From contig NZ_CP100000.1 of NCBI RefSeq assembly GCF_024138165.1, positions 992,001 to 1,056,000 on the forward strand: 64,000 nt of DNA, written 5' to 3'. Of this stretch, positions 1-64,000 are shown piece after piece. Position 1 is the stretch's first letter. Every line of letters begins with the position of its first letter. The DNA comes from Halorussus vallis (GTDB taxonomy: Archaea > Halobacteriota > Halobacteria > Halobacteriales > Haladaptataceae). The position numbers and the translations under genes were made by a program. Under the pieces are notes generated by a model. The model did not search any database, was not told where the DNA came from, and saw only the letters and a program-made list of their open reading frames with translations.

Positions 1-821
1 TGGGCGGTCATCGGCACGCCCTTCGGCGGGTCGATCTTGGGGTTCGACCCCGAGTTGTGGATCTTGATGTTGCCGTCGTGGGCTTCGACGTCGCCTTTCA
101 CCTGGGAGTTGTAGACGTTGACCGTCGGGATGTCCGAGCCGTAGTCGCCGTGCGCGCTCGTCGAACCCCGCGTCATGAGCGCGAGCGCGCTGCTGCCGTT
201 CTGCGTGTTCGAGCCGTCCATCGCTATCTGGCAGTGACGCATCGTGATCTCGCCGTTGCCGGCGTAGTAGGAGTAGTAGCCCGCGCTGACGTACCCGTGC
301 GAGGGGAAGTTGTTCCCCGTGTTGTGGATGTGGGTGTTCCGGACCTCGGTTCCGCCGTTGACCCGGAGGTTCCCCCGGGTGTTGTCGTGGAGGTAGCAGT
401 CCTCGACGGTGACGGTCCCGCCGGACCCGTGGGGTTCGGCGTTCTCGGCGTAGATGGCGTTGTCGGCGTGACCCTCGATGTGGACGTTCTTGATGGTGAG
501 GTGACCGACGTGGCGGTTCGGGTCGACCCAGATGGCGGGCTTGTCGCTGCTCGCGGTCGACTTGATGTAGACGTGCTCGATGACGCCCTGGCCGTTCGGG
601 TCCGTGACGGCGCACCCGATGCCGAGTTGGTTCGAGCCGGTTTCGATGTAGCGGTTCTCGACCTGCCAGTTGGCGCTGACGGGGGCGGCTCGGGCGTTCG
701 CGGTGACGCCAGCGCCGAGCGCCGTGACCGACGCCGCGGCCGCACCGGCGAGTCGGAGGTAGCCGCGTCGGTCGAGGGTGGACGGTTCGTCGATGTCGCG
801 TGCCGATTCGTCGCGTGCCAT
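1..821 (-). CDS. Tat-secreted right-handed beta-helix protein (3' end outside window)
   Basis: A partial gene: 273 codons are visible and the C-terminus runs off the left edge. The N-terminus is polar and then carries a twin-arginine motif, DRRGYLRL, at residues 17-24, followed by an Ala-rich hydrophobic stretch ending near ANARA (about residue 45). Export by the Tat pathway is therefore likely. The rest consists of short strands alternating with Asn/Gly/His turns (for example VTVEDCYLHDN, VRNTHIHNT, EITMRHCQIAMDG), the pattern of pectate-lyase-like parallel beta-helices. Such proteins often bind or cut polysaccharides, but no catalytic residues can be assigned here. The ATG was chosen because a TATA element lies 26 nt upstream. 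The function and substrate are unknown. Confidence 0.8.
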   Translation of the reverse strand, partial: MARDESARDIDEPSTLDRRGYLRLAGAAAASVTALGAGVTANARAAPVSANWQVENRYIETGSNQLGIGCAVTDPNGQGVIEHVYIKSTASSDKPAIWVDPNRHVGHLTIKNVHIEGHADNAIYAENAEPHGSGGTVTVEDCYLHDNTRGNLRVNGGTEVRNTHIHNTGNNFPSHGYVSAGYYSYYAGNGEITMRHCQIAMDGSNTQNGSSALALMTRGSTSAHGDYGSDIPTVNVYNSQVKGDVEAHDGNIKIHNSGSNPKIDPPKGVPMTA

Positions 822-846
822 GCCGGTTTCAATGCTATAGAGATAG

Positions 847-854
847 CTTAAATA
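847..854 (-). promoter_or_regulatory. TATA box for the beta-helix gene
   Basis: On the minus strand the element reads TATTTAAG. It ends 26 nt before the ATG at 821, the spacing expected for an archaeal promoter giving a leaderless transcript. Confidence 0.6.
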
Positions 855-1027
855 GACTCTGATTCTGACCGTCGGATTACTGCGGTTATACATTATCACA
901 AGTCCAACGTTGAGAAACGGTAGCTTAGCCGGGCGTACTTCCGACGGTTCGTCGGAATCGCTTCGTCGTGCTCGCACCCTCGGCGGCGGGGACGCTCCGT
1001 CGAGCGATTTCCGTACCGCTCCGGTCG

Positions 1028-1037
1028 TTTTACATAC
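1028..1037 (+). promoter_or_regulatory. TATA box for the 85-residue hypothetical
   Basis: TTTTACATAC, ending 21 nt before the ATG at 1059, fits a leaderless archaeal promoter and supports the small gene downstream. Confidence 0.5.
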
Positions 1038-1058
1038 ACGTGCCACGAGGGTGTAGCC

Positions 1059-1316
1059 ATGACGGGCGACGGTCCGACCGGACGGGATACGCTCCGCGAC
1101 GCGTTCCGGGTCTGGGACGTGAACCGAGCGAATCAGGAGGCCGTCCTGGTGAGTTCGGACGACCAGCACTACGCGGTTCCGCTTCCGGACGAGCACGCCG
1201 ACCTTCTCGAAGCGTTGGCGGAGTCCGGCGGGACGCTCGACGCGACGCTCGTCCCGTCCGACGGGCCGACGTCGTGGGCGGTCGACGCCGTCGACGGCGT
1301 CGACCGCACCGGATAG
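1059..1316 (+). CDS. hypothetical haloarchaeal protein, 85 aa
   Basis: A small acidic soluble protein with no membrane segment, signal peptide or cysteine. A central segment (FRVWDVNRANQEAVLVSSDD) suggests a small beta-rich fold, but I recognise no family. It has third-position G+C like its neighbours and a TATA element about 22 nt upstream, so it looks genuine. It stands alone: the next gene on the same strand starts 209 nt downstream with its own AT-rich upstream region. The function is unknown. Confidence 0.65.
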   Translation: MTGDGPTGRDTLRDAFRVWDVNRANQEAVLVSSDDQHYAVPLPDEHADLLEALAESGGTLDATLVPSDGPTSWAVDAVDGVDRTG

Positions 1317-1525
1317 TCCGTCGGACTGTCGGACCCCGGTTCGCGTGGACGCCGATTCGCCATCGCCGGTCGGCGAGCGACTTCGCGGTGTAACCCCGCT
1401 CCGGCAGTGCGAATCCGAATCGGAAGTTGCGAATCTTGAATAATTTGAAGTATCCTTCTACCTCTCGAAGGGAGGATTGTAGTAAGCACAACTATTATTC
1501 GCCCGCCGTCCGATGGTGTACGTGA

Positions 1526-1897
1526 ATGTCTAGCAATGGTTCGTCGGACGGCACGACGGTTCCGAAGTACGTCTCTCCCGACGGCGTTTTCGCCGACCTG
1601 TTCGACGCGCTCTCCCACCACCGGCGTCGGTTCGTCCTCCACGTCCTCCGAGACGGGAACGAACCGATGTCCCTGGAAACCCTGGGAGCGTACACCGCCG
1701 CGTGGGAACGCGACCAGTCGCCCGAGAACGTCGCCGACGAGCACGTCGAACGCGTCTCGGCGAGTCTCTACCACGCTCATCTGCCGAAACTCCGGGAGAA
1801 GAACCTCGTCGAGTTCGACCGGGCGGAGCGCGTGGTGTCGCTGGCCGACGGGGAAGCGACCGAGCAGTATCGGAACTTGACCGCGGCGCTGGCCTGA
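1526..1897 (+). CDS. DUF7344-type winged-helix regulator
   Basis: A 123-residue winged-helix protein of the haloarchaeal DUF7344 type. The diagnostic segments are LFDALSHHRRRFVLHVLRD near residue 25 (first helices) and the ASLYHAHLPKLREKNLVEFD block near residues 83-102 (recognition helix and wing). This family is abundant in halophilic archaea and is presumed to bind DNA; targets are unknown. Two other members occur in this window (27249-27608 and 56517-56900). An AT-rich element (CAACTATTATTC) lies about 27 nt before the ATG. It stands alone, so its neighbours do not suggest a regulon. Confidence 0.85.
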   Translation: MSSNGSSDGTTVPKYVSPDGVFADLFDALSHHRRRFVLHVLRDGNEPMSLETLGAYTAAWERDQSPENVADEHVERVSASLYHAHLPKLREKNLVEFDRAERVVSLADGEATEQYRNLTAALA

Positions 1898-2046
1898 GTA
1901 TCCGTCGAGGGAGTTTCTGATGGAGCGACGAACCCACCGTCCCCGGCGGTGGGTTCGTGAACGTCGACGGTCACCGACGGGGGTCCAACCGAACGTTTGA
2001 GGTAATCCGTCGATAATCTTCTCTAGATAACAGTAGCATAGCTATC

Positions 2047-2382
2047 ATGAACTGGCGACCAGTCGCCGACGCGTTCGTCCGCTACAGCCTCGCGTACGCG
2101 GGCCTCACGGTCCTGTCCGTCGCGCTTCTCACGAGGAGGGAGGACGTAGTCGCCGCCCTCTTCTTCGCCGGGTTGATACTGCTGTTGTTCACGAAGGGCA
2201 TGGGCGACGTTCGGGTGACCGAACCCACCGCGGGGGAGGCGCTGCACGCGACCGAGGACCAGCGAACGGTCATCGACGTCCACACCCGACTCCCCCTCGG
2301 CGGAGCGCTCTTCTTCTACGGCCTCGGCCTCGCCATCTTCGGCTTCGGCGGGATGGCGCTCGTCGGGAGTTTCATGGGCTGA
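2047..2382 (+). CDS. small membrane protein, 111 aa, function unknown
   Basis: Two hydrophobic helices near the N-terminus (about residues 16-30 and 34-49, the second rich in Ala/Leu/Ile/Phe) and a Gly/Phe-rich helix at the C-terminus (about residues 82-108) flank a short polar loop (GDVRVTEPTAGEALHATEDQ). This is a typical small integral membrane protein of haloarchaea with no catalytic motif. It ends 120 nt before the tRNA gene, which faces it. No function can be proposed. Confidence 0.7.
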   Translation: MNWRPVADAFVRYSLAYAGLTVLSVALLTRREDVVAALFFAGLILLLFTKGMGDVRVTEPTAGEALHATEDQRTVIDVHTRLPLGGALFFYGLGLAIFGFGGMALVGSFMG

Positions 2383-2502
2383 TTCCGGTGGTCGGCTCCA
2401 TCGCTGGAGGCGTATTCTCCGGGTTGCCGTATCGGCCACGGACGCAGCTAGTAGTTCGGTCGGTTACGGCCGGTGAACTACGAGAAGGTAGTACAGTAGG
2501 AT

Positions 2503-2576
2503 GCTCCGTCTGGGATTTGAACCCAGGTCATCGGCTCGAAAGGCCGAAATGATTGGCCGGACTACACCAACGGAGC
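2503..2576 (-). tRNA. tRNA-Glu (anticodon TTC)
   Basis: On the minus strand the acceptor stem is GCTCCGT paired with ACGGAGC. The anticodon stem TCGGC/GCCGA closes the seven-base loop CTTTCGA, giving anticodon TTC for glutamate. The T arm TGGGT TCAAATC CCA is standard, and the D arm (GTGTAGTCCGGCCAATCAT) is the usual haloarchaeal Glu form. The 3' CCA is not encoded; AT follows the last acceptor base. There is no intron. A TTTAAA promoter element lies 27 nt upstream. Confidence 0.96.
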
Positions 2577-2602
2577 GCATTCGAAGATTTTCGCGCTATT
2601 TG

Positions 2603-2608
2603 TTTAAA
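2603..2608 (-). promoter_or_regulatory. TATA box of the tRNA-Glu gene
   Basis: TTTAAA lies 27 nt upstream of the mature tRNA 5' end on the minus strand, with an AT-rich stretch (AAATAG) following it. Confidence 0.6.
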
Positions 2609-2692
2609 CGTTCCGTTATCGCCCGAAGACGCGGGTGTGAGGTGGTCACACCCGACTCGGCGACTCGCGCCGAAACGGGTGTCGCAGTAAGC

Positions 2693-4672
2693 CTACTTCC
2701 CTTCGAAGTTCGGCTCACCGTCGCCCATGAACGCCGTGATGCCCTCCATCAGGTCGTCGGTGTTCATGAGGTGGCCGAACGCCTGAGACTCGACTTCGAG
2801 GCCGGCGTCGGTGTCGTCGCGGCCCGCCAGCATCGCGCGCTTGGTGAACTTCTGGGCGACCGGCGGCCCGGCCGCGAGGTCGGCAGCGAGTTCGAACGCG
2901 CGGTCCTCGAACTCGGAGACGTCGACGACCTCGTTGACGAAGCCGAACTCTTCCATCGTCTCGGCCTCGAAGCGGTCGGCGGTGAAGATGATCTCCTTCG
3001 CGCGGCCCTCGCCGACGATGTGCTTGAGTCGCTGGGTGCCGCCCCAGCCGGGCAGCAGTCCGAGGTCGTGCTCGGGTTGGCCGAACTCCGAACGGTCGGT
3101 GGCGATGCGCATGTCGGCGCAGGTCGCCAGTTCCATCCCGCCGCCGAGGCAGTAGCCGTCGATGGCCGCCAGCACCGGCATCGGGCAGGCTTCGAGTTTG
3201 CCGAAGGTGTCCTGGCCCTTCTTCGAGAGGTCGACCGCGTGGAGCGGGTCGGCCCCGCCCGCGGCCATGCTCTGGACGTCGGCGCCCGCCGAGAACGCCT
3301 TGTCGCCCTCGCCGACGAGCAGCAGGGCGCGAACCTCCTCGTCGTCGGCCAGCGCGTCGATAGCGTCGCCGAGTTCGTCGAGCAGTTCCTCGCTGATGGT
3401 GTTCATCCGGTGAGGTCGGTCGACCACGACCTTGCCGACCATCTCGCCGGGCTTCTCGACGCGGATGGTGTCGTAGTCGTACGCGCCCGACTCGGCGTCG
3501 CCGTCCTCGCCGCCGTAGAAGCCGCCCTGTTCGGCCGCCTCGTAGAGGTAGTCGGTCACGGCGTAGCGGGGTGCGCCGGTTTCCTCGTACAGCTCTTCGA
3601 GGGTCTCGACCAGCGTCGCCAGTCCGGCGTCGTCGGCTATCTTGGCGGGTCCGTCCGGGAAGCCCGCGCCGAGCATCGTCGCCTCGTCGATGGCGTCGGC
3701 GTCGGCCACGTCGTTCTCGATGAGTTTGGCGACCTCGTTGGCCATCACGGCCTGGAGGCGGTGGACCGCCGCCTCGCTGCCCGCGTCGGTGGGGATGTCG
3801 ACGCCGCCGTCGTCGTAGTCGTAGAAGCCCTCGCCGGTCTTCTTGCCGAGTTTCTCCTCCTCGACTTTGCGGACGAGTAGCGGGCAGGGTTCGTAGGCGT
3901 CGCCGAGTACCTCGTGCATGTAGTCGAGCACGTGGTAGCCCACGTCGATGCCGACCTGGTCGGCGAGTTCGAACGACCCCATCGGCAGGCCCATGTCGAA
4001 CTTCGAGGCGCTGTCGACTTCCGCGACGGTGTAGTCGCCGGATTCGACCATCCAGGCCGCCTCGTTCATCAGCGGGACGAGCACGCGGTTGACGATGAAG
4101 CCGGGGCTGTCCTTGTGGACGCGGACGGGCGTCTTGTCCATCGCCTCCGCGAGGTCCTCGGTCACTTCCAGCGTCTCCTCGGCGGTGTGGGCGCCCGAGA
4201 TGACCTCGACCAACTGCATCCGGACCGGCGGGTTGAAGAAGTGCATCCCGCAGAACTGCTCGGGGCGCTCGGTGACCTCCGAGAGTTCGGTCACCGAGAG
4301 GCTGGACGTGTTGGTGGCGAAGATGGCCCGGTCGGGGGCGTACTCCTCGAGTTCGCCGTAGACGTCCTTCTTGATGTCCATCTTCTCGGGGACGGCCTCG
4401 ACGACGAAGTCGGCGTCCGAGACGGCCTCCTCGAAGTCGACGATGGGCGTCACCCGCTCCAGGGCGGCCTCGGCCTCCTCCTCGGAAATCTGGTCCTTCT
4501 CCGCGAGTTTGTCCAGGCTCCACTCGATCTGGTCGTAGCCGTTCTGGACGAACTCCTCTTCGATGTCGCGCAGGTTGACCTCGAACCCGGCCAGCGCCGC
4601 GACTTCGGCGATGCCGTGGCCCATGTTGCCCGCGCCGAGAACCGCGACGGTGTTGATATCTTCGACCTCCAT
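2693..4672 (-). CDS. fused 3-hydroxyacyl-CoA dehydrogenase / enoyl-CoA hydratase
   Basis: A 660-residue bifunctional beta-oxidation enzyme. The N-terminal half is an NAD-dependent 3-hydroxyacyl-CoA dehydrogenase: dinucleotide motif GAGNMG at residues 13-18, catalytic His in GMHFFNPP, then the dimerisation domain with VNRVLVPLMNEAAWM. The last ~260 residues are a crotonase-fold hydratase with both catalytic glutamates (GGGMELATCADMR and FGQPEHDLGL). The domain order, dehydrogenase then hydratase, is the reverse of bacterial FadB and is usual in archaea. I use the internal ATG giving MEVEDINTVAVLG, because the nucleotide-binding strand then begins close to the N-terminus; an ATG ten codons upstream is possible. 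It is divergent from an acyl-CoA dehydrogenase, which fits fatty-acid degradation. Confidence 0.93.
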   Translation of the reverse strand: MEVEDINTVAVLGAGNMGHGIAEVAALAGFEVNLRDIEEEFVQNGYDQIEWSLDKLAEKDQISEEEAEAALERVTPIVDFEEAVSDADFVVEAVPEKMDIKKDVYGELEEYAPDRAIFATNTSSLSVTELSEVTERPEQFCGMHFFNPPVRMQLVEVISGAHTAEETLEVTEDLAEAMDKTPVRVHKDSPGFIVNRVLVPLMNEAAWMVESGDYTVAEVDSASKFDMGLPMGSFELADQVGIDVGYHVLDYMHEVLGDAYEPCPLLVRKVEEEKLGKKTGEGFYDYDDGGVDIPTDAGSEAAVHRLQAVMANEVAKLIENDVADADAIDEATMLGAGFPDGPAKIADDAGLATLVETLEELYEETGAPRYAVTDYLYEAAEQGGFYGGEDGDAESGAYDYDTIRVEKPGEMVGKVVVDRPHRMNTISEELLDELGDAIDALADDEEVRALLLVGEGDKAFSAGADVQSMAAGGADPLHAVDLSKKGQDTFGKLEACPMPVLAAIDGYCLGGGMELATCADMRIATDRSEFGQPEHDLGLLPGWGGTQRLKHIVGEGRAKEIIFTADRFEAETMEEFGFVNEVVDVSEFEDRAFELAADLAAGPPVAQKFTKRAMLAGRDDTDAGLEVESQAFGHLMNTDDLMEGITAFMGDGEPNFEGK

Positions 4673-4787
4673 AGGCGTGGCGTCGGTTCCCGGCCGTTTC
4701 AACGTTTCCCTATCTCGGGTTTGAAACTTACTACGAGTTTACTTGCGGTTACAAAAGGATTTAGGGACGTCCCTGTAACGGGTGCGC

Positions 4788-5939
4788 ATGGACTTCGGAC
4801 TGTCAGACGAGCAGAAGGCCATCCGCGACGAGGTGCGGAAGTTCGCCGACAACGAGATTCGACCGATAGCCAAGGAGTACGACGTCGCCGAGGAGTACCC
4901 CTGGGAGATCATGGACAAGGCCGCCGAGATGGGACTGCTGGGCGCCCACATCCCGATGGAGTACGGCGGTGCGGGCTACAGCAACCTCGAATCGGCCATC
5001 ATCACCGAGGAACTGTTCGCAGTCGACGCCGGCATCGGCCTCTGCATCACCTCCGCGGCGTTCGGCGCCGACGCCATCATGGGCTTCGGCTCCGACGAGC
5101 AGAAGGAGCGCTTCCTGACCCCGGTCGCCGAGGGCGAGGCCATCATGGGCGCGGCCATCTCCGAACCCGACACCGGCTCGGACGTCTCCAGCGTCTCGAC
5201 CAGCGCCGAGAAGGACGGCGACGAGTGGGTCGTAAACGGCAACAAGATGTGGATCACGAACGGCTCGGTCGGCGACTACTACGTCGTGCTCTGCGAGACG
5301 GACCCCGACGCCGACGGCCGCTATAACGGCTTTTCCCAGATCGTCGTCGAGTCCGACCGCGACGGCTTCGAGGCCGACAAGATCACGGGTAAACTCGGCA
5401 TCCGGTCGTCGGACACCGCCGAACTCATCCTCGACGACGTCCGGGTCCCCGAGGAGAACCTCGTCGGCACCCGCGGGATGGGCTTCCTCCAGCAGATGCA
5501 GTTCTTCGACGAGACGCGCACCGCGGTCGCCGCCCAAGGCGTCGGCATCGCGAAGGGCGCCAGCGAGGCCGCCCTGCAGTACGCCGAGGAGCGCGAGCAG
5601 TTCGGCCGACCTATCGGCGACTTCCAGGCCATCCAGCACAAACTCGCCGACATGCACACCCGGACCGAGGCCGCGCGCAACCTCACCTACAAGGCCGCCT
5701 GGAGCGTCGACCAGGGCGAGGACATCACGAAACTCGCCAGCATGGCCAAGGAGTACGCCTCGCGGGTGGCCGTCGACGTGGCCAACGAGGCGGTCCAGAT
5801 TCACGGTGGCGCGGGCTACGTCAACGACTTCCCGGTCGAGCGGTTCTACCGCGACGCGAAGATCACCCAGATCTATGAGGGCACCACCGAGATTCAGAAG
5901 AACATCATCGCCCGCGAGCTGATGGGCAAGGGCTTCTAA
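4788..5939 (+). CDS. acyl-CoA dehydrogenase
   Basis: A 383-residue FAD enzyme that oxidises acyl-CoA to trans-2-enoyl-CoA, passing electrons to ETF. Full family length, with N-terminal helical, middle beta and C-terminal helical domains. The signature [13 protein letters not shown] lies in the middle domain, and the catalytic base is Glu364 in IYEGTTEIQ, the position used by short/medium-chain acyl-CoA dehydrogenases. The ATG is preferred to a GTG two codons upstream. The promoter region is shared with the divergent hydroxyacyl-CoA dehydrogenase/hydratase gene, so the two probably act on the same substrates. A hairpin repeat (5944-6080) begins 4 nt after the stop. Chain-length preference cannot be told from sequence. 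Confidence 0.95.
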
Positions 5940-5943
5940 GACC

Positions 5944-6080
5944 CCACCTTTTTTCTTCGTCGGGTAGCCGTGAGCGCCTGCGGCGCTCCGGCTACCGCTC
6001 CTCGAAAAAATCTGGACCAAAAAAGGCACGCGCTGAGGCCGAGTCGCCGCGGCGACTCGGCCTCAGCGCATCTTCCACTC
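5944..6080 (+). repeat. modular hairpin repeat, copy A (A/B subtype)
   Basis: A 137-bp intergenic element. It starts with CCACCTTTTTT, then a hairpin at 5963-5996 (GGTAGCCG...CGGCTACC, with GCGCC/GGCGC around a TGC loop), then CTCCTCGAAAAAATCTGGACC, AAAAAAGG and CACG. A perfect 38-nt palindrome follows at 6031-6068 (stem CGCTGAGGCCGAGTCGCCG), ending in the block CATCTTCCACT. Copy B has the same blocks, order and total length, with unrelated stem sequences. It begins 4 nt after the acyl-CoA dehydrogenase stop, in the same orientation, so it is probably part of that mRNA's 3' end or marks its termination. Confidence 0.85.
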
Positions 6081-6340
6081 GTTGGGCGACTTCCGCCCTG
6101 ACACTGGTGCGGGCGCACCGGAAGACGGTCGTGCTCGCTTCGCTGCGCGCGCTGCGACTTCCGAGCCTCCGTTCGCTTCGCTCACGGAGACTTCGCGCCC
6201 TGCCGACCGCCACCGCACCGCAACTACGGCTCTCGCCTCCACTCTGTCCAATCTTCGTGCTTTTTCGTCGTCTCGGCATTCCCCGTTCTCGGTTCCGAGT
6301 CGAAGTTTACTCGTTGATGGTAACGCGTAACCATCTCCTC
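6081..6340. other. intergenic stretch without a recognisable gene
   Basis: GC-rich sequence after repeat copy A. It contains a small hairpin (GGTGC GGGC GCACC, 6107-6120) and direct GCTTCGCT/GCGCGC motifs but no open frame with convincing codon use. The phrase CACCGCACCGCAACTACGG near 6210 resembles ACTACCGCACCGCCACGG beside copy B, so the repeated unit may extend this far in a degenerate form. Confidence 0.4.
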
Positions 6341-6346
6341 CATTAA

Positions 6347-6355
6347 TTTTAAGTT
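6347..6355 (+). promoter_or_regulatory. TATA box of the subtilase gene
   Basis: TTTTAAGTT ends 22 nt before the GTG start at 6378, consistent with a leaderless mRNA and with choosing that GTG. Confidence 0.6.
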
Positions 6356-6377
6356 AAGTGGTTATTTCTTACTCGGT

Positions 6378-7898
6378 GTGAAGGAGAAAACCAATCGTCG
6401 CCGGTTTCTGAAGGGAGCGGGTGCGATGCTCGGAGGACTGGCCCTCCCGACCGCGACCGTCTCCGCGAAGTCGGCCGAAAAGCGATACGTCGTCGACCTG
6501 AAGACCGCCGAACCCGGTGCGCTCGACGGACTCACCGTCGTTCACGACCTGAGTCAGATCGACATCGCGGTCGTCGAGGGCGACGCCAGCGCGGTCGAGG
6601 GAACGCGCCACTCGAAGGACGTCGAACTCCGGTACGAGGCCGAGAAGGAGTACGACGAGGACGAGGACGACGAGCGCGAGTACGGCAAGGACGACCCCGA
6701 GGACGGCCTCCCCGCGCGCTTCCAGATGCAGTGGGACAAGCACGCCCAGGAACTGCTGGAGGTCCACGAGGAAACCAGGGGCGAGGGGACCCGCGTGGCG
6801 GTCATCGACTCCGGGGCTATCCGCGACCACCCGGTCCTCGCCGGCCCGCTCAACACGGAACTCTCGAAGAACTTCACGGGCGACGGCGGCGACTTCACCC
6901 CGTTTATCAACGACCACGGCACCCACGTCTCGGGCATCATCGCCGCCGACGGATCGAACGAGAAGGGCGTGCTCGGGACGGCGCCCGAAACCGACCTCCT
7001 CGCGCTCCGGGTGTTCACCGGGCCGTTCGCGTTCTTCGGCGACATCATCGCGGCGATGGTCTACAGCGCCGACGTCGGTTCCGACGTGGCGAACATGAGC
7101 CTCGGCGCGTACCCCCTTCCCAAGGACGCCGACACCGCGACGCTCCGGGACTCCATCGAGCGCGCGTCGGGGTACGCCGACAAGAAGGGGACGCTGATGG
7201 TGGCGGCCGCCGGCAACGACGGGGTCAACCTCGACACAGACGGCGACGTCATCAGCCTCCCGAACGAGGCCGACAACGTGATGAGCATCAGCGCGACCGG
7301 CCCCATCGGCTACCGGTGGGACGACGGGACGGGCGACCGGAAGGAGAACGCCGAGGACTACCACGAAGGCGACGACAGGGACGACGAGGAGGAGGAGAAC
7401 GACGACTTCGACGAACCGCTCGAAGCGCTGCGCGAGTCGACGTCGACGCCCGCAACGTACACGAACTACGGTCGCGACGCGGTCGACGTCAGCGCGCCCG
7501 GCGGCAACTACGTCGAGAGCCCGCCCGAGGGTTCGGATTGGCAGTACGACATGGTGCTTAGCACCGTCTTCGAGTTCGCCGACGACGGGAGCATGGCGCC
7601 CGCCTACGGGTGGAAGGCCGGCACCTCGATGGCCGCGCCGCAGGTCGCGGCGGCCGCCGCGCTCGTCAAGAGCCGGAACCCGGACGCGACGCCCGGCCTC
7701 GTCCGCCGTCACCTCGTAGCGACCGCGAAGGACCTCAACCAGCCGTCGTATCACGGCGAGGGACACCTCGACCTCGAAGAGGCGGTCGAGGAGGAGATCG
7801 ACCGCGACGATTACCGGGACGACGAAGGCGGCGAAGACGGTGAAGGCGGTGAAGGCGGCGAAGACGGCGAAGACGACGAGGGCGGCGAGGACGACTGA
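6378..7898 (+). CDS. Tat-exported subtilisin-like serine protease (S8)
   Basis: A 506-residue secreted protease of the halolysin type. The GTG start gives a Tat signal with RRRFLK at residues 7-12 and a hydrophobic stretch to about residue 30. A propeptide-like region follows, then the catalytic triad: Asp144 in AVIDSG, His180 in NDHGTHVSG and Ser418 in GTSMAAPQ. The oxyanion Asn281 (AAAGND) is present, so it should be active. An acidic insert (about residues 317-350) sits before the Ser segment, and the C-terminus is a Gly/Glu/Asp tail (GGEDGEGGEGGEDGEDD) in place of the PPC or PKD domain of many halolysins. It has its own TATA box and no operon partner. Confidence 0.93.
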   Translation: MKEKTNRRRFLKGAGAMLGGLALPTATVSAKSAEKRYVVDLKTAEPGALDGLTVVHDLSQIDIAVVEGDASAVEGTRHSKDVELRYEAEKEYDEDEDDEREYGKDDPEDGLPARFQMQWDKHAQELLEVHEETRGEGTRVAVIDSGAIRDHPVLAGPLNTELSKNFTGDGGDFTPFINDHGTHVSGIIAADGSNEKGVLGTAPETDLLALRVFTGPFAFFGDIIAAMVYSADVGSDVANMSLGAYPLPKDADTATLRDSIERASGYADKKGTLMVAAAGNDGVNLDTDGDVISLPNEADNVMSISATGPIGYRWDDGTGDRKENAEDYHEGDDRDDEEEENDDFDEPLEALRESTSTPATYTNYGRDAVDVSAPGGNYVESPPEGSDWQYDMVLSTVFEFADDGSMAPAYGWKAGTSMAAPQVAAAAALVKSRNPDATPGLVRRHLVATAKDLNQPSYHGEGHLDLEEAVEEEIDRDDYRDDEGGEDGEGGEGGEDGEDDEGGEDD

Positions 7899-8002
7899 TT
7901 CGGCCTCTGGTCGAGAGCCAGTCGACCTTCGTCCCGGCCGGCGTCGCGCCACCGGGCAAGAAACGACAGCAATTCTTCAATAATACGTTTCAGCGAACCG
8001 TT

Positions 8003-9019
8003 ATGTCGACGGACGCCGACGCTCCGCCCATGCTGCTAGCGGGAACCGGCGACGGTGCGTATCGCATCGACGAACTGCGCGCGACGACCGAAACCAGCGC
8101 GACGAAAGTGCTCGACGCCCCGAACGTCGAGCGCGTCCGGCAGTTCGACGGCGTGGACGGTGTCTTCGCTGCCACCGGCGCGGGACTGTACCACTCGTCG
8201 GACGGGACGGAGTGGACGAACCTGGACGTGCCCCGGGAGACGGTGTACGCGGTCGGCGCGAGTCCGTCTGGCGAGCGAATTTACGCGGGGACGCGTCCGA
8301 CGCACGTGTTCGTCTCCGAACCCCTCCCGGCGGCGAGCGACGGGGGACTCGGACCGCTCGAGTGGCGAGAACTCGACGGGTTCACCGACCTGCCCTCCCG
8401 CGAGGAGTGGGGCGTCCCGCGTCACGACGACGTCGCTCAGGTCCGGAGTCTCTGCACCGACCCCGACGCTCCGAACCGCGTCGTCGCCGGGGTCGAACCC
8501 GGCGGCGTCCACGTCAGCGACGACGGCGGGGAGACGTGGGAGGAGCGGCGGGACGGCGTCCACGACGACATCCACGAACTCCACTGCGTGAGCGCCACGG
8601 AGTACGTCGCCGCGACCGGCGTCGGACTGTACCATACGGAGGACGCCGGTCGCTCGTGGAGGCGACTCGACGACGAGGTCCCCCAGCGGTACTTCCGAGC
8701 GTCGAGGCTCCACGACGGCGTGCTGTACACGTCGGCGGCGTGCGTGCCGCCCAACCGGTGGGAGAGCGACGAGGCGAACCCCGCGCTGTTCGAGTGTCGT
8801 GACGGTCGCACCCTGGAGGCGGTCGACTCCCCGACGCCCGACGAAGTCGTCGTCGGGTGGACGACCGTCGACGGCGACCTCGTCGGCGCGACCCACCGAG
8901 GGACCCTACACCGCCAGCAGTCGGGGGAGTGGCGCGCGGTGGGCGAGGTACCGAACCCGGACGAGACGCTCCACGGACGGTACGTCAACCTCACGTGGTA
9001 CGACCCCGGGCGACGATAG
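8003..9019 (+). CDS. Asp-box (BNR-like) beta-propeller protein
   Basis: A 338-residue soluble protein made of repeats like those of sialidase-type/VPS10 propellers. Asp-box motifs are visible: YHSSDGTEWTNL near residue 62, VHVSDDGGETWEER near 170 and YHTEDAGRSWRRL near 210, each preceded by a hydrophobic strand. No signal peptide or catalytic sialidase residues are evident, so it is probably a structural or ligand-binding propeller of unknown role. The start is the first ATG; an internal ATG (MLLAGTGDG, nine codons later) would also begin at a strand. Monocistronic by spacing. Confidence 0.75.
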   Translation: MSTDADAPPMLLAGTGDGAYRIDELRATTETSATKVLDAPNVERVRQFDGVDGVFAATGAGLYHSSDGTEWTNLDVPRETVYAVGASPSGERIYAGTRPTHVFVSEPLPAASDGGLGPLEWRELDGFTDLPSREEWGVPRHDDVAQVRSLCTDPDAPNRVVAGVEPGGVHVSDDGGETWEERRDGVHDDIHELHCVSATEYVAATGVGLYHTEDAGRSWRRLDDEVPQRYFRASRLHDGVLYTSAACVPPNRWESDEANPALFECRDGRTLEAVDSPTPDEVVVGWTTVDGDLVGATHRGTLHRQQSGEWRAVGEVPNPDETLHGRYVNLTWYDPGRR

Positions 9020-9209
9020 CCCGACCGCACTCGAACCACCGACCGCGCTCGACGCGTGAGGACGGGAGTTCGAGAGGAGCGTCGAAATCGAGATTCGGGA
9101 GCGTCCTCCCGGCCCTCCCAGAGCGGCGCGACCGGGATTCCGGGGTCCTTACATCCGCGAGCAGGGTCCGGTCCCACCATTTATCACCGATACTGCGGAA
9201 CCGTCGAGC

Positions 9210-9878
9210 GTGCAGACGTTCCTCACCCTCGCCCACGAGTACGAAACCGACCTCCCGGCGCCGTACGACGGCGGCGTCCGGACGCCGCCGTCGTACGTCG
9301 AACACTTTCTGCGAGAGTACTCAGAGGCGGGCGACACGGTGCTCGACCCCTTCGCCGGGTTCGGGACGACGCTGGTCGTCGCCGAGCGACTGGACCGGGA
9401 GGCCTGGGGCGTCGAGTTCGAACCGGACCGCGTCGACTACGTCCGCGGGCGGGTCGACAACCCCGAGCGCGTCGTCCACGGCGACGCACTCGACCTGTCG
9501 AGCGCCGACGTGCCGGCGTTCGACTGTTGTCTCACCTCGCCGCCGTTCATGGTCGCGGGGATGACCGAGAACCCCTTCGAGAACTACGCGGGCGAGAGCG
9601 ACTACGCGACCTATCTCGACGACCTCGAAACCGTCTTCGGGCGACTCGCCGCGCTCGCGGCCGACGACGCCCGCCTGCTCGTCGACGTCTCGAACATGAA
9701 ACACGAGGGCGGCGTGACGACGCTCGCCTGGGACGTCGCCGACGCCGCCAGGTCGCACTTCCGCTTCGAGGGTGAGGTCGTCGTCGGCTGGGAGGGCGAC
9801 GGACGGGCCGAAACCGAGGGTTCCTACGGCTACGGCTACGACCACAGCTACTGTCTGGTGTTCGGCGCCGAGTCGTAG
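9210..9878 (+). CDS. solitary DNA-methylase-like methyltransferase, 222 aa
   Basis: An amino-methyltransferase of the N4-cytosine/N6-adenine type. The SAM-binding motif DPFAGFGTT is at residues 46-54, and the catalytic motif TSPPF at residues 109-113. The N-terminal segment (RTPPSYVEHFLREYSEAGD) resembles motif X. Only about 55 residues separate the two motifs and about 110 follow, so there is little room for a target-recognition domain. No restriction endonuclease lies nearby, so it is an orphan. The GTG start at 9210 is the only good start before motif X. The substrate could be DNA or structured RNA; sequence alone does not decide. Confidence 0.75.
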   Translation: MQTFLTLAHEYETDLPAPYDGGVRTPPSYVEHFLREYSEAGDTVLDPFAGFGTTLVVAERLDREAWGVEFEPDRVDYVRGRVDNPERVVHGDALDLSSADVPAFDCCLTSPPFMVAGMTENPFENYAGESDYATYLDDLETVFGRLAALAADDARLLVDVSNMKHEGGVTTLAWDVADAARSHFRFEGEVVVGWEGDGRAETEGSYGYGYDHSYCLVFGAES

Positions 9879-9897
9879 AACGAGATTCCGCCGTCGC

Positions 9898-11268
9898 TCA
9901 AACCTCGTACTCGTCCTCGCGGAACTGGACGTACTTGCTCTTGCGGTACTTGCGCTTGGTGTGCTTGTACTTGGTCACGAGTTTCGCGCCGCCCAGACCC
10001 GCCTTGACGTTCCACTTCAGCACGTTCTTCTCGCGCCTGCTGGCGAGGATGTCGGCGGCCATCTCGAACGTCCGGTCCCAGTCGTCGGGACCGTAGTCGG
10101 CGACGATGTCGGCGAACGAGACGTTCCGGACGATTTCGTCGCCGATGGCCGCCTTCCACTGGTCGTTGTAGGCGTCCAAGTTGCCGGTCGCCGCGAGGTC
10201 GCCGGCGATTTTGCCGGTCCGGGCCGCGACGTGGTAGCCGCCCTCGTGGAACGCCGAGGTGGTCCCCATCGCGCCGCCGACCACCGCGATGCCGGCCTTC
10301 GTCGGCGAGTCGATGGGGCGCGTCGAGGAGATGGGGTAAGTTTCGGTGCCCGCGCTCTTGCCGCGACCCTCGACCAGCGGGAAGTCCGAGAGGTCGTACT
10401 CGTCGCCGTAGAGGTGCTCCAGCAGGCGCTCGACGTACTCGCCGCCCCGCGGGATACGCTCGTCGTCGGGCCGGAGGAGCGCGTACTTCTCGCGGTCGGG
10501 AATCTCCGCGAGGTCCATCCCGATGGGCATCGTGAGGCCGACGCGGGCGACCCGACCGTCGTTCGGGAATATCCACGGGTAGGCGGTTTCGCCGGGCATC
10601 GCGCCCCACCAGAACTTCAGCGCGTGGGGGTCGAACAGTTCCTCGGGGAACTCCCGGTACTCCTGGTAGGCGATGTGGTTCGCCCGGTTCGGCGCCATGA
10701 CCTCCGAAATCTTGCGGTCGTCCGGGGAGAACCGGTCGAGCACGCGCATGGTGACCTGGCGCTGGGGGCCGTCGGCCAGGACGAGGTACTCCGCCTCGAC
10801 GTCCTCGCCGGACGACAGGATCAGCGTGTGGGTGTGTCCGCCCGAGAGGTCGGTTTCGACGTCGGTGACGCCGACGCCGACGCGGTACTCCGCGCCGGCG
10901 GCCTCAGCCTCCTCGCGGAGCCAGTCGTCCATCCGGGCGCGGTGGAAGGTGAACCCGAACTTGTCGTAGGACGACTCGATGCCGGTCGACTTCATCGTGA
11001 ACGACTCGTTGGGACCGTAGAACTCGGTGCGGTCGAGTTCCCGGAGGACGACGTGGTCGGGAATCTCCTCGAAGGAGACGTCGAATATCTCCAGCCAGTA
11101 GTCGAGCATCCCGGCGGCGTCCGTCGAATCCGGTCCGAGTTCCTCGCGGTCGGCCCGGGGGACGCCCTTCTCCACGAGGAGCACGTCGGCTCCCCGTTCT
11201 GCGGCCTGCCGCGCGGCGGACATCCCGGCGGGCCCGCCGCCGACGACGGCAACGTCGACTCGCTTCAT
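9898..11268 (-). CDS. geranylgeranyl reductase family flavoprotein
   Basis: A 456-residue FAD-dependent reductase of the family that saturates isoprenoid double bonds in archaeal lipids or quinone tails. The N-terminus has the Rossmann motif VVGGGPAGMSAAR. Near residue 235 is ETAYPWIFP followed by VARVGLTMP, the family YxWxFP substrate-pocket motif. AVVGGAMGTTSAFHEGG matches the second FAD-contact region. A basic tail rich in Lys/Arg/Tyr (KYKHTKRKYRKSKY) ends the protein and could bind membranes. A TATA element lies 22 nt upstream. Whether it acts on glycerolipids, menaquinone or carotenoids cannot be decided. Confidence 0.88.
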   Translation of the reverse strand: MKRVDVAVVGGGPAGMSAARQAAERGADVLLVEKGVPRADREELGPDSTDAAGMLDYWLEIFDVSFEEIPDHVVLRELDRTEFYGPNESFTMKSTGIESSYDKFGFTFHRARMDDWLREEAEAAGAEYRVGVGVTDVETDLSGGHTHTLILSSGEDVEAEYLVLADGPQRQVTMRVLDRFSPDDRKISEVMAPNRANHIAYQEYREFPEELFDPHALKFWWGAMPGETAYPWIFPNDGRVARVGLTMPIGMDLAEIPDREKYALLRPDDERIPRGGEYVERLLEHLYGDEYDLSDFPLVEGRGKSAGTETYPISSTRPIDSPTKAGIAVVGGAMGTTSAFHEGGYHVAARTGKIAGDLAATGNLDAYNDQWKAAIGDEIVRNVSFADIVADYGPDDWDRTFEMAADILASRREKNVLKWNVKAGLGGAKLVTKYKHTKRKYRKSKYVQFREDEYEV

Positions 11269-11290
11269 ACCCCTACGCTTCCGCGCGGGC

Positions 11291-11300
11291 TAATAAATGC
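11291..11300 (-). promoter_or_regulatory. TATA box of the geranylgeranyl-reductase-family gene
   Basis: Minus-strand GCATTTATTA, ending 22 nt before the ATG at 11268: a leaderless promoter. Confidence 0.6.
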
Positions 11301-11417
11301 TTGACCTTCCGAATCCGTGATGAGACGAGGCGGATTTTTGAACGCCCGCGCCGGTATCGAACCGGAGCGGCGCCCCGGCGGACGGTTCGCGAGACGGGCT
11401 AACTTGCGCCGGTCGAA

Positions 11418-11426
11418 GCATAAGTG
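11418..11426 (+). promoter_or_regulatory. TATA box of the serine hydrolase gene
   Basis: GCATAAGTG, ending 23 nt before the ATG at 11450. Confidence 0.5.
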
Positions 11427-11449
11427 ACGGGCCGGCGTAGTCGCGTTCC

Positions 11450-13456
11450 ATGACGCGACGCCTACGAGTTGCGACCGTCGGCGCGGTCCTCCTCCTCGTC
11501 CTCCTCGCGCAGGTCGGCCCCACTCTCGCTGGCGGGCCGACCGTCGAAGCGAGGCCGTCCGGGAACGAAACGCCCGCCCAGCAGACCCCGGGCGTGGACT
11601 CGGTGGCCGAGGTCGAGGCGTTCGTCGACGCTCAGATGGCCCAGGACCTCCGAGAGCACCGCGTCTCGGGCGCGACCATCTCGGTGGTCAAGGACGGCGA
11701 ACTCCTGTTCGCGGAGGGGTACGGCTACGCCGACCGGGCCAACCGGACGCCGGTGGTGGCGAACCGGACGCTGTTTCGAATCGGGTCGGTGTCGAAGCTG
11801 TTCGTCTGGACCGCCGCGATGCAACAGATTCAGCGCGGCAACATCGACCCGGACGCCGACGTGAACCGGTACCTCGACGACGTCCACATCCCCCGGACAT
11901 ACGGCGAACCGGTCACGATGGAACACCTCGCGACCCACACGCCCGGTTTCGAAGACCGGTTGGCCGGCGTCGCGGTCGAGTCGCCCGCCGACGTGAAACC
12001 GCTCGGCGAGGCGCTCGAAGACCCGCCCGCCCGCGTCCGCCCGCCGGGCGTCGTCACCTCCTACTCGAACTACGGCGCGGCGTTGGCCGGGCACGTCGTC
12101 GCCCGGCGAGCGAACACCACCTTCGACCGCTACATCGAGCGGCGCATCTTCCGCCCGCTGGAGATGCGCCACAGCACCTTCGAACAGCCGGTTCCTTCCG
12201 CCGTGCCGGGCACGCTCTCGAAGGGCTACAGCTACCGGAACGGCCGGTTCGTCGCCGAGGAGTTCGAAGCCGTCGGCATCCCGCCCGCAGGGTCGATGAG
12301 CGCGACCGCGACCGATGTCGCGAAGTTCATGACCGCCCACCTCCAGGGCGGCCGGTACGGCGACTCGCGTATCCTCTCCGAGTCCGCCGCCCGGCGGATG
12401 CACCGCCAGCACTTCGCCAACCACCCCGCGCTGAACGGCGTGGCCTTCGGCTTCTACGAGGAGAGCACCAACGGTGTGCGGATCATCGGCCACGGCGGCG
12501 ACACCACGCAGTTCCACTCGGGGCTGTGGCTGTTCCCCGAGCGCGACCTCGGCGTGTTCGTCTCCTACAACAGTGTCGGCGGGGCCGCGGCGCGCCAGGA
12601 CTTCTTCGAGAACTTCACCGACCGGTTCTTCCCGGCCGACGGGACCGCCAGTCCGCCGCCGGTCGAGGGCGACGCGGCCGCCGCCAACACGATCGCCCCG
12701 AACGCGGCCGCCGACGGCGGGCAGGCCGGACCGCCGCTGTCGGCCTTCGCCGGCACGTACCGCACGACCAGAATCCCGTACACGACCTTCGAGAAGGTGG
12801 TCGTGCTGAACCGCGACGTGAGCGTGCGCGCCGCCGGCAACGGAACCCTGGTCGCCGAGACGCCGCTCGGCGAGAGTAGGCGATTCCGGCGGGTCGCGCC
12901 GACGGTGTTCCAGGCCGTGGATGGCGACGCCCGAATCGCCTTCCGGGTCGAGGACGGCCGGGGGTCGTACCTCTTCTTCGACGCGGTGCCGGTCCAGAGC
13001 TTCGAGCGGGTCGCGTGGTGGGAGTCCACGCAGGTCCAGTTCGCGCTCCTTGGAGGGGCCGCCCTCCTATTGCTCACCGGCATCCTGGGCTGGCCGGTGC
13101 TGGCGGCCCGCCGGGCGTGGCACGGCGGACCCCCGCCGGCCGACGGTCCCCGGGCCGCCCGGTGGCTCTCCGGCACCGCCGGCCTCGTCGGCCTCGGCTT
13201 CGTCGTCGGCTTCGGCGCGCTGCTCGCGACCGACCCCACGAGCGTCCTCTTCCGCTCTGCGGTCGTCGAGGCGCTGTTCGTCGCGCCGGCCGTGGCCGCC
13301 GCGATGGCGGTTGGCGCGGTGGTGTTCGCGGCGCTAGCGTGGAAGAACCGCTACTGGGGGCTCGTCGGGCGACTCCACTACACGCTGCTGGCGGTGGTGC
13401 TCGTCGTCCTCTGCTGGCAGTTGTCGTACTGGAACCTGCTCGGCGCGGCGTTCTGA
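11450..13456 (+). CDS. membrane-anchored beta-lactamase-fold serine hydrolase
   Basis: A 668-residue protein. A signal peptide (RRLRVATVGAVLLLVLLAQV) is followed by a class C beta-lactamase/penicillin-binding-protein fold: nucleophile motif S113-V-S-K116, Y205-S-N207, and HGGD near residue 348 in the KTG position. This is the active-site set of serine esterases/D-aminopeptidases of the family. A variable linker leads to a beta domain (about 415-520) and then four transmembrane helices (about 525-665). The catalytic domain should be extracellular and held by the C-terminal membrane module. Haloarchaea lack murein, so the substrate is probably a peptide, ester or amide rather than cell wall. 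The gene is alone with its own promoter. Confidence 0.88.
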   Translation: MTRRLRVATVGAVLLLVLLAQVGPTLAGGPTVEARPSGNETPAQQTPGVDSVAEVEAFVDAQMAQDLREHRVSGATISVVKDGELLFAEGYGYADRANRTPVVANRTLFRIGSVSKLFVWTAAMQQIQRGNIDPDADVNRYLDDVHIPRTYGEPVTMEHLATHTPGFEDRLAGVAVESPADVKPLGEALEDPPARVRPPGVVTSYSNYGAALAGHVVARRANTTFDRYIERRIFRPLEMRHSTFEQPVPSAVPGTLSKGYSYRNGRFVAEEFEAVGIPPAGSMSATATDVAKFMTAHLQGGRYGDSRILSESAARRMHRQHFANHPALNGVAFGFYEESTNGVRIIGHGGDTTQFHSGLWLFPERDLGVFVSYNSVGGAAARQDFFENFTDRFFPADGTASPPPVEGDAAAANTIAPNAAADGGQAGPPLSAFAGTYRTTRIPYTTFEKVVVLNRDVSVRAAGNGTLVAETPLGESRRFRRVAPTVFQAVDGDARIAFRVEDGRGSYLFFDAVPVQSFERVAWWESTQVQFALLGGAALLLLTGILGWPVLAARRAWHGGPPPADGPRAARWLSGTAGLVGLGFVVGFGALLATDPTSVLFRSAVVEALFVAPAVAAAMAVGAVVFAALAWKNRYWGLVGRLHYTLLAVVLVVLCWQLSYWNLLGAAF

Positions 13457-13546
13457 ACCGAGTCACTTTTTCGACCCCGAAGCGCCGGTCGCAGAGATGC
13501 GCCGAAAACCGGGAAGGTTGAGGCCCCGGCGAGCGCACGTGACCCC

Positions 13547-14341
13547 ATGTCCGACGCGGATACCGACGCGATAACCGTCGAACGAACCGACGGCGCGACC
13601 CGAATCGCCATCGAACGCGCCGACCGACACAACACGCTGGACCGCGCGACCGCCGCCGAGTTGCAGGCGGCCGTCGAGTCGGTCGTCGACGACCCCGAAG
13701 TCAGGTGTCTCGTGCTCACCGGCGCAGAGGGCGTCTTCTGCACCGGCGCCGACCTCGCGACGCTCGAAGGCAACCCCGAGGACGCCCGCCGCCTGCGAGG
13801 GATAGCGACCCGACTTCACGCCGCGGTGGACCACCTCGCGGGCGCGCGCAAACCGGTCGTCGCCGGGGTGAACGGCGTGGCCGCGGGCGGCGGACTCGGA
13901 CTCGCGCTGTGCGCCGACGTGGTGGTCGCCGCCGAGTCGGCCCGCTTCGAGTTCGCCTACCCGCGCATCGGCCTCTCGGGCGACGGCGGGTCGACGTACT
14001 TCCTGCCCCGACTCGTCGGCCTCCGGAAGGCCAAGGAGATCGCGCTGCTCGACGAACCGATTCCTGCCGACGAGGCCGCGGAACTGGGATTGGCGACCGA
14101 GTGCGTGGCCGACGACGAGTTCGACGACCGCCTCGCCGAACTCGCGGCGACGCTCGCTGACGGGCCAACCCGCGCCCACGGCGCGACCAAGCGCCTGCTG
14201 GAGGCGAGCTTCGGCCGCCGGCTCTCGGCCCAACTCGCCGCCGAAACCGACGCCATCACGCGACTGGCGACGACCGACGACTTCGAGCGGGGCCTCGCGG
14301 CGTTCTTCGAGGACGGCGACCCGGAGTTCCGCGGGGAGTAG
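13547..14341 (+). CDS. enoyl-CoA hydratase/isomerase family protein (PaaG-like)
   Basis: A 264-residue crotonase-fold protein with the oxyanion-hole segments GVFCTGADLATLEG and NGVAAGGGLGLALCADV. The two catalytic glutamates of hydratases are absent: GGGLGLA replaces GGGxELA, and YPRIGLSGDGGSTYFLPRLVG replaces the second Glu segment. An Asp in SGDGGS is typical of enoyl-CoA isomerases and of PaaG. It is therefore more likely an isomerase than a hydratase. It lies 70 nt upstream of the hydroxyacid dehydrogenase gene, which has its own TATA box, so an operon is not certain. Confidence 0.88.
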   Translation: MSDADTDAITVERTDGATRIAIERADRHNTLDRATAAELQAAVESVVDDPEVRCLVLTGAEGVFCTGADLATLEGNPEDARRLRGIATRLHAAVDHLAGARKPVVAGVNGVAAGGGLGLALCADVVVAAESARFEFAYPRIGLSGDGGSTYFLPRLVGLRKAKEIALLDEPIPADEAAELGLATECVADDEFDDRLAELAATLADGPTRAHGATKRLLEASFGRRLSAQLAAETDAITRLATTDDFERGLAAFFEDGDPEFRGE

Positions 14342-14380
14342 CCGCGGACGCCGGTCGTCCCGGCGGACACGCGCACGGTG

Positions 14381-14389
14381 ATTTACTAC
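14381..14389 (+). promoter_or_regulatory. TATA box of the hydroxyacid dehydrogenase gene
   Basis: ATTTACTAC, ending 22 nt before the ATG at 14412. Confidence 0.5.
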
Positions 14390-14411
14390 CCCCGAACGAG
14401 AAGCGAGACGT

Positions 14412-15374
14412 ATGAGCGACAACCAAGCGCCCGACGTCCTCGTTCTTCGCAAGAGCACCCACGGCATGCCGGTTTCGGCGTACGCCGACGAACTCCGCGA
14501 GCGACTCCCCGACAAGACCGTCTCGGTCGCCCGAACCCCGAGAGAGGAGCGCGAACTCGCCGCGGAGGCCTCGGTCGTCACCGGGATGGAGATAGACGAC
14601 GAACTGCTGGCGACGCTGGAGAACGCGAGACTGTTCGCCTGCGCCTACGCCGGGACGGGCCACCTGCCCCTCGACGCGCTCGAGTCCCGGGGCATCGCGG
14701 TGACGAACGCCTCGGGCGTCCACGGGCCGAACATCGCCGAGCACGTCGTCGGCAACCTGCTGGTGTTCGCCCGGCGTCTCCACGAGGGGTGGCGCCGCCA
14801 GCAGCGCCGTGAGTGGCGCCACTTCCGGGCCCACGAACTCTCGGGCAAGACCGTCACCGTGGTCGGCCTGGGCGCCATCGGCCACTCCGTCGTCGAGCGC
14901 CTGAAGGGGTTCGACGTCGACACCATCGGCGTTCGCTACACGCCCAAGAAAGGCGGGCCAACCGACGAGGTGGTCGGTTTCGACGAGGACGACTTCCACG
15001 GCGCGCTCGCCCGGACGGACTACCTCGCGCTGGCCTGCCCGCTGACCGAAACCACTCGGGGGCTAGTCGGCGAGGCGGAACTCAAGACCCTGCCGCCCGA
15101 GGCCGTACTGGTCAACGTCGCCCGCGGACAGGTCGTCGACACCGATGCGCTGGTGTGGGCGCTCCGGGGCAACCAGCTCCGCGGGGCGGCGCTGGACGTG
15201 ACCGACCCCGAACCGCTCCCGGAGGACCACCCGCTCTGGAACCTCGAGAACTGCCTCGTCACGCCCCACTGTTCGGGCCACACGCCCGAGTACTACGCCA
15301 GGCTGGCCGACATCGTCGCCGAGAACGTCCGGCGACTGGAGGACGGCGAGGAGTTGCAGAATCGAGTCGTCTGA
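14412..15374 (+). CDS. D-2-hydroxyacid dehydrogenase (NAD-dependent)
   Basis: A 320-residue member of the D-isomer-specific 2-hydroxyacid dehydrogenases, which interconvert 2-oxo acids and D-2-hydroxy acids. Visible are the NAD motif VVGLGAIGHSVVERL (about residues 152-166), the substrate Arg in VNVARGQVVDTDAL, the acid Glu region DVTDPEPLPEDHPLW, and the catalytic His in VTPHCSGHTPEYY. The family length is normal and the active-site set complete. Substrate (phosphoglycerate, lactate, glyoxylate or other) cannot be assigned; the ACT domain of serine-pathway SerA is lacking. The gene ends in the convergent region that holds repeat copy B. Confidence 0.92.
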   Translation: MSDNQAPDVLVLRKSTHGMPVSAYADELRERLPDKTVSVARTPREERELAAEASVVTGMEIDDELLATLENARLFACAYAGTGHLPLDALESRGIAVTNASGVHGPNIAEHVVGNLLVFARRLHEGWRRQQRREWRHFRAHELSGKTVTVVGLGAIGHSVVERLKGFDVDTIGVRYTPKKGGPTDEVVGFDEDDFHGALARTDYLALACPLTETTRGLVGEAELKTLPPEAVLVNVARGQVVDTDALVWALRGNQLRGAALDVTDPEPLPEDHPLWNLENCLVTPHCSGHTPEYYARLADIVAENVRRLEDGEELQNRVV

Positions 15375-15545
15375 GAGCAGACCGGGCTGGCTTCCCGATA
15401 CCGTCTTCGAGTCACGGCGCGCGCTGGCGTGCCCTCGTGGCACGCCTTCTTCGTGCGAGGGATGATCGAGTGAGTGCCGGAGGCACGAACGAGAGAATCG
15501 GCTGGGGAGGCGTGTGGCCGTGGCGGTGCGGTAGTCACACCAGTA

Positions 15546-15682
15546 AGTCGAAGATGCGACCGAGGCGAGTCGCGACGCGACTTGCCTCGGTCGCGTGTCC
15601 TTTTTTGGTCCAGCTTTTTTCGAGGAGTGGTAGCTGAAGCGCCCAAAGGGCGCTTCAGCGATCCGACGACAAAAAAAGGTGG
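15546..15682 (-). repeat. modular hairpin repeat, copy B (A/B subtype)
   Basis: 137 bp, the same length as copy A. On the minus strand it reads CCACCTTTTTTT, a hairpin (GCTGAAGCGCCC-AAA-GGGCGCTTCAGC, 15633-15659), ACTCCTCGAAAAAAGCTGGACC, AAAAAAGG and ACAC. A second hairpin at 15556-15594 (GCGACCGAGGC arms, inner AGTCGCG/CGCGACT) is followed by ATCTTCGACT. Both stems differ from copy A but pair fully. The element begins 1 nt after the asd stop codon, in the asd orientation. The 15375-15545 remainder of this gap has only short hairpins (for example GGCGTGCC CTCGT GGCACGCC) and no gene. Confidence 0.85.
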
Positions 15683-15683
15683 G

Positions 15684-16718
15684 CTAGATCCAGCCTTCGC
15701 TCTGGAGCAGTTCGCCGTTCAGCACCGCCGCGCCCGCCGCCCCGCGAATCGTGTTGTGCGCCAGGCAGTTGTACTGGACGCCCGCGGGCGTCTCTTGAAC
15801 GCCGCCGGCCGCGACCGCCATTCCGCCGCCCAGCGTGCGGTCGAGTCGCGGCTGGGGTCGGCTCGGGTCCTCGAACACCTCGATGAGCGGGTCGGGCGAA
15901 CTCGGCAGGTCGAGGCTCTCGACAGCGCCGAAGGCGTCCTCGACGTCGGCAGCGGTGACGTCGTCGCGCATCTCGGCCCAGACGTTCTCCAGGTGGCCGT
16001 CGATGGTCGGCACGCGGTTGCACGACGCCGACACCTCGGCGTCGTGGAGCGACAGTTCGGCGCCGTCGAACTGCCCGAGGAGTTTGCGGGACTCGGTCTC
16101 CATCTTCTCCTCCTCGCCGCCGATGTGCGGGATGACGTTGTCGATTATCTCCATCGAGGAGACGCCCGAATAGCCCGCGCCCGAGACCGCCTGGAGCGTC
16201 GAGACGTGGACGCGTTCCAGGCCGAACTGGTCGAGCGCGGCGAGGGTGGGCACCATCGTGATGGTCGAACAGTTGGGGTTCTTGACCACCGCGCCGTCCC
16301 ACCCGCGCTCGTCGCGCTGGACTTCGAGCAGGTCGAGGTGGCCCGGATTTATCTCGGGGATGACGAGCGGGACGTCTTCGGCCATCCGGTCGTTCGAGGA
16401 GTTCGACGAGAGGACGTAACCCGCCTCCGCGAAGCCGGGTTCGACCTCGGCCGCGACGCCCGAGGGGAGCGAGGAGAACAGCAGGTCGACGTCGTCGGGC
16501 ACCGACTCGGGGTCGGTCGCCCGCACCGTCAGGTCCGCCACCGAGGCCGGAATCGGAGCGTCGACCCGCCACTTGGCCGCCTCGCTGTACGGTTTGCCCT
16601 CGCTCTCCTCACTGGCGGTCACGGCCGCGAGTTCGAATTCGGGGTGTCCGTCGAGTAGTTGGATGCATCGCTGGCCTACTGCACCGGTCGCTCCGAGTAC
16701 GCCGACACGTACGGTCAT
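15684..16718 (-). CDS. asd: aspartate-semialdehyde dehydrogenase
   Basis: A 344-residue NADP-dependent enzyme making aspartate semialdehyde from aspartyl phosphate, the branch-point step to lysine, threonine and methionine. Nucleotide motif LGATGAVGQR starts at residue 9, the catalytic Cys150 lies in KNPNCSTIT, and the substrate segments YSGVSSMEI and RVPTIDGHLENVW are present, as in the archaeal/fungal branch. The start at MTVRVGVLG puts the dinucleotide fold at the N-terminus; further upstream in this frame lies repeat copy C, which is not coding. The promoter is probably AACCGTTTTGC near 16750. Copy B abuts the stop codon. Confidence 0.95.
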   Translation of the reverse strand: MTVRVGVLGATGAVGQRCIQLLDGHPEFELAAVTASEESEGKPYSEAAKWRVDAPIPASVADLTVRATDPESVPDDVDLLFSSLPSGVAAEVEPGFAEAGYVLSSNSSNDRMAEDVPLVIPEINPGHLDLLEVQRDERGWDGAVVKNPNCSTITMVPTLAALDQFGLERVHVSTLQAVSGAGYSGVSSMEIIDNVIPHIGGEEEKMETESRKLLGQFDGAELSLHDAEVSASCNRVPTIDGHLENVWAEMRDDVTAADVEDAFGAVESLDLPSSPDPLIEVFEDPSRPQPRLDRTLGGGMAVAAGGVQETPAGVQYNCLAHNTIRGAAGAAVLNGELLQSEGWI

Positions 16719-16777
16719 GGTACTCGGTGACTGGCCCTGCGGTAGCAAAACGGTTTGGATACCCCCATCTTTGTCCT

Positions 16778-16947
16778 CCACCTTTTGCTGCGGTCGAACT
16801 CGCGCCTGCGGCGCGAGTTCTCCCTGGCAAAATCTGGACCAAAACCGCGGTGCTCCCTCTGCGGGGCCGCTTCGCGGCCCCGCTTCGGTCCGCGCCGCGT
16901 CCGCTCGCTCACTGCGTTCGCTCGCGGCGCGACTGCTGGTACTCACC
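16778..16947 (+). repeat. modular hairpin repeat, copy C (C/D/E subtype)
   Basis: About 170 bp. CCACCTTTTGCTGCGGTCG leads to hairpin AACTCGCGCC-TGC-GGCGCGAGTT (16797-16819), then CTCCCTGGCAAAATCTGGACC and AAAACCGCGG. A second hairpin GCGGGGCCGC-TTC-GCGGCCCCGC (16861-16883) is followed by a block whose reverse complement runs GGTGAGTACCAGCAGTCGC, GCCGCGAGCGAACGCAGTG, AGCGAGCGG. Copy E has the same block order and almost the same length (171 bp). This copy lies just upstream of the asd promoter, pointing away from asd; similarity to copy E continues weakly to about 16970. Confidence 0.85.
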
Positions 16948-17075
16948 GCCGGGGGAAGCGACGCTTGCTGGAACTGAAGGCTGGACGCTTCCCGACGCTG
17001 TTCATCGAATTGGTCCGCCGATACCACCTTCTGTTTCGCCCGGCCGGCCTCGTGCGGTGGCACTCCGTTTCCCTC
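16948..17075. other. gap between repeat copies C and D, no gene seen
   Basis: Roughly 130 bases between two repeat copies. Open frames here are extensions of the repeats and have no family resemblance or start signal. The first ~25 bases still resemble the flank of copy E. Confidence 0.4.
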
Positions 17076-17251
17076 CGAGAGCGAACGCAGTGAGCGAGCG
17101 GGCCAAGGAACCACCTTCCGTCACGGGAGCGGCGGCTTTGCCGCCGCTCCCGTGACGGAAGGTGGTGACGCAGTGCTTTTGGTCCAGATTTTGTCAGCGA
17201 AACAACTCGGCCGCCGACGGCGGCCGAGTTGCTGAGCGCAGCAAAAGGTGG
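17076..17251 (-). repeat. modular hairpin repeat, copy D (C/D/E subtype)
   Basis: On the minus strand it begins CCACCTTTTGCTGCG 3 nt after the rps17e stop codon, in the gene's orientation. Hairpin one (17203-17231) has a 13-bp stem, CAACTCGGCCGCC/GGCGGCCGAGTTG, with a three-base loop. It is followed by GACAAAATCTGGACC and AAAAGCACTGCGTCACC. Hairpin two (17111-17165) is exceptional: a perfect 26-bp stem (CCACCTTCCGTCACGGGAGC onward) around TTT. The block CGAGAGCGAACGCAGTGAGC, GAGCGGGCCAAGGAACC, shared with copy E, closes the element. The GGTGAGTACCAG block of C and E is missing. Confidence 0.85.
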
Positions 17252-17254
17252 TTT

Positions 17255-17428
17255 CTACTTCTTGTGCGTGACGTAGCCCGCGATGCGGTTACGGACGCTC
17301 TTGGACTCGATGTTCGTCAGCTTCTGGACGCTGTCCTTGTTCTGCGTGAAGTCCTTCGTGAACGCGTCGGGGTATCGCTCCAGCAGGAGGTTACCCGTCT
17401 TCTTGACGTAGTCGGGTTTGATCGCCAT
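17255..17428 (-). CDS. rps17e: 30S ribosomal protein S17e
   Basis: A 57-residue ribosomal protein of the archaeal/eukaryotic S17e family. The sequence starts MAIKPDYVKKTGNLLLERYP and ends in a conserved basic helix (VRNRIAGYVTHKK); length and composition are typical. The ATG is set by homology and by a TATA element 25 nt upstream. It lies 116 nt downstream of the DUF447 gene, so it may also receive read-through from the cofD operon, but its own promoter is clear. Repeat copy D starts 3 nt after the stop. Confidence 0.95.
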   Translation of the reverse strand: MAIKPDYVKKTGNLLLERYPDAFTKDFTQNKDSVQKLTNIESKSVRNRIAGYVTHKK

Positions 17429-17452
17429 GATGGACAGTTCCGGGTTGGCAGA

Positions 17453-17460
17453 CTTAAAAG
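17453..17460 (-). promoter_or_regulatory. TATA box of rps17e
   Basis: Minus-strand CTTTTAAG, ending 25 nt before the ATG at 17428. Confidence 0.7.
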
Positions 17461-17544
17461 CATTCGTTCGCGCCGACGACGGGGCTCTCGCCGCGGATTC
17501 CGTGCGAACCGTAGACAGCCGACGACCCCCGGCGGGGGTTCGGC

Positions 17545-18147
17545 TCACTGCGAATCCCGTTCGATGTGGTCGCGGAGTCGCGCGAACGCCTCCTGTACGC
17601 GGTCGTCGCCGCACTTCCGTCCGACCGACTCGAAGTACGCCAGCCGTCGTTCCATCGTCTCGGTGTCGTACGCGTCCACGCCGAGGCGCGACGCCGCCAC
17701 GGTCGCCTCTATCGCGGCGTTGAAGCCCCGATTTATCGTCGGCACGGCCTCGCGCTCGACGGTCGATTCGACCGGGGTAAGCGTCCACTCCTCCCACCGG
17801 GTCCCACCGTCCTCGCCCGCGTCCACCCGTTCGACCTCGACCTCGGCCCACGCCGCCGCGCTCTCCAGCACCGGCGCGTCGACTTCGTGAATCGAGAGCG
17901 CGCTGTCGACGAACGTCACTGGGTCGTCGACGAACTGGACGTAAGCGCCGCCCTGTCGACGGAAGTTGCGGCGCGTCCGGGTGTTGCCCCACGTCCGGGC
18001 GGTGACCGGGTCGCCGTCCCCGTCGGGTGCGTGGAGTCCGAGCGCCGCGGCGTTCCAGCGGTCGTTCGGCCCGAGCGTCGTCACCACCGACTCGGTGACG
18101 CCGGCCAGTTCGACCGGCCAGTCACTCCCCGACTCGCCCTCGCTCAC
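17545..18147 (-). CDS. DUF447 family protein
   Basis: A 200-residue protein of the DUF447 family. It is thought to adopt a flavin-reductase-like split-barrel fold; no catalytic residue is known. Recognisable segments are ESVVTTLGPNDRWNAAALGL at the N-terminus and VPTINRGFNAAIEATVAASR in the C-terminal half. The GTG at 18147 is the start because it overlaps the TGA of the upstream CitG-like gene (GTGA), the same arrangement as the previous junction, and gives a sensible N-terminus. It is the last of four tightly coupled genes that begin with cofD, which points to cofactor metabolism. Exact role unknown. Confidence 0.85.
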   Translation of the reverse strand: MSEGESGSDWPVELAGVTESVVTTLGPNDRWNAAALGLHAPDGDGDPVTARTWGNTRTRRNFRRQGGAYVQFVDDPVTFVDSALSIHEVDAPVLESAAAWAEVEVERVDAGEDGGTRWEEWTLTPVESTVEREAVPTINRGFNAAIEATVAASRLGVDAYDTETMERRLAYFESVGRKCGDDRVQEAFARLRDHIERDSQ

Positions 18148-19016
18148 ACCGACACCTCCCCGCGTTCGAGCGCGACGAACAGCGCCGCCGCCGCGATGTC
18201 GGCGGTCGTCCCGGGATTGACGCCGTCGGCCACGAGCGAGTCGGCGAACGCCGCCAGCAGTTCGGCGTCGCCTTCGAGCGCCTCCTGGGCCCGGACCCGG
18301 ACGCTCTCTGCGACCTTCTTGCCGTGCTGTTTCGCGACGAGAGTGTCGGGTTTCCGCGAGAGGAGTTCGAGGTAGACCCGGGCGCCGCGGGCCGACAGCG
18401 GACCGTCGAGGTCGGCGAGGCGGTCGACCGCCCAGAAGGTGCGCTCGAACCCGTTCGTCCACTCGGCCGCCACGTCGTCCTCGTCGGCGCCGAGCGCGAG
18501 CACGTCCGAGAGGGTGACGCCCCGCTCCTTGACCGCCGGAATCGCGTCGCTACCCCGGCGAACGTCGAGCGCCTCGGCGTCTTCCGGTGGGTCGTCGACG
18601 AACACGTTCACGCGGTCGAACGCCCGGTAGAAGTTCGCGGCGTCCTCGACGGTGGTGTCCTCGACCACCGCGGTCGCTGCTTTCGGAGTGAGTTTCTCGT
18701 CGCCGCTCGTGCGCGCCGCGGCGCGCACGAGCGGCACGAGCAGGAGGAGCGCGCCGAACTGGGTGTTGCCGCCCTCCTGACGGCTCATCCCGGCGACCGC
18801 GCGCTCGAAGGCCTCGCCGACCGACGCGCCCTCGGCGGCCGCCCGCAGGCCAGCGCCCGACCCGACCGAGCCAGCGAGGAAGTGCTCGAACCGGAGGTCG
18901 GGGAAGTCCCGCTCGCGGTCGACGTTGCCGGGTTTCGGCGTCCCGGCGACTTCGAGCAGGAGCGCTAGCTGGGCGTTCTCTGCGGGGCCGAAGTCGGCGT
19001 CTGCGGGCGGGTTCAC
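18144..19016 (-). CDS. triphosphoribosyl-dephospho-CoA synthase (CitG) family protein
   Basis: A 290-residue member of the CitG/MdcB family, which transfers a phosphoribosyl unit from ATP to dephospho-CoA in bacteria. Family blocks visible are LLLEVAGTPKPGNVDRERDF near residue 15, SRQEGGNTQFGALLLLVPLV near 75-95, and the C-terminal ADGVNPGTTADIAAAALFVA. No citrate or malonate lyase genes lie nearby, so the substrate is probably different in this archaeon. The GTG start overlaps the stop of the Dus-like gene by 4 nt (GTGA). A perfect 32-nt palindrome (18703-18734) lies inside the coding sequence at residues ~94-104 (PLVRAAART). Confidence 0.85.
   Translation of the reverse strand: MNPPADADFGPAENAQLALLLEVAGTPKPGNVDRERDFPDLRFEHFLAGSVGSGAGLRAAAEGASVGEAFERAVAGMSRQEGGNTQFGALLLLVPLVRAAARTSGDEKLTPKAATAVVEDTTVEDAANFYRAFDRVNVFVDDPPEDAEALDVRRGSDAIPAVKERGVTLSDVLALGADEDDVAAEWTNGFERTFWAVDRLADLDGPLSARGARVYLELLSRKPDTLVAKQHGKKVAESVRVRAQEALEGDAELLAAFADSLVADGVNPGTTADIAAAALFVALERGEVSV
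18703..18734. repeat. perfect 32-nt palindrome inside the CitG-like gene
   Basis: CCGCTCGTGCGCGCCG followed directly by its reverse complement. It stays in frame and encodes a short Ala/Arg-rich stretch. It resembles in size and composition the palindromes at 6031-6068 and 26398-26435. Confidence 0.75.
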
Positions 19017-19774
19017 GGCGACACCTCCGGTCGCTCGGCGGCGAACCAGTCCTCGGTCGCGTCCCGAACACGACCGAGGACCGCGGGGTCGTCGCTCGGG
19101 CGGCCGACGCTCACCGCGTCGGCGCCGTAGGCTAGATACTCCCGGACGGTCGCCTCGTCGCGGACGCCGTTGTTGGCGACGACGAAGAGGTCGGCCGCAT
19201 CGGCGACCTCGGCCACGACTCCCTCGGAGTCCATCGCGTCGACGTGGAGCACCCGCCCGCCCGCGTCGGCGACGACGCGGGCGGTTTCGGCGAGGTCGAC
19301 GCCCGGCACTTCGGCACGAACCTTCACGCTGACGTCGGCGCCTTCGTCGGCCGCGGCCCGGACTTGCTCGGCAAGGCGGTCGGAGTCCCGGAGAAGGCCC
19401 TCGCCGGCGCCCGCGGCGCACATCTCGTCCTGCCGGCAGTGGGCGTTTATCTCCAGGACTGCGCCACGTTCGGCGCAGACGCGGGCGACCTCGCGGACCG
19501 GCTCGGGTGAGGCCGCACGGACGTTGAACCCCGGCCGGAGGTCGACGTCGGCGTCGGCGAGCGCGGCGAGTTGGCGGTCGACGAACGCGACGGGGTCGGC
19601 GGGCAGGAACTCCTCGCGGTCCCGGTCGACCATCTCGCGAGCGGCCTCGCGGGTCGGTTCGTCGAGCGCGATGCCGCCGAGGAACGCCGCGCCGACGTGT
19701 TCGTCGGCCGCGGCGGCCCACTCGGCGTCCGACCGCCCGCTGAGGCTGGCGAGCGCGACTCTGGGTTCGAACAC
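19013..19774 (-). CDS. dihydrouridine-synthase-like TIM-barrel flavoprotein
   Basis: A 253-residue TIM-barrel protein related to tRNA-dihydrouridine synthases. ALASLSGRSDAEW corresponds to the N-terminal FMN loop. INAHCRQDEMCAAGAGEGLL holds the Cys in the position of the Dus proton donor, VSVKVRAEV the conserved Lys-x-Arg, and VVANNGVRDE with AVSVGRPSDDP the phosphate-binding region. It lacks the C-terminal helical tRNA-binding domain, since true Dus proteins exceed about 310 residues, so it may use a different substrate. The GTG start at 19774 directly follows the cofD stop; the 3' end overlaps the CitG-like start. Its position in the cofD operon suggests flavin or cofactor chemistry. Confidence 0.8.
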   Translation of the reverse strand: MFEPRVALASLSGRSDAEWAAAADEHVGAAFLGGIALDEPTREAAREMVDRDREEFLPADPVAFVDRQLAALADADVDLRPGFNVRAASPEPVREVARVCAERGAVLEINAHCRQDEMCAAGAGEGLLRDSDRLAEQVRAAADEGADVSVKVRAEVPGVDLAETARVVADAGGRVLHVDAMDSEGVVAEVADAADLFVVANNGVRDEATVREYLAYGADAVSVGRPSDDPAVLGRVRDATEDWFAAERPEVSP

Positions 19775-20767
19775 TCAGACCACCTCCAGGGCGTCGGCGA
19801 CGGCGCGCGCGACCCGCTCGGCGTCGCCGATGTCGTTCATCTCGGTGTCGGTCCTGACGACCGGTCGGTCGAGGTCGGTGCCGTCGTCGTCGTCCAGCAC
19901 GAAGGCGTCGGCGAAGGAGTAAGCCTCGGCGACGCCCGCGGTCGAGGGGTCGAGTCCGACGCCCTCCATCAGTTTCGCGGCCGGCCCGGAGAACACCCGG
20001 TCCTCGACGAACGGCGAGACGGCGACGACCGTCGCGGCGTCGAGGGCGTCCCGGAGGCCGTCGACCGCCAGCATCGGGCCGATGCTCGTCACGGGGTTCG
20101 AGGGGCCGACGACCACCGGCCCCTCGCGAATCGCCCCGACCGCGGCCGGCGATGGGTCGGCCGACTCGCCGCCGCGGAACTCCACGTCCTCGACGTCGGG
20201 TTCTCCGCGGCGGCCGACCCAGAACTCCTGGAAGTGCATCTCGCCCTCCGGCGTGTGGACGATGGACGCCACGGGGTCGTCGCTCATCGGCACCACGTCG
20301 ACCGCGGCGTCGAAGGCGTCGGCGAGGAGGCGTGTGACCTCCGTGAGCGAGCGCCCCTCGTCGAGCAGGCCGGTCCGGGTGACGTGGACCGCTCGGTCGC
20401 GGTCGCCGATCTCCATGAACTCCGCCACGCCGGAGAAGCGACGCCACCGGGCGATGCGCCGGCCCGACACTTGGGCGTCTTCGGGGAGATAGCGCGGACC
20501 GGGGTCGAGGCCCGCCGCGTCGGCCAGGGCGGCGAGTTCGTCGTGGGTTTCGGTGGTGTCGTCGGCGATACCCCACCAGCGCTCGCGGTCGAGCAGGCCG
20601 CCCTGCTGGAAGAGGACGGTGTCGATGTCGGGGCAGACGAGCAGGCCGCCGAGTTCGACGTCGTCGCCCGTGTTTCCGACGACGGTGGTGTCGGCCGTGT
20701 CGAACGCCGCCGTCGCGCCCTCCAAGAGCTTGGGGGTGCCGGTGCCCCCGGAGAGAAACGTGACCAT
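19775..20767 (-). CDS. cofD: 2-phospho-L-lactate transferase (F420 biosynthesis)
   Basis: A 330-residue CofD, which joins the activated phospholactyl (or phosphoenolpyruvyl) group to the deazaflavin FO in coenzyme F420 synthesis. Diagnostic motifs: [16 protein letters not shown] at the N-terminus, [20 protein letters not shown], and [16 protein letters not shown] (about residues 220-235). The length is normal. It is the first gene of a four-gene minus-strand unit whose members overlap or abut (Dus-like, CitG-like, DUF447). The promoter element AGCATTTACC is 23 nt upstream. Its presence indicates that the organism makes F420. Confidence 0.95.
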
Positions 20768-20790
20768 ACGCCGAGGTGCGGGTTCCGCGG

Positions 20791-20800
20791 GGTAAATGCT
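20791..20800 (-). promoter_or_regulatory. TATA box of the cofD operon
   Basis: Minus-strand AGCATTTACC, ending 23 nt before the ATG at 20767. Confidence 0.55.
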
Positions 20801-20830
20801 TGCGTTACCCGACCCGATTTCGCGCTCGCG

Positions 20831-22081
20831 TTACGTCGACCGGTTTCGCCACGTCTCGGTGTGGAGGACGACGTACGCGCTCTCGGGGTCGACGCGGTAG
20901 ACGTACGCGACGTTCCTGTCGAGGTTGACGGTCACCTCCATCCGCACCAGCGTCCCGTTGGCGGGGACGTACCGGTAGACGTCGAGGCCGGGTTCGTCGC
21001 CGTTCGGCACGGCCGACTCGTCGTACGACAGCGCCAGCGACCGGACCCGGAGTTCGTCGCCCGGCGGCCGAACCCCGACGACCGCCGACGCCCGGGCCTC
21101 GCGGAACCGCTCGGCGTTGGCGGCCGAAACGCCGGCGGTCCGGCGTTCGATTCGGAGGGCGTCGACGGCCGACTTCGGACCGGAGACGATCACGTCGACG
21201 CCAAGCGACTCGTTGCCCACCGTCTCGACCACGTGACGGGTCGGGTCGGCGGTCGTCGTCGGCCGCGATGCGAGCGCGTCCTTCGCCTCGCCGAGCCACG
21301 AGGGCGCTTGCACGTCGGTCGAACCGACGTCCTCGTAGGCGAATCGCACGGCGAACGTTCGGTTCACCCCGTCGACGTCGGCCTCGACGCGGTAGGTGAA
21401 CTTCCGCACCAGCCCCGAACCGTCGACGTAGGCGCATGCGTCGAGCGCGGTGACGTCCTCGGGGTCGAACCGGGTGACGTTCGCGTCGGGGTGTCGGACC
21501 TGGCTCAGGGAGGTGGCGGCGTAGACGCGAACCCGTTCGCCGTCGAGCGTCGTCGCGCCGTCGGCTTCGAACTCGAACGCGTCGACCACCGTCTCGGCCG
21601 ACCGGTTCCGGTAGGCCTCGACGGCGTAGTCGTCGCCGGGTCGGTGGTACTTCACGGTGTCCCGCCCCGAGAGTTCGGTCCGGCCGTAGCGGTCGCCGGA
21701 CGGCGACACGTACCTCGTCTCCGTTATCGTGCCGGCCGTCGTTTCGCGGAGGAACAGTTCGCCGTCGGCGTCCACGCGCGCCGTCCGGTTCAACGACAGC
21801 GTCTCCGTGGTGCCGTCGACCGACGAGGACAGCGACGCCGACCACCGACGGGTGAAGCTCTCGGCCGCCGCGAGCGCGTCGGCGTGGTCGGCGGCCAGTC
21901 GCCGGCCCGACGCCGAACCGTTCGCTCGGACCGCGGTCGTCGCCGTCGACGACGGCGACGACCCGGCGGTTTCGACCGTCGGCGTCGCGGTCGTCGTGTC
22001 CGTCCGGCCCGTCCCGCCGGTGCACCCCGCGAGGACGAGGCAGACGACGAGCATCGGTACAAATCTGCGTCTCGGACTCAT
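20831..22081 (-). CDS. secreted lipoprotein, haloarchaeal family of unknown function
   Basis: A 416-residue lipoprotein. The signal peptide (RRRFVPMLVVCLVLAGC) ends in the lipobox LAGC, so the mature protein begins with a lipid-modified Cys21. It is followed by a Thr/Ser-rich linker (TDTTTATPTVETAG) that spans the cell-envelope space. The body is beta-rich with repeated acidic strands, as in the haloarchaeal DUF7537-type lipoproteins, and no catalytic motif is seen. It lies between cofD and the divergent HD gene and seems monocistronic. Ligand and role are unknown. Confidence 0.8.
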   Translation of the reverse strand: MSPRRRFVPMLVVCLVLAGCTGGTGRTDTTTATPTVETAGSSPSSTATTAVRANGSASGRRLAADHADALAAAESFTRRWSASLSSSVDGTTETLSLNRTARVDADGELFLRETTAGTITETRYVSPSGDRYGRTELSGRDTVKYHRPGDDYAVEAYRNRSAETVVDAFEFEADGATTLDGERVRVYAATSLSQVRHPDANVTRFDPEDVTALDACAYVDGSGLVRKFTYRVEADVDGVNRTFAVRFAYEDVGSTDVQAPSWLGEAKDALASRPTTTADPTRHVVETVGNESLGVDVIVSGPKSAVDALRIERRTAGVSAANAERFREARASAVVGVRPPGDELRVRSLALSYDESAVPNGDEPGLDVYRYVPANGTLVRMEVTVNLDRNVAYVYRVDPESAYVVLHTETWRNRST

Positions 22082-22155
22082 CGACCGATTCGTCTCGCCC
22101 GCCGGACAAGTAACCGCGGGGCGAGTATCACCGGCGAGAATCCCGCGTCCGTCGG

Positions 22156-22164
22156 TTTTTATAC
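22156..22164 (+). promoter_or_regulatory. TATA box of the HD-domain gene
   Basis: TTTTTATAC, ending 21 nt before the ATG at 22186. Confidence 0.6.
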
Positions 22165-22185
22165 GAAGGCGACGAAAACTGTAAC

Positions 22186-23409
22186 ATGAAGACCATCAAG
22201 GACAGCGTCCACGACCACATCGAGGTCGACGGCGTCGCTCGCGCCTTGCTGGACGCCCCTGCGGTCCAGCGACTCCGCCGCATCAAGCAACTCGGCCCCG
22301 CCCACCTCGTCTACCCCTCCGCGAACCACACCCGGTTCGAACACAGCCTCGGCGTGTACCACCTCGCCTGCGAGGCGCTCGCCCACCTCGGCATCGAGGG
22401 CAAGCGCGCGAAACGCGTCAAGGCTGCCGCCATCCTCCACGACGTGGGCCACGCGCCCTACAGCCACTCCATCGAGGACGTCCTCCACCGACACACCGGC
22501 AAGTACCACGACGACGTCCACGACATCCTCGCCGGGCAGGCGGTCGGCGACGTACTCCGGGACCACGACCTCGACCCCGACAACGTCGCCGACCTCATCG
22601 CTGGAGAGGGGAAACTCGGCCAGGTCGTCGCGGGCGAACTCGACGTCGACCGGATGGACTACCTCGTCCGGGACGCCCACCACACCGGCGTTCCGTACGG
22701 CACCATCGACCACTCCCGACTGGTCCGGGAACTCACCCTCATCGACGGCGAACTCGTCCTAGCGGAGGGCAACGTCCCGACCGCAGAGAGTCTGCTGCTC
22801 GCCCGCGCGCTGATGAACCCCACCGTCTACAACCATCACGTCACCCGCATCGCCCGGAGCGTCCTCCAGCGGGCGAGCGAGCGCCTCATCGCCGACTCGG
22901 ACGTGACCGCCGAGCAACTCCGGCGGATGGACGACCACGACATGTTCGCGGCGTTCCGCCGGACGCCCGAAACCGCCGAGTACGCCCGACGGCTGAGCGA
23001 CCGCGACCTGTTCAAGCGGGCCGTCTGGGCGGAACTGGGCGACGTGCCCGAGGAGGTGCTGACCGCCGACCACGACGCGATTCGGGCCTTCGAGCGCGAC
23101 GTCGCCGACCGGGCGGGCGTCGACGAGGCCGAAGTCGTCCTGGACGTGCTCGGCCGGCCGACCATGACCGAATCCTCGACCCGTGTCATCGTCAACGGCG
23201 AGATTCGGCGCCTCGACCAGCAGTCGGCGCTGGTTTCGGCGCTCCGGGCCGTCCAGCGCGAGCAGTGGCGACTCGGCGTCTACGCGCCCGCCGAGAAGAC
23301 CGACGTCGTGGGCCACGCCGCCGAGGACGTGCTCGGACTGGCGACCGACGGCGCGCTGGTCAGCGAGATTCGCACCCCCGGCACCCGGACGACGCTCGAC
23401 GAGTTCTAA
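22186..23409 (+). CDS. HD-domain phosphohydrolase (dNTPase/SAMHD1-like)
   Basis: A 407-residue metal-dependent phosphohydrolase. The HD metal site is clear: His53 in TRFEHSLGVYHLA, His85-Asp86 in AAILHDVGHAPYSHS, and a downstream Asp in DVDRMDYLVRDAHHTG. This arrangement is typical of dGTP/dNTP triphosphohydrolases and the SAMHD1 relatives annotated as HD-domain proteins in archaea. The C-terminal ~200 residues form the family helical and beta extension. Likely roles are dNTP pool control or another nucleotide hydrolysis; the exact nucleotide is not visible. It has its own TATA box and is followed after 64 nt by an aldolase gene. Confidence 0.88.
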   Translation: MKTIKDSVHDHIEVDGVARALLDAPAVQRLRRIKQLGPAHLVYPSANHTRFEHSLGVYHLACEALAHLGIEGKRAKRVKAAAILHDVGHAPYSHSIEDVLHRHTGKYHDDVHDILAGQAVGDVLRDHDLDPDNVADLIAGEGKLGQVVAGELDVDRMDYLVRDAHHTGVPYGTIDHSRLVRELTLIDGELVLAEGNVPTAESLLLARALMNPTVYNHHVTRIARSVLQRASERLIADSDVTAEQLRRMDDHDMFAAFRRTPETAEYARRLSDRDLFKRAVWAELGDVPEEVLTADHDAIRAFERDVADRAGVDEAEVVLDVLGRPTMTESSTRVIVNGEIRRLDQQSALVSALRAVQREQWRLGVYAPAEKTDVVGHAAEDVLGLATDGALVSEIRTPGTRTTLDEF

Positions 23410-23473
23410 CCGGAGCCGTGACGTTCGCGACGGACCGAGCTTTTTGCCGAGCGCGAGCGCACGTTCTGCCGAC

Positions 23474-24238
23474 ATGGAGACGTTCCGCAACGACACGCTC
23501 GCGAAACTCGACGACGGCGAACCGGTCCGGGGCGCGTGGCTCGCCTCGATGAGTCCGCGGGTCGCGGAGGTGCTCGCGCGGACCGACCTCGACTGGGTCG
23601 GCCTCGACGCCGAACACACGCCCGCGTCGGCCGAACGCATCGAATCCGCCGTCCGGGCGATCGGCGACGCCGCCACGCCCGTCGTCCGACTCCCGTCGGT
23701 CGAGGCCGCGGTCGACGGCGTCTGTAAGCGCGCGCTCGACTCCGGCGTGCAGGGCGTGATGATACCCGACGTCCGAACGCCCGAGGACGTCGAGCGCGCC
23801 GTCGGGGCCGCAAAGTTCCCGCCGGCGGGCGAGCGGGGCGTCGCCGGCACGACCCGGGCCAACGGGTACGGCGCGGCGTTCGACGAGTACGTCGAGCGGG
23901 CGAACGACGAGACGTTGGTCGCGATACAACTCGAATCGCGGGAGGTGATAGAGCGCGCCGACGAGTTGCTCGCGGTCGAGGGCGTCGACGTCGCGTTCGT
24001 CGGCGAGAACGACCTCTCGGCGTCGCTCGGCCACCCCGGCGAAACCGACCGCTCCGACGTGGTCGAGGCGGTCGACGCGGTGTTCGAGGCAGCACAGACG
24101 AACGGCGTCCACCCCGGAATTGCGGGACGGACTCCCGAGGACATCGCCGAGCGCGCCGACCGTGGGTTCCGGTTCTTCCTGCTCGGTGCGGACGTGAAGT
24201 TCCTGCGGGACGGACTCGAACCCTTCTTCTCGGGGTGA
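23474..24238 (+). CDS. HpcH/HpaI family aldolase
   Basis: A 254-residue class II pyruvate-dependent aldolase of the HpcH/HpaI family, which cleaves 2-keto-4-hydroxy acids to pyruvate and an aldehyde. DWVGLDAEHTPASAE, GVMIPDVRTPEDVE, the metal-ligand Glu in IQLESREVIER and the Asp in FVGENDLSASLGHPG follow the family order. ERGVAGTTRANGYG carries the substrate Arg loop. The start is the ATG giving METFRNDTL, which gives the normal family length; frame upstream of it is antisense to or overlapping the HD gene. The physiological substrate is unknown. Confidence 0.9.
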   Translation: METFRNDTLAKLDDGEPVRGAWLASMSPRVAEVLARTDLDWVGLDAEHTPASAERIESAVRAIGDAATPVVRLPSVEAAVDGVCKRALDSGVQGVMIPDVRTPEDVERAVGAAKFPPAGERGVAGTTRANGYGAAFDEYVERANDETLVAIQLESREVIERADELLAVEGVDVAFVGENDLSASLGHPGETDRSDVVEAVDAVFEAAQTNGVHPGIAGRTPEDIAERADRGFRFFLLGADVKFLRDGLEPFFSG

Positions 24239-24326
24239 ACCGCTCCGGAGGAGTGGGAAGCGCGACCGCACGGTGTCGGCCGGTCGAAACGCACCTCACT
24301 TTCGGCAGGCGTCACTTTCCTCCTGC

Positions 24327-24497
24327 GGTGAGTACCAGCAGTTGCGCCGCGAGCGAACGCAGTGAGCGAGCGGGCCAAGGAACCGTCGAAGAGGACGCCG
24401 AAGGCGTCCGACGAGGCGGTGACGCGGTGCTTTTGGTCCAGCTTTTGCCAGGGAGGAAACGCCGCTCCGCGGCGTTTCCGACCGCAGCAAAAGGTGG
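24327..24497 (-). repeat. modular hairpin repeat, copy E (C/D/E subtype)
   Basis: 171 bp. On the minus strand: CCACCTTTTGCTGCGGTC, hairpin GGAAACGCCGC-GGA-GCGGCGTTTCC (24455-24479), TCCCTGGCAAAAGCTGGACC, AAAAGCACCGCGTCACCGCC. A short hairpin GGACGCC/GGCGTCC (24393-24409) is followed by the complement of GCGAGCGAACGCAGTGAGCG and of GGTGAGTACCAGCAG. The conserved blocks match copies C and D almost base for base while the stems do not. Unlike A, B and D it does not follow a minus-strand stop codon; it lies between the aldolase and amidohydrolase genes, both on the plus strand. The rest of this 292-base gap shows no gene. Confidence 0.85.
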
Positions 24498-24503
24498 GGG
24501 TTC

Positions 24504-24510
24504 AAGGAGG
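24504..24510 (+). promoter_or_regulatory. Shine-Dalgarno-like AAGGAGG before the amidohydrolase
   Basis: AAGGAGG is unusual in this mostly leaderless region. It is 9 nt before an ATG at 24520 that opens a four-codon frame (ATG CTG GAC ATA TGA), whose TGA overlaps the amidohydrolase ATG at 24531. The arrangement suggests a leadered mRNA with possible re-initiation, or simply a ribosome site 20 nt upstream of the true start. Confidence 0.4.
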
Positions 24511-24530
24511 CCCGAGCGCATGCTGGACAT

Positions 24531-25544
24531 ATGATAGTCGAGGGCACCGTCGTCCGCGGCCCCGAGTTCGAACCGGTCGAGGGACGGGTCGTGGTCGAGG
24601 ACGGCGAAATCGCCGCGGTCGAGGAGGCCTCGGTCGACTCCTCGAAGGTCGTCCTGCCGGCGTTCGTCAACGCGCACACCCACATCGGCGACTCCATCGC
24701 CAAGGAGGCCGGCGGCGGCCTGAGCCTGGACGAACTGGTCGCGCCGCCCGACGGCCTGAAACACCGACTCCTCCGGGCGGCCTCCCGCGAGGAGAAGGTC
24801 GAGGCGATGCGGCGGTCGGTGCGGTTCATGCGGACGACCGGAACGAGTTCGTTCATGGAGTTCCGCGAGGGCGGCGTCGAGGGCGTCTACGCGCTCCAGG
24901 AGGCGGTCGACGGACTCGACGTCGAACCGGTCGTCCTGGGCCGCGAGACGGTCGACGCGATGGAAGCGGGCGACGGCTTCGGCGCGAGCGGCGCGCGCGA
25001 CGCCGAGTTCGGCCGGGAGCGAAACGCCACCGCGAAGGCGGACAAACTGTTCGGCATCCACGCCGGCGAGCGCGACCCGACCGACATCAACCCCGCGCTC
25101 GACCTGAATCCGGACTTCCTGGTCCACGTGGTCCACCCCGAACCGCTCCACCTCGAACGCATCGAGGACCGCAGCGTGCCGGTCGTGGTGTGCCCGCGCT
25201 CGAACCTGGTGACCGGAGTCGGCACGCCGCCTATCGCGGAACTGGTCGACCGAACCACCGTCGCGCTCGGCACCGACAACGTGATGCTGAACAGTCCGTC
25301 GATGTTCCGCGAGATGGAGTTCGCGTCGAAACTCGCCGACGTGTCGGCCCGCGAGGTGCTCCGGATGGCGACGTACAACGGCGCGCGCATCGCCGGACTG
25401 AACTGCGGCGTCGTCGAGGAGGGCATGGACGCGAAGCTCCTCGTGCTGGACGGCGACTCCGACAACCTCGCCGGCGCTCAGGACGTGGTCCGGGCGGTCG
25501 TCCGGCGGGCGGGCGCCAGCGACGTCGAAGACGTAATCCTGTAG
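24531..25544 (+). CDS. amidohydrolase family protein
   Basis: A 337-residue metal-dependent hydrolase of the amidohydrolase superfamily (cytosine/chlorohydrolase-like branch). Metal ligands are visible: NAHTHIGD near residue 48, His in KLFGIHAGE, His in VHVVHPEPLHLE, and the catalytic Asp in VALGTDNVMLNSPSM. N- and C-terminal strands form the flanking beta-sandwich (EGTVVRGPEFEPVEGRVVVE; VVEEGMDAKLLVLDGD). This branch deaminates or dechlorinates heterocycles, but the exact substrate is not predictable. It is preceded by repeat copy E and by a Shine-Dalgarno-like element. Monocistronic by spacing. Confidence 0.88.
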   Translation: MIVEGTVVRGPEFEPVEGRVVVEDGEIAAVEEASVDSSKVVLPAFVNAHTHIGDSIAKEAGGGLSLDELVAPPDGLKHRLLRAASREEKVEAMRRSVRFMRTTGTSSFMEFREGGVEGVYALQEAVDGLDVEPVVLGRETVDAMEAGDGFGASGARDAEFGRERNATAKADKLFGIHAGERDPTDINPALDLNPDFLVHVVHPEPLHLERIEDRSVPVVVCPRSNLVTGVGTPPIAELVDRTTVALGTDNVMLNSPSMFREMEFASKLADVSAREVLRMATYNGARIAGLNCGVVEEGMDAKLLVLDGDSDNLAGAQDVVRAVVRRAGASDVEDVIL

Positions 25545-25618
25545 GCTCGCCGTCGGCTTCCGGGTCGGCGCACGGCGAACAGTTAAGGTGCGCGATATGC
25601 TACTAGTTATCGAGCCAC

Positions 25619-26113
25619 ATGTACGACCGGATACTCGTGCCGACCGACGGTTCGGCCGAGACGGAGCGGGCGGTCGCCCACGCCGCCGACCTGGCCACCG
25701 CGCACGACGCGGAACTGCACGCCGTCTACGTCGTCGACGCCGCGACGTTCGCGGGCCTGCCGATGGAGGCCTCGTGGGACGGCATCACCGAGACGCTCCA
25801 CGGGGAGGGCGAGGCGGCCCTCGAGCGGGTCGAATCGATCGCCGACGACCGCGGCGTCGCGGTCACCACCCACCTGTTGGAGGGGTCGCCGAGCAAACGC
25901 ATCGTCCAGTGGGCCGAAGGCGAAGACTGCGACCTCGTGGTGATGGGCACCCACGGTCGCGGCGGCATCGACCGACTGCTCCTGGGGAGCGTCGCCGAGC
26001 GCGTCGTCCGGGCCTGCAAGGTCCCGGTGCTGACGGTCCGGGTCGGCGACGACGAGGAGACGCCGACGGCGAGCGAGGCGAGCGCCGAAACCGAATCCGC
26101 CGTCGTCGAGTGA
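25619..26113 (+). CDS. universal stress protein (UspA family)
   Basis: A 164-residue single Usp domain. It begins MYDRILVPTDGSAETERAVA, the usual nucleotide-binding first strand, and contains VMGTHGRGGIDRLLLGSVAERV, matching the ATP-binding G-x2-G-x9-G-S signature. An acidic Glu/Ala/Ser tail (about residues 140-164) is typical of halophilic versions. Usp proteins act in stress signalling as ATP-binding dimers; the particular function is unknown. It ends 2 nt before the stop codon of the convergent birA. Confidence 0.93.
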   Translation: MYDRILVPTDGSAETERAVAHAADLATAHDAELHAVYVVDAATFAGLPMEASWDGITETLHGEGEAALERVESIADDRGVAVTTHLLEGSPSKRIVQWAEGEDCDLVVMGTHGRGGIDRLLLGSVAERVVRACKVPVLTVRVGDDEETPTASEASAETESAVVE

Positions 26114-26114
26114 G

Positions 26115-27152
26115 TCAGGCCGGGCGAAGGTGCTCGCAGTCGCCCGCGAGGACCCAAACCTCTTCTCCGTCGTCCGTCTCGACCACGAGCGCGCCCGGCG
26201 AAACCACGTCGACGGCCTCGCCGACGACCGCACCGTCGGCGGTTTCGACCCGCACGCGCTGGCCGAGCGTCGCCGACCGCTCTCGCCAGGCGTCCAGAAT
26301 CGAATCGGGGTCGCCCCGGAGTTCGTCGAACCGCTCCAGCAGTCGCTGGACGAAGATTCGGCGGTCCACATCGTCTTCATGCTCTCCGTCGCTCTCGCTC
26401 CGAGCGGAGCGCCGCGCGCGGCGCTCCGCTCGGAGACTGGTCGCGCCATCGGGGAGTGCCTCGGCGTCCAGGTTGGCGTTGACGCCGATTCCGACGACGA
26501 CCCACGAGACGCTGTCGGCCTCGCCCTCCATCTCGGTCAGGACGCCCGCGAGTTTTCGGCCGCCGCGCTCGCCGGTGTCACCCACTAGAACACCGTCGGA
26601 CCGAAGGTCCGACGAGCCCTCGTTCGGTCCACTCACGAGAACGTCGTTCGGCCACTTGATTTCGGCGGGGACGCCCGCCTCCCGGGCGGCGTCGGCGACC
26701 GCGACGGCGGCCGCTAAGGTCAACAGTGGCACGCGGGCGGGCGGCAGGGCCGGCCGGAGGACGAGACTGCACCAGACGCCGCCGCGCGGCGACGACCACT
26801 CGCGGTCGAGTCGACCCCGGCCGCCGGTCTGCTCGTCGGCCAGCACGGCGACGTCGCCCGCGCTCGCGACCGCGAGTTCGCGAGCGCGGGCGTTCGTGCT
26901 GTCGACCGAGTCGTGGTATTCGACGTCGAACGGCGCGTCCAGACCGAACTCGACCGCCGCCTCGCCGTACTCCGGGACGGCCGCCAGCGCGTAGCCGTCG
27001 GCCCCGCTCTCGACCTCGAAGCCGGCGTTGCGGAGCGCCTCGACGTGCTTCCAGACCGCGTTACGCGAGATTCCGAGCCGGTCGGCGAGCGCCGGTCCGG
27101 TGACGGGACCGTCGGCCAGGGCGGCGAGGACGGCCCGGCGAGTGTCGTTCAT
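26115..27152 (-). CDS. birA: biotin--[acetyl-CoA-carboxylase] ligase (BirA)
   Basis: A 345-residue BirA. The N-terminal winged helix (residues ~1-60, with LADRLGISRNAVWKHVEALR) implies a regulatory DNA-binding role as well. The catalytic domain has GRGRLDREWSSPRGG and the lysine motif IKWPNDVLV, and a C-terminal SH3-like domain follows. It attaches biotin to the carrier domain of PccA, encoded 0.7 kb away. I start at MNDTRRAVLAAL because the winged helix then starts at once; an ATG nine codons upstream is possible. A 38-nt perfect palindrome (26398-26435) encodes a low-complexity insert (LRAERRARRSARS) at residues ~240-252, between conserved parts of the fold. Confidence 0.93.
   Translation of the reverse strand: MNDTRRAVLAALADGPVTGPALADRLGISRNAVWKHVEALRNAGFEVESGADGYALAAVPEYGEAAVEFGLDAPFDVEYHDSVDSTNARARELAVASAGDVAVLADEQTGGRGRLDREWSSPRGGVWCSLVLRPALPPARVPLLTLAAAVAVADAAREAGVPAEIKWPNDVLVSGPNEGSSDLRSDGVLVGDTGERGGRKLAGVLTEMEGEADSVSWVVVGIGVNANLDAEALPDGATSLRAERRARRSARSESDGEHEDDVDRRIFVQRLLERFDELRGDPDSILDAWRERSATLGQRVRVETADGAVVGEAVDVVSPGALVVETDDGEEVWVLAGDCEHLRPA
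26398..26435. repeat. perfect 38-nt palindrome inside birA
   Basis: CTCCGAGCGGAGCGCCGCG followed directly by its exact reverse complement, in frame with birA. The translated Arg/Ala/Ser segment is unlike the rest of the protein and lies between conserved regions. It has the same length as the palindrome in repeat copy A (6031-6068). Confidence 0.85.
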
Positions 27153-27248
27153 GGCCGCGAGTACCACCGGTCGGAACAAGAATGGCTTGCTTCCGCCGCG
27201 CTCGCGGTGCGTCCGTCGGCGACGGTTCGTCCCCGGCCGCGGCCCTCG

Positions 27249-27608
27249 TCACCCGGGCATCTCGGCGGCCGCGTCGAGGAGGTCCTCGACCTCTCGCCGG
27301 TCGATTTCGAGTTCCGTGGTTTCGGTCTCCTCGTCGTAGGCGACGATGCCGGCGCTCGCCAGTTGCGGGAGGTGGACGTGGTACAGCGACGCGTGGGCCT
27401 TCTCGTACTCGCGTTCGGAGTCGTCGGGCGACGAGAGGTGGTCGGCGATGTCCGAGACGGAGGCCCGCCGGTCGCGTTCGAGCAGATAGTCGACCGTCTC
27501 GCGGCGGTCGGCCTCCGAGAGCGCGTGAAGCATCTCGTCGGTGATCGCGGTCGTCTGTGCGTCGGCTTCGGTCAGTCCGGTGTCGGCTATCGTGCGTTCG
27601 TCACTCAT
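27249..27608 (-). CDS. DUF7344-type winged-helix regulator
   Basis: A 119-residue winged-helix protein: DEMLHALSEADRRETVDYLL forms the first helices, VSDIADHLSS the turn, and HASLYHVHLPQLASAGIVAYD the family's recognition helix and wing. It sits between birA and pccA on the same strand (97 nt and 283 nt gaps), so it may regulate biotin or propionyl-CoA carboxylase genes, though only position supports this. AT-rich elements (TACTTAAATCG) lie about 110 nt upstream of the ATG, suggesting either a leader or a different start site. Confidence 0.85.
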   Translation of the reverse strand: MSDERTIADTGLTEADAQTTAITDEMLHALSEADRRETVDYLLERDRRASVSDIADHLSSPDDSEREYEKAHASLYHVHLPQLASAGIVAYDEETETTELEIDRREVEDLLDAAAEMPG

Positions 27609-27891
27609 GGTATCGGGGAGCTGGTGTGTTCGTCGACGAGAGCGGTGGTCGAACGAGTGTACCCCAACCTCGCACGGAAGTCCAGTAAGGATTGAGCATG
27701 AATAAAGAGGCGATTTAAGTACCGACCGGGCGTCTCGGCGGGCGAGCGCCGACCGTCCCTTGACTACGAAAGCGACGTCGGCCGTACCGCCGTCGACGGC
27801 GGGTCGGCCGATTCGCGGCGGTTGGCCGCCAATCGGCCGGAACGGGAAATCGACAGATGAGAAAATCGACCGGGAAAGAGAGTCGGCCGAA

Positions 27892-29730
27892 TCAGTCGAT
27901 GACGATGAGCACGTCGCCCATGTCTACGCTGTCGCCCTCGGAAACCGCGACCTGGGTGACCGTGCCGCCGCGGTTGGCGACCACGTCGTTCTCCATCTTC
28001 ATCGCCTCTAGCACGCAGACGACGTCCCCGGAGGCCACCTCGTCGCCCTCCTCGACCTTCACGTCGAGGATGGTGCCCTGCATCTCGGCGGTGACGCTCT
28101 CGCCTTCACCCTCGGCGGCGGCGGTCTCCTCGCTCCCGCCGTCGCCGCCCGCAGGCTGAGGCTTCTGGCCACCACTTGCGCCGGCGTCCCCGACGGGAAT
28201 CGCGGCCGCGCCGCGCTCTTCGAGGTCGACCTCGAAGCGCTTGCCGTTGACCTCGACGGTGAACTCACGCTCGACGACCTCCTCGTCGTCGCCGGCCGTC
28301 GACTCGGTGTCGGTGCCCCACTTCTCCTGGGCCTCGTCGATGCGCTCGGGGTCGAGCGTGTGGTCGAGGTACTTCGTGGTGTGGGTGCCGGTCACGAACG
28401 CCTCGTCGGTCAGCATCAGGCGGTGGAACGGGACGATGGTCGGGATGCCCTGGATGTCGTACTCGGCGAGCGCACGCTTCGACCGGGCGATGCACTCCTC
28501 GCGGTCGGAGGCGTGAACGATGAGTTTCGCGATCATCGAGTCGTAGTCGGTCACGAGGTCGTCGCCCTGCCGGAGCGCGTCGTCGACGCGGACGCCGATG
28601 CCGCCCGGCGGGTCGTAGGTCGTGAGTTTGCCGCCGGTCGCGGGCGCGAAGTCCTCGGCGGCGTTCTCGGCGTTGATGCGGAACTCCATCGCGTGGCCCT
28701 CCAGTTCGACGTCGTCCTGGGCGAAGGCCAGTTCCTCGTCGGCGGCGACCCGGACCTGCCACTTCACGATGTCGATGCCGGTCAGCATCTCGGTGACGGT
28801 GTGCTCGACCTGGATGCGGGTGTTGACTTCGAGGAAGTAGAAGTTCGCGTCGGTCCCGAGGAGTTCGCCGTCCTCGCGGTCCGGGTCGTCCTCCACGAGG
28901 AACTCGAAGGTGCCGGCGTTGTAGTAGCCCGCGGCGTCGGCGCCCCGGCGGGCCGCCTCGCCGATCTGCTCGCGGAGTTCGTCGGTCAGTGCGGGCGACG
29001 GCCCCTCTTCGATGACCTTCTGGTGGCGGCGCTGGAGCGAGCAGTCCCGCTCACCGAGGTGGCGGACGTTGCCGTGGTGGTCGGCGATGATCTGGACCTC
29101 GATGTGGCGGGGGTTCTCGAGGTAGCGCTCGAGGTAGACGTTGGCGTTGTCGAAGTACGCCTCGCCCTCGCGCTTGGCGGATTCGAGTTGGTCCTCGGCC
29201 TCCTCGGGGCCGCGGACGACCTTCATGCCGCGGCCGCCGCCGCCGCCCTCGGCCTTGATGGCGACCGGGTAGCCGTGCTCGTCGCCGAACTCCTTGACTT
29301 CCTCGGGGTCCTCGACGGGGTCGGTCGTCCCCGGGACGATGGGCACGTCGGCCTCGCGCATCGTCTTACGGGCCTTGGTCTTCTCGCCGAGTTGCTCCAT
29401 CGAATCGCTGGTCGGGCCGATCCACTGGACGCCGTCGGTCGCTTCGACGGCCGCGGCGAACTCGGCGTTCTCCGCGAGGAAGCCGTATCCGGGGTGGATG
29501 GCGTCGGCACCGGCCTTCTGGGCGGCCTCGATGACCGCGTCGTGGTCGAGGTACGAGTCGGCCGCGCGGGCCGGTCCGACGTTGTACGCCTCGTCGGCGT
29601 AGCGGACGTGTCCGGAGTCCTTGTCGGCCTCGCTGTAGACGGCGACGGTGTCGATGCCCAACTCCTCGCAGGCTCGCATGACGCGAACCGCGATTTCACC
29701 TCGGTTGGCGACCAGAACCTTGTCGAACAT
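27892..29730 (-). CDS. pccA: propionyl/acetyl-CoA carboxylase, biotin carboxylase plus biotin carrier subunit
   Basis: A 612-residue fused subunit. Residues 1-450 are biotin carboxylase: N-terminus [23 protein letters not shown]-grasp with the Gly-rich loop [12 protein letters not shown], and [17 protein letters not shown]. After an acidic/Gly linker the last ~75 residues are a biotinyl domain with Lys578 in LEAMKMEND as the biotin site. With the carboxyltransferase PccB and the small PccX it makes methylmalonyl-CoA from propionyl-CoA. In haloarchaea the same complex can also accept acetyl-CoA. The genes for PccB and PccX are 7 kb away on the same strand; birA is close by. Start and length are normal. 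Confidence 0.95.
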
Positions 29731-29995
29731 TCGTACGGGAACATATTCCAGAAGGCTACCTCATTCTGTCGGTTCACGCCAACTGAACCGAGACGTTCGT
29801 CCACTTCGAATTCGGAGTCGGTTGACCGGCCCGGAAAGCCCCGAGATGCGGGACGCGAAGCGCGGACTGTGAGGGCGTGAACGCGTGACGTGCGACGCCA
29901 AACCGCGACAGGGCGCGAGGAATCCGACGAGACCGAAACCCGGGACAAAGCACTTACCGGCCCGCCGAGGAGGTCGAACCAACGACGGTCAAACG

Positions 29996-30553
29996 ATGAC
30001 GAGACGACTCCGAATCGGCGGCGCCGGCGCGCTGAGTGGCGGCGCTCTGCTCGCACTCGTCCCCGCGCTGGACGGCGCGTACCCTGGATACGTCGCCGCC
30101 GTGGCGCTGGCGTCGCCGCTGTTGCTCGTCGGCGCGACGGCGCTCTACCTTGAACATCGAACCGTGCTGAGTCACCCCGAGGAGGTCGGTTTCGGCGCAC
30201 TCGCGCTCGGTCTGCTCGTAGTGACCGCGGCGGCCGTCGTCTACGCGGCGGCCGGCGGCGGAAGCGTCGCGGTCGGTTTCGTCGTCGGACTCCCCGCCGT
30301 CGCCGGCGCGGCGGTCGCCGCGGTCGGGTCGGCCCTCTTCGCTCGCGGCCTCTCCCGGACGGGCGCGATTCCCCGGTGGCTCGCGCTCCTCGTCGCGCTC
30401 GCGCCGTTCGTCGACCCGGTGGCGAACGGACTGCTCGCGGCCGTCGTCCCGTTCGGTGTCTCGATTACGGGACTCGCGTGGGTCGCGCTCGGCGTCCACC
30501 GCTGGCAGGAGAGCGAATCGACTCGGCGCGCTCACGGCGCGCCGAGTCGGTGA
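29996..30553 (+). CDS. multi-pass membrane protein, 185 aa, unknown function
   Basis: Five or six hydrophobic helices fill the sequence (for example GALSGGALLALVPAL, YVAAVALASPLLLVGATALYL, ALALGLLVVTAAAVVYAAA, GFVVGLPAVAGAAVAAVGSAL and PRWLALLVALAPFV). Only short loops are present, with no catalytic motif. The ATG at 29996 is chosen because upstream codons are Pro/Arg/Lys-rich and unlike coding sequence. The last codons (ESTRRAHGAPSR) coincide with a 13-bp-stem hairpin (30519-30549) that ends just before the stop. No family is recognised. Confidence 0.7.
   Translation: MTRRLRIGGAGALSGGALLALVPALDGAYPGYVAAVALASPLLLVGATALYLEHRTVLSHPEEVGFGALALGLLVVTAAAVVYAAAGGGSVAVGFVVGLPAVAGAAVAAVGSALFARGLSRTGAIPRWLALLVALAPFVDPVANGLLAAVVPFGVSITGLAWVALGVHRWQESESTRRAHGAPSR
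30519..30549. repeat. GC-rich hairpin overlapping the end of the membrane-protein gene
   Basis: CGACTCGGCGCGC, loop TCACG, then GCGCGCCGAGTCG, ending 1 nt before the stop codon. It could work as a 3' stability or termination hairpin, or be another palindrome insertion like those in birA and the CitG-like gene. Confidence 0.7.
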
Positions 30554-30717
30554 CCGGACGACCTTCCGCGTTCCATACGCTCCGGTCCCCCCTACCTCGG
30601 CGATGGCCGCGGCGCTTCGACCCGACGCGCCGACGGAGACGGGTCCGAAGGCCACGAACCGCCCTCGAAACCGACCGAACCGTCACCTCCAAGTCGGCGG
30701 TCCGTCGTCGGTATCGT

Positions 30718-31251
30718 ATGGAACTCCGCCGTCTTCCCGCGACCGAGGACGCCGTCCGCCGCTACGTCGAACGGTTATGGCTGCCGTATCACCGCGACCT
30801 CGAAGCGACAGTCGAGGCTCACGCGCTCGCCGACGACGTCGACCTCGTCGCAGAGGAGGTTGAGTTTCGACTCGGCCGTCTCGAATCGGACGACTACCGG
30901 GCGTGGATCGCTGTCGACGCGACCGACGAGGACGTGGCCGAAGACGTCGATTTCGCCGACGTCGAAGCAGAGTTGGCGGGCTTCGTGACGACCGAACTCG
31001 ACGAATCGCCGTCCGTCTTCGACCGACCCGACCGCCTGGTCGTCGGCGACATCTACGTCCGCGAATCCTACCGCGGAACGGGACTTGCCCGCCGTCTCGT
31101 GGACCGCGCCCGAGAACGGGCGCGATCCGCGGGGTGTTCGGAACTCGCGCTCGACGTCGACGTCGACAACGAACGCGCACTCGCCTTCTACGAGAAACTC
31201 GGCTTCGAGACGACCCGCCGCCGGATGACGGTCGCCGTCGACGGACCCTGA
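30718..31251 (+). CDS. GNAT family N-acetyltransferase
   Basis: A 177-residue acyl-CoA-dependent acetyltransferase. The acetyl-CoA-binding motif A is IYVRESYRGTGLARRLVDRA (about residues 118-137), followed by motif B, LDVDVDNERALAFYEKLGF, at the C-terminus. The N-terminal half is acidic (AEEVEFRLGRLESDDYRAWI), as usual in halophiles. The ATG at 30718 gives the normal GNAT length and the family start MELRRLPATE. The substrate amine is unknown, and the gene has no obvious partner. Confidence 0.9.
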   Translation: MELRRLPATEDAVRRYVERLWLPYHRDLEATVEAHALADDVDLVAEEVEFRLGRLESDDYRAWIAVDATDEDVAEDVDFADVEAELAGFVTTELDESPSVFDRPDRLVVGDIYVRESYRGTGLARRLVDRARERARSAGCSELALDVDVDNERALAFYEKLGFETTRRRMTVAVDGP

Positions 31252-31499
31252 GTCGCCGGGGACCGTCGACGAAGGCGGAACGTCGGGGGATACGCGCCTG
31301 TGACCATCGAGTCGGAGTGTCACACCACGGACACCATTATACGCCGGACCTCCGATACCCCGAACGAAACGCGACGGACCGCCTCGTTCGCCGACGGCGC
31401 GAGCGAATCCGACTCCGAGAAGAACGACATGAGATTCCGAACCCAGTCCCGACGACGAACCGCCATCGAATCGACCGCGCGCACCGCGAGAGGGGCGCG

Positions 31500-32321
31500 A
31501 TGACCGACATGGACCCCCGGCGGTACTACGACGAGTTCGCCGAAGGCGAGTGGGAGCGCCTGGACCGCGACCCCGTAACCCGGATGGAGTTCGAGAACAC
31601 CGTCGACTACCTGGAGCAATTCCTGCCCGAGTCGGGACGCGTCCTCGACGCGGGCGGTGGCGCGGGCCGGTACACCGTCTGGCTGGCCGAGCGCGGCTAC
31701 GACGTCGAACACCTCGACCTGAGCGTCGAACAGGTGCGCATCACCCGCGAGAAGGCCGACGAACGCGGCGTCGCCGAGCGCGTCGCGTGCCGGCATGGCG
31801 ACCTGCGCGAGTTACCCTTCGCCGACGGGGAGTTCGACGCCGTCTGCTGTCTCGGCGGCCCCCTCAGCCACGTGGTCGACCCCGACGAGCGCGCCGCGGC
31901 GACGGCTGAATTGCGGCGGGTCGCCCGCGACGGAGTACCCGTCTTCGTCTCGGTCATCGGCCGCTTCGCCATGCTCCGAGACGTCCTCAAATTCTGCCTC
32001 GACGCGGAACACGGCCTACTCGCGCCCATCGCCGAGGACGGCGACTACACCGCCGAGCGCGCCGCGAAGTACGCCGACGGCGAGGGGTGGGCGGAGTGCC
32101 ACGGCTTCCGCGTCGACGAGTTCGAAGCCGAACTGGAAGCCGCGAATCTGGGGGTCGAGCGACTGGTCGGATTAGAGAACGTCGCCAACCGGATGAAGCG
32201 CGAACTCGCCGAGGCCGACGAGGCGGCGGTCGAGTCGGTCCGCGATGTCGTCCGGGCGCTCCGGGAGGACCGTACCGCGGTCGACTTCTCCGAGCACATC
32301 CTCGCCGTCTGTCGCGCGTGA
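31500..32321 (+). CDS. class I SAM-dependent methyltransferase
   Basis: A 273-residue small-molecule-type methyltransferase. Motif I VLDAGGGAGRYTVWLAERGY (residues ~46-65) binds SAM, followed by the acidic residue in VEHLDLSVEQ and motif II/III in LPFADGEFDAVCCLGGPLSH. The C-terminal part has a lid-like region (HGFRVDEFEAELEAANLGVE). The start is the ATG at 31500; MDPRRYYDEF three codons later is also possible. It lies in a 248-base gap containing a TATA-like CATTATACG (near 31337), so the mRNA may have a long leader. Substrate unknown. Confidence 0.85.
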   Translation: MTDMDPRRYYDEFAEGEWERLDRDPVTRMEFENTVDYLEQFLPESGRVLDAGGGAGRYTVWLAERGYDVEHLDLSVEQVRITREKADERGVAERVACRHGDLRELPFADGEFDAVCCLGGPLSHVVDPDERAAATAELRRVARDGVPVFVSVIGRFAMLRDVLKFCLDAEHGLLAPIAEDGDYTAERAAKYADGEGWAECHGFRVDEFEAELEAANLGVERLVGLENVANRMKRELAEADEAAVESVRDVVRALREDRTAVDFSEHILAVCRA

Positions 32322-32381
32322 GCCACCCACCGGGAGGCCGTCGAAAATACGTGGAATCGCGATTCGCCGAGACGACGCGGG

Positions 32382-33098
32382 TCAGGACCCGGTCGCCGTG
32401 GTGTTGGTCGAGGCGGTCGCGTTCGTCGTCCGGATTCCGAGTATCGGCCCGGTCGTCGCGGTCACGAGCGCCGTGGTCCGTTGGCCCTCGGGCGTCCGGA
32501 GCGCGACGCCGTAGGTGAGTTCACCTCGGCGGAGTCCGGCGTTGATGACCGTTCCGTTCGTCCGATTCTCGACCAGGCGGATGGCCTCGTCGACCGGGCG
32601 GAGCGCGCCGTAGTCGAACGCCTGCCCGCCGAGGTACTCCCGACCGACGACCGTGACGTTGGAACGGACCGCTGTCACGCGCGGGGACGTCGCGTCGACC
32701 GTGACCTGCGTGATGCTCCGGTTCTGGTGGAGAATCGTCACGTTGAACGCGGGCGTCCCGTTCTGGCTCGCGAGCGCGACCACGATCGGCTTCCCGTTCG
32801 TTCGGTTCTGGGCGAGTCGTATCGCCTGGAGCGCCGAGACGTTGACCTCGCTCAGGTTGATGCCGCTCTGCTGGAGCGCGGCCCCGGTCCGGTCGCCCGG
32901 AAGCGCGGCGCGGTCCACCCCGGCGAGTCGTTCGGCTACTGCAGTCGTCTGTGACGCTGGCTGTGCTGCTGTCGTCGAGTGTCGTGCTGCAACCCCCACT
33001 CCGCTCGCGCTCCCCACCAGGAGGAGCGCGAGGCCGAGTGACGCGATCTCGTGGTACTCCACAGTCGTGAACCCGTGTTCGCTTCGGCGAACCTCCAC
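32382..33098 (-). CDS. secreted PepSY-domain protein
   Basis: A 238-residue exported protein. The N-terminal hydrophobic segment (IASLGLALLLVGSASGVGVA, about residues 18-37) is a signal or anchor. Two PepSY-like units follow: SALQAIRLAQNRTNGKPIVV with its strand FNVTILHQN near 90-130, and DEAIRLVENRTNGTVINAGL with LTYGVALRTPEGQ near 165-205. PepSY domains often inhibit proteases or bind peptides outside the cell, but no partner is adjacent. The Thr/Asn-rich C-terminus has several NxT glycosylation sequons. Function is inferred from the domain only. Confidence 0.78.
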   Translation of the reverse strand: MEVRRSEHGFTTVEYHEIASLGLALLLVGSASGVGVAARHSTTAAQPASQTTAVAERLAGVDRAALPGDRTGAALQQSGINLSEVNVSALQAIRLAQNRTNGKPIVVALASQNGTPAFNVTILHQNRSITQVTVDATSPRVTAVRSNVTVVGREYLGGQAFDYGALRPVDEAIRLVENRTNGTVINAGLRRGELTYGVALRTPEGQRTTALVTATTGPILGIRTTNATASTNTTATGS

Positions 33099-33150
33099 AA
33101 GAGCGTGCCGGCCGTCGTCACCCCCGCCGAGGGTGCTCCGGGGGCGTCTC

Positions 33151-34212
33151 CTACCGGGCGCCCGCCGTTCCGGAGGCGGGAGCGCTCGGGCCGTTCGCGG
33201 CCGCCGGTTCCGCGGCGAACCCGGCGACGTCTCGCCATTCGGACGTCGCGGCGTCGACGCCCGCCCGGCCGTCCATCGGCACCCCGAGTTCCGACCGGAA
33301 CGCCGCCTCGCGCCGCGCGATTCGGTCGGGGTAACCCTCCTCGTACAGTCGCTCGACGGTCCCGAGGTCGAGGTCGGCGGCGTTCGTCACGTAGCCGATC
33401 TTCGGGAGGTCGTTGTCATCGGCGGCGATGTCGGCGAACTGGACCAGCGGCCGGCCGGTGTGGAGCCACTCGGTCACGATGCCCGAGTAGTCCGACAGTA
33501 GCACGTCGGCGGCCAGCAGGCTCTGTCGGGGCGTCTCGTTCTCGTCGTAGATCACGTTCGGCAGGTCGGCGATTCGGTCGCGACACTCCGCGGTCAGCGA
33601 CTTGCCCGGTTCCTCGTCGCGGTCGACGGGGTGGGGCCGGAACAGCAGTTCGAAGTCGCTCCCGGCGAACAGGTCGAGCACCTCGTGGGCGGTCTCGAGG
33701 TACGACCCGCCGCCGTAGTTGTGGTTGGTCGGCGCGTACAGCACCCGCCGCTCCCGGGGCGCCTCGGCGGCCACCAGGTCGTCGGCCTCGGGGACGCCGA
33801 CGACAGACACGTCGACGTCGTCGGGGTAGAGTTCCTCGTACCGCTGCGCCCACCGCTCGCCGGGCGCGAGCGCGGCGTCAACCGCTCGCCGGGTCATCTC
33901 GGCCGTCTCCTCGATCTCGCCGCGACCGATGGACGCGCCGTGGCGGACGTGGACCAGCGGGTACTCCTCGTGGAAGTCGACGTCGTGGACGCGGTGGCGG
34001 TGGTTGTACACCACCACGTCGGGGTCGACCCGCCGGACCTGGCGGTCGATGGCTCCGACCTCGTCGACGTTCACCTCGGAGACGGCGTCGCTACAGCCCC
34101 GAGCGCCGACGTTCATCGGGACGTACGCCGACTCGGCGTCGACGTGTCTGTCTATCGCCTCGAACGTCTTGCGCATGAAAGCGTGTTGAATCGCGTATAG
34201 AACTTCGACCAT
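33151..34212 (-). CDS. CDP-glycerol glycerophosphotransferase family protein
   Basis: A 353-residue TagB/TagF-type protein, which polymerises or transfers polyol-phosphate from CDP-glycerol in bacteria. Typical segments are LYAPTNHNYGGGSYLETAHE, FRPHPVDRDEEPGKSL (substrate His) and LLSDYSGIVTEWLHTGRPLV, which matches the C-terminal CDP-binding block. The N-terminal segment VYNHRHRVHDVDFHEEYPLV precedes the first conserved His region. I start at MVEVLYAIQHAFM; an upstream ATG at 34299 would add 29 residues with no homology. A second family member lies at 53086-54453. The acceptor could be a surface glycan or lipid; not determinable. Confidence 0.85.
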   Translation of the reverse strand: MVEVLYAIQHAFMRKTFEAIDRHVDAESAYVPMNVGARGCSDAVSEVNVDEVGAIDRQVRRVDPDVVVYNHRHRVHDVDFHEEYPLVHVRHGASIGRGEIEETAEMTRRAVDAALAPGERWAQRYEELYPDDVDVSVVGVPEADDLVAAEAPRERRVLYAPTNHNYGGGSYLETAHEVLDLFAGSDFELLFRPHPVDRDEEPGKSLTAECRDRIADLPNVIYDENETPRQSLLAADVLLSDYSGIVTEWLHTGRPLVQFADIAADDNDLPKIGYVTNAADLDLGTVERLYEEGYPDRIARREAAFRSELGVPMDGRAGVDAATSEWRDVAGFAAEPAAANGPSAPASGTAGAR

Positions 34213-34378
34213 CGTAGGTTCCCCCTCCGGTTGCTGTCCAGGCGAAAGGCCGACCGACCTGAAGAAACGAACCGCGCGTTCCGAACCGGCACTTACCATC
34301 CGTTAGGGGAGCTACGCACTTATCCCTGATTCCCAAAATTTCGATAGTCCGGGACGAATACGGCCGAGAGTCAGTTAC

Positions 34379-35038
34379 TCACCGGACCAGCGCCGCGTCC
34401 ACGAGCGCTCGCTGGGCCTTCCGGAGCAGCGTCGACGCCGTGCTCTCCGTGCAGTCGAGTTCGGCGGCCACGTCGGCCAGTTCGGCCGCTCGGGGCACGT
34501 CGAAGTAGCCGAGTTCGCGGGCGACCGCTATCGCCTCGAACTGTCGCGTCGTGAGGCGGCCGGCGAGCGACCCCGCGAGGTGGCGGTGTTCGCCCACGCG
34601 GTCGACCTCGACCGACACCTGTTCGGGGAAGTCGGCGACGACCTGGCGCAACTCCGCCGGGTCGCCGAGAATCGTCAGCGCGACGGCGCCGTCCGGCCCG
34701 AACACGATGGGCGGGACGACGACGATCTTCCGGCCGTCCAGCGCCCCGCGCCACGCGAGGTCCTCGGGCCGCAGTTCCATGGCGACGTAGGCGTAGAAGG
34801 TGTCGTCGTCCACCGGCGAGAGGTCGAACCACCGCACGACGTCGAGGGCCGAAAGCGCGTCGCGGATGGCGTCGACCTCGCCGACCACCAGCGAGAGGAA
34901 GTACTCGACGCCGTCGTCCTCGTGGGTGTGCCACGACAGCAACTCCTCGCGTTCGAAGGCGTCGCCGGGCGCGACCCGCTCGGGGACCGAGAGTCGCATC
35001 TCCGGCGGCAGTCGGATGGTCACGTCGAGGGACTTCAC
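34379..35038 (-). CDS. bacterio-opsin activator (Bat)-type HTH_10 regulator
   Basis: A 219-residue transcription regulator of the Bat/HTH_10 class. Residues 1-155 form the haloarchaeal N-terminal module, which may sense a signal. The C-terminal ~55 residues are the helix-turn-helix: LAGRLTTRQFEAIAVARELG, then PRAAELADVAAELDCTEST and STLLRKAQRALVDA. The shared intergenic region with the divergent P450 gene contains a strong TATA sequence, so it may control the P450. This is inferred from position only. Confidence 0.88.
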   Translation of the reverse strand: MKSLDVTIRLPPEMRLSVPERVAPGDAFEREELLSWHTHEDDGVEYFLSLVVGEVDAIRDALSALDVVRWFDLSPVDDDTFYAYVAMELRPEDLAWRGALDGRKIVVVPPIVFGPDGAVALTILGDPAELRQVVADFPEQVSVEVDRVGEHRHLAGSLAGRLTTRQFEAIAVARELGYFDVPRAAELADVAAELDCTESTASTLLRKAQRALVDAALVR

Positions 35039-35056
35039 GCGCGGAAGTCACGCCTC

Positions 35057-35069
35057 GATATATAAAAAG
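35057..35069. promoter_or_regulatory. TATA region between the Bat-type regulator and the P450 gene
   Basis: GATATATAAAAAG is nearly palindromic. On the minus strand it ends 18 nt before the regulator's ATG, as expected for a leaderless mRNA; on the plus strand the P450 ATG is 52 nt further on, so that transcript would have a short leader. Confidence 0.6.
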
Positions 35070-35120
35070 ACCAAGTGCTTCGGGGCAACCGGCAGGCCCC
35101 GTCCGGCCCAAGCATCATCC

Positions 35121-36593
35121 ATGAGCGAACTCGACCGCCGCGAGAACGGCGTACGAGCGCGGGACCAGGACGCGGACCCGGCGGCGGCCGACCTTCCGCC
35201 CGGCCCGTCCGGATTACCGGTCGTCGGGTCGACCGTCGCGGCGTCCCGCGACGGCGTCGGCTTCGGCGAGCGACTGACGTCGTACGGCGACGTCGTCTCC
35301 TACAGCGCCTTCGGCCGAGACTTCGTCGCCGTCTTCGACCCCGCCGTCGTCGAGACGGTGCTCGTCTCGGCCAACGACGCCTTCGAGAAGGGCGAGTTCG
35401 AGACGGCGTTCGGCGATCTGGTCGCGCCCGAGGGGGTCGTCTTCGCCGAGGGCGAACGCTGGCGACGCCAGCGAACCGCGCTCCAGTCGGCGTTCACGCC
35501 CGAGCGGATTCGGCGCTACGCCGACGAGATGGTCGCCCACACCGCCGCGACGGCCGACGACTGGGACGACGGCGAGACGGTCGAACTCGGCGACGCCTTC
35601 GGCGCGCTGACGCTCCGCATCCTCACGCGGGCGCTGTTCGACCTCGACCTCGACGCCGAGCGCGGCGCGGTCGTCCGCGAGGCGGCCCGGGCCGTGCACG
35701 CGGTGGTCGACCAGTTCGGCCTGCTGTCGTTCCTGCCGGCGTGGGTGCCCACGCCGACCGACCGCCGCCACGAACGGGCGATGGCCGACCTCGACGCCCT
35801 CGTGGCCGAACTGGTCGAAGAGCGCCGGGAGGGCGTCGCGCGAAGCGCGACGGAACCGACGAGCGGTGACGAACCGCGAGTCGCCCCCGACCGCGACGAC
35901 CTGCTCTCGCTGCTGGTCGCGGCCGCCGACGCCGACGAAACCGGGATGGAACCCGCGGCGATTCGCGACCAACTGGTCACCTTCCTGTTCGCGGGCCACG
36001 AGACGACCGCCACCGCGCTGACCTACGCCTGCTGGCTCCTCGCGGGGAACCCCGACGCCCGCGAGCGCCTCGACGCCGAACTCGACGCGGTGCTGGGCGA
36101 CCGCGACCCGACGTTCGCCGACCTCCCCGACCTCGACTACGTTGAGGGAATCGCCCGAGAAGCCCTGCGACTCTACCCGCCAGTCTACTCGCTCTACCGC
36201 CAGCCGAAGGAGGACATCGTCCTCGGCGGCTACCGAATCCCCGCGGACGCGACGCTCCAACTCGCCACCTACAACGTCCAGCGCGACGACCGCTGGTGGG
36301 ACGACCCCGAGCAGTTCCGGCCCGAACGGTGGACGGGGAGCGAGGCTCCAGAGACGTCTCGGCGGGGCGAGCGAGGGAGTCGCGAGCGACCCGAGTACGC
36401 CTACTTCCCGTTCGGCGGCGGTCCCCGCCACTGCATCGGAATGCGCTTCGCGATGACCGAGTTACAGTTGGCGCTGGCGACGCTCGCCCGGCGGGTCGAG
36501 TTCGAGCGCGTCACCGCCGAGTTGGACCTCTCGATGGGGCTGACGCTCGACCCCGGTCCGGTCGAGGTTCGAGTGCGGAAGAAGCGCGCGTAG
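35121..36593 (+). CDS. cytochrome P450
   Basis: A 490-residue soluble P450 monooxygenase. The proline-rich N-terminus (LPPGPSGLPVVGSTVA) precedes the fold. The I-helix motif AGHETT is at residues 291-296, the K-helix ExxR in GIAREALRLYPPVYSLYRQP, and the heme ligand Cys438 in FPFGGGPRHCIGMRFA. All catalytic landmarks are present. It lacks a membrane anchor and resembles the soluble class typical of haloarchaea; no ferredoxin or reductase gene is adjacent. A small hairpin (35834-35852) inside the gene encodes part of a low-complexity loop (EGVARSATEP). The divergent Bat-type regulator could control it. Confidence 0.93.
   Translation: MSELDRRENGVRARDQDADPAAADLPPGPSGLPVVGSTVAASRDGVGFGERLTSYGDVVSYSAFGRDFVAVFDPAVVETVLVSANDAFEKGEFETAFGDLVAPEGVVFAEGERWRRQRTALQSAFTPERIRRYADEMVAHTAATADDWDDGETVELGDAFGALTLRILTRALFDLDLDAERGAVVREAARAVHAVVDQFGLLSFLPAWVPTPTDRRHERAMADLDALVAELVEERREGVARSATEPTSGDEPRVAPDRDDLLSLLVAAADADETGMEPAAIRDQLVTFLFAGHETTATALTYACWLLAGNPDARERLDAELDAVLGDRDPTFADLPDLDYVEGIAREALRLYPPVYSLYRQPKEDIVLGGYRIPADATLQLATYNVQRDDRWWDDPEQFRPERWTGSEAPETSRRGERGSRERPEYAYFPFGGGPRHCIGMRFAMTELQLALATLARRVEFERVTAELDLSMGLTLDPGPVEVRVRKKRA
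35834..35852. repeat. short hairpin inside the P450 gene
   Basis: CGTCGCGC, loop GAA, GCGCGACG, in a variable surface loop of the P450. The three-base loop and its place in a low-complexity segment match the other palindromes of the window, but 8 bp could occur by chance in DNA this GC-rich. Confidence 0.45.
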
Positions 36594-36627
36594 CGAGTGC
36601 GGAAGAACGGGGAGCGAGAATTCGGAT

Positions 36628-36945
36628 TCAGTACCGGTCGGTGCGGCCCGAGGCCGCCCACGCGTCAGTCGGCGCGCCGCGCGGCACGCGCGCGGCGCGC
36701 CCCTGCAGACCCCGGAGGCGACCCGCGAATCCCCACCGCTTGTCGTCCCACGTCTCCGCCTCCGCTTCCGCGGCGGCGGCCGCCGCGGCCTCCTGGGCGC
36801 GGAGGTGGGCGCCGATGGCCGCCGCGATGGCGGCGGCCTCCTCGTCGGTGGCGTCCTCCGGAACGTCGATGGTCACGTCGGAGCGCTCGGCGTCGGATTC
36901 GTCCGCCTCGCGACCCTCGGCGTCCTCAGAGCGGGATGTTGCCAT
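36628..36945 (-). CDS. pccX: small subunit of propionyl-CoA carboxylase (PccX-like)
   Basis: A 105-residue acidic protein. The first ~35 residues are Asp/Glu-rich with the strand [14 protein letters not shown]. They are followed by [20 protein letters not shown] and the conserved tail [20 protein letters not shown]. This pattern (an acyl-CoA carboxylase epsilon-like subunit, with AAIAAAI and W-x2-xR-x2-GL) matches the PccX subunit described in Haloferax mediterranei. The start overlaps the end of pccB by 20 nt, so the two are translationally coupled. A 13-bp hairpin (36671-36701) encodes part of the C-terminus ([11 protein letters not shown]). It should assemble with PccA and PccB. Confidence 0.85.
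36671..36701. repeat. GC hairpin inside the 3' part of pccX
   Basis: GGCGCGCCGCGCG, loop GCACG, CGCGCGGCGCGCC: a perfect 13-bp stem in frame within the C-terminal codons. Confidence 0.75.
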
Positions 36946-38476
36946 GTTTCTTGTCGGGTTGCTCGTCGCGCTTGCTCGCGAGCATCTCGAGGTCGTCGAT
37001 CAGGCGCGGACGAGTGTCGGCCGGTTCGAGCACGTCGTCGACGAAGCCGCGGTCGGCCGCGGTGTAGGGGTTGGCGAACTCCTCGCGGTACTCCGCGATG
37101 AGTTCCTCGCGGCGTGCGTCGGGGTCGTCGGCCTCCTCGAGTTCCTCGCTGTAGAGGATGTTGACCGCGCCCTGCGGGCCCATCACCGCGATTTCGGCGG
37201 TCGGCCAGGCGTAGTTGACGTCCGCGCCGATGTGCTTGGAGGCCATCACGTCGTAGGCGCCGCCGTAGGCCTTCCGGGTGATGACGGTCATCAGCGGGAC
37301 CGTTGCCTCCGAGTAGGCGTACAGCAGTTTCGCGCCGTGGCGGATGATGCCGCCGTGCTCCTGGTCGGTGCCGGGCATGAAGCCGGGCACGTCGACGAAC
37401 GTCAGGATGGGGATGTTGAACGAGTCGCAGAACCGCACGAACCGCGACCCCTTCTCGGAGGCCTCGATGTCGAGCGTGCCGGCGTTGACCCGGGGCTGGT
37501 TGGCGACGATGCCGACCGACCGGCCGTCGAGGCGGGCGAAGCCGATGACGATGTTCTTGGCGTAGCCCTCCTGGACCTCGAAGAACGAGTCCTCGTCGAC
37601 GACGCCCCCGATGACCCGGGTCATGTCGTATGGCTTCTTTGGCTGGTCGGGAACCACGCTCTCTAGCTCCTCGTCGCGGCGCTCGGGGTCGTCCCACGGT
37701 TCGACCCGCGGCGGGTCCTCGACGTTGTTCTGCGGGACGTACGACAGCAACCGGCGGATGTCGTCGAGCGCCTCCTCCTCGGACTCCTCGGCGAAGTGCG
37801 CCACGCCCGAGGTCGACTCGTGGGTGGTCGCGCCGCCGAGTTCCTCGAAGGTGACCTCCTCGCCGGTGACCGTCTTGATGACCTCCGGGCCGGTGATGAA
37901 CATGTGGCTCGTGTCCTTGACCATGAACACGAAGTCGGTGATGGCCGGCGAGTACACCGCGCCGCCCGCGCACGGCCCCATGATGGCCGATATCTGTGGG
38001 ATGACCCCCGACGCTTCGGTGTTGCGCCGGAAGATTTCGGCGTAGCCCGCGAGCGACTCGACGCCCTCCTGGATGCGAGCGCCCGCCGAGTCGTTCAACC
38101 CGATGACCGGCGCGCCGACCTCCATCGCCTTGTCCATCACCTTGCAGACCTTCTCGGCGAACACCTCGCCGAGCGACCCGCCGAAGACGGTGAAGTCGTG
38201 GGCGAAGACGAACGTCTTGCGACCGTTGACCTCGCCGTAGCCGGTGACGACGCCGTCGCCGTACACCTGCTTTTCCTCCATGCCGAAGTTGTGGCTCTGG
38301 TGGGTCCGTAGCTGGTCGAACTCGTTGAAGGTGCCGTCGTCGAGGAAGTACTCGATGCGCTCGCGCGCGGTCATCTTGCCCTTGTCGTGCTGGGCCTCGA
38401 TGCGGTCCTCGCCGCCGCCCTTCAGCGCCTCCCGGCGCTTCTCACGCAGTTCCTCGAGCTTCTCTTCCATCGTCAT
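36926..38476 (-). CDS. pccB: propionyl-CoA carboxylase, carboxyltransferase subunit
   Basis: A 516-residue carboxyltransferase of the acyl-CoA carboxylase family, which moves CO2 from biotin to the acyl-CoA. The N-terminal half has [20 protein letters not shown] and the oxyanion segment [20 protein letters not shown]. The C-terminal half has [20 protein letters not shown] and [20 protein letters not shown] start at [14 protein letters not shown]; the codons above it in the same frame have no homology. pccX overlaps its 3' end. pccA and birA lie 7-10 kb to the left, so the complex is encoded by split loci. Confidence 0.95.
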
Positions 38477-38710
38477 GGTCGTCGGTCCCTCCGATGGCGA
38501 CTCATCGAGCGATTTGAGGACCACTGAGCGGAAAAGGTTTCCTAATGACGCATTCGAGGAGCGTCGAAACGCGGCGTCGGGCCCACCGGCGACCGGAACT
38601 GACGGCCGTCGATTTCCCCGGCGAGTCTGTCGAGGACGCTCGGGCGCTCGGCGGGCGCGGGATACGGTAATCGTGCCGACTATTTTTCGCGTTCGTCTCC
38701 TGAACTGAAC

Positions 38711-38718
38711 ACTTATTG
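38711..38718 (+). promoter_or_regulatory. probable TATA element of the tandem Usp gene
   Basis: ACTTATTG, ending 23 nt before the ATG at 38742; the intervening sequence is AT-rich (GATAAGAAAATAC). Confidence 0.4.
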
Positions 38719-38741
38719 CGGATAAGAAAATACAGAGCGCA

Positions 38742-39659
38742 ATGAGTTTCGTATCGGTGTCCTCGCTCCTCTCCGGACCGAACGGCGACCCCCGGGGAGC
38801 CCCCGACCTCGAGGAACACCTCGACGGCGAGGACGTTCTCGTACCCCTGCTGGTTTCGGAGGCGTCGGCCGTAACCGACCAACTGCGCGTCGCGGCGTCG
38901 CTGGCGCGAACGACCGGGGGGTCGCTCACCGCCGTCGACCCGGTTGCGGTTTCCGGACGGACGCCGGTGGAGCAGTGCCGCGAACCGACCCCCGAGAACG
39001 AATCGGCCCTGATCGAGTGGGCGGTCGAGCGAGTCTCGAACGCCTCCTCGGGAACCGACGCGCGGTTCGCGTGCGCCCGCGGGTTCGTCGACGACGTCTC
39101 GGCGGCCGCGGCGACGGCCGACGTCGACGCGCTCGTCGTGCCGGGCGACCGTGCGGGCGGGTTACTCCGGGGGAGTTTCGCCGAGCGTCTCGCGCAGGCC
39201 GTCGACTGCGACGTCGTCACCGTGAACGGTCCAAGCGGATACGAGGGGGTGCCGTCGATTCTCCTGGCCGTCTCGGGCGGGCCCCATTCCGGCGTGGCTA
39301 CGGACGTCGCGCGGCGGGTCGCGGCCGACTGCGACGCCTGGGTCGACGTCCTCCGTGTGGTCGAGGAGAACGCCTCCGAACGCGAGCGCCGGGAGGCCGA
39401 GGAACTGGTCGAGTCGGCCTACCGCCGACTCGACCGTCCCGAGTCGACCTCGAAGTGGATACTGGAAGCAGAGGACGCCACCGAGGCCATCGTCGAACAG
39501 TCGGCGTACTACGGGCTGACGGTCATCGGGGCGCCGACGAAAGGACGACTGCGCCGGTTCGTCTCCGGGTCGACGAGCAGGACCGTCCGCGACAACGCAG
39601 AGAGCGTCGTCCTCTCGGCGCACACCCGCCGAGAACCCAAGGCTCCGGGCGGGGACTGA
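38742..39659 (+). CDS. tandem universal stress protein-like protein
   Basis: A 305-residue protein built from two Usp-like halves. The first (residues ~30-160) starts [20 protein letters not shown] and ends [11 protein letters not shown]; the second (~168-295) starts [20 protein letters not shown] and contains [20 protein letters not shown]. The ATP-binding G-x2-G-x9-G-S is poor in the first half and only partly kept in the second ([16 protein letters not shown]), so nucleotide binding is doubtful. Haloarchaea often fuse Usp domains to transporters; this one is soluble and next to a transporter gene on the other strand. Function unknown. Confidence 0.82.
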
Positions 39660-39728
39660 CGGGGCGAGACGGCCGGGACGTCGGCCGTTCGCCGGGTGTC
39701 GGTCCGGCGGGACGCCGTCTCGCCGGAC

Positions 39729-41066
39729 TCAGAGGATGGAGACGCCGGCCAGCGCCAGCAGGTTCACCGCGAGCGTCCCCAGCAGGAACAGCGGTAAGAT
39801 GGTCCGGACCGACCAGAGCCACGCCGGGCCGATGGACCGGGTTCCGGCGCCCGCGCCCGAGGAGAACTCCGCGAGCGCGTCCTTGCCGAGGACCCAGCCG
39901 ACGAAGACGAGGAAGCCGGCGAGGCCGGCGGTCAGCATCAGGTTGACGAGGGTGTCGGCGACGAAGCCGAACAGCGAGGGGTTCAGCGCGTTGGCGGTGC
40001 CGGTCAACAGGACGAGTCCGGCGAGCGAGAGGGTGGCCGAGCGCCGGGAGACGCCGTGTTCGTCGACGAGGTACGCCACCGGAATCTCGAGCATGCTGAT
40101 GGACGACGACAGCGCGGCGAGCGTGATGACGCCGAAGAACGTCACCGCGAGCCATCGACCGAGCGGGACCTGCGCGAACGCCCCCGCGAGGCTGACGAAC
40201 AACGCGCCCGCTCCGCCGCCGGCGGCTGGGCCGGTGAGTTCGCCGAACGTCGCGAACAGCAGCGGGAAGACGACCAGGCCCGCGAGCACGCCGACGCCGG
40301 TGTTGAGCGTGGCGATGACGCCGCCGTCGAGCGCGAGGTTGTTGTCGTCGCCCAGGTACGAGGCGTAGGTTATCATCGTGCCGACGCCCAGCGAGAGCGT
40401 GAACAGCGCCTGGCCGGCGGCCGCCCCGAGCACGTCGAAGAAGTTCGCCGCGAGGTAGGCGGCGTCGAAGTCGAGGTAGAACGACAGGCCCGCGCCCGCG
40501 CCGGGCCGGGTGACCGCCCACCCCGCAAGCGCGACCAGCAGGACGACGATGGCGGGCATCATCACCTTGGTCGCCTTCTCGATGCCGTCGCGAACCCCGC
40601 CGACCACGATGAATGCGGTCAACGCGAGGAAGGCGACGTGGTAGGCGACCGCCGACGTTCCGAAGCTAATCTGGCCGAAGTAGGCGCCGGGCGAACCGAA
40701 GTACGACCCCGTGAAACTGGCGAGGAAGTACCGGAGAATCCAGCCGCCGACGACGCTGTAGAACGACAGCAGGACGAGGGCGGTCACGACGCCGAACAGG
40801 CCGACCAGGCCCCACGACGCCGACCCGGAGGAGAGTCGATACAGCGCGCCTGCGGGATTCCGCTGGGAACGCCGGCCGATGACGAACTCCGCCAGCAGGC
40901 CGGGAACGCCCACGAGCAGGACGATGGCGAGGTAGACGACGAGGAAGGCGCTGCCGCCGTTCTCGGCGGTCATCCACGGGAAGCGCCAGATGTTGCCGAG
41001 TCCGACGGCGCTCCCGACGGCGGCGAGGATGAAGCCGAGTCGCGTGCGCCACGATTCGCGTGTCAT
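39729..41066 (-). CDS. sodium-dependent transporter, SNF (NSS) family, copy 1
   Basis: A 445-residue neurotransmitter:sodium symporter family protein with about eleven transmembrane helices. The first helix region carries WRTRLGFILAAVGSAVGLGN, followed by IWRFPWMTAENGGSAFL, the canonical NSS signature that binds Na+ and substrate; TLSLGVGTMITYASYLGDDN lies in TM6. Archaeal and bacterial members usually carry amino acids such as tryptophan, tyrosine or leucine. It is a close paralogue of the gene immediately upstream (41238-42575). Substrate cannot be assigned. Confidence 0.92.
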   Translation of the reverse strand: MTRESWRTRLGFILAAVGSAVGLGNIWRFPWMTAENGGSAFLVVYLAIVLLVGVPGLLAEFVIGRRSQRNPAGALYRLSSGSASWGLVGLFGVVTALVLLSFYSVVGGWILRYFLASFTGSYFGSPGAYFGQISFGTSAVAYHVAFLALTAFIVVGGVRDGIEKATKVMMPAIVVLLVALAGWAVTRPGAGAGLSFYLDFDAAYLAANFFDVLGAAAGQALFTLSLGVGTMITYASYLGDDNNLALDGGVIATLNTGVGVLAGLVVFPLLFATFGELTGPAAGGGAGALFVSLAGAFAQVPLGRWLAVTFFGVITLAALSSSISMLEIPVAYLVDEHGVSRRSATLSLAGLVLLTGTANALNPSLFGFVADTLVNLMLTAGLAGFLVFVGWVLGKDALAEFSSGAGAGTRSIGPAWLWSVRTILPLFLLGTLAVNLLALAGVSIL

Positions 41067-41237
41067 TGCTACGCAGTCGCGCCCCCCGCCCCAAGAGCGT
41101 TTCGAGATTGAAAACCGTCAAAATAGAAAAATCACGGTCTTTTAGCGCCGACTCCGGTGTCTTCTCTGCTGAACTGTGCAGAAAATAAGGTAGTTGCCTA
41201 CGATTCGTCGGGACGAGAAGTCGCCCGGCGGGCCGGC

Positions 41238-42575
41238 CTAGAAGTAGGCCCCGGTGGTCAGGCCCTCGTAGAGCGACGTGACGCCGAGGTAGAGGGTGAT
41301 GAGGACGACGGCGGGGACGACGGTCCGAATCCACCAGAGCCAGATGACCTTGAACGAGTCGCCGAGCGAACTCCCGCGGCCGAGTTCGTCCATCGACTCG
41401 AAGTCGGCGATCCAGCCGGCGAAGACGGCGAACAGCAGCACCGCGATTGGCAGGAGAATCTTGAACACGAAGTCGTTGTAGAAGCTGAGCCAGCTCGTAC
41501 CGAACGTCGCCGGGACGCCGACGAGGCCGATGACGAGGCCCATCACGATGGCGGTCCCAGCGCGGCCGTAGCCGTAGTTCTCGGTGACGAACGACACCGG
41601 CACTTCCAGCAGGCTGATGGAACTGGAGAGGGCAGCGAACAGCAGGACGACGAAGAAGACGAAACCGATGATCTGACCCGCAGGGAGGTTACCGAACGCA
41701 CCCGCGAGCGCGACGAACGCTGTCCCCGCACCGCCGCTGCCCGCGCTCTCGGCGCCGCCGGTGGCGAAGAGGATGGGGAAGACGACGAAGCCGGCCAGCA
41801 GCGCGACGATGGTGTTGACGACCACGATGGCGCCCCCGTCCGCGGGGAGGCTGTCGTCGCGGCCGAGGTAGGATGCGTAGGCGATCATGACGCTGAAACC
41901 GAGCGACAGCGTGAAGAACGCCTGGCCCATCGCCGGCGGGACGATGGAGCCGAAGTTGTTCGCGATGACCGAGAAGTCCGGCGAGAGGTAGTAGGCGTAG
42001 CCCGCGGCGGCGCCGTCGAGCGTGGTCGCCCAGACGGCGAGACCGACCAGCAGGACGAGGATGGCCGGAATCATGACCTTCGTCGCCCGCTCGATGCCGT
42101 CGGTGACGCCCGAGGCGACGATGGCGATGGTGATGGCCATGAAGACGGCGTGGGCCGCGATGGCGACGGGACCCGCCGACACCGTCCCGAAATACTTGCC
42201 GGCTTCGCCGAAGTACGCGCCCGTGGCGCTCCCGACGATGTAGCTCAGGACCCATCCGCCGACGACGCTGTAGAACGACAGTGTCACCAGCGAGGAGAAC
42301 ACCCCGAGTCCGCCGGTGAACGACCACTGGCCGTAGCCGATACTCTGGAACGCGGCGACCGGGTTTCGCTCGCCGCGCCGCCCGATGACGAACTCGATGA
42401 GCATCGTCGGGAAGCCGATGAGGAACACGGCCAGGAGGTAGACCACGAGGAACGCCGCCCCGCCGTTCGTCGCGGTCTGGAACGGGAACGACCAGATGTT
42501 CCCGAGTCCCACTGCGCTGCCGACCGCGGCGAAGATGAACCCGATTCTACTAGTCCAATGTTCACGTTCTGCCAT
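41238..42575 (-). CDS. sodium-dependent transporter, SNF (NSS) family, copy 2
   Basis: A second 445-residue NSS transporter. It starts MAEREHWTSRIGFIFAAVGS followed by AVGLGNIWSFPFQTATNGGA, so Ser replaces the Arg of IWRFP present in copy 1. TM6 has FFTLSLGFSVMIAYASYLGR. Eleven or so transmembrane helices are expected. The two copies have equal length and orientation with a 171-nt gap, which implies duplication and probably different substrates. A clear TATA box (CTTTATAAGC) lies upstream. The downstream copy has AT-rich sequence of its own, so separate transcription is possible. Confidence 0.92.
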   Translation of the reverse strand: MAEREHWTSRIGFIFAAVGSAVGLGNIWSFPFQTATNGGAAFLVVYLLAVFLIGFPTMLIEFVIGRRGERNPVAAFQSIGYGQWSFTGGLGVFSSLVTLSFYSVVGGWVLSYIVGSATGAYFGEAGKYFGTVSAGPVAIAAHAVFMAITIAIVASGVTDGIERATKVMIPAILVLLVGLAVWATTLDGAAAGYAYYLSPDFSVIANNFGSIVPPAMGQAFFTLSLGFSVMIAYASYLGRDDSLPADGGAIVVVNTIVALLAGFVVFPILFATGGAESAGSGGAGTAFVALAGAFGNLPAGQIIGFVFFVVLLFAALSSSISLLEVPVSFVTENYGYGRAGTAIVMGLVIGLVGVPATFGTSWLSFYNDFVFKILLPIAVLLFAVFAGWIADFESMDELGRGSSLGDSFKVIWLWWIRTVVPAVVLITLYLGVTSLYEGLTTGAYF

Positions 42576-42602
42576 AGCGTACCATAGGTTTTCCCAACAA
42601 TA

Positions 42603-42612
42603 GCTTATAAAG
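42603..42612 (-). promoter_or_regulatory. TATA box of the SNF transporter copy 2
   Basis: Minus-strand CTTTATAAGC, ending 27 nt before the ATG at 42575. Confidence 0.65.
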
Positions 42613-42816
42613 TGACCGAAATCTGTTCACTCGTAGCGGAGGAGTGTCCCGGTTTTTGGACACGTGACAGAAACGTTTATGAGATAGGTTAACACCGTAC
42701 ACTGCCGCCGCGGGAAGACGAAAACCCGCATACGCGAGCGGTTTCTGGTCGTCGGAGCGGCCCGGAGCGTCACTCGAGGAGTCGCCGCCGGGCGGCCGTC
42801 AGGCGGCCGCCGGTCG

Positions 42817-43569
42817 TCACGCCTCGCCGTACACCGGCACCGCCGCGCCGCTGGTCACCGCCGTCGCGTCCGAGCAGAGGACCAGCATCGTCTCGGCGAT
42901 TTCGGCCGGCGTGACCCACTCCTCGTGGTCGGCGTCGGGCATCATCTCGCGGTTGGCGGGCGTGTCGATGACGCTCGGCATCACCGCGTTCGCCCGGACC
43001 TCGCCCGCGTTCTCCTCGGCGAGCGTCTCGGTGAGGAGTCGAACCCCCGCCTTCGACGCCCGGTACGGCCCGTCGCCCTCGCCGCCCTTCAGCGACGACC
43101 GGGCGGACACCGAGACGATGGCGCCACCGGACCCCTCGCGTCCGGATTCGCCCTCTCCCCGGCCGCCGCTCCCCGCTCGGAGGTGGGGCAGGGCGTGCTT
43201 GCTGGCGAGGAACATCGTCTTGAGGTTCACGTCGAAGAGGAAATCGAACGTCTCGACGTCGGTCTCCTCGACGGGCGTCCCGCCGCGCCACGTCCCCGCG
43301 ATGTTGGCGAGGTAGTCGATGCCGCCGTGGTCGTCGACGATTTCGTCGATAACCGACTCGACCGACGACTCGTCGGTGAAGTCGCCCTCGTAGAAGTGGA
43401 CGTTCTCGCCCGCGTCGAGTTGTGCATCCTCGTCGTCGGGCGCGACCACGTCGGCGGCCGCGACGGTCGCGCCCGCGGAGGCGAACGCCTCGCAGACCGC
43501 GCTCCCGAGCGCGCCGCTCGCCCCGGTGACGAGCGCGACGGAGTCGGTGAAGTCGAAGCTGACGCTCAT
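42817..43569 (-). CDS. short-chain dehydrogenase/reductase (SDR)
   Basis: A 250-residue classical SDR, NAD(P)-dependent. VALVTGASGALGSAVCEAFA holds the nucleotide-binding TGxxxGxG, LANIAGTWRGG the NxAG segment, Ser in IVSVSARSSLKG and the Y-x3-K in GPYRASKAGVRL. A Gly/Arg/Glu-rich insert (AGSGGRGEGESGREGSGG, about residues 145-162) precedes the catalytic Ser strand and is longer than usual. The ATG at 43569 gives MSVSFDFTDSVALV; an upstream in-frame ATG is less likely. The last residues (SGAAVPVYGEA) match SDR C-termini. Substrate unknown. Confidence 0.9.
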   Translation of the reverse strand: MSVSFDFTDSVALVTGASGALGSAVCEAFASAGATVAAADVVAPDDEDAQLDAGENVHFYEGDFTDESSVESVIDEIVDDHGGIDYLANIAGTWRGGTPVEETDVETFDFLFDVNLKTMFLASKHALPHLRAGSGGRGEGESGREGSGGAIVSVSARSSLKGGEGDGPYRASKAGVRLLTETLAEENAGEVRANAVMPSVIDTPANREMMPDADHEEWVTPAEIAETMLVLCSDATAVTSGAAVPVYGEA

Positions 43570-43653
43570 GGCGGAGCCACGACGGCGAGCAGGAAAAAAC
43601 TCGGGTTCCGACCCCCGTGCTTCGCTCACCGCCGACGGGCTTCCCCGTCGGAG

Positions 43654-44586
43654 TCAGGCGGGGTCGGCCACCTCGATCCGGCCCTGGAGGTCGCGCTGGG
43701 AGGCCGGGCTGATGGTGATGTCGACGTCTTCGAACCGGCGTTTGACGGCCCGCGCGTAGGCGGACCGGATGCGAACGACGTCGCGGCGCTCGGGGTCCTC
43801 TATCCAGTAGTGGACGGCGACGACCACCGCGTCGTCGCCCAGTTCGTCCACGTACGCGTTCGGAGCGGGTTGGTCGAGAATCTCGTCGAACTCGTCGGCC
43901 ACCGCCACGAGGTGTGAAATCGCCTCGTCGGCGTCGTCCTCGTACGCCAGGCCGATGTTCTCGACCACCCGGTAGTTCCCCCGGCCGAACGGCCTGGTGA
44001 TGGACTGGCTCGTCAGCATCGTGTTCGGAATCGTCACGAGTTCGCCGTTCGGGGTCTGGACGCGGGTCACCCGGAGGGTGATGGTCCGGACGGTCCCCTC
44101 GCCCTCTTCCCACTCGATGTAGTTGCCGACGTTGAACTCCGGGTCGAGTACGAGCGCCATTCCGCTCACGAGCGAACCGATGACCTCCTGGCCGGCGACG
44201 CCCACCGCCAGCGTCGCGGCGCTCAGGATGAGCGCCGAGTTGCTGAGGAACCTACCGAACCCGGCGACGCCCGCACCGACGAACACCGCGACGACGAAGA
44301 CGAGCACGTGAACGTACCGGAAGATGGCTTCGCGGAGCGTGGGGTTGTTGCGGTTCCGACGCCGGACGATGCGCCGGAGCGTCGGCTCGACGAGGAACCG
44401 ACTGAGGACGACGACCGCGAGGAACCCCGCGACGAACCATCCCGTGCGGACGACGCCGGGCCAGTACTCGACGAGTTCGTCCGGCCCCACGCCAGAGTCG
44501 GGAGTGGTGGTCTGGAGCGCGACGAGAGCGACGACCGGCAGGGGCGCCCCCGCCCAGACGCCGCTCCCGGGGAGTCCGTTCGTCAT
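43654..44586 (-). CDS. MscS-type mechanosensitive ion channel
   Basis: A 310-residue channel of the small-conductance MscS family. Three transmembrane segments (about residues 45-65, 85-110 and 115-140) are followed by the pore-lining helix region SAATLAVGVAGQEVIGSLVS and the conserved beta domain LDPEFNVGNYIEWEEGEGTV, with the strand VTIPNTMLTSQSITRP. The cytosolic C-terminal domain completes the family fold. It relieves turgor under hypo-osmotic shock, important for an extreme halophile. The start at MTNGLPGSGVW is chosen since no homology lies upstream. Confidence 0.92.
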   Translation of the reverse strand: MTNGLPGSGVWAGAPLPVVALVALQTTTPDSGVGPDELVEYWPGVVRTGWFVAGFLAVVVLSRFLVEPTLRRIVRRRNRNNPTLREAIFRYVHVLVFVVAVFVGAGVAGFGRFLSNSALILSAATLAVGVAGQEVIGSLVSGMALVLDPEFNVGNYIEWEEGEGTVRTITLRVTRVQTPNGELVTIPNTMLTSQSITRPFGRGNYRVVENIGLAYEDDADEAISHLVAVADEFDEILDQPAPNAYVDELGDDAVVVAVHYWIEDPERRDVVRIRSAYARAVKRRFEDVDITISPASQRDLQGRIEVADPA

Positions 44587-44726
44587 GGACCCGAGGATTC
44601 GACCTCCGGAACCAAAGGCTTCCTGTCGGAACGGCGGGAAACCGTCGCGATTCGCGCCTGCGAGCGCGTCGGCGAGGGCGAGGGCGGGGTAAAGAGCAGG
44701 GGCGAAATCGGCGCGGCGACCGCCGG

Positions 44727-45683
44727 TTACGGCTCGACGACCAGTTTCCCGAGAATGCTGTCCTCCATCACCGCCCGCTGGGCCTCGTCGGCCTGCTCCA
44801 GGTCGTACGTCTCGGCGATTTCGACGCGGAGGTCGCCCGCCTCCATCAGCGCCGCCAGTTTCTCCAGGACGGCGGCGAAGTCGGGCGTGTTGAACATGCT
44901 CATCAGGTGGAGGGACATCTCCCTGCTCCGGGCGGCCGCGATGTTGTCGAAGCCTGCCTCCGGGACGGTGTTGCCGATGCCGGCGACCCGGACGCCCTTC
45001 GCGCCGACCTCGGCGTCGAAGTCGAGGTAGTCGTCGAGGCGGTGGTCGAGAATCGCGTCCGGGCGGCCGGCCTCGACGACGGCGTCGGCGAGGTCGTCGC
45101 GGCGGTAGTCGAACACCGCGTCGGCGCCGAGGTCGGCGAGTCGGTCGTGGTGCTCCTCGCTCGCGGTCGTGAGCACCGTCGCGCCGGAGGCGGCGGCCAG
45201 TTGGACCGCGACGTGGCCGACGCCGCCGCTCCCGCCGTGGACGAGGCAGGTTTCTGCCGGTTCCACGCCGGCGTGGTCGACCAGCGCGCGCCAGGCCGTG
45301 ACGCCGACCAGCGCGACCGCCGCGCCCTCGTCGAAACTCACGTCCTCGGGCAGGCGGGCCGCGCAGTCGGTCGGCGCGGTGACGTACTCGGCGTAGGTGC
45401 CCTGGCGGTCGTTGCCGAGGCCAGTGCCGAAGACGCGGTCGCCTTCCGCGAACGCCGAGACGTCCTCGCCGACGGCGTCCACGACGCCCGCGAAGTCCGA
45501 CCCCGGAATCATCGGGAGTTTTGGGGGTTCGTAGCTCCCCTCGCGGAAGTAGGTGTCCACCGGGTTGACGCCCGCGGCGCGAACCTCGACGCGAATCTCG
45601 TCGGGGGCCGGGTCGGGGCGGTCGAACTCGTCGACTTGCAACGTCTCGCGTCCGCCGTGCTCGTGGTATCGAACTGCTCGCAT
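44727..45683 (-). CDS. quinone oxidoreductase / zinc-type alcohol dehydrogenase-like protein
   Basis: A 318-residue medium-chain dehydrogenase/reductase of the NADPH:quinone reductase branch. MRAVRYHEHGGRETLQVDEF starts the catalytic domain, VRAAGVNPVDTYFREG is the substrate-side loop (no zinc Cys), and VHGGSGGVGHVAVQLAAASG binds NADPH. The catalytic-zinc and structural-zinc cysteines of alcohol dehydrogenases are absent. The start ATG gives the usual family N-terminus. It lies 140 nt downstream (in map order) of the mechanosensitive channel gene, without evidence of co-transcription. Confidence 0.9.
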   Translation of the reverse strand: MRAVRYHEHGGRETLQVDEFDRPDPAPDEIRVEVRAAGVNPVDTYFREGSYEPPKLPMIPGSDFAGVVDAVGEDVSAFAEGDRVFGTGLGNDRQGTYAEYVTAPTDCAARLPEDVSFDEGAAVALVGVTAWRALVDHAGVEPAETCLVHGGSGGVGHVAVQLAAASGATVLTTASEEHHDRLADLGADAVFDYRRDDLADAVVEAGRPDAILDHRLDDYLDFDAEVGAKGVRVAGIGNTVPEAGFDNIAAARSREMSLHLMSMFNTPDFAAVLEKLAALMEAGDLRVEIAETYDLEQADEAQRAVMEDSILGKLVVEP

Positions 45684-45904
45684 GCGTGGAGGGTCGTCGC
45701 TCCGGCGCATAAAGGTACGAGGAGTCGACCCGCCGGACGCCTCGAGTAGGCGGTACGTCGGCCAACGGCGTTCGCCGAACGCGCGTCCTGACGCGGCTTA
45801 ACCCGGGAAACGCCGCGTTTCTCGGGACGCCGACCGTTAAGCGAATCCGACCTGTCGGATACTTCGTTCATAACAAAACCCGAATACGACGGACGTGGAC
45901 CGGA

Positions 45905-48610
45905 ATGCAGGGAGAGCGACCGGAGCAGTCGGTGGGGGAACAGGGGCAACGGACGGAACCAGACAGTCGACCGAATCGGGCGGGGCGACGGTTCGCCGGG
46001 CGGAGAGCCAGAGACGCCGTCCTCGCGGCGCTGATCGTCGTGAGTTCGATGGTGCTGTCGGGGGTCGGCGCCGGCGTCGTCGCGAACTCGGTCGACGGCC
46101 CGGGACCGGCGGGGTCGAACGCGAACCTGGACGCGCTCGCCGCCGACCGGAGCACCCCCGACTCCGGCGGAACGCTGTCGGGCGTCGTCGACCTCGAGAA
46201 CGCCGACACGAAGGTCGTCGGCGAGAGCGACGGCGACCGCACGGGGTGGTCGCTCGACTACGTCGGCGACGTGAACGGCGACGGGCGCGCCGACGTCCTC
46301 GTCGGCGTGCCGCGCAACGACAGCGGGGCCAACAACTCCGGAGCCGCGTTCCTCTTCTACGGCCCCGTCGAGCGCGGCGACGTGCGACTGTCGGACGCCG
46401 ACGCGATGTTCGTCGGCGCGTCGGCCCGCGACAGGGCCGGCTTCTCGGTCGCTGGCGGCGACCTCGACGGCGATGGCTACGCCGACGTGGTGGTCGGCGC
46501 GCCCTTCGACGACAGCGGCGGGGAGAACGCCGGCGCGGCGTACGTCTTCTACGGCGGCGAGTCGCTCCGCGGTACGCACTCCGTCTCGGACGCCGACGCC
46601 ACGTTCGCGGGCGAGCGCGCCGACGACAAGGCCGGATGGTCGGTCGGCATCGCGCCGAGCGTCACCGGTTCCGGCGACGACGCCCTGCTCGTCGGTGCGC
46701 CCTACGAGGACGCGGCGGGTGCCGACGCCGGCGCGACGTACGTCGTCGCCGGCGACGCGCCGTCCGGGCACGTCGGCCTCGCCGACGCGGACGCGAAACT
46801 CGTCGGTGAACGTGCCCGCGACCGCGCCGGATGGTCGGTTTCGAACGCGGGCGACGTCGACGGCGGCGGTGCGAACGAGGTCGTCGTCGGCGCGCCGGGC
46901 GCGAACGCCGCGGCGGAGGACTCGGGTGCGGCGTACGTCGTCGCCGACCCCCTCGGACCCGGGGCGACCGACCCGGACTCGCCCACCGGCGCGAACCTCA
47001 CCGACGTCGCCGCGCGACTCGCGGGGGTCGCGGCGGGCGACCAGGCGGGCTTCTCGGTTTCTGACGCCGGCGACGTGAACGACGACGGCCGCGCCGACGT
47101 GGTGGTCGGCGCACCCTACAGCGACGCCGGCGGCAACGACTCCGGCGCGGCCTACGTCGTCTACGGCGACCGGTCGCTCGACGACGCCAGCCTGGCCGAC
47201 GCCGACCTCACGATGGTCGGCGAGGCCGAGAACGACCGGGCCGGCTGGTCGGTGTCCTCGGCCGGGTCGGGCGACGTGACCTGCGACGGAGTGGCCGACG
47301 TGCTGGTCGGCGCGCCGTTCCACGACGTCGGCGAGGCGGCGAACGCGGGCGCGGCCTACCTCGTCTACGGCGGAACCGACCGGCACGTCCTCGACCTCTC
47401 GAACGCCGACGCCACGCTGGTCGGCGAGTCGAAGAACGACCGGGCGGGCTACGCCGTCTCGGACGTCGGCGACATCAGCGGCGACGGTAACGAGGACCTG
47501 CTGGTCGGCGCGCCCTTCGACGACAGCGGCGGGGAGGACGCCGGCGCGGTCTACGCCGTCTACGGCGAGTGCCCTACGCAGGACCACCGCGAGGAGACGG
47601 AGACGGACGACCACGAGACGCCGACCGACGAAACCGCGACGGAAACCGAGGACGAACATCCGGCCGAAGAGACGACCGAGAAGACGACGAAGACGACCCA
47701 CGAAACCCCCGAGACGACCGAAACCACGGAAACGACGAAGAAGACCGAAACCACGATAGAGACGACGACCGCCAAGCACACGACGGAAACCACCGAGACG
47801 ACGGAGACGACCGAAACGACTACCGAGACGACGAAGACGACGGACATCACCACGGAAACCACCACCGAAACGACGGAAACGACGAAAATTACGGAGACGA
47901 CCAGCACGACGACCGAAACCACAAAAACGACCACAGAAACCACAGGGACGACGCAAACGACCACCGAAACGACCAGCACGACGGAGACAACAACTGAGAC
48001 GACCAAAACGACGACTGAAACGACCACTCAGACGACGACCGAAACGACGGACACTACGACGAAGACGACGGAAACCACCAGCACCACCGAAACGACGACC
48101 GAAACGACGGACACCACCACGGAAACAACGGAGACGACCACAGACACGACCACCACGACCACCGAAGACGACAAACGGGCCGCGATAAGCTTCGTCGCGT
48201 TCTGCGTCGACGACGGGGGGAAACGCACCGGCAACGACCCCTGTCCGTCCGGCGAGCGCCTGCTCGTCAAGTTCGAGTGGAACGGCAACGCCTTCGTCCC
48301 CGAGGGCGGCGACTCGAAGGGTGTGAGCGTGACGCCGACGCAGTTCAAGGACGGCGACCCGAGCGAACCGGTCGCGGCGACCTGGACCTCCCAGCAGGAA
48401 ATCTCGACCGTGGTCGTGAAGTCCGGCGGAGAAACCTGCAACTACCCCGGCGGAACCGGCGGCACGGTCGAATCCTGCGACACGTCGTCGGGGCAGGCGA
48501 ACTCGCGCGGAGTGGACCCCGGACTCGTGCTCGGCGGATGGTCGGGACTCGTCGTCGGCGGGTTCGCGTCAGGGACGGTCCTCGCCCGGCGACGTCGGAA
48601 CTTCGACTGA
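45905..48610 (+). CDS. surface protein with seven FG-GAP repeats and a Thr/Glu-rich stalk
   Basis: A 901-residue cell-surface protein. Residues ~39-60 are a hydrophobic export segment. Residues ~100-555 contain seven FG-GAP units, each with a GWSV/GFSV-like strand, a D-x-D/N-x-DG calcium loop (VNGDGRADVLVG, LDGDGYADVVVG, VNDDGRADVVVG, ISGDGNEDLLVG) and GAP-F/Y. Seven blades match the integrin-alpha head propeller. Residues ~555-757 are a low-complexity stalk of (E/K)TT units, probably O-glycosylated. A small Cys-containing beta domain (about 760-860) follows, then a C-terminal membrane helix (LVLGGWSGLVVGGFASGTVL) and a basic end RRRRNFD. Probable role: adhesion or surface recognition. Confidence 0.88.
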   Translation: MQGERPEQSVGEQGQRTEPDSRPNRAGRRFAGRRARDAVLAALIVVSSMVLSGVGAGVVANSVDGPGPAGSNANLDALAADRSTPDSGGTLSGVVDLENADTKVVGESDGDRTGWSLDYVGDVNGDGRADVLVGVPRNDSGANNSGAAFLFYGPVERGDVRLSDADAMFVGASARDRAGFSVAGGDLDGDGYADVVVGAPFDDSGGENAGAAYVFYGGESLRGTHSVSDADATFAGERADDKAGWSVGIAPSVTGSGDDALLVGAPYEDAAGADAGATYVVAGDAPSGHVGLADADAKLVGERARDRAGWSVSNAGDVDGGGANEVVVGAPGANAAAEDSGAAYVVADPLGPGATDPDSPTGANLTDVAARLAGVAAGDQAGFSVSDAGDVNDDGRADVVVGAPYSDAGGNDSGAAYVVYGDRSLDDASLADADLTMVGEAENDRAGWSVSSAGSGDVTCDGVADVLVGAPFHDVGEAANAGAAYLVYGGTDRHVLDLSNADATLVGESKNDRAGYAVSDVGDISGDGNEDLLVGAPFDDSGGEDAGAVYAVYGECPTQDHREETETDDHETPTDETATETEDEHPAEETTEKTTKTTHETPETTETTETTKKTETTIETTTAKHTTETTETTETTETTTETTKTTDITTETTTETTETTKITETTSTTTETTKTTTETTGTTQTTTETTSTTETTTETTKTTTETTTQTTTETTDTTTKTTETTSTTETTTETTDTTTETTETTTDTTTTTTEDDKRAAISFVAFCVDDGGKRTGNDPCPSGERLLVKFEWNGNAFVPEGGDSKGVSVTPTQFKDGDPSEPVAATWTSQQEISTVVVKSGGETCNYPGGTGGTVESCDTSSGQANSRGVDPGLVLGGWSGLVVGGFASGTVLARRRRNFD
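47650..48170 (+). repeat. degenerate ACN-ACN-GAR repeat tract encoding the ETT stalk
   Basis: About 520 bases of irregular 9-12 bp units such as ACGACCGAAACCACC, encoding Thr-Thr-Glu with occasional Lys, Ser, Asp and Ile. Codons vary, so the tract is selected or old at the protein level rather than a fresh microsatellite. The opposite strand is open and Val/Ser-rich by the same bias and is not a gene. Confidence 0.8.
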
Positions 48611-48629
48611 AACCGAGCGGTCCTCGGTT

Positions 48630-49430
48630 TCAGAAGTAGCTCTCTAACTTCCGGGCGCTGAGTTCCAGGTAGTCGAAGTCGAAGGTGTAGACCTCCGCCG
48701 AGACGGTGCCCGCCCAATCCTCGCGGAGCGGCGCTAGCGCGGTTTCGAAGTCCAGGGTTCCCGACCCAGTCGGGACGTGTTCGTCGGCCGCGCTCCGGGC
48801 GTCGTTGACGTGGACGTGGCTCACGCGGTCGGCGTGAGTGTCGAGGAAGTCGGCGATGTCCTCGGCGTCCATCCCGTCGACGCGGGCGTGGCCCGTGTCG
48901 AAGGTCATCGCGGCGTCGGTTTCCGCGAACACGCGGTCGAAGTCGTGGACCGTGAACTGGATTCCCGGCAGGTTCTCGACGCAGATTTCGACGTCGCGCT
49001 CGGCGGCGTAGTCGTCGAGTTCGCGGACCGATTCCAGGAGCAAGGGCGCTATCTCCTCGTCGTCCCACTCGGGCGGACTCGCGTGGGAACTCGCGTGGAG
49101 GACGGCCTTCTCCGCGCCCATCGCGGCCGCGGCGTCGATGCAGGCCCGTTGCTCTTCGAGCGACCCCTCGCGAATCGGGTCGCGAGGCGACCCGATTTCG
49201 AGGTCGACGAACGGGAGGTGGACCAGCAGGTCGACGCCGGCGTCCGCGGCGGCGTCGCGGACGTCCTCTGGGTCGAACTTCCGGCGCTCGGTCGCGCCGT
49301 CCATGTAGAGTTCGGCGTAGTCGAAGCCGATTCGCGCGCCCTCCTCTATCGCTTCGCGCCACGTCACGTCGCCCGTGTGGGTCTGGGTGACGTAGCCGAA
49401 CCGGACGTCGGTCGTCCCGCCGTCCGTCAT
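48630..49430 (-). CDS. sugar phosphate isomerase/epimerase (TIM barrel)
   Basis: A 266-residue member of the AP-endonuclease-2-like TIM-barrel family. FGYVTQTHTGDVTWREAIEE opens the barrel, LLVHLPFVDLEIGSP and VLHASSHASPP provide metal His residues, and EICVENLPG, MTFDTGHARVDGMD and VSHVHVNDARS the remaining Glu/Asp/His ligands. The family isomerises keto-sugars or related polyols. The ATG overlaps the TGA of the upstream nucleotidyltransferase-HAD gene by 4 nt (ATGA), so the two are translationally coupled and may share a pathway. Substrate unknown. Confidence 0.88.
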   Translation of the reverse strand: MTDGGTTDVRFGYVTQTHTGDVTWREAIEEGARIGFDYAELYMDGATERRKFDPEDVRDAAADAGVDLLVHLPFVDLEIGSPRDPIREGSLEEQRACIDAAAAMGAEKAVLHASSHASPPEWDDEEIAPLLLESVRELDDYAAERDVEICVENLPGIQFTVHDFDRVFAETDAAMTFDTGHARVDGMDAEDIADFLDTHADRVSHVHVNDARSAADEHVPTGSGTLDFETALAPLREDWAGTVSAEVYTFDFDYLELSARKLESYF

Positions 49431-51043
49431 CGCTCTTCGGGCGCGGTCGCGACGTTCTCGCTTTCGGAGTCGCCCTCGCTCGCGTTCTCGGGGACCGCAC
49501 CGGTCGTCGGTTCGCCGTCGAGGAGTTGCGCGAGCGCGCCGACGCTCGGCGCGACCATCGAGGGTCGGACCTCGCTCTTCTCGACCGCGATGCGGGTCGC
49601 GTCGCCGGTGAGCACGCAGACCGACTCGCAACCGACGTTCTCGGCGAGTCGCACGTCCGTCTCCAGGCGGTCGCCGACGACGAACACGTCCGCGGGGTCG
49701 TAGCCCTTCGAGTCGAGGACGTGTTCGACCATCTCGGCGTTCGGCTTGCCGAAGACGTGGGCGGGCGACTGGTCGGTCGCGGTTTCGATCATCGCGCCGA
49801 TGGCCCCGCAGTCGGGGACGAACCCCTCGGCGGTCGGACACACCGCGTCAGGGTGGGCCAGCAGGAAGGTCGCGCCGTTCCGAATCGCCAGCGTCGCCGT
49901 CCGGGCCTTCTCGTAGGTGAGTTCCGTATCGAAGCCGACGACGACCGCATCGGGGGCGTCGGCCGCGGCGGGGTCGTCGACCACGTCGATGCCGTGGCCG
50001 GCGACCGCCTCGCGCATCGTCTCGGTGCCGAGGACGTACACCTTCCCGGCGTCGGCCTCCCGGAGGTGTTCGATGACGCCGTCGGTCGAGAGCAACACGT
50101 CGCCGGGGTCGGTCGGGATGTCGAGATTCGAGAGCTTCGCGGCGTAGTCGTCCTTCCACTTCGAGGAGTTGTTCGTCAGGAAGTAGACGTCGACGCCCGC
50201 CTCCCGGAGGCGCGAGAGCACCCCCTTGGCGTCGTCGACCAGGTCGTCGTCGAGGTAGACGGTCCCGTCGAGGTCGAAGAACGCCGCCTCCTTCTCGCCG
50301 AGGTCCGACAGCGACGAGAACAGCAGGTCGGCGGTCTGGAGGTCGGCGGTGTCGTCGATCTCGACCCAGCGGTACTCGCCGACGTCGACCGGTTTGAGGT
50401 CGTGTTCGTGGTTGCGGACCACCCGGTCGATGGCGGCCTCGGTCCACCCGCCATACTCGCCGTCGCGTTCGATGGTCCGGGTCACGTCCTCGAACAGTTT
50501 GGCCGAGAACGACGCCGAGAAGCGGTAGACGTCGTTCGAGATGGCGTGAGCCACGTCCTCGGGGACGTCCTTGGCGATGTGGCTCACTCGGCCGCGGTCG
50601 TCGACGGTGACCTTCATCGCCTCCTCGGAGTAGGTTCGGGGGTCGCTGGCGATGGCGCTACCCGCGTCGTCGTCGACGAGGTCGGCGAGGAGGCCGGGGT
50701 CGAAGACGGCGTCGCCGTTGCTGAGGACGAACTCCTCGCCGGCGACCGCCTCGCGCGCGAGGTAGAGCGAGTACATGTTGTCCGTGTTGGCGTACACCTC
50801 GCTCTCGGTGACCGTCACGTCGAGTTCGGGGCGCTCGGCCGCCACCTCCTCGCACAGCGCCCGGGTATCGTCGGCGAGGTAGCCGGCGACGACGGTCACG
50901 TCGGTCACTCCCGCGTCGGCGTACGCGCGGAGTTGTCTGGCGAGTACGGGCGTCTCGCCGACGGTCACGCAACACTTCGGTTCGTAGAGCGTCAGGGGTC
51001 GCAGCCGAGAACCGATACCGGCCGCTAATATTACTCCCTTCAT
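49427..51043 (-). CDS. fused sugar nucleotidyltransferase - HAD-IIA phosphatase
   Basis: A 538-residue fusion. Residues 1-235 are a nucleotidyltransferase: ILAAGIGSRLRPLTLYEPKC at the N-terminus, SNGDAVFDPGLLADL (metal Asp) and YRWVEIDDTADLQTAD, closest in layout to LicC/IPCT-type enzymes. Residues ~250-505 are a HAD-IIA (NagD-like) phosphatase: FFDLDGTVYLDDDL (nucleophile Asp), FLTNNSSKWKDDY, FGKPNAEMVEHVL and VGDRLETDVRLAENVG. Both catalytic halves look intact. The ATG at 51043 puts the LAAG loop at the N-terminus. The isomerase gene follows with an ATGA overlap; a glycerophosphodiesterase gene precedes by 128 nt. Activity is probably NDP-sugar or NDP-polyol formation plus dephosphorylation, not assignable further. 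Confidence 0.88.
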   Translation of the reverse strand: MKGVILAAGIGSRLRPLTLYEPKCCVTVGETPVLARQLRAYADAGVTDVTVVAGYLADDTRALCEEVAAERPELDVTVTESEVYANTDNMYSLYLAREAVAGEEFVLSNGDAVFDPGLLADLVDDDAGSAIASDPRTYSEEAMKVTVDDRGRVSHIAKDVPEDVAHAISNDVYRFSASFSAKLFEDVTRTIERDGEYGGWTEAAIDRVVRNHEHDLKPVDVGEYRWVEIDDTADLQTADLLFSSLSDLGEKEAAFFDLDGTVYLDDDLVDDAKGVLSRLREAGVDVYFLTNNSSKWKDDYAAKLSNLDIPTDPGDVLLSTDGVIEHLREADAGKVYVLGTETMREAVAGHGIDVVDDPAAADAPDAVVVGFDTELTYEKARTATLAIRNGATFLLAHPDAVCPTAEGFVPDCGAIGAMIETATDQSPAHVFGKPNAEMVEHVLDSKGYDPADVFVVGDRLETDVRLAENVGCESVCVLTGDATRIAVEKSEVRPSMVAPSVGALAQLLDGEPTTGAVPENASEGDSESENVATAPEER

Positions 51044-51171
51044 ATCAATACCGAACCGTAACCCAACGTAGGGATGGATAACTATACTGGCCTCCGGTTT
51101 CCGCGACGACAAAACGAATCGGACAGGTCGGTTAAGGAGATTAAGTCGTCCGGAGAACGGAGTTCGGAAAA

Positions 51172-52071
51172 CTAGTCGGCGCGACCGGCCCGCGGTTCGT
51201 CGTCGAACCGGGCCACACCGGGGTAGTCGGTGATGAGGCCGTCGATGCCCGCGGCCCGGAGGTGGGTCGCCTGGTACCAGCTCTCGACCGTCCAGACGTT
51301 GATAGCTCTGCCCTCCTGTCGGGCGACCTCCACGAGGTCGATTTCCTCGTACGGACCGAGCGATCCGTACTCCTCGTTGAACAGCGGCGTCCCAGCGATC
51401 ATGTTCCACGGCGTGTGGATCGCCTCGGTGTCGTACCGGCGGGCAACCTCCATCCCGTCGGCGATGGAGTCGGCGAACACCGCCGCCAGCGGCACGGCGG
51501 GGTCGACCTCCCTGACCGCCGCGAGCGCGCCCTCGGCGAACGACGAAACCAGCACCTCGTGGTCGGTCGTCGCCAGCGTGGCGCAGACGTCCTCGGCGAA
51601 GTCGAGCCACAGTTCCTTCTGGGTTTCGCGGTCGGCCGGCGGGAGGTTCTCGCGCGGTCGGACGTCTCCCGACCCCGGGTTCTTGAACTCGACGTTCAGG
51701 CCGACCGACGGCGGAATCGCCTCCAGCACGGCCGAGAGCGTCGGCACGGCTTCGCCGGTGCCGAGGACGGTCAGTTCCGAGAGCGTCTCGGAGTCGGTCT
51801 CCCACACCTTCCGGTCGGCGACGCTCGCCGGCGCGTTCGTGACCCGCCCGAGCGTCGTGTCGTGGAAGACCACCACGTCGCCGTCGGCGGTCGGCATCAC
51901 GTCGACCTCTATCATCTCGGGCGGTCCCGACCCGCCCGCGCCGGCGGCGGCCTGTTCGACGGCCGCCAGCGTGTTCTCGGGGTAGACGCCCGCGAAGCCG
52001 CGGTGGGCGATGATCGATGGCTCGGTTCGTCTCGGTGTCTCGTGCCCGGTCGTTCCGCTCGTGTCTGCCAT
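51172..52071 (-). CDS. glycerophosphodiester phosphodiesterase
   Basis: A 299-residue GDPD-family enzyme that splits glycerophosphodiesters to glycerol phosphate and an alcohol. The active-site set is visible: AHRGFAGVYPENTLAAVEQA with His-Arg and Glu, MIEVDVMPTADGDVVVFHDT with Glu/Asp and the second His, LNVEFKNPG, and the C-terminal INVWTVESWYQATHLRAAGI, GLITDYPG. No signal peptide is seen, so it is cytoplasmic. The ATG at 52071 gives the family start. A 12-bp hairpin (52087-52113) lies between the promoter and the start. Confidence 0.92.
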   Translation of the reverse strand: MADTSGTTGHETPRRTEPSIIAHRGFAGVYPENTLAAVEQAAAGAGGSGPPEMIEVDVMPTADGDVVVFHDTTLGRVTNAPASVADRKVWETDSETLSELTVLGTGEAVPTLSAVLEAIPPSVGLNVEFKNPGSGDVRPRENLPPADRETQKELWLDFAEDVCATLATTDHEVLVSSFAEGALAAVREVDPAVPLAAVFADSIADGMEVARRYDTEAIHTPWNMIAGTPLFNEEYGSLGPYEEIDLVEVARQEGRAINVWTVESWYQATHLRAAGIDGLITDYPGVARFDDEPRAGRAD

Positions 52072-52086
52072 GTGTGCCTGATGATG

Positions 52087-52113
52087 CGCGCCGGGGCCGA
52101 CGGCCCCGGCGCG
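52087..52113 (-). promoter_or_regulatory. GC-rich hairpin in the leader of the GDPD gene
   Basis: CGCGCCGGGGCC, loop GAC, GGCCCCGGCGCG: a perfect 12-bp stem ending 15 nt before the ATG, in the ~75-nt leader implied by the TATA box at 52171-52180. It could affect translation or mRNA stability. Confidence 0.5.
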
Positions 52114-52346
52114 TCTCTGCCACCCTCGTCCCGGCCTTCGAACAAGCCAAACTTCAACGTTTCCATCCCGATATAAATACTCTTTAGAATATGGAGAAGA
52201 CGATAGAGCGCTCGGTAGACTATTTATTTCCGACCGCTCGCCGTCGGGGCGGCGAAACCGAAGTTGGCCCGTCGTTGAGTGGATCATCCGATCTGATTAG
52301 TCGTATCCAACCGGTAGAGCGACGTCGCCCGCTCGGTCCCCTAAGT
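52114..52346. other. divergent intergenic region between GDPD and a membrane-protein gene
   Basis: Beyond the two promoter elements listed separately, it contains AT-rich patches (GACTATTTATTTCC near 52217) and no convincing gene. A 68-codon open frame starting at 52191 overlaps the next gene and looks fortuitous. Confidence 0.4.
52171..52180 (-). promoter_or_regulatory. TATA box of the GDPD gene
   Basis: Minus-strand GTATTTATAT, about 100 nt before the ATG at 52071, implying a leader of roughly 75 nt rather than a leaderless mRNA. Confidence 0.5.
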
Positions 52347-52354
52347 CTTTATAG
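52347..52354 (+). promoter_or_regulatory. TATA box of the 222-residue membrane protein
   Basis: CTTTATAG, ending 23 nt before the ATG at 52378. Confidence 0.6.
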
Positions 52355-52377
52355 ACTACTGATAATAATCCCGGAAT

Positions 52378-53046
52378 ATGGCGTTTCTTGGCACTGAACG
52401 GCGACTCGCGCTGGAAGATTTGACCGGGAGACTGTTTCTCGTCGCCGGTGGGACGGCAATCGCGTTGGAAGTCGGCGATTCCGTCGGAGCGTTTGCGCTC
52501 GTTCCCGTCCCAGACGCTCTCGTAGCGCTCCCGCTAATCTGGATGGTCGAGTCGCTCCCCGTGTTGGTAAGTCTCCCACTCGCAGTCGCGTCCGTCCTCG
52601 TGTTGTATCCCGTGCTGGTCGACCGAACCTCGACGGTGGCCACGGGCAGTCTGCTTCTCGCCGGAGGACCGTGGGCCGTCTTCGTCGCAGTCATCGCGTG
52701 GGGACTCGCGAGCGTCGTGCTCCCGGCAGTACCGTTCTCGCCGGATGCGCTTTTGTCGGCTCACGTCGCCGGACTGGCGCTGTGGCTCGCTTTTTTCCTG
52801 GGCATCGGGCTCGTCGGCGTCTCTCTCTTGCGGACCAACCGGTATCGTCTCGCCGGCGGCGGCTTTTTGACGTTCATCTTGGCGTGGAACGGGCCGTTCC
52901 TGCTCGCGAAGGCGACCAGCTACCCACCGGACGGGCTGCTCCGGTTCTCCTCGGTCGGGACGGCGCTGGCGATGGTGGTGATCGGCTACTCGCTGTCGCT
53001 CGGGCAGGACTTCTCCGAGAGGAGTGCCCGAGACCGCGGTCCTTGA
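52378..53046 (+). CDS. multi-pass membrane protein, 222 aa, unknown function
   Basis: About six or seven transmembrane helices: LFLVAGGTAIALEVG, ALVALPLIWMVESLPVL, LPLAVASVLVLYPVLV, ATGSLLLAGGPWAVFVAVIA, LALWLAFFLGIGLVGVSLL, AGGGFLTFILAWNGPFLL and TALAMVVIGYSLSL. Loops are short and no transporter or enzyme signature is visible. Its codon use is less GC-extreme at the 5' end than its neighbours. The C-terminus (SERSARDRG) is polar and the gene converges on the glycerophosphotransferase gene 40 nt downstream. I do not recognise a family. Confidence 0.7.
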   Translation: MAFLGTERRLALEDLTGRLFLVAGGTAIALEVGDSVGAFALVPVPDALVALPLIWMVESLPVLVSLPLAVASVLVLYPVLVDRTSTVATGSLLLAGGPWAVFVAVIAWGLASVVLPAVPFSPDALLSAHVAGLALWLAFFLGIGLVGVSLLRTNRYRLAGGGFLTFILAWNGPFLLAKATSYPPDGLLRFSSVGTALAMVVIGYSLSLGQDFSERSARDRGP

Positions 53047-53085
53047 CCGCGCCGTTGATGACGCGCTCCGTCGTTCCCAATGTCG

Positions 53086-54453
53086 CTACTCGTCGGGTTC
53101 GTCGTTTTCGCCTGTGAGCCGCCGCCGAATGGTGTCGTAGATGATTCGGGACCGCGATGCGCTTCCCGGCGAACCGTCCGAATTGCGGTCTAACAGCCGC
53201 TCGCGGAACGCGCGGCGGTCGTCGCCGTAGGGGTCGCCGTCGGTCAGCACGCCGTCGAGCGCCGCCAGCAGACCGTCGAACTCTCGCACCACCGGACCCG
53301 GCGTCACTTCGTCGTAGTCGAAGTAGAACCCCCGGCGGCGCCGGTAGCGCTCCAGGTCGTAGGGGTAGAAGACGACCGGGCGGTCGAGCGACAGGAAGTC
53401 GAAGTACGCCGACGAGTAGTCGGTGACCAGTGCGTCGGCGTAGCGCAACAGCGGGTAGACGTCGGTCGCGGCCGGCAGTTGGACGATTCGGTCGAGGTTC
53501 GGCGGGAGCGACACCTCCTCCTTCGGGTGGGTCTTGACGACGAGGTAGGCGTCGCGCTCGGCGAGGAACTCGTCGAGCGCACGCAGGTCGAGGTGGTCGG
53601 TCGGCGAGTCGGCGGCGTCGCTCCGGTACGTCGGCAGGTAACAGACCACCGGGTGGTCGGACGCGAGCGCCCGAACGCGGGCCAGCGCCCCCGCGTCGGT
53701 GCCAAGTTCCTCGCCCGGAATCGACCCGAACAGCGCGTCGTTTCGGGGGTAGCCCGTGATACCCATCCGGTCGCGAGAGATACGCAGGCCCGACTCGAAG
53801 ACGTCGACCAGTTCCGCGCTCGGCACCGCGAGCAGGTCGATTTCCTCGGCCATGGCGGCGTGAATCGCCCGCACCTCGGGCGGTTCGTCGGGGAACTCGG
53901 CGTCCCACGAGATCGTCTTCAGTGGGACGCCGTGCCACAACAGCACCGTCAGTGCGCCCGCACAGGCGGGCATCGCGAGGTCCCGGTGGCCCTGCGTGAG
54001 GAAGGCGACGCCCGCCCGGAGGTTCAGAGCGAGTCCGCGGAGCGAGTAGCGGCGGTACGCCTCGTAGCCGTTCGCCTGCAACTCCGCGACCACGTCCGGG
54101 TCCTTCGCCAGCCAGACCGGACGAATCTCGGGGTGTTCGGCGGCGACGTGGAGGTAGAGGTACTTGGTGTTGTCCGCGAACGCCTCGCCGCCGCGCGCGC
54201 CGAACACCCACAGCGACTCCTCGCGCTCCCGGAAACCGTCGAGGAGCGCCACCGCGAGATAGCCCGCGTACTGGACGGAGTAGCGGAGTCGGCCGACGGC
54301 GTCGTCGAGTCGCTCCTTCGCGCGATTCGACCACCGCCTGACGCGGTCGGTCGCTCCCGTCACGCGAAACCACCTCCGTTTGTCCCAGCCACTCTCCCCG
54401 AACGCGACCGCGGTCGCAGAACCATCGCTTGCACCCACGACGCCCCGCGACAA
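53086..54453 (-). CDS. CDP-glycerol glycerophosphotransferase (TagB/TagF) family protein
   Basis: A 455-residue polyol-phosphate transferase relative. After a basic N-terminal region (~75 residues) come LWVFGARGGEAFADNTKYLY, the acceptor-side LLWHGVPLKTISWD, RMGITGYPRNDALFGS, VCYLPTYRSDAAD, LVVKTHPKEEV (catalytic His) and LVTDYSSAYFDFLSLDRPVVF with YPYDLERY. These follow the order of TagF/TagB catalytic domains. It is a second member in the window. Haloarchaea have no classical teichoic acid, so it may add glycerol phosphate to a surface glycan or glycolipid. The first ATG is used; the true start may be up to 20 codons downstream. Confidence 0.88.
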   Translation of the reverse strand: MSRGVVGASDGSATAVAFGESGWDKRRWFRVTGATDRVRRWSNRAKERLDDAVGRLRYSVQYAGYLAVALLDGFREREESLWVFGARGGEAFADNTKYLYLHVAAEHPEIRPVWLAKDPDVVAELQANGYEAYRRYSLRGLALNLRAGVAFLTQGHRDLAMPACAGALTVLLWHGVPLKTISWDAEFPDEPPEVRAIHAAMAEEIDLLAVPSAELVDVFESGLRISRDRMGITGYPRNDALFGSIPGEELGTDAGALARVRALASDHPVVCYLPTYRSDAADSPTDHLDLRALDEFLAERDAYLVVKTHPKEEVSLPPNLDRIVQLPAATDVYPLLRYADALVTDYSSAYFDFLSLDRPVVFYPYDLERYRRRRGFYFDYDEVTPGPVVREFDGLLAALDGVLTDGDPYGDDRRAFRERLLDRNSDGSPGSASRSRIIYDTIRRRLTGENDEPDE

Positions 54454-54536
54454 AAATCCCGGTCGGAATCGGGCGAATAGAGACGTGCTAACTCGCCCCG
54501 TGAAAGCCGCTCGCGCCCGTCGTCGCCAGTAGGAGG

Positions 54537-54545
54537 CCTTTTACC
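54537..54545 (+). promoter_or_regulatory. TATA box of the YchF-type GTPase gene
   Basis: CCTTTTACC, ending 23 nt before the ATG at 54569. Confidence 0.55.
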
Positions 54546-54568
54546 TGCGCGTCGGCCAGACGAACCTA

Positions 54569-55762
54569 ATGAGTTACAAAATCGGTCTCGTCGGCAAGCC
54601 CTCGGTGGGGAAGTCGACGTTCTTCAACGCCGCGACGATGAACGACGTGCCGGAGGGCGCGTACCCGTTCACGACCATCGACCCGTCGGTGGGCGAAGCC
54701 TACGTCCGGGTCGAGTGCGCCGCCCCCGAGTTCGACGAGGAGTGCACGCCGAACGTCGGCTTCTGCGAGGACGGCACCCGGTTCGTCCCGACGAAACTGG
54801 TCGACGTGGCGGGCCTGGTCCCCGGCGCCCACGAAGGTCGAGGGCTGGGCAACCAGTTCCTCACCGACCTCAACGAGGCCGACGTGCTGGTCCACGTCGT
54901 CGACTTCTCGGGCAAGACCGACATCGAGGGCGAACCGGTCGAGGACCACGACCCCCGCGAGGACATCGACTTCCTGGAGGAGGAACTCGACATGTGGTAC
55001 CTCGAAATCCTCGGGAAGGGCATCTCGCGATACGAGAGCGGCTACGACGGCGAGGACGACGAGATCGAGGTCGAACTCGCCGAACAGATGAGCGCCTTCC
55101 GCATCAACAAGGACGAGATAAAGCGCGAGATACTCTCGCTCGACCTCGAACTCGACCCCGAGACGTGGGACGACGCCGACCGCGAGGCGCTGGCCCGCGA
55201 GATTCGCAAGGAAACCAAGCCGATGGTCGTCGCCGCGAACAAGATGGACACGCCCGAAGCCCAGGCCAACTTCGAGGAGATAACGAACGACCCCGACTAC
55301 GACCACCTCACCTTCGTCCCCGCGAGCGCCCACGCCGAGAAGGCCCTGAAGAAGGCCGCCGAGCAGGGCGCGGTCGAGTACCGCCCCGGCGACTTGGCGT
55401 TCGACATCGTTGGCGACGTGTCGGGCGACCAACGCGCCGGCCTCGAAGCCATCGAGTCGTTCGTCGCCGAGTACGACGGGACCGGCGTCCAGCGGGCCTT
55501 GGAAACCGCGCTGTTCGAGGAACTGGGCGTCGTGCCCGTCTTCCCCGGCGGCGCGAACGGCCTCGGCAACGAGCGCGGGGAGGTCCTGCCGGACTGCTTC
55601 CTCCTGCCGGAGGGCGCGACCGCCGAGGACTTCGCGTACCACATCCACTCGGACCTCGGCGAGGGGTTCCTCCACGGCGTCGACTGCCGGAGCAAGCGCC
55701 AGGTCGGCGCCGACACCGTGCTGGACGACCGGGCCGTCATCGACATCGTCTCGACGAACTGA
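54569..55762 (+). CDS. Obg-like GTPase/ATPase, YchF/OLA1-related archaeal type
   Basis: A 397-residue P-loop protein of the Obg/YchF superfamily. G1 is GLVGKPSVGKSTFF at residues 6-19, the G2 Thr lies in AYPFTTIDPSVGEAYV, G3 is VDVAGLVPGAHEGRGLGNQF, and G4 is VVAANKMDTPEAQ. A helical insert (about residues 130-200, acidic) and a C-terminal TGS domain (EDFAYHIHSDLGEGFLHGVD, then KRQVGADTVLDDRAVIDIVS) follow. The NKMD form suggests GTP rather than the ATP preference of YchF. The family binds ribosomes and acts in translation or stress. Start ATG and length are normal. Confidence 0.93.
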   Translation: MSYKIGLVGKPSVGKSTFFNAATMNDVPEGAYPFTTIDPSVGEAYVRVECAAPEFDEECTPNVGFCEDGTRFVPTKLVDVAGLVPGAHEGRGLGNQFLTDLNEADVLVHVVDFSGKTDIEGEPVEDHDPREDIDFLEEELDMWYLEILGKGISRYESGYDGEDDEIEVELAEQMSAFRINKDEIKREILSLDLELDPETWDDADREALAREIRKETKPMVVAANKMDTPEAQANFEEITNDPDYDHLTFVPASAHAEKALKKAAEQGAVEYRPGDLAFDIVGDVSGDQRAGLEAIESFVAEYDGTGVQRALETALFEELGVVPVFPGGANGLGNERGEVLPDCFLLPEGATAEDFAYHIHSDLGEGFLHGVDCRSKRQVGADTVLDDRAVIDIVSTN

Positions 55763-55852
55763 CCCGCGACGGACCGCCCGGGCGGTCCGTCGCGGGTCGG
55801 CCGGAGAGCCGAACCGTCGCGCTCAGCCACGTCGAACCACGCGACCACCACG

Positions 55853-55860
55853 TTTTTTAC
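55853..55860 (+). promoter_or_regulatory. TATA element of the first zinc-ribbon gene
   Basis: TTTTTTAC, ending 22 nt before the ATG at 55883. Confidence 0.5.
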
Positions 55861-55882
55861 GCCGTGACGGAACCGAAATCGT

Positions 55883-56080
55883 ATGAGCCCGACGCGCCGG
55901 TGCCCCGACTGCGACGTCGCCCTCGAAGGCGTCCAGTACGACGCGAACCACCGCGGCAACAAGATTCGAATCTACGACGACGACGGCGGCATCCTGAGCA
56001 AACTCGGCCTCACGAGCAACACTTACGCGTACGGGTACGTCTGTCCCGAGTGCGGACTCGTCCGGTTCTACGCCGAGTGA
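55883..56080 (+). CDS. small zinc-ribbon protein, 65 aa (copy 1)
   Basis: Two CPxC knuckles, RRCPDCDVAL at the N-terminus and GYVCPECGLVRFYAE at the C-terminus, form one zinc ribbon around a beta-rich middle (GNKIRIYDDDGGILSKLGLT). Such tiny haloarchaeal zinc ribbons are numerous and poorly characterised; some bind nucleic acids or partner proteins. It has its own TATA element, and a paralogue follows 74 nt downstream. Confidence 0.85.
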   Translation: MSPTRRCPDCDVALEGVQYDANHRGNKIRIYDDDGGILSKLGLTSNTYAYGYVCPECGLVRFYAE

Positions 56081-56154
56081 GCGCCGACGTGTTAGGTGTC
56101 AGTTCGTTACCTACAACCGACATGTTTTTCGCGCCGGGCGAGAGACGAACGGAC

Positions 56155-56355
56155 ATGGCAACGGAGGGTCACTGTCCGGACTGCGACGTGACGCTGGAGG
56201 AGGCCGACCTCTTCACCGGAAAGGGAGAGTTTCGGGTCAGGACCGAGGCCGAGGGCGACGACGTGCTCGCGGCGGTCGGCGTCACGACGGCGCGGGACGT
56301 GACCCCGAAGCGATGCCCCGAGTGCGGACTGGTGCGACTGTACGCCGAGGAGTAA
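56155..56355 (+). CDS. small zinc-ribbon protein, 66 aa (copy 2)
   Basis: A paralogue of the preceding gene: GHCPDCDVTLEEADLF at the N-terminus and RCPECGLVRLYAEE at the C-terminus keep the four cysteines and the GLVR-YAE ending. The middle part (GEFRVRTEAEGDDVLAAVGV) differs strongly. A T-rich element (ATGTTTTTCGCG, 56121-56132) lies 22 nt before the ATG, so it is transcribed separately. Tandem duplication with divergence of the central segment is the simplest explanation. Confidence 0.82.
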   Translation: MATEGHCPDCDVTLEEADLFTGKGEFRVRTEAEGDDVLAAVGVTTARDVTPKRCPECGLVRLYAEE

Positions 56356-56516
56356 GGACGGGCGCCGGGGTGGTCGCACAGATTGAGGTTCGAGGGACCT
56401 GGTTCGGCACTGCACCGGGATGGGGCGTGTCGCCTCAGCGACGCGGTCGGGCATCGGCGGTACGCCGTGATTCTCGACGCGAATTCTGTCTGTCGCCGAC
56501 GACTGCCAGAAGCGGC

Positions 56517-56900
56517 TTATTCGGAGTCCAGTTCCGCGCTCCGGCGCGACGGGTCGAGGAGTCCGCGGTCGGCCCGCGAATCGAGCGGAACGCTGGCGGC
56601 GCGCGGGGAGAGCGAGACGGTGCGAGTCGTCGACTCCAGTTCGACGAGGCCGGCGTCGAGCAGTTTCGGGAGGTGGACGTGGTGGAGGCCGACGAGAGAC
56701 GCCGGGTTGCCGGCCGGAAGCGCCGGGTTGCCGACGGGGGCGTCGGCTTCGAACAGGTCGATTTCGGCGGCCAGGTCGGCGACCGGGACCCGGCCCGGGT
56801 GGCGGAGCAGGTACCGGAGGACGATTCTGCGGTGGGGGTGCGAGAGCGTGCTGTACAGGACGTCGAGGTAGCGTTCGTGTTCGGTGTTGTCGGAACTCAT
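56517..56900 (-). CDS. DUF7344-type winged-helix regulator
   Basis: A 127-residue DUF7344 protein: VLYSTLSHPHRRIVLRYLLR begins the domain, VADLAAEIDL is the turn, and SLVGLHHVHLPKLLDAGLVE, LESTTRTVSL form the recognition helix and wing. The C-terminal 20 residues are Arg/Asp/Ser-rich and variable. It is the third member in the window and lies beside a Bat-type regulator and a FilR1-type regulator. An AT-rich element (AATAAATAAGC) lies about 90 nt upstream. No target gene can be named. Confidence 0.85.
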   Translation of the reverse strand: MSSDNTEHERYLDVLYSTLSHPHRRIVLRYLLRHPGRVPVADLAAEIDLFEADAPVGNPALPAGNPASLVGLHHVHLPKLLDAGLVELESTTRTVSLSPRAASVPLDSRADRGLLDPSRRSAELDSE

Positions 56901-56994
56901 CGTGGCATACGCGAGAGTGGAGACACCGTGATGAGAAGGCCGTGTCTTTGAGCAATCAAGCCGTTCAAATAGACTCGCTTATTTATTTTGGTCC

Positions 56995-57654
56995 TCACCG
57001 CTCGTCGGGGTCGGGATGGAACAGGACGTGATGGAGGATGGTGTCGGCCGCCCGCCGAATCCGCTCGGAGACCGCCTGCTCGGACACGTCGAACTCCGCG
57101 GCGAGTTCGCCGAGGCTTATCTCGCGGGGAATCTTGAAGTAGCCGCCGCGGACCGCCGCGACCAGCGTCTCGTACTGGACGTCGGTCAAGCCGTGGGCGT
57201 CGTACTCCCGGGACTGGTCCGAGAGCGTGTAGACCCGGTTGAGGCGGTAGCTGATGCCGTGGTCGGTACAGTAGCTGTGGAACGCTGCGAGGCCGGAGTG
57301 GTCTTCGAACCGGATACGGAACGTCCACTCGTCGTCGCCGTACGCTTCGAGGATGGTGGCGTTGGTCTTCGTGATGCCGTATATCAGTTGTTCGGCGGGT
57401 TCCTCCCATTCTATCTTGTAGAGCGCGCTCTCCGGAAGTCGGTCGAGCACGGCGAACGATTTGATGTGCGGGTCGGACTCCAGGGTCGACTCGAACTCCG
57501 AGAGGTCGCCGCCGTGGCCCCAGACGTAGGGCATGATGCGCTTTTCGGCCGGGACGACACGTTCGAGTTCGACCGAGAGGTTCGGGTGGGACGCGATGAG
57601 TTGGCCGAGCAGGAACTCGTCGGCGTTGATGGTGAACTCCGCGACGACGCTCAT
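56995..57654 (-). CDS. bacterio-opsin activator (Bat)-type HTH_10 regulator
   Basis: A 219-residue regulator of the Bat class. The N-terminal domain (MSVVAEFTINADEFLLGQL to about residue 150) is the haloarchaeal sensor-like module seen in many Bat relatives. The C-terminal HTH_10 reads GLTDVQYETLVAAVRGGYFK, IPREISLGELAAEFDVSEQA, VSERIRRAADTIL. The start ATG at 57654 fits the family. It is next to a DUF7344 gene and divergent from a FilR1-type regulator, so this 2-kb stretch is a cluster of transcription factors with no metabolic genes between them. Confidence 0.88.
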   Translation of the reverse strand: MSVVAEFTINADEFLLGQLIASHPNLSVELERVVPAEKRIMPYVWGHGGDLSEFESTLESDPHIKSFAVLDRLPESALYKIEWEEPAEQLIYGITKTNATILEAYGDDEWTFRIRFEDHSGLAAFHSYCTDHGISYRLNRVYTLSDQSREYDAHGLTDVQYETLVAAVRGGYFKIPREISLGELAAEFDVSEQAVSERIRRAADTILHHVLFHPDPDER

Positions 57655-57772
57655 AGTGATACGACTCGCTCGGGATGCAAAACCGCACCGCAACCTGCGT
57701 TCCGTCCGTCGATTCCCCGTCCGAAAGCGAGTCATGGGGCCTTCGAAGCCTGGTACCGACGGCGCTCGTCCC

Positions 57773-57784
57773 ATACAAATTTAG
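57773..57784 (+). promoter_or_regulatory. TATA box of the FilR1-type regulator
   Basis: ATACAAATTTAG, ending 21 nt before the ATG at 57806. It argues for that start over an in-frame ATG at 57791, only 6 nt away. Confidence 0.6.
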
Positions 57785-57805
57785 CGTGGGATGCGAATTA
57801 GTACC

Positions 57806-58591
57806 ATGGAAAGTGCGCGCGACGAGGTCGAGTTTCTCGTCCGCTCGGAGCACCGCGTCGAGGCGCTCGAGGCGCTGGCCGAGCGTCCGCGCGGTCGGTC
57901 GGAACTCCGACCGACCGGCGCCTCGTCGTCGACCGTCGGACGCACGCTACGCGAGTTCGAAACGAGGGGCTGGATCGTCCGGGACGGACACGAGTATCGA
58001 CTGACTGCGGAGGGGGAGTTCGTCGCCGATGAGGTGACGAGCCTGCTCGACCGGATGGAAACCAGACAGAAGCTCAGGGAAGTCGCTCGGTGGCTGCCGA
58101 CCGAGAAACTCGGTATCAGCATCGAGGCGTTCGCCGAGGCGGTCGTCACGGTCGTCGACGACGAGGAACCGTACCGGCCGGTTCGGCGCTACGACGAACT
58201 GATAGAGAACGCCGAGACGATGCGGGCGTTCGGGACGCCGACGCTCAAGTCGGCCAACGCCGGCACGCTCTTCCGGAACGTCCGGGCCGGCACGGACACC
58301 GAGATCATCTACCCGTCGCCGATCGTCGAGGCGGTGCTGGACTGGTCGCCCGAGGCGGCCGAGCGGGGACTCGCGAGCGGCAACCTCACCATCCTGCTCC
58401 ACGACACCCTGCCGTGCGGGCTGACCATCTTCGACGACCGGGTCGCGCTCACCGGCTACGACCCCGACACCGGCATGCTACGGGCCATCGTCGACACCGA
58501 CGCCGCAGAGGCCAGGGAGTGGGCGACTGCACTCTACGACGCCTACCGGGAGGAAGCCGAACCCCTCGACCTGGACGCGCCCGAAGCGTAA
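57806..58591 (+). CDS. winged-helix regulator with FilR1-type C-terminal domain
   Basis: A 261-residue transcription regulator. The N-terminal winged helix (EVEFLVRSEHRVEALEALAE, then STVGRTLREFETRGWIVRDG) is followed by a larger domain with ETMRAFGTPTLKSANAGTLF, TDTEIIYPSPIVEAVLDW, LTILLHDTLPCGLTIFDDRV and ALTGYDPDTGMLRAIVDTD. This matches the FilR1/DUF1724 domain common in haloarchaeal and methanogen regulators, which may bind a small ligand. Divergent from the Bat-type gene. The regulated genes are not evident; a methyltransferase-flavoprotein pair lies downstream. Confidence 0.85.
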   Translation: MESARDEVEFLVRSEHRVEALEALAERPRGRSELRPTGASSSTVGRTLREFETRGWIVRDGHEYRLTAEGEFVADEVTSLLDRMETRQKLREVARWLPTEKLGISIEAFAEAVVTVVDDEEPYRPVRRYDELIENAETMRAFGTPTLKSANAGTLFRNVRAGTDTEIIYPSPIVEAVLDWSPEAAERGLASGNLTILLHDTLPCGLTIFDDRVALTGYDPDTGMLRAIVDTDAAEAREWATALYDAYREEAEPLDLDAPEA

Positions 58592-58769
58592 CCGGACGGC
58601 GCGGCGACAGGAACGACACGGCGACAGGAACGACACCGCGGCGCGGCCGGTCGACGGGTCCACCGGTTGCATCCGTTTCACCACCCGGGTCGAACCCACG
58701 TAGTGACCGAATGTCACCGGATAGCTAGGTATCGGTCTGCCGCGTACTCGTTCGGGGAGCAGACCTACG

Positions 58770-59855
58770 ATGACGACAGAGACTCGAACGGCGGAAGACC
58801 CGATGGACGAATCGAAACTGGACGAACTGATGGAGACGGCGCTGGTCGACTTCGGCGCGACGTTCCACGCCGCGCTGGTGGTCGTCGGCGACGAACTCGG
58901 CCTCTACGCGGCGCTGGCCGACGAGGGACCGCTCACGTCGAGCGAACTCGCCGAGGAAACCGACACCGCCGAGCGCTACGTCCGAGAGTGGCTACGCTCG
59001 CAGGCCGCCGGCGGATACGTGAGCTACGACCCTGACGAGGACCGCTATCACCTCTCGCCGGAACAGGCGTTCATCCTGGCCGACGAGGACAGTTCGGTAT
59101 TCATCCCCGGGGCGTTCCAGACGAGCGCGGCGGCGATACAGAGCGAACCCAGACTCCTCGAGGCGTTCCGCACGGGCGAGGGCGTCGGCTGGCACGAACA
59201 CGACGACGGCGTGTTCCACGGCGTCGAGCGCTTCTTCCGGCCGGGGTACGCGGCCGAACTCGTGGACAACTGGATTCCCGCGCTCGACGGCGTGGCGGAG
59301 ACCCTGGAGGAGGGCGGGCGCGCGGTCGACGTCGGCTGTGGCCACGGCGCGCCGACCATCATCATGGCCGAGGCGTACCCGAACTCGACGTTCGTCGGCG
59401 TCGACTACCACGAGGCGTCGATAGACGTGGCGCGCGAGCGCGCGGAAGCCGCCGGCGTCGCCGACCGCGTCAGCTTCGAGGTGGCGACCGCCAAGGAGTA
59501 CGACGGGACCGACTACGACTTCGCGACCGCGTTCGACTGCCTCCACGACATGGGCGACCCCGTCGGCGCGGCGGCCCACGTCGCCGAGACGCTCGCCGAC
59601 GACGGCACCTGGATGGTCGTCGAACCCTACGCCGAGGACCGGGTCGAGGACAACCTCAACCCGCGGGGCCGGGCGTACTACTCGGCCTCGACGATGCTCT
59701 GCACGCCGAACTCGCTGAGCCAGGAGGTCGGCTACGGACTCGGGGCGCAGGCAGGTGAGGCGAAGATCCGCGAAGTCGTCACGGAGGGCGGGTTCTCGCG
59801 GTTCCGCCGGGCGACCGAGACACCGTTCGACATGGTGTTCGAGGCGAAGCCGTGA
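58770..59855 (+). CDS. SAM-dependent methyltransferase with N-terminal winged helix
   Basis: A 361-residue class I methyltransferase. The N-terminal ~90 residues (FHAALVVVGDELGLYAALAD, LAEETDTAERYVREWLRSQA) form a winged-helix dimerisation domain like those of Rv2258c-type and O-methyltransferases. SAM motif I is GGRAVDVGCGHGAPTIIMAE near residue 186, followed by FVGVDYHEASIDVARERAE and the acidic motif in YDFATAFDCLHDMGDP. The C-terminus (GFSRFRRATETPFDMVFEAK) completes the fold. An FAD monooxygenase-like gene follows after 49 nt on the same strand, so the two may modify the same small molecule. Confidence 0.88.
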   Translation: MTTETRTAEDPMDESKLDELMETALVDFGATFHAALVVVGDELGLYAALADEGPLTSSELAEETDTAERYVREWLRSQAAGGYVSYDPDEDRYHLSPEQAFILADEDSSVFIPGAFQTSAAAIQSEPRLLEAFRTGEGVGWHEHDDGVFHGVERFFRPGYAAELVDNWIPALDGVAETLEEGGRAVDVGCGHGAPTIIMAEAYPNSTFVGVDYHEASIDVARERAEAAGVADRVSFEVATAKEYDGTDYDFATAFDCLHDMGDPVGAAAHVAETLADDGTWMVVEPYAEDRVEDNLNPRGRAYYSASTMLCTPNSLSQEVGYGLGAQAGEAKIREVVTEGGFSRFRRATETPFDMVFEAKP

Positions 59856-59904
59856 CCGGGAGACGGCGTCCTCGGAACGACGGCGCGTCGACGGAACCGA
59901 AGCC

Positions 59905-61251
59905 GTGACCCTGGCGACCGTTCCCGGGTACGACCCCGAGGGACTCGAACCGAGCGGCGGCCACGCGGTGGTGGTCGGCGCGAGCGTCGCCGGACTCCTC
60001 GCGGCGCGCGTACTGGCCGACGGCTTCGAGGAGGTCACCGTACTCGACCGTGATTCGCTCGACGACGAGCCGACGCCTCGTCCTGGCGTGCCCCAGGCCC
60101 GCCAACCCCACGTGCTGTGGGAGGCCGGACGAGCGACGCTGGAGGACCTCTTCCCCGGCTACAGCGAGGAGTTGGTCGCGGCCGGCGGGGTCGAAATCGA
60201 CGTCCGGCGCGACCTCGTCCAGTACAGCCAGGGGGACTTCCTCGCCAGATGCACGGAGCGCTTCCCGCAGTACCTGGCCACTCGGCCGCTGTACGAACAG
60301 CTAATCCGACGTCGCGTCGCGGCGCTCGAAGCGGTCCGCCTGCGACCGGAGTGCCGGTTCACGGACTACGTCACCGACGATGCGGGGGCCACCGTGGAGG
60401 GCGTCGCGGTGCGCGACCGGGCGGCCGGGCGGGACGAACTCGCGGCCGACCTCGTCGTCGACGCGACCGGCCGAACGAGTCGCACGCCGGCCTGGCTGGC
60501 CGACCGCGGCTACGAACCCCCGCCGGTCGACGAGGTCCGCATCGACGTCGGCTATGCTTCGACTTTCGTGGAACGGCCGGCGGGCGACCGCCGGACGGTC
60601 GTCGCGCCGGCCGAGGCCCCCCGGACGCGGGGCGGCCTCGTCACGCCCGTCGAAGGCGGGCGCTGGCTGGTGAACGTCCACGGCGTCCACGGCGACCACC
60701 CGCCGACGGACCCCGAGGCGTTCGCCGACTTCGCCGCCAGTCTGGCGGTCCCGCAGCCGAAGCGAGTGCTCGACGACCACCCGCGAGTCGGGGACGTCGA
60801 GAGCTACCCGTTCCCGAGCAACCGCCGCAACCGCTACGAGGACCTCCGCCGATTTCCGGCGGGGCTGGTCGTCGTGGGCGACGCGATAGCGAGCTTCAAC
60901 CCCATCTACGGCCAGGGGATGTCCGTCGCCGCGCTCGAAGCCTTGTTGCTTCACCGCGCGCTCGCGACCGGCGGCCGCGAAGAGCTTCCGCTGCGCTTCT
61001 TCGACGGCGCCGCCGACGTCGTGGACGTGGCGTGGACGATGGCCGTCGGCGCGGACTTCGGGTTCCCGGAGACGCAGGGGCCGAAGCCGAGGGGGACGGC
61101 GTTCTCCAGTTGGTATCTGGGTCGACTGCTACGTGGCGCCCACGCGGACGGCGCGCTGACCGACGCGTTCGTGAGGGTCCTCGCGATGCAGGAGCCGCCG
61201 TCCTCGCTGCTGCGGCCGAACGTCGCGTGGCGCGTGCTGAAGCCGGTCTGA
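59905..61251 (+). CDS. FAD-dependent monooxygenase-like oxidoreductase
   Basis: A 448-residue flavoprotein of the aromatic hydroxylase/epoxidase superfamily. HAVVVGASVAGLLAARVLAD binds FAD near residue 20. VPQARQPHVLWEAGRATLED contains the substrate-side conserved Gln/His, LVVDATGRTSRTPAWLADRG is the DG-like motif, and VVVGDAIASFNPIYGQGMSV the second FAD contact (GD). No transmembrane helix is present. The GTG giving VTLATVPGYDPEG is the likely start: no ATG lies upstream in frame without overlapping the methyltransferase gene. Its pairing with a methyltransferase suggests secondary or quinone metabolism; the product is unknown. Confidence 0.83.
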   Translation: MTLATVPGYDPEGLEPSGGHAVVVGASVAGLLAARVLADGFEEVTVLDRDSLDDEPTPRPGVPQARQPHVLWEAGRATLEDLFPGYSEELVAAGGVEIDVRRDLVQYSQGDFLARCTERFPQYLATRPLYEQLIRRRVAALEAVRLRPECRFTDYVTDDAGATVEGVAVRDRAAGRDELAADLVVDATGRTSRTPAWLADRGYEPPPVDEVRIDVGYASTFVERPAGDRRTVVAPAEAPRTRGGLVTPVEGGRWLVNVHGVHGDHPPTDPEAFADFAASLAVPQPKRVLDDHPRVGDVESYPFPSNRRNRYEDLRRFPAGLVVVGDAIASFNPIYGQGMSVAALEALLLHRALATGGREELPLRFFDGAADVVDVAWTMAVGADFGFPETQGPKPRGTAFSSWYLGRLLRGAHADGALTDAFVRVLAMQEPPSSLLRPNVAWRVLKPV

Positions 61252-61380
61252 GCGCGCGTTCGGTCGGGTCCAGAACCCCGCTGTCGCGGCGCGATAGCGG
61301 GCGGACTGGGGTCGAGGCGGACCGCGGCGTGGACGCGACGGAGACGGTTCGTGCGTCACCCTCACGCACCCGAACCGTCG

Positions 61381-61390
61381 GGATTTAAGC
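61381..61390 (+). promoter_or_regulatory. TATA box of sucCD
   Basis: GGATTTAAGC, ending 25 nt before the ATG at 61416: a leaderless promoter. Confidence 0.65.
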
Positions 61391-61415
61391 GACCGGAACA
61401 CGCGATTTCGAGTGC

Positions 61416-62561
61416 ATGAAACTGCACGAGTATCAGGCGAAGAGCGTCTTCGCCGATGCAGGGATTCCGACGCCGGAGGCGACGCTGGCGTCGTCCGTAG
61501 ACGAGGTCGTGGAGGCGGCCGAGGAGATCGGTTATCCGGTCGCCGTCAAGGCGCAGGTTCACGTCGGCGGCCGGGGCAAGGCCGGCGGCATCAAGCTCGC
61601 GGAGGACCGCGAGGAGGCCGAGGAGGCGGCCGACTCCATCCTCGGCATGGACCTCAAGGGCTACACCGTCGACCGCGTGCTCGTCGAGGAAGCGGTGAAC
61701 TTCAAGAACGAACTCTACGTGGGCGTCACGATGGACCGCGGCGAGGGCGAACCCGTCGCCATGGTCTCCTCGAAGGGCGGCGTCAACATCGAGGAGGTCG
61801 CCGAGGAGGACCCCGAGGCCATCGCGCGCGAACACGTCGACCCCGCGTTCGGGATGCACCACTACCAGGCCCGCAAGGTCGTCTACGACGCGGGCGTTCC
61901 CCGCGAGGTCGCTTCGGACGTCGCATCCGTCCTGACCACGCTCTACCAGCTCTGGGACGACCGCGACGCCAGCGACATCGAGGTCAATCCGCTGATGATC
62001 ACCGAGGACGACGAGGTCATCGCCGCGGACGCGGTCATGAACATCGACGACGACGCGCTGTTCCGCCAACCCGAACTCGCCGAGATGGAGGAAGAGGCCG
62101 CCGAGGACGACCTCGAGGCCAAGGCCAACGACTACGGCTTCGACTACGTCCGACTCTCGGGTAACGTCGGCATCATCGGCAACGGCGCGGGCCTCGTGAT
62201 GACGACGCTGGACCTCGTCGACTACTACGGCGGCGAACCCGCCAACTTCCTCGACATCGGCGGCGGCGCGAAGGCCGAACGGGTGGCCAACGCGCTCGAC
62301 ATGGTGTTCTCCGACGAGAACGTCGACTCGGTCGTGTTCAACATCTTCGGCGGCATCACCCGCGGCGACGAGGTCGCCAAGGGCATCAACGACGCCCTCG
62401 GGCAGTTCGACGAGATTCCCAAGCCCGTGGTCGTCCGCCTCGCCGGCACCAACGCCGAGGAGGGCCGCGAGATTCTGAACGACGAACTCGTGCAGGTCGA
62501 GGAGACGCTCGAAGACGCGGTACAGCGTGCGGTCGAAAACGCGGAGGAGGAAGCACAATGA
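61416..62561 (+). CDS. sucC: succinyl-CoA synthetase, beta subunit
   Basis: A 381-residue ATP-grasp subunit of succinyl-CoA synthetase (ADP-forming), which interconverts succinyl-CoA and succinate with ATP or GTP in the TCA cycle. [20 protein letters not shown] opens the protein, [20 protein letters not shown] binds nucleotide, [14 protein letters not shown] is the metal-site segment, and the C-terminal domain has [20 protein letters not shown] and [16 protein letters not shown]. Its TGA overlaps the ATG of sucD (ATGA). It takes the product of propionyl-CoA breakdown (succinyl-CoA) into the cycle. Confidence 0.96.
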
Positions 62562-63427
62562 GCGTACTAGTCGACGAAGACACTCGCGTCATCGTACAGG
62601 GCATCACCGGCGGTGAGGGTAAGTTCCACACCGAGCAGATGATGGACTACGGCACCAACGTCGTCGCCGGCGCGGTGCCGGGCAAGGGCGGCCAGGAGGT
62701 CGCCGGCGTCCCCGTCTACGACACGGTCGAAGAGGCCGCCCGCGAGGAGGACGCCGACGCCTCGGTCGTGTTCGTCCCGCCGGCGTTCGCGGCGGACGCC
62801 GTCTTCGAGGCGCTGGACTCGCCGCTCGACCTCGTCGTCGCCATCACCGAGGGCATCCCGACCCAGGACATGGCGAAGGTCAACAAGCGCCTCTCGGAGG
62901 TCGACACCCGCCTCATCGGCCCGAACTGTCCGGGCATCATCACCCCCGGCGAGTCGAAACTCGGTATCCTGCCGGGCAACATCTTCGAGTCGGGCAACGT
63001 GGGCCTGGTTTCGCGGTCGGGCACCCTCACCTACCAGGTCGTCGACAATCTCACCTCCCGGGGCATCGGTCAGACCACCGCCATCGGTATCGGCGGTGAC
63101 CCCATCATCGGCACCGACTTCATCGACGCGCTCGAACTGTTCGAGCAGGACCAAGACACCGAAGCGGTCGTCATGTGCGGCGAAATCGGCGGCGAGGACG
63201 AGGAGGAGGCCGCCCGCTACATCGCCGAGAACATGGACACGCCGGTCGCCGGCTTCATCGCGGGACGGACCGCCCCGCCGGGCAAGCGCATGGGCCACGC
63301 CGGCGCCATCGTCTCCGGCAGCGGCACCGGCACCGCCGAGAGCAAGATTCAGGCGCTCAACGACGCGGGCGTCCCGGTGGGCGACACGCCGAACGAGGTC
63401 GCCGACCACATCGAGGACTTCCTGTAG
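62558..63427 (+). CDS. sucD: succinyl-CoA synthetase, alpha subunit
   Basis: A 289-residue alpha subunit that binds CoA and carries the phosphorylated histidine. [20 protein letters not shown] and [20 protein letters not shown] form the CoA fold, [19 protein letters not shown] and [17 protein letters not shown] follow, and the active-site His is in [20 protein letters not shown]. The length is normal and the start overlaps the stop of sucC. A T-rich tract (GTTCTTTTTTCG, about 63438-63449) shortly after the stop is a likely terminator. Confidence 0.96.
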
Positions 63428-63437
63428 CGCCGTTCGG

Positions 63438-63449
63438 TCGGTTCTTTTT
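63438..63449 (+). terminator. T-rich terminator after sucCD
   Basis: GTTCTTTTTTCG lies 11 nt after the sucD stop codon. Archaeal transcripts commonly end at such T tracts. Confidence 0.5.
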
Positions 63450-63540
63450 TCGATTCGGGGCTGTCACGGCGGCGTTTTGACCGGTCGTCGGACTGCTCGT
63501 CGTCGGTCCTCCGCACCGCAGAAATAGTGTGCCCGCGCCG

Positions 63541-63843
63541 TCACATCAGCCAGTCGACGATCCACGCCACCACCGCCGTCCCGATGAGGAACATCCCGAC
63601 CGCCGACGTGAACGGTTCGGGGAAGAAGAACAGGACGACGCCGGCGATCAGGAGCAGTCCGATCGCGCCCTCGTCCCACCAACTCCCATCGTCTTCGTCG
63701 TCTTCGGCGTACGCGGTCTCCTCGTCGTACGTATCGTACTCGTCGTCGTAGGTGCCGTACTCGTCATCGTCGTACGTATCGTACTCGTCGTCGCTGTACG
63801 CTTCGTCGTAGGTATCGTCGGCGTAGGAGTCGTCTCTGGACAC
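63541..63843 (-). CDS. small membrane protein with Asp/Tyr-rich repeats, 100 aa
   Basis: The N-terminal ~57 residues are almost entirely Asp, Tyr, Glu and Thr in degenerate repeats (DDEYDTYDDDEYGTYDDEYD). The C-terminal part has two hydrophobic helices (IGLLLIAGVVLFFF and AVGMFLIGTAVVAWIVDWL). The DNA repeats a GTACTCGTCGTCGTA-like unit. Such acidic tails may bind ions or partners outside the membrane core, but no family or function is recognised. Confidence 0.7.
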   Translation of the reverse strand: MSRDDSYADDTYDEAYSDDEYDTYDDDEYGTYDDEYDTYDEETAYAEDDEDDGSWWDEGAIGLLLIAGVVLFFFPEPFTSAVGMFLIGTAVVAWIVDWLM

Positions 63844-63898
63844 GTAGGGTCACACGGCTGCGAGCGGGTTATTCCTTGTGGCGGGGCGAGCGGCCGAG

Positions 63899-64000
63899 TC
63901 AGTCGCCGAGGCGGGTCAGACACTCCCCGCAGAAAGTCGCCCAATCTTCGTTCGATTCGCCGCAGGTCGAACACCGGACGAACTCCCCGGAGCGGCGCGA
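63899..64000 (-). CDS. C-terminal end of a zinc-ribbon protein (partial)
   Basis: Only the last 33 codons are visible; the gene runs off the right edge on the minus strand. They encode SRRSGEFVRCSTCGESNED and end in WATFCGECLTRLGD. Two CxxC knuckles (CSTC and CGEC) form a C-terminal zinc ribbon. It is too short to name. Confidence 0.7.
   Translation of the reverse strand, partial: SRRSGEFVRCSTCGESNEDWATFCGECLTRLGD

Follow-up and report, generated by a model that had tools for sequence, protein, structure and literature searches.

The window (the whole 64-kb stretch of DNA analyzed here) carries birA, a gene for a biotin ligase whose coding sequence contains a long perfect palindrome; coordinates of these and other features are collected in Table 1. 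The open reading frame was identified by profile search (TIGR00121, E 5e-48, with further matches to PF03099 and PF02237), and it is uninterrupted despite the palindrome. As the earlier note on this DNA had claimed, the additional protein sequence lies between conserved parts of BirA: LPDGATSL precedes the insert and VDRR.FVQRLLERFDEL comes after it, both undamaged. Most of the haloarchaeal BirA proteins aligned have some 4–5 residues between TSLR and VDRR, and the window's BirA has ~15 extra (the usual form is TSLREEVGDVDRR, versus TSLRAERRARRSARSESDGEHEDDVDRR here). The note had proposed aligning relatives for presence or absence of the insert; it is absent from all of the ~95 other haloarchaeal BirA proteins in our alignment, which ranges from Halorussus to Haloferax and Haloarcula. 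In a few genera (L045, L055, L066, L089 and L107) this loop is expanded too, by shorter and unrelated sequence. In the AlphaFold model (pLDDT 88), the insert is predicted, with moderate confidence, to form an extended helix and a loop directly preceding a long helix. A second, smaller palindrome (26594–26614; 9-nt arms, spacer 3) occurs in another variable loop of the gene.

The birA palindrome is exactly as first described: 38 nt, with two 19-nt arms (CTCCGAGCGGAGCGCCGCG/CGCGGCGCTCCGCTCGGAG) that abut without spacer or mismatch. The accompanying claim, that this palindrome had been inserted in frame, stands as regards frame, but the insertion is 45 nt rather than 38, and is not the palindrome alone. 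These 45 nt are missing from five Halorussus relatives in DNA-level alignments, which place the insertion to within ~4 nt. On the coding strand, the initial 12 nt of the palindrome (CTCCGAGCGGAG; 26424–26435) align with native sequence of the CTCCGGGACGAG type, and the remainder falls inside the insertion. New in comparison with relatives are the rest of the left arm, the right arm, and then ~20 nt past the palindrome. Judged from these alignments, palindrome and insertion overlap and are not identical. The unusual Arg/Ala/Ser peptide is accounted for by the inverted copy: translation continues in frame from the first half of the palindrome into its reverse complement.

Table 1. Features of the window (positions of the 64-kb stretch), and loci of a separate hairpin in other sequences
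Feature	Location	Strand	Remarks
birA, biotin--[acetyl-CoA-carboxylase] ligase	26115..27152	-	N-terminal HTH; 345 aa counted from ATG
In-frame insertion, 45 nt	26379..26423	-	versus five Halorussus relatives; alignment placement +/- ~4 nt
Perfect gapless palindrome, 38 nt	26398..26435	.	19-nt arms, spacer 0, centre CGCG
Gapless perfect palindrome	1278..1307	.	arm 15; same class as the birA palindrome
Gapless perfect palindrome	6030..6069	.	arm 20; intergenic
Gapless perfect palindrome	9262..9297	.	arm 18; within DNA methylase ORF
Palindrome	17110..17166	.	27-nt perfect arms, spacer TTT; at predicted gene start
Palindrome	17203..17231	.	arm 14, spacer 1
Gapless perfect palindrome	18702..18735	.	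arm 17; both flanks conserved in relatives
Palindrome	21935..21963	.	arm 14, spacer 1; coding
Gapless perfect palindrome, 38 nt	55761..55798	.	overlaps stop codon of GTPase gene
Fixed-core hairpin	L148:10849-10882		
Fixed-core hairpin	L156:2677-2710		
Fixed-core hairpin	L261:3259-3294		
Fixed-core hairpin	L135:18306-18339		
Fixed-core hairpin	L218:14627-14662		

The window holds six gapless palindromes with arms of at least 15 nt; when gapless palindromes were counted in 20 order-2 Markov copies of the window, none had arms above 12 nt. The spacer-bearing palindrome at the predicted gene start (17110–17166) may be a hairpin with a role in regulation or termination instead of a member of the genome-wide population described next. 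Beyond the window, we scored palindromes with arms of at least 14 nt and spacers of 0–5 in a sample of 624 kb from the 5.05-Mb genome, window and neighborhood included. This sample contains 77 (12.3 per 100 kb), on the chromosome and secondary contigs alike, where an order-3 Markov model predicts ~0. Scaled to the whole genome, we estimate ~620. The earlier note had advised a search for further palindromes within genes, and 33 of the 77 prove to be so located, with 42 outside predicted genes and 2 across an end; the intergenic share is too high, since the simple gene finder, which called 76% of the DNA coding, missed some genes.

This abundance is not general. Eight palindrome-poor Halorussus genomes yielded 4 palindromes in 700 kb, and other haloarchaeal genera 1 in 420 kb. 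Conditional binomial comparisons with our genome give P ~1e-20 and 2e-16, respectively, values that are descriptive because the palindrome-poor group was chosen after the counts were seen and the samples from relatives were small. In 1.09 Mb more, drawn from the birA neighborhoods of many haloarchaea, Halorussus relatives included, there were 3, and in E. coli K-12, our yardstick, none in 50 kb. Among the other Halorussus species, G006 has 15 in 80 kb, G011 7 in 60 kb, G002 5 in 60 kb, G015 8 in 200 kb, G017 4 in 200 kb, G016 0 in 200 kb and G004 0 in 100 kb; the counts for G011, G002 and G015 include a separate hairpin (described last), and so their share of the palindromes at issue is somewhat below these figures. 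Palindrome frequency differs at least tenfold among sister species of the genus. A survey of prokaryotes found palindromes to be over-represented in general, and less so in archaea (PMC4060949). GC content is not the cause: G016, the GC-richer genome (0.70), lacks palindromes throughout its 200 kb. Nor is this a clade-specific trait, for the high-density species are scattered on the BirA tree, which is poorly resolved. On this weak tree sister pairs may differ in density (e.g. G011 and G009), and the trait therefore seems to change quickly.

Such genome specificity, with near-constant perfection of the arms, is also what errors of sequencing or assembly could produce. We regard artefact as highly improbable: similar excesses occur in assemblies of other members of the genus (G006, G011 and G002), palindromes are spread over chromosome and secondary contigs, and, where conserved coding regions differ in length from those of aligned relatives, the difference is nearly always a multiple of three, speaking for genuine DNA under selection. 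Plasmid records contained no second, independent sequence of the same species.

Arms of up to 9 nt are as frequent as chance predicts; beyond this lies a separate population of 10–27 nt, mostly 14–19, and the palindromes scored above span 28–57 nt in total. The earlier note had pointed to the equal length of a second 38-nt palindrome (55761–55798), a match that carries little weight given this range. Spacers of 0, 1, 2, 3, 4 and 5 nt occur in 32, 17, 12, 12, 2 and 2 cases, and inverted repeats with spacers above 5 are hardly enriched. General repeat-richness can be rejected as an explanation, as direct repeats show no excess. Palindromes of at least 16 pairs comprise 36 that are perfect, 8 with one interior mismatch, and none with two or three, under mismatch criteria that miss some imperfect palindromes. 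In sequence, the 77 are unrelated to each other apart from short GC-rich centres: only 42 of 1855 12-mers recur among them, and no shared core was found beyond a CGCG/CCGCGG seed. Of the gapless centres, 18 of 32 are CGCG, compared with 21% of palindromic 4-mers (P 1e-5, uncorrected for the higher GC of the palindromes, a confounder).

This lack of relatedness bears on the idea, raised in the earlier note by analogy with Rickettsia, that a mobile palindromic element inserts in frame into genes. Rickettsia palindromic elements (RPEs) are multi-copy, longer, and related in sequence. The birA case resembles them as a palindromic segment in frame within a gene, and our palindromes differ from them in being mutually unrelated. 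The analogy fails at birA in particular: a 60-nt query run against the whole genome matches only its own site and, over 22 nt, one other palindrome, and beyond that match there is no second copy. The note's further remark that no named equivalent is known in haloarchaea needs qualifying. Haloquadratum has PATEs, multi-copy and related to IS605-type transposons, and SMRs, ~80–110 bp and also multi-copy (PMC3119063), all of which, like the present palindromes, are haloarchaeal and bear palindromes or inverted repeats; the birA palindrome, however, is without a family, and is not a PATE. A sequence-homogeneous mobile element is refuted by the unrelated sequences, and although the birA insertion is in frame, known elements do occur in haloarchaea, and another hairpin is dispersed in sister species, an origin in any RPE-, PATE-, SMR- or MITE-like element now seems very doubtful indeed.

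Alternatively, the palindromes might be functional hairpins maintained by selection: terminators, mRNA structures or protein-binding sites. Their density outside predicted genes is ~4 times that inside, and the birA hairpin is computed to be highly stable as RNA (−44 kcal/mol). Some sites recur as differing hairpins in relatives; at 52087–52113 (13-nt arms, spacer 1), for example, the corresponding position in some Halorussus relatives carries a hairpin of another sequence, which suggests a conserved structure. Against this, 33 of the 77 are inside genes, the palindromes are unrelated to one another in sequence, relatives mostly lack a palindrome at the orthologous site, and several sister species are nearly devoid of them. 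As a general explanation, we judge selection for function to be quite improbable. In codon phase, coding palindromes show a bias indistinguishable from that of short palindromes arising by chance, and selection on codon phase is rejected.

We consider it probable that a short-range template switch, or ‘U-turn’, during DNA replication left the birA palindrome as its scar, and that switches of this kind occur throughout this genome at a high, species-specific rate. A nascent 3' end would arrive at a short seed that is GC-rich and self-complementary (CGCG, for example), move to the complementary strand at roughly the same position, and copy the last 10–20 nt backwards. Once synthesis had gone back to its first template, an inverted duplication with neither gap nor mismatch would be left behind. 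Within a gene, such an event would survive if the change in length were a multiple of three and fell in a tolerant loop; across the genome, events of this kind, far more frequent than in several sister species, would leave several hundred palindromes with no long sequence in common. We infer the U-turn step, the role of the seed, the move back to the first template, and a higher rate as opposed to slower loss; assignment of the birA palindrome to this process draws on the pattern across sites. Spacers of 0–3 in 73 of the 77 are what new perfect inverted repeats with short or no spacers would be expected to show. The excess of CGCG centres fits seeds, with the GC-richness of the palindromes confounding it, and codon phase would be chance-like because palindromes would grow from short chance seeds. 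The ~20 nt of the birA insertion beyond the palindrome fall outside what the palindrome accounts for, and the scarcity of imperfect palindromes requires either that the palindromes be young or that their arms be continually corrected.

Comparison with rather distant relatives hints at ancestral states—one arm native-like, or an imperfect palindrome made perfect—at several sites. At L124:9888, in an intact gene, the right arm (GGCCTCCGGGTCG) is like that of relatives (GACCTCCGAATCG), and the left arm, its inverted copy, is unlike theirs. At L129:13320, also in an intact gene, the left coding-strand arm looks native and the right one rewritten, by eye and in comparison with one relative only; the arm-by-arm identities for this site likewise use a single relative. 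Elsewhere, a native arm has been extended (C1:977431), palindromes that are imperfect in relatives are longer here (L124:4262 and C1:1075688), and the site at 9262, imperfect in relatives (a quasi-palindrome in G004), has 3 nt more in the window. Automatic arm-by-arm identities are noisy and reveal no consistent asymmetry; relatives are 70–88% identical in DNA, too divergent for the steps of any one event to be traced. Beside the palindrome at L117:12477–12510 lies a long coding insertion specific to this genome (~79 nt unaligned) and rich in GGCGACGGCGA-like repeats, hinting that repeat expansion and palindromes may co-occur.

Short inverted duplications are also expected from fold-back repair of broken ends, in which a resected 3' end folds upon itself and primes synthesis, and the resulting hairpin is opened to give a palindrome; a high rate would then reflect altered end processing, not replication. 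Foldback priming at breaks has been described in yeast that lacks Mre11 nuclease activity (PMC10622511). Such an end should leave a loop of 3–4 nt as spacer, however, and spacers of 0–1 are commonest here (49 of 77). This preference argues against simple looped fold-back, and favors a self-complementary seed at which synthesis passes to the complementary strand. Rad50-like genes, which the check on end processing covered, are moreover present, and we think fold-back repair unlikely. No causal gene emerged for the high rate: Rad50-like ATPases occur in 18 of 18 genomes and DinB in 17 of 18, the single DinB-negative genome being a 62%-complete assembly, and the Pfam zinc-hook model was uninformative for the Rad50 question. 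Loss of either as the cause is rejected, both being found in palindrome-rich and palindrome-poor species. There is a small chance that, in some Halorussus lineages, a polymerase, a helicase or an end-processing factor, either dedicated to the task or deregulated, writes gapless inverted duplications of 28–57 bp at GC-rich seeds throughout the genome, with sister species differing in whether this activity is on or off. If so, palindromes would contribute heavily to new sequence, both coding and intergenic.

Template-switch mutagenesis itself is established in bacteria and yeast (PMC7202029; PMC8604942), and one such event can produce perfect RNA stems (PMC8794818). As in quasipalindrome mutation in E. 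coli and S. cerevisiae, perfect inverted repeats with short spacers seem to arise here from, or beside, imperfect ones, coding DNA is included, changes are clustered, and each site has an unrelated sequence. Cases in S. cerevisiae involve 39 protein-coding genes, have short arms (~10–16 bp in individual examples), and are sparse (PMC8604942). The Halorussus palindromes differ from these in their gapless arms of 14–27 nt, their density (~12 per 100 kb), their in-frame insertions, and the at least tenfold spread of density between sister species. The nearest published parallel is that of Nematomorpha mitochondria, whose perfect coding palindromes were left without an assigned cause, template switching being proposed (PMC6649704). 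Both have many perfect inverted repeats in genes, few imperfect ones (with the under-detection noted above on our side), and turnover between species. Those of Nematomorpha are mitochondrial, reach 284 bp, and have both arms coding for conserved protein (PMC6649704), whereas those of Halorussus are archaeal, 28–57 bp, and often in variable loops and intergenic DNA. Most of the birA palindrome sits in the non-conserved insertion, and so its arms do not both encode conserved protein; L124:4262 is one of the few sites at which both do.

In the literature searched, we found no prior report of such a swarm of palindromes in haloarchaea. Template-switch mutation has been known so far chiefly as a rare event, in laboratory organisms, yeast and apes, and a contrast of tenfold or more between sister species provides a natural system for finding what controls it. 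The genus also illustrates that a gene can gain new protein sequence by having part of its DNA copied in inverted orientation.

A separate, dispersed hairpin was also encountered, with a fixed core (CGCGCAGT(T/C)CTGCGCG) and outer arms that vary from copy to copy yet remain complementary. Because the copies at L148 and L261 have related flanks, the hairpin may belong to a PATE-like or IS605-type element as its palindrome, or else represent a structured RNA. We counted 47 copies in G015, 19 in G003, 17 in G002, and 1 in the window's genome, and none of a reversed-pattern control.
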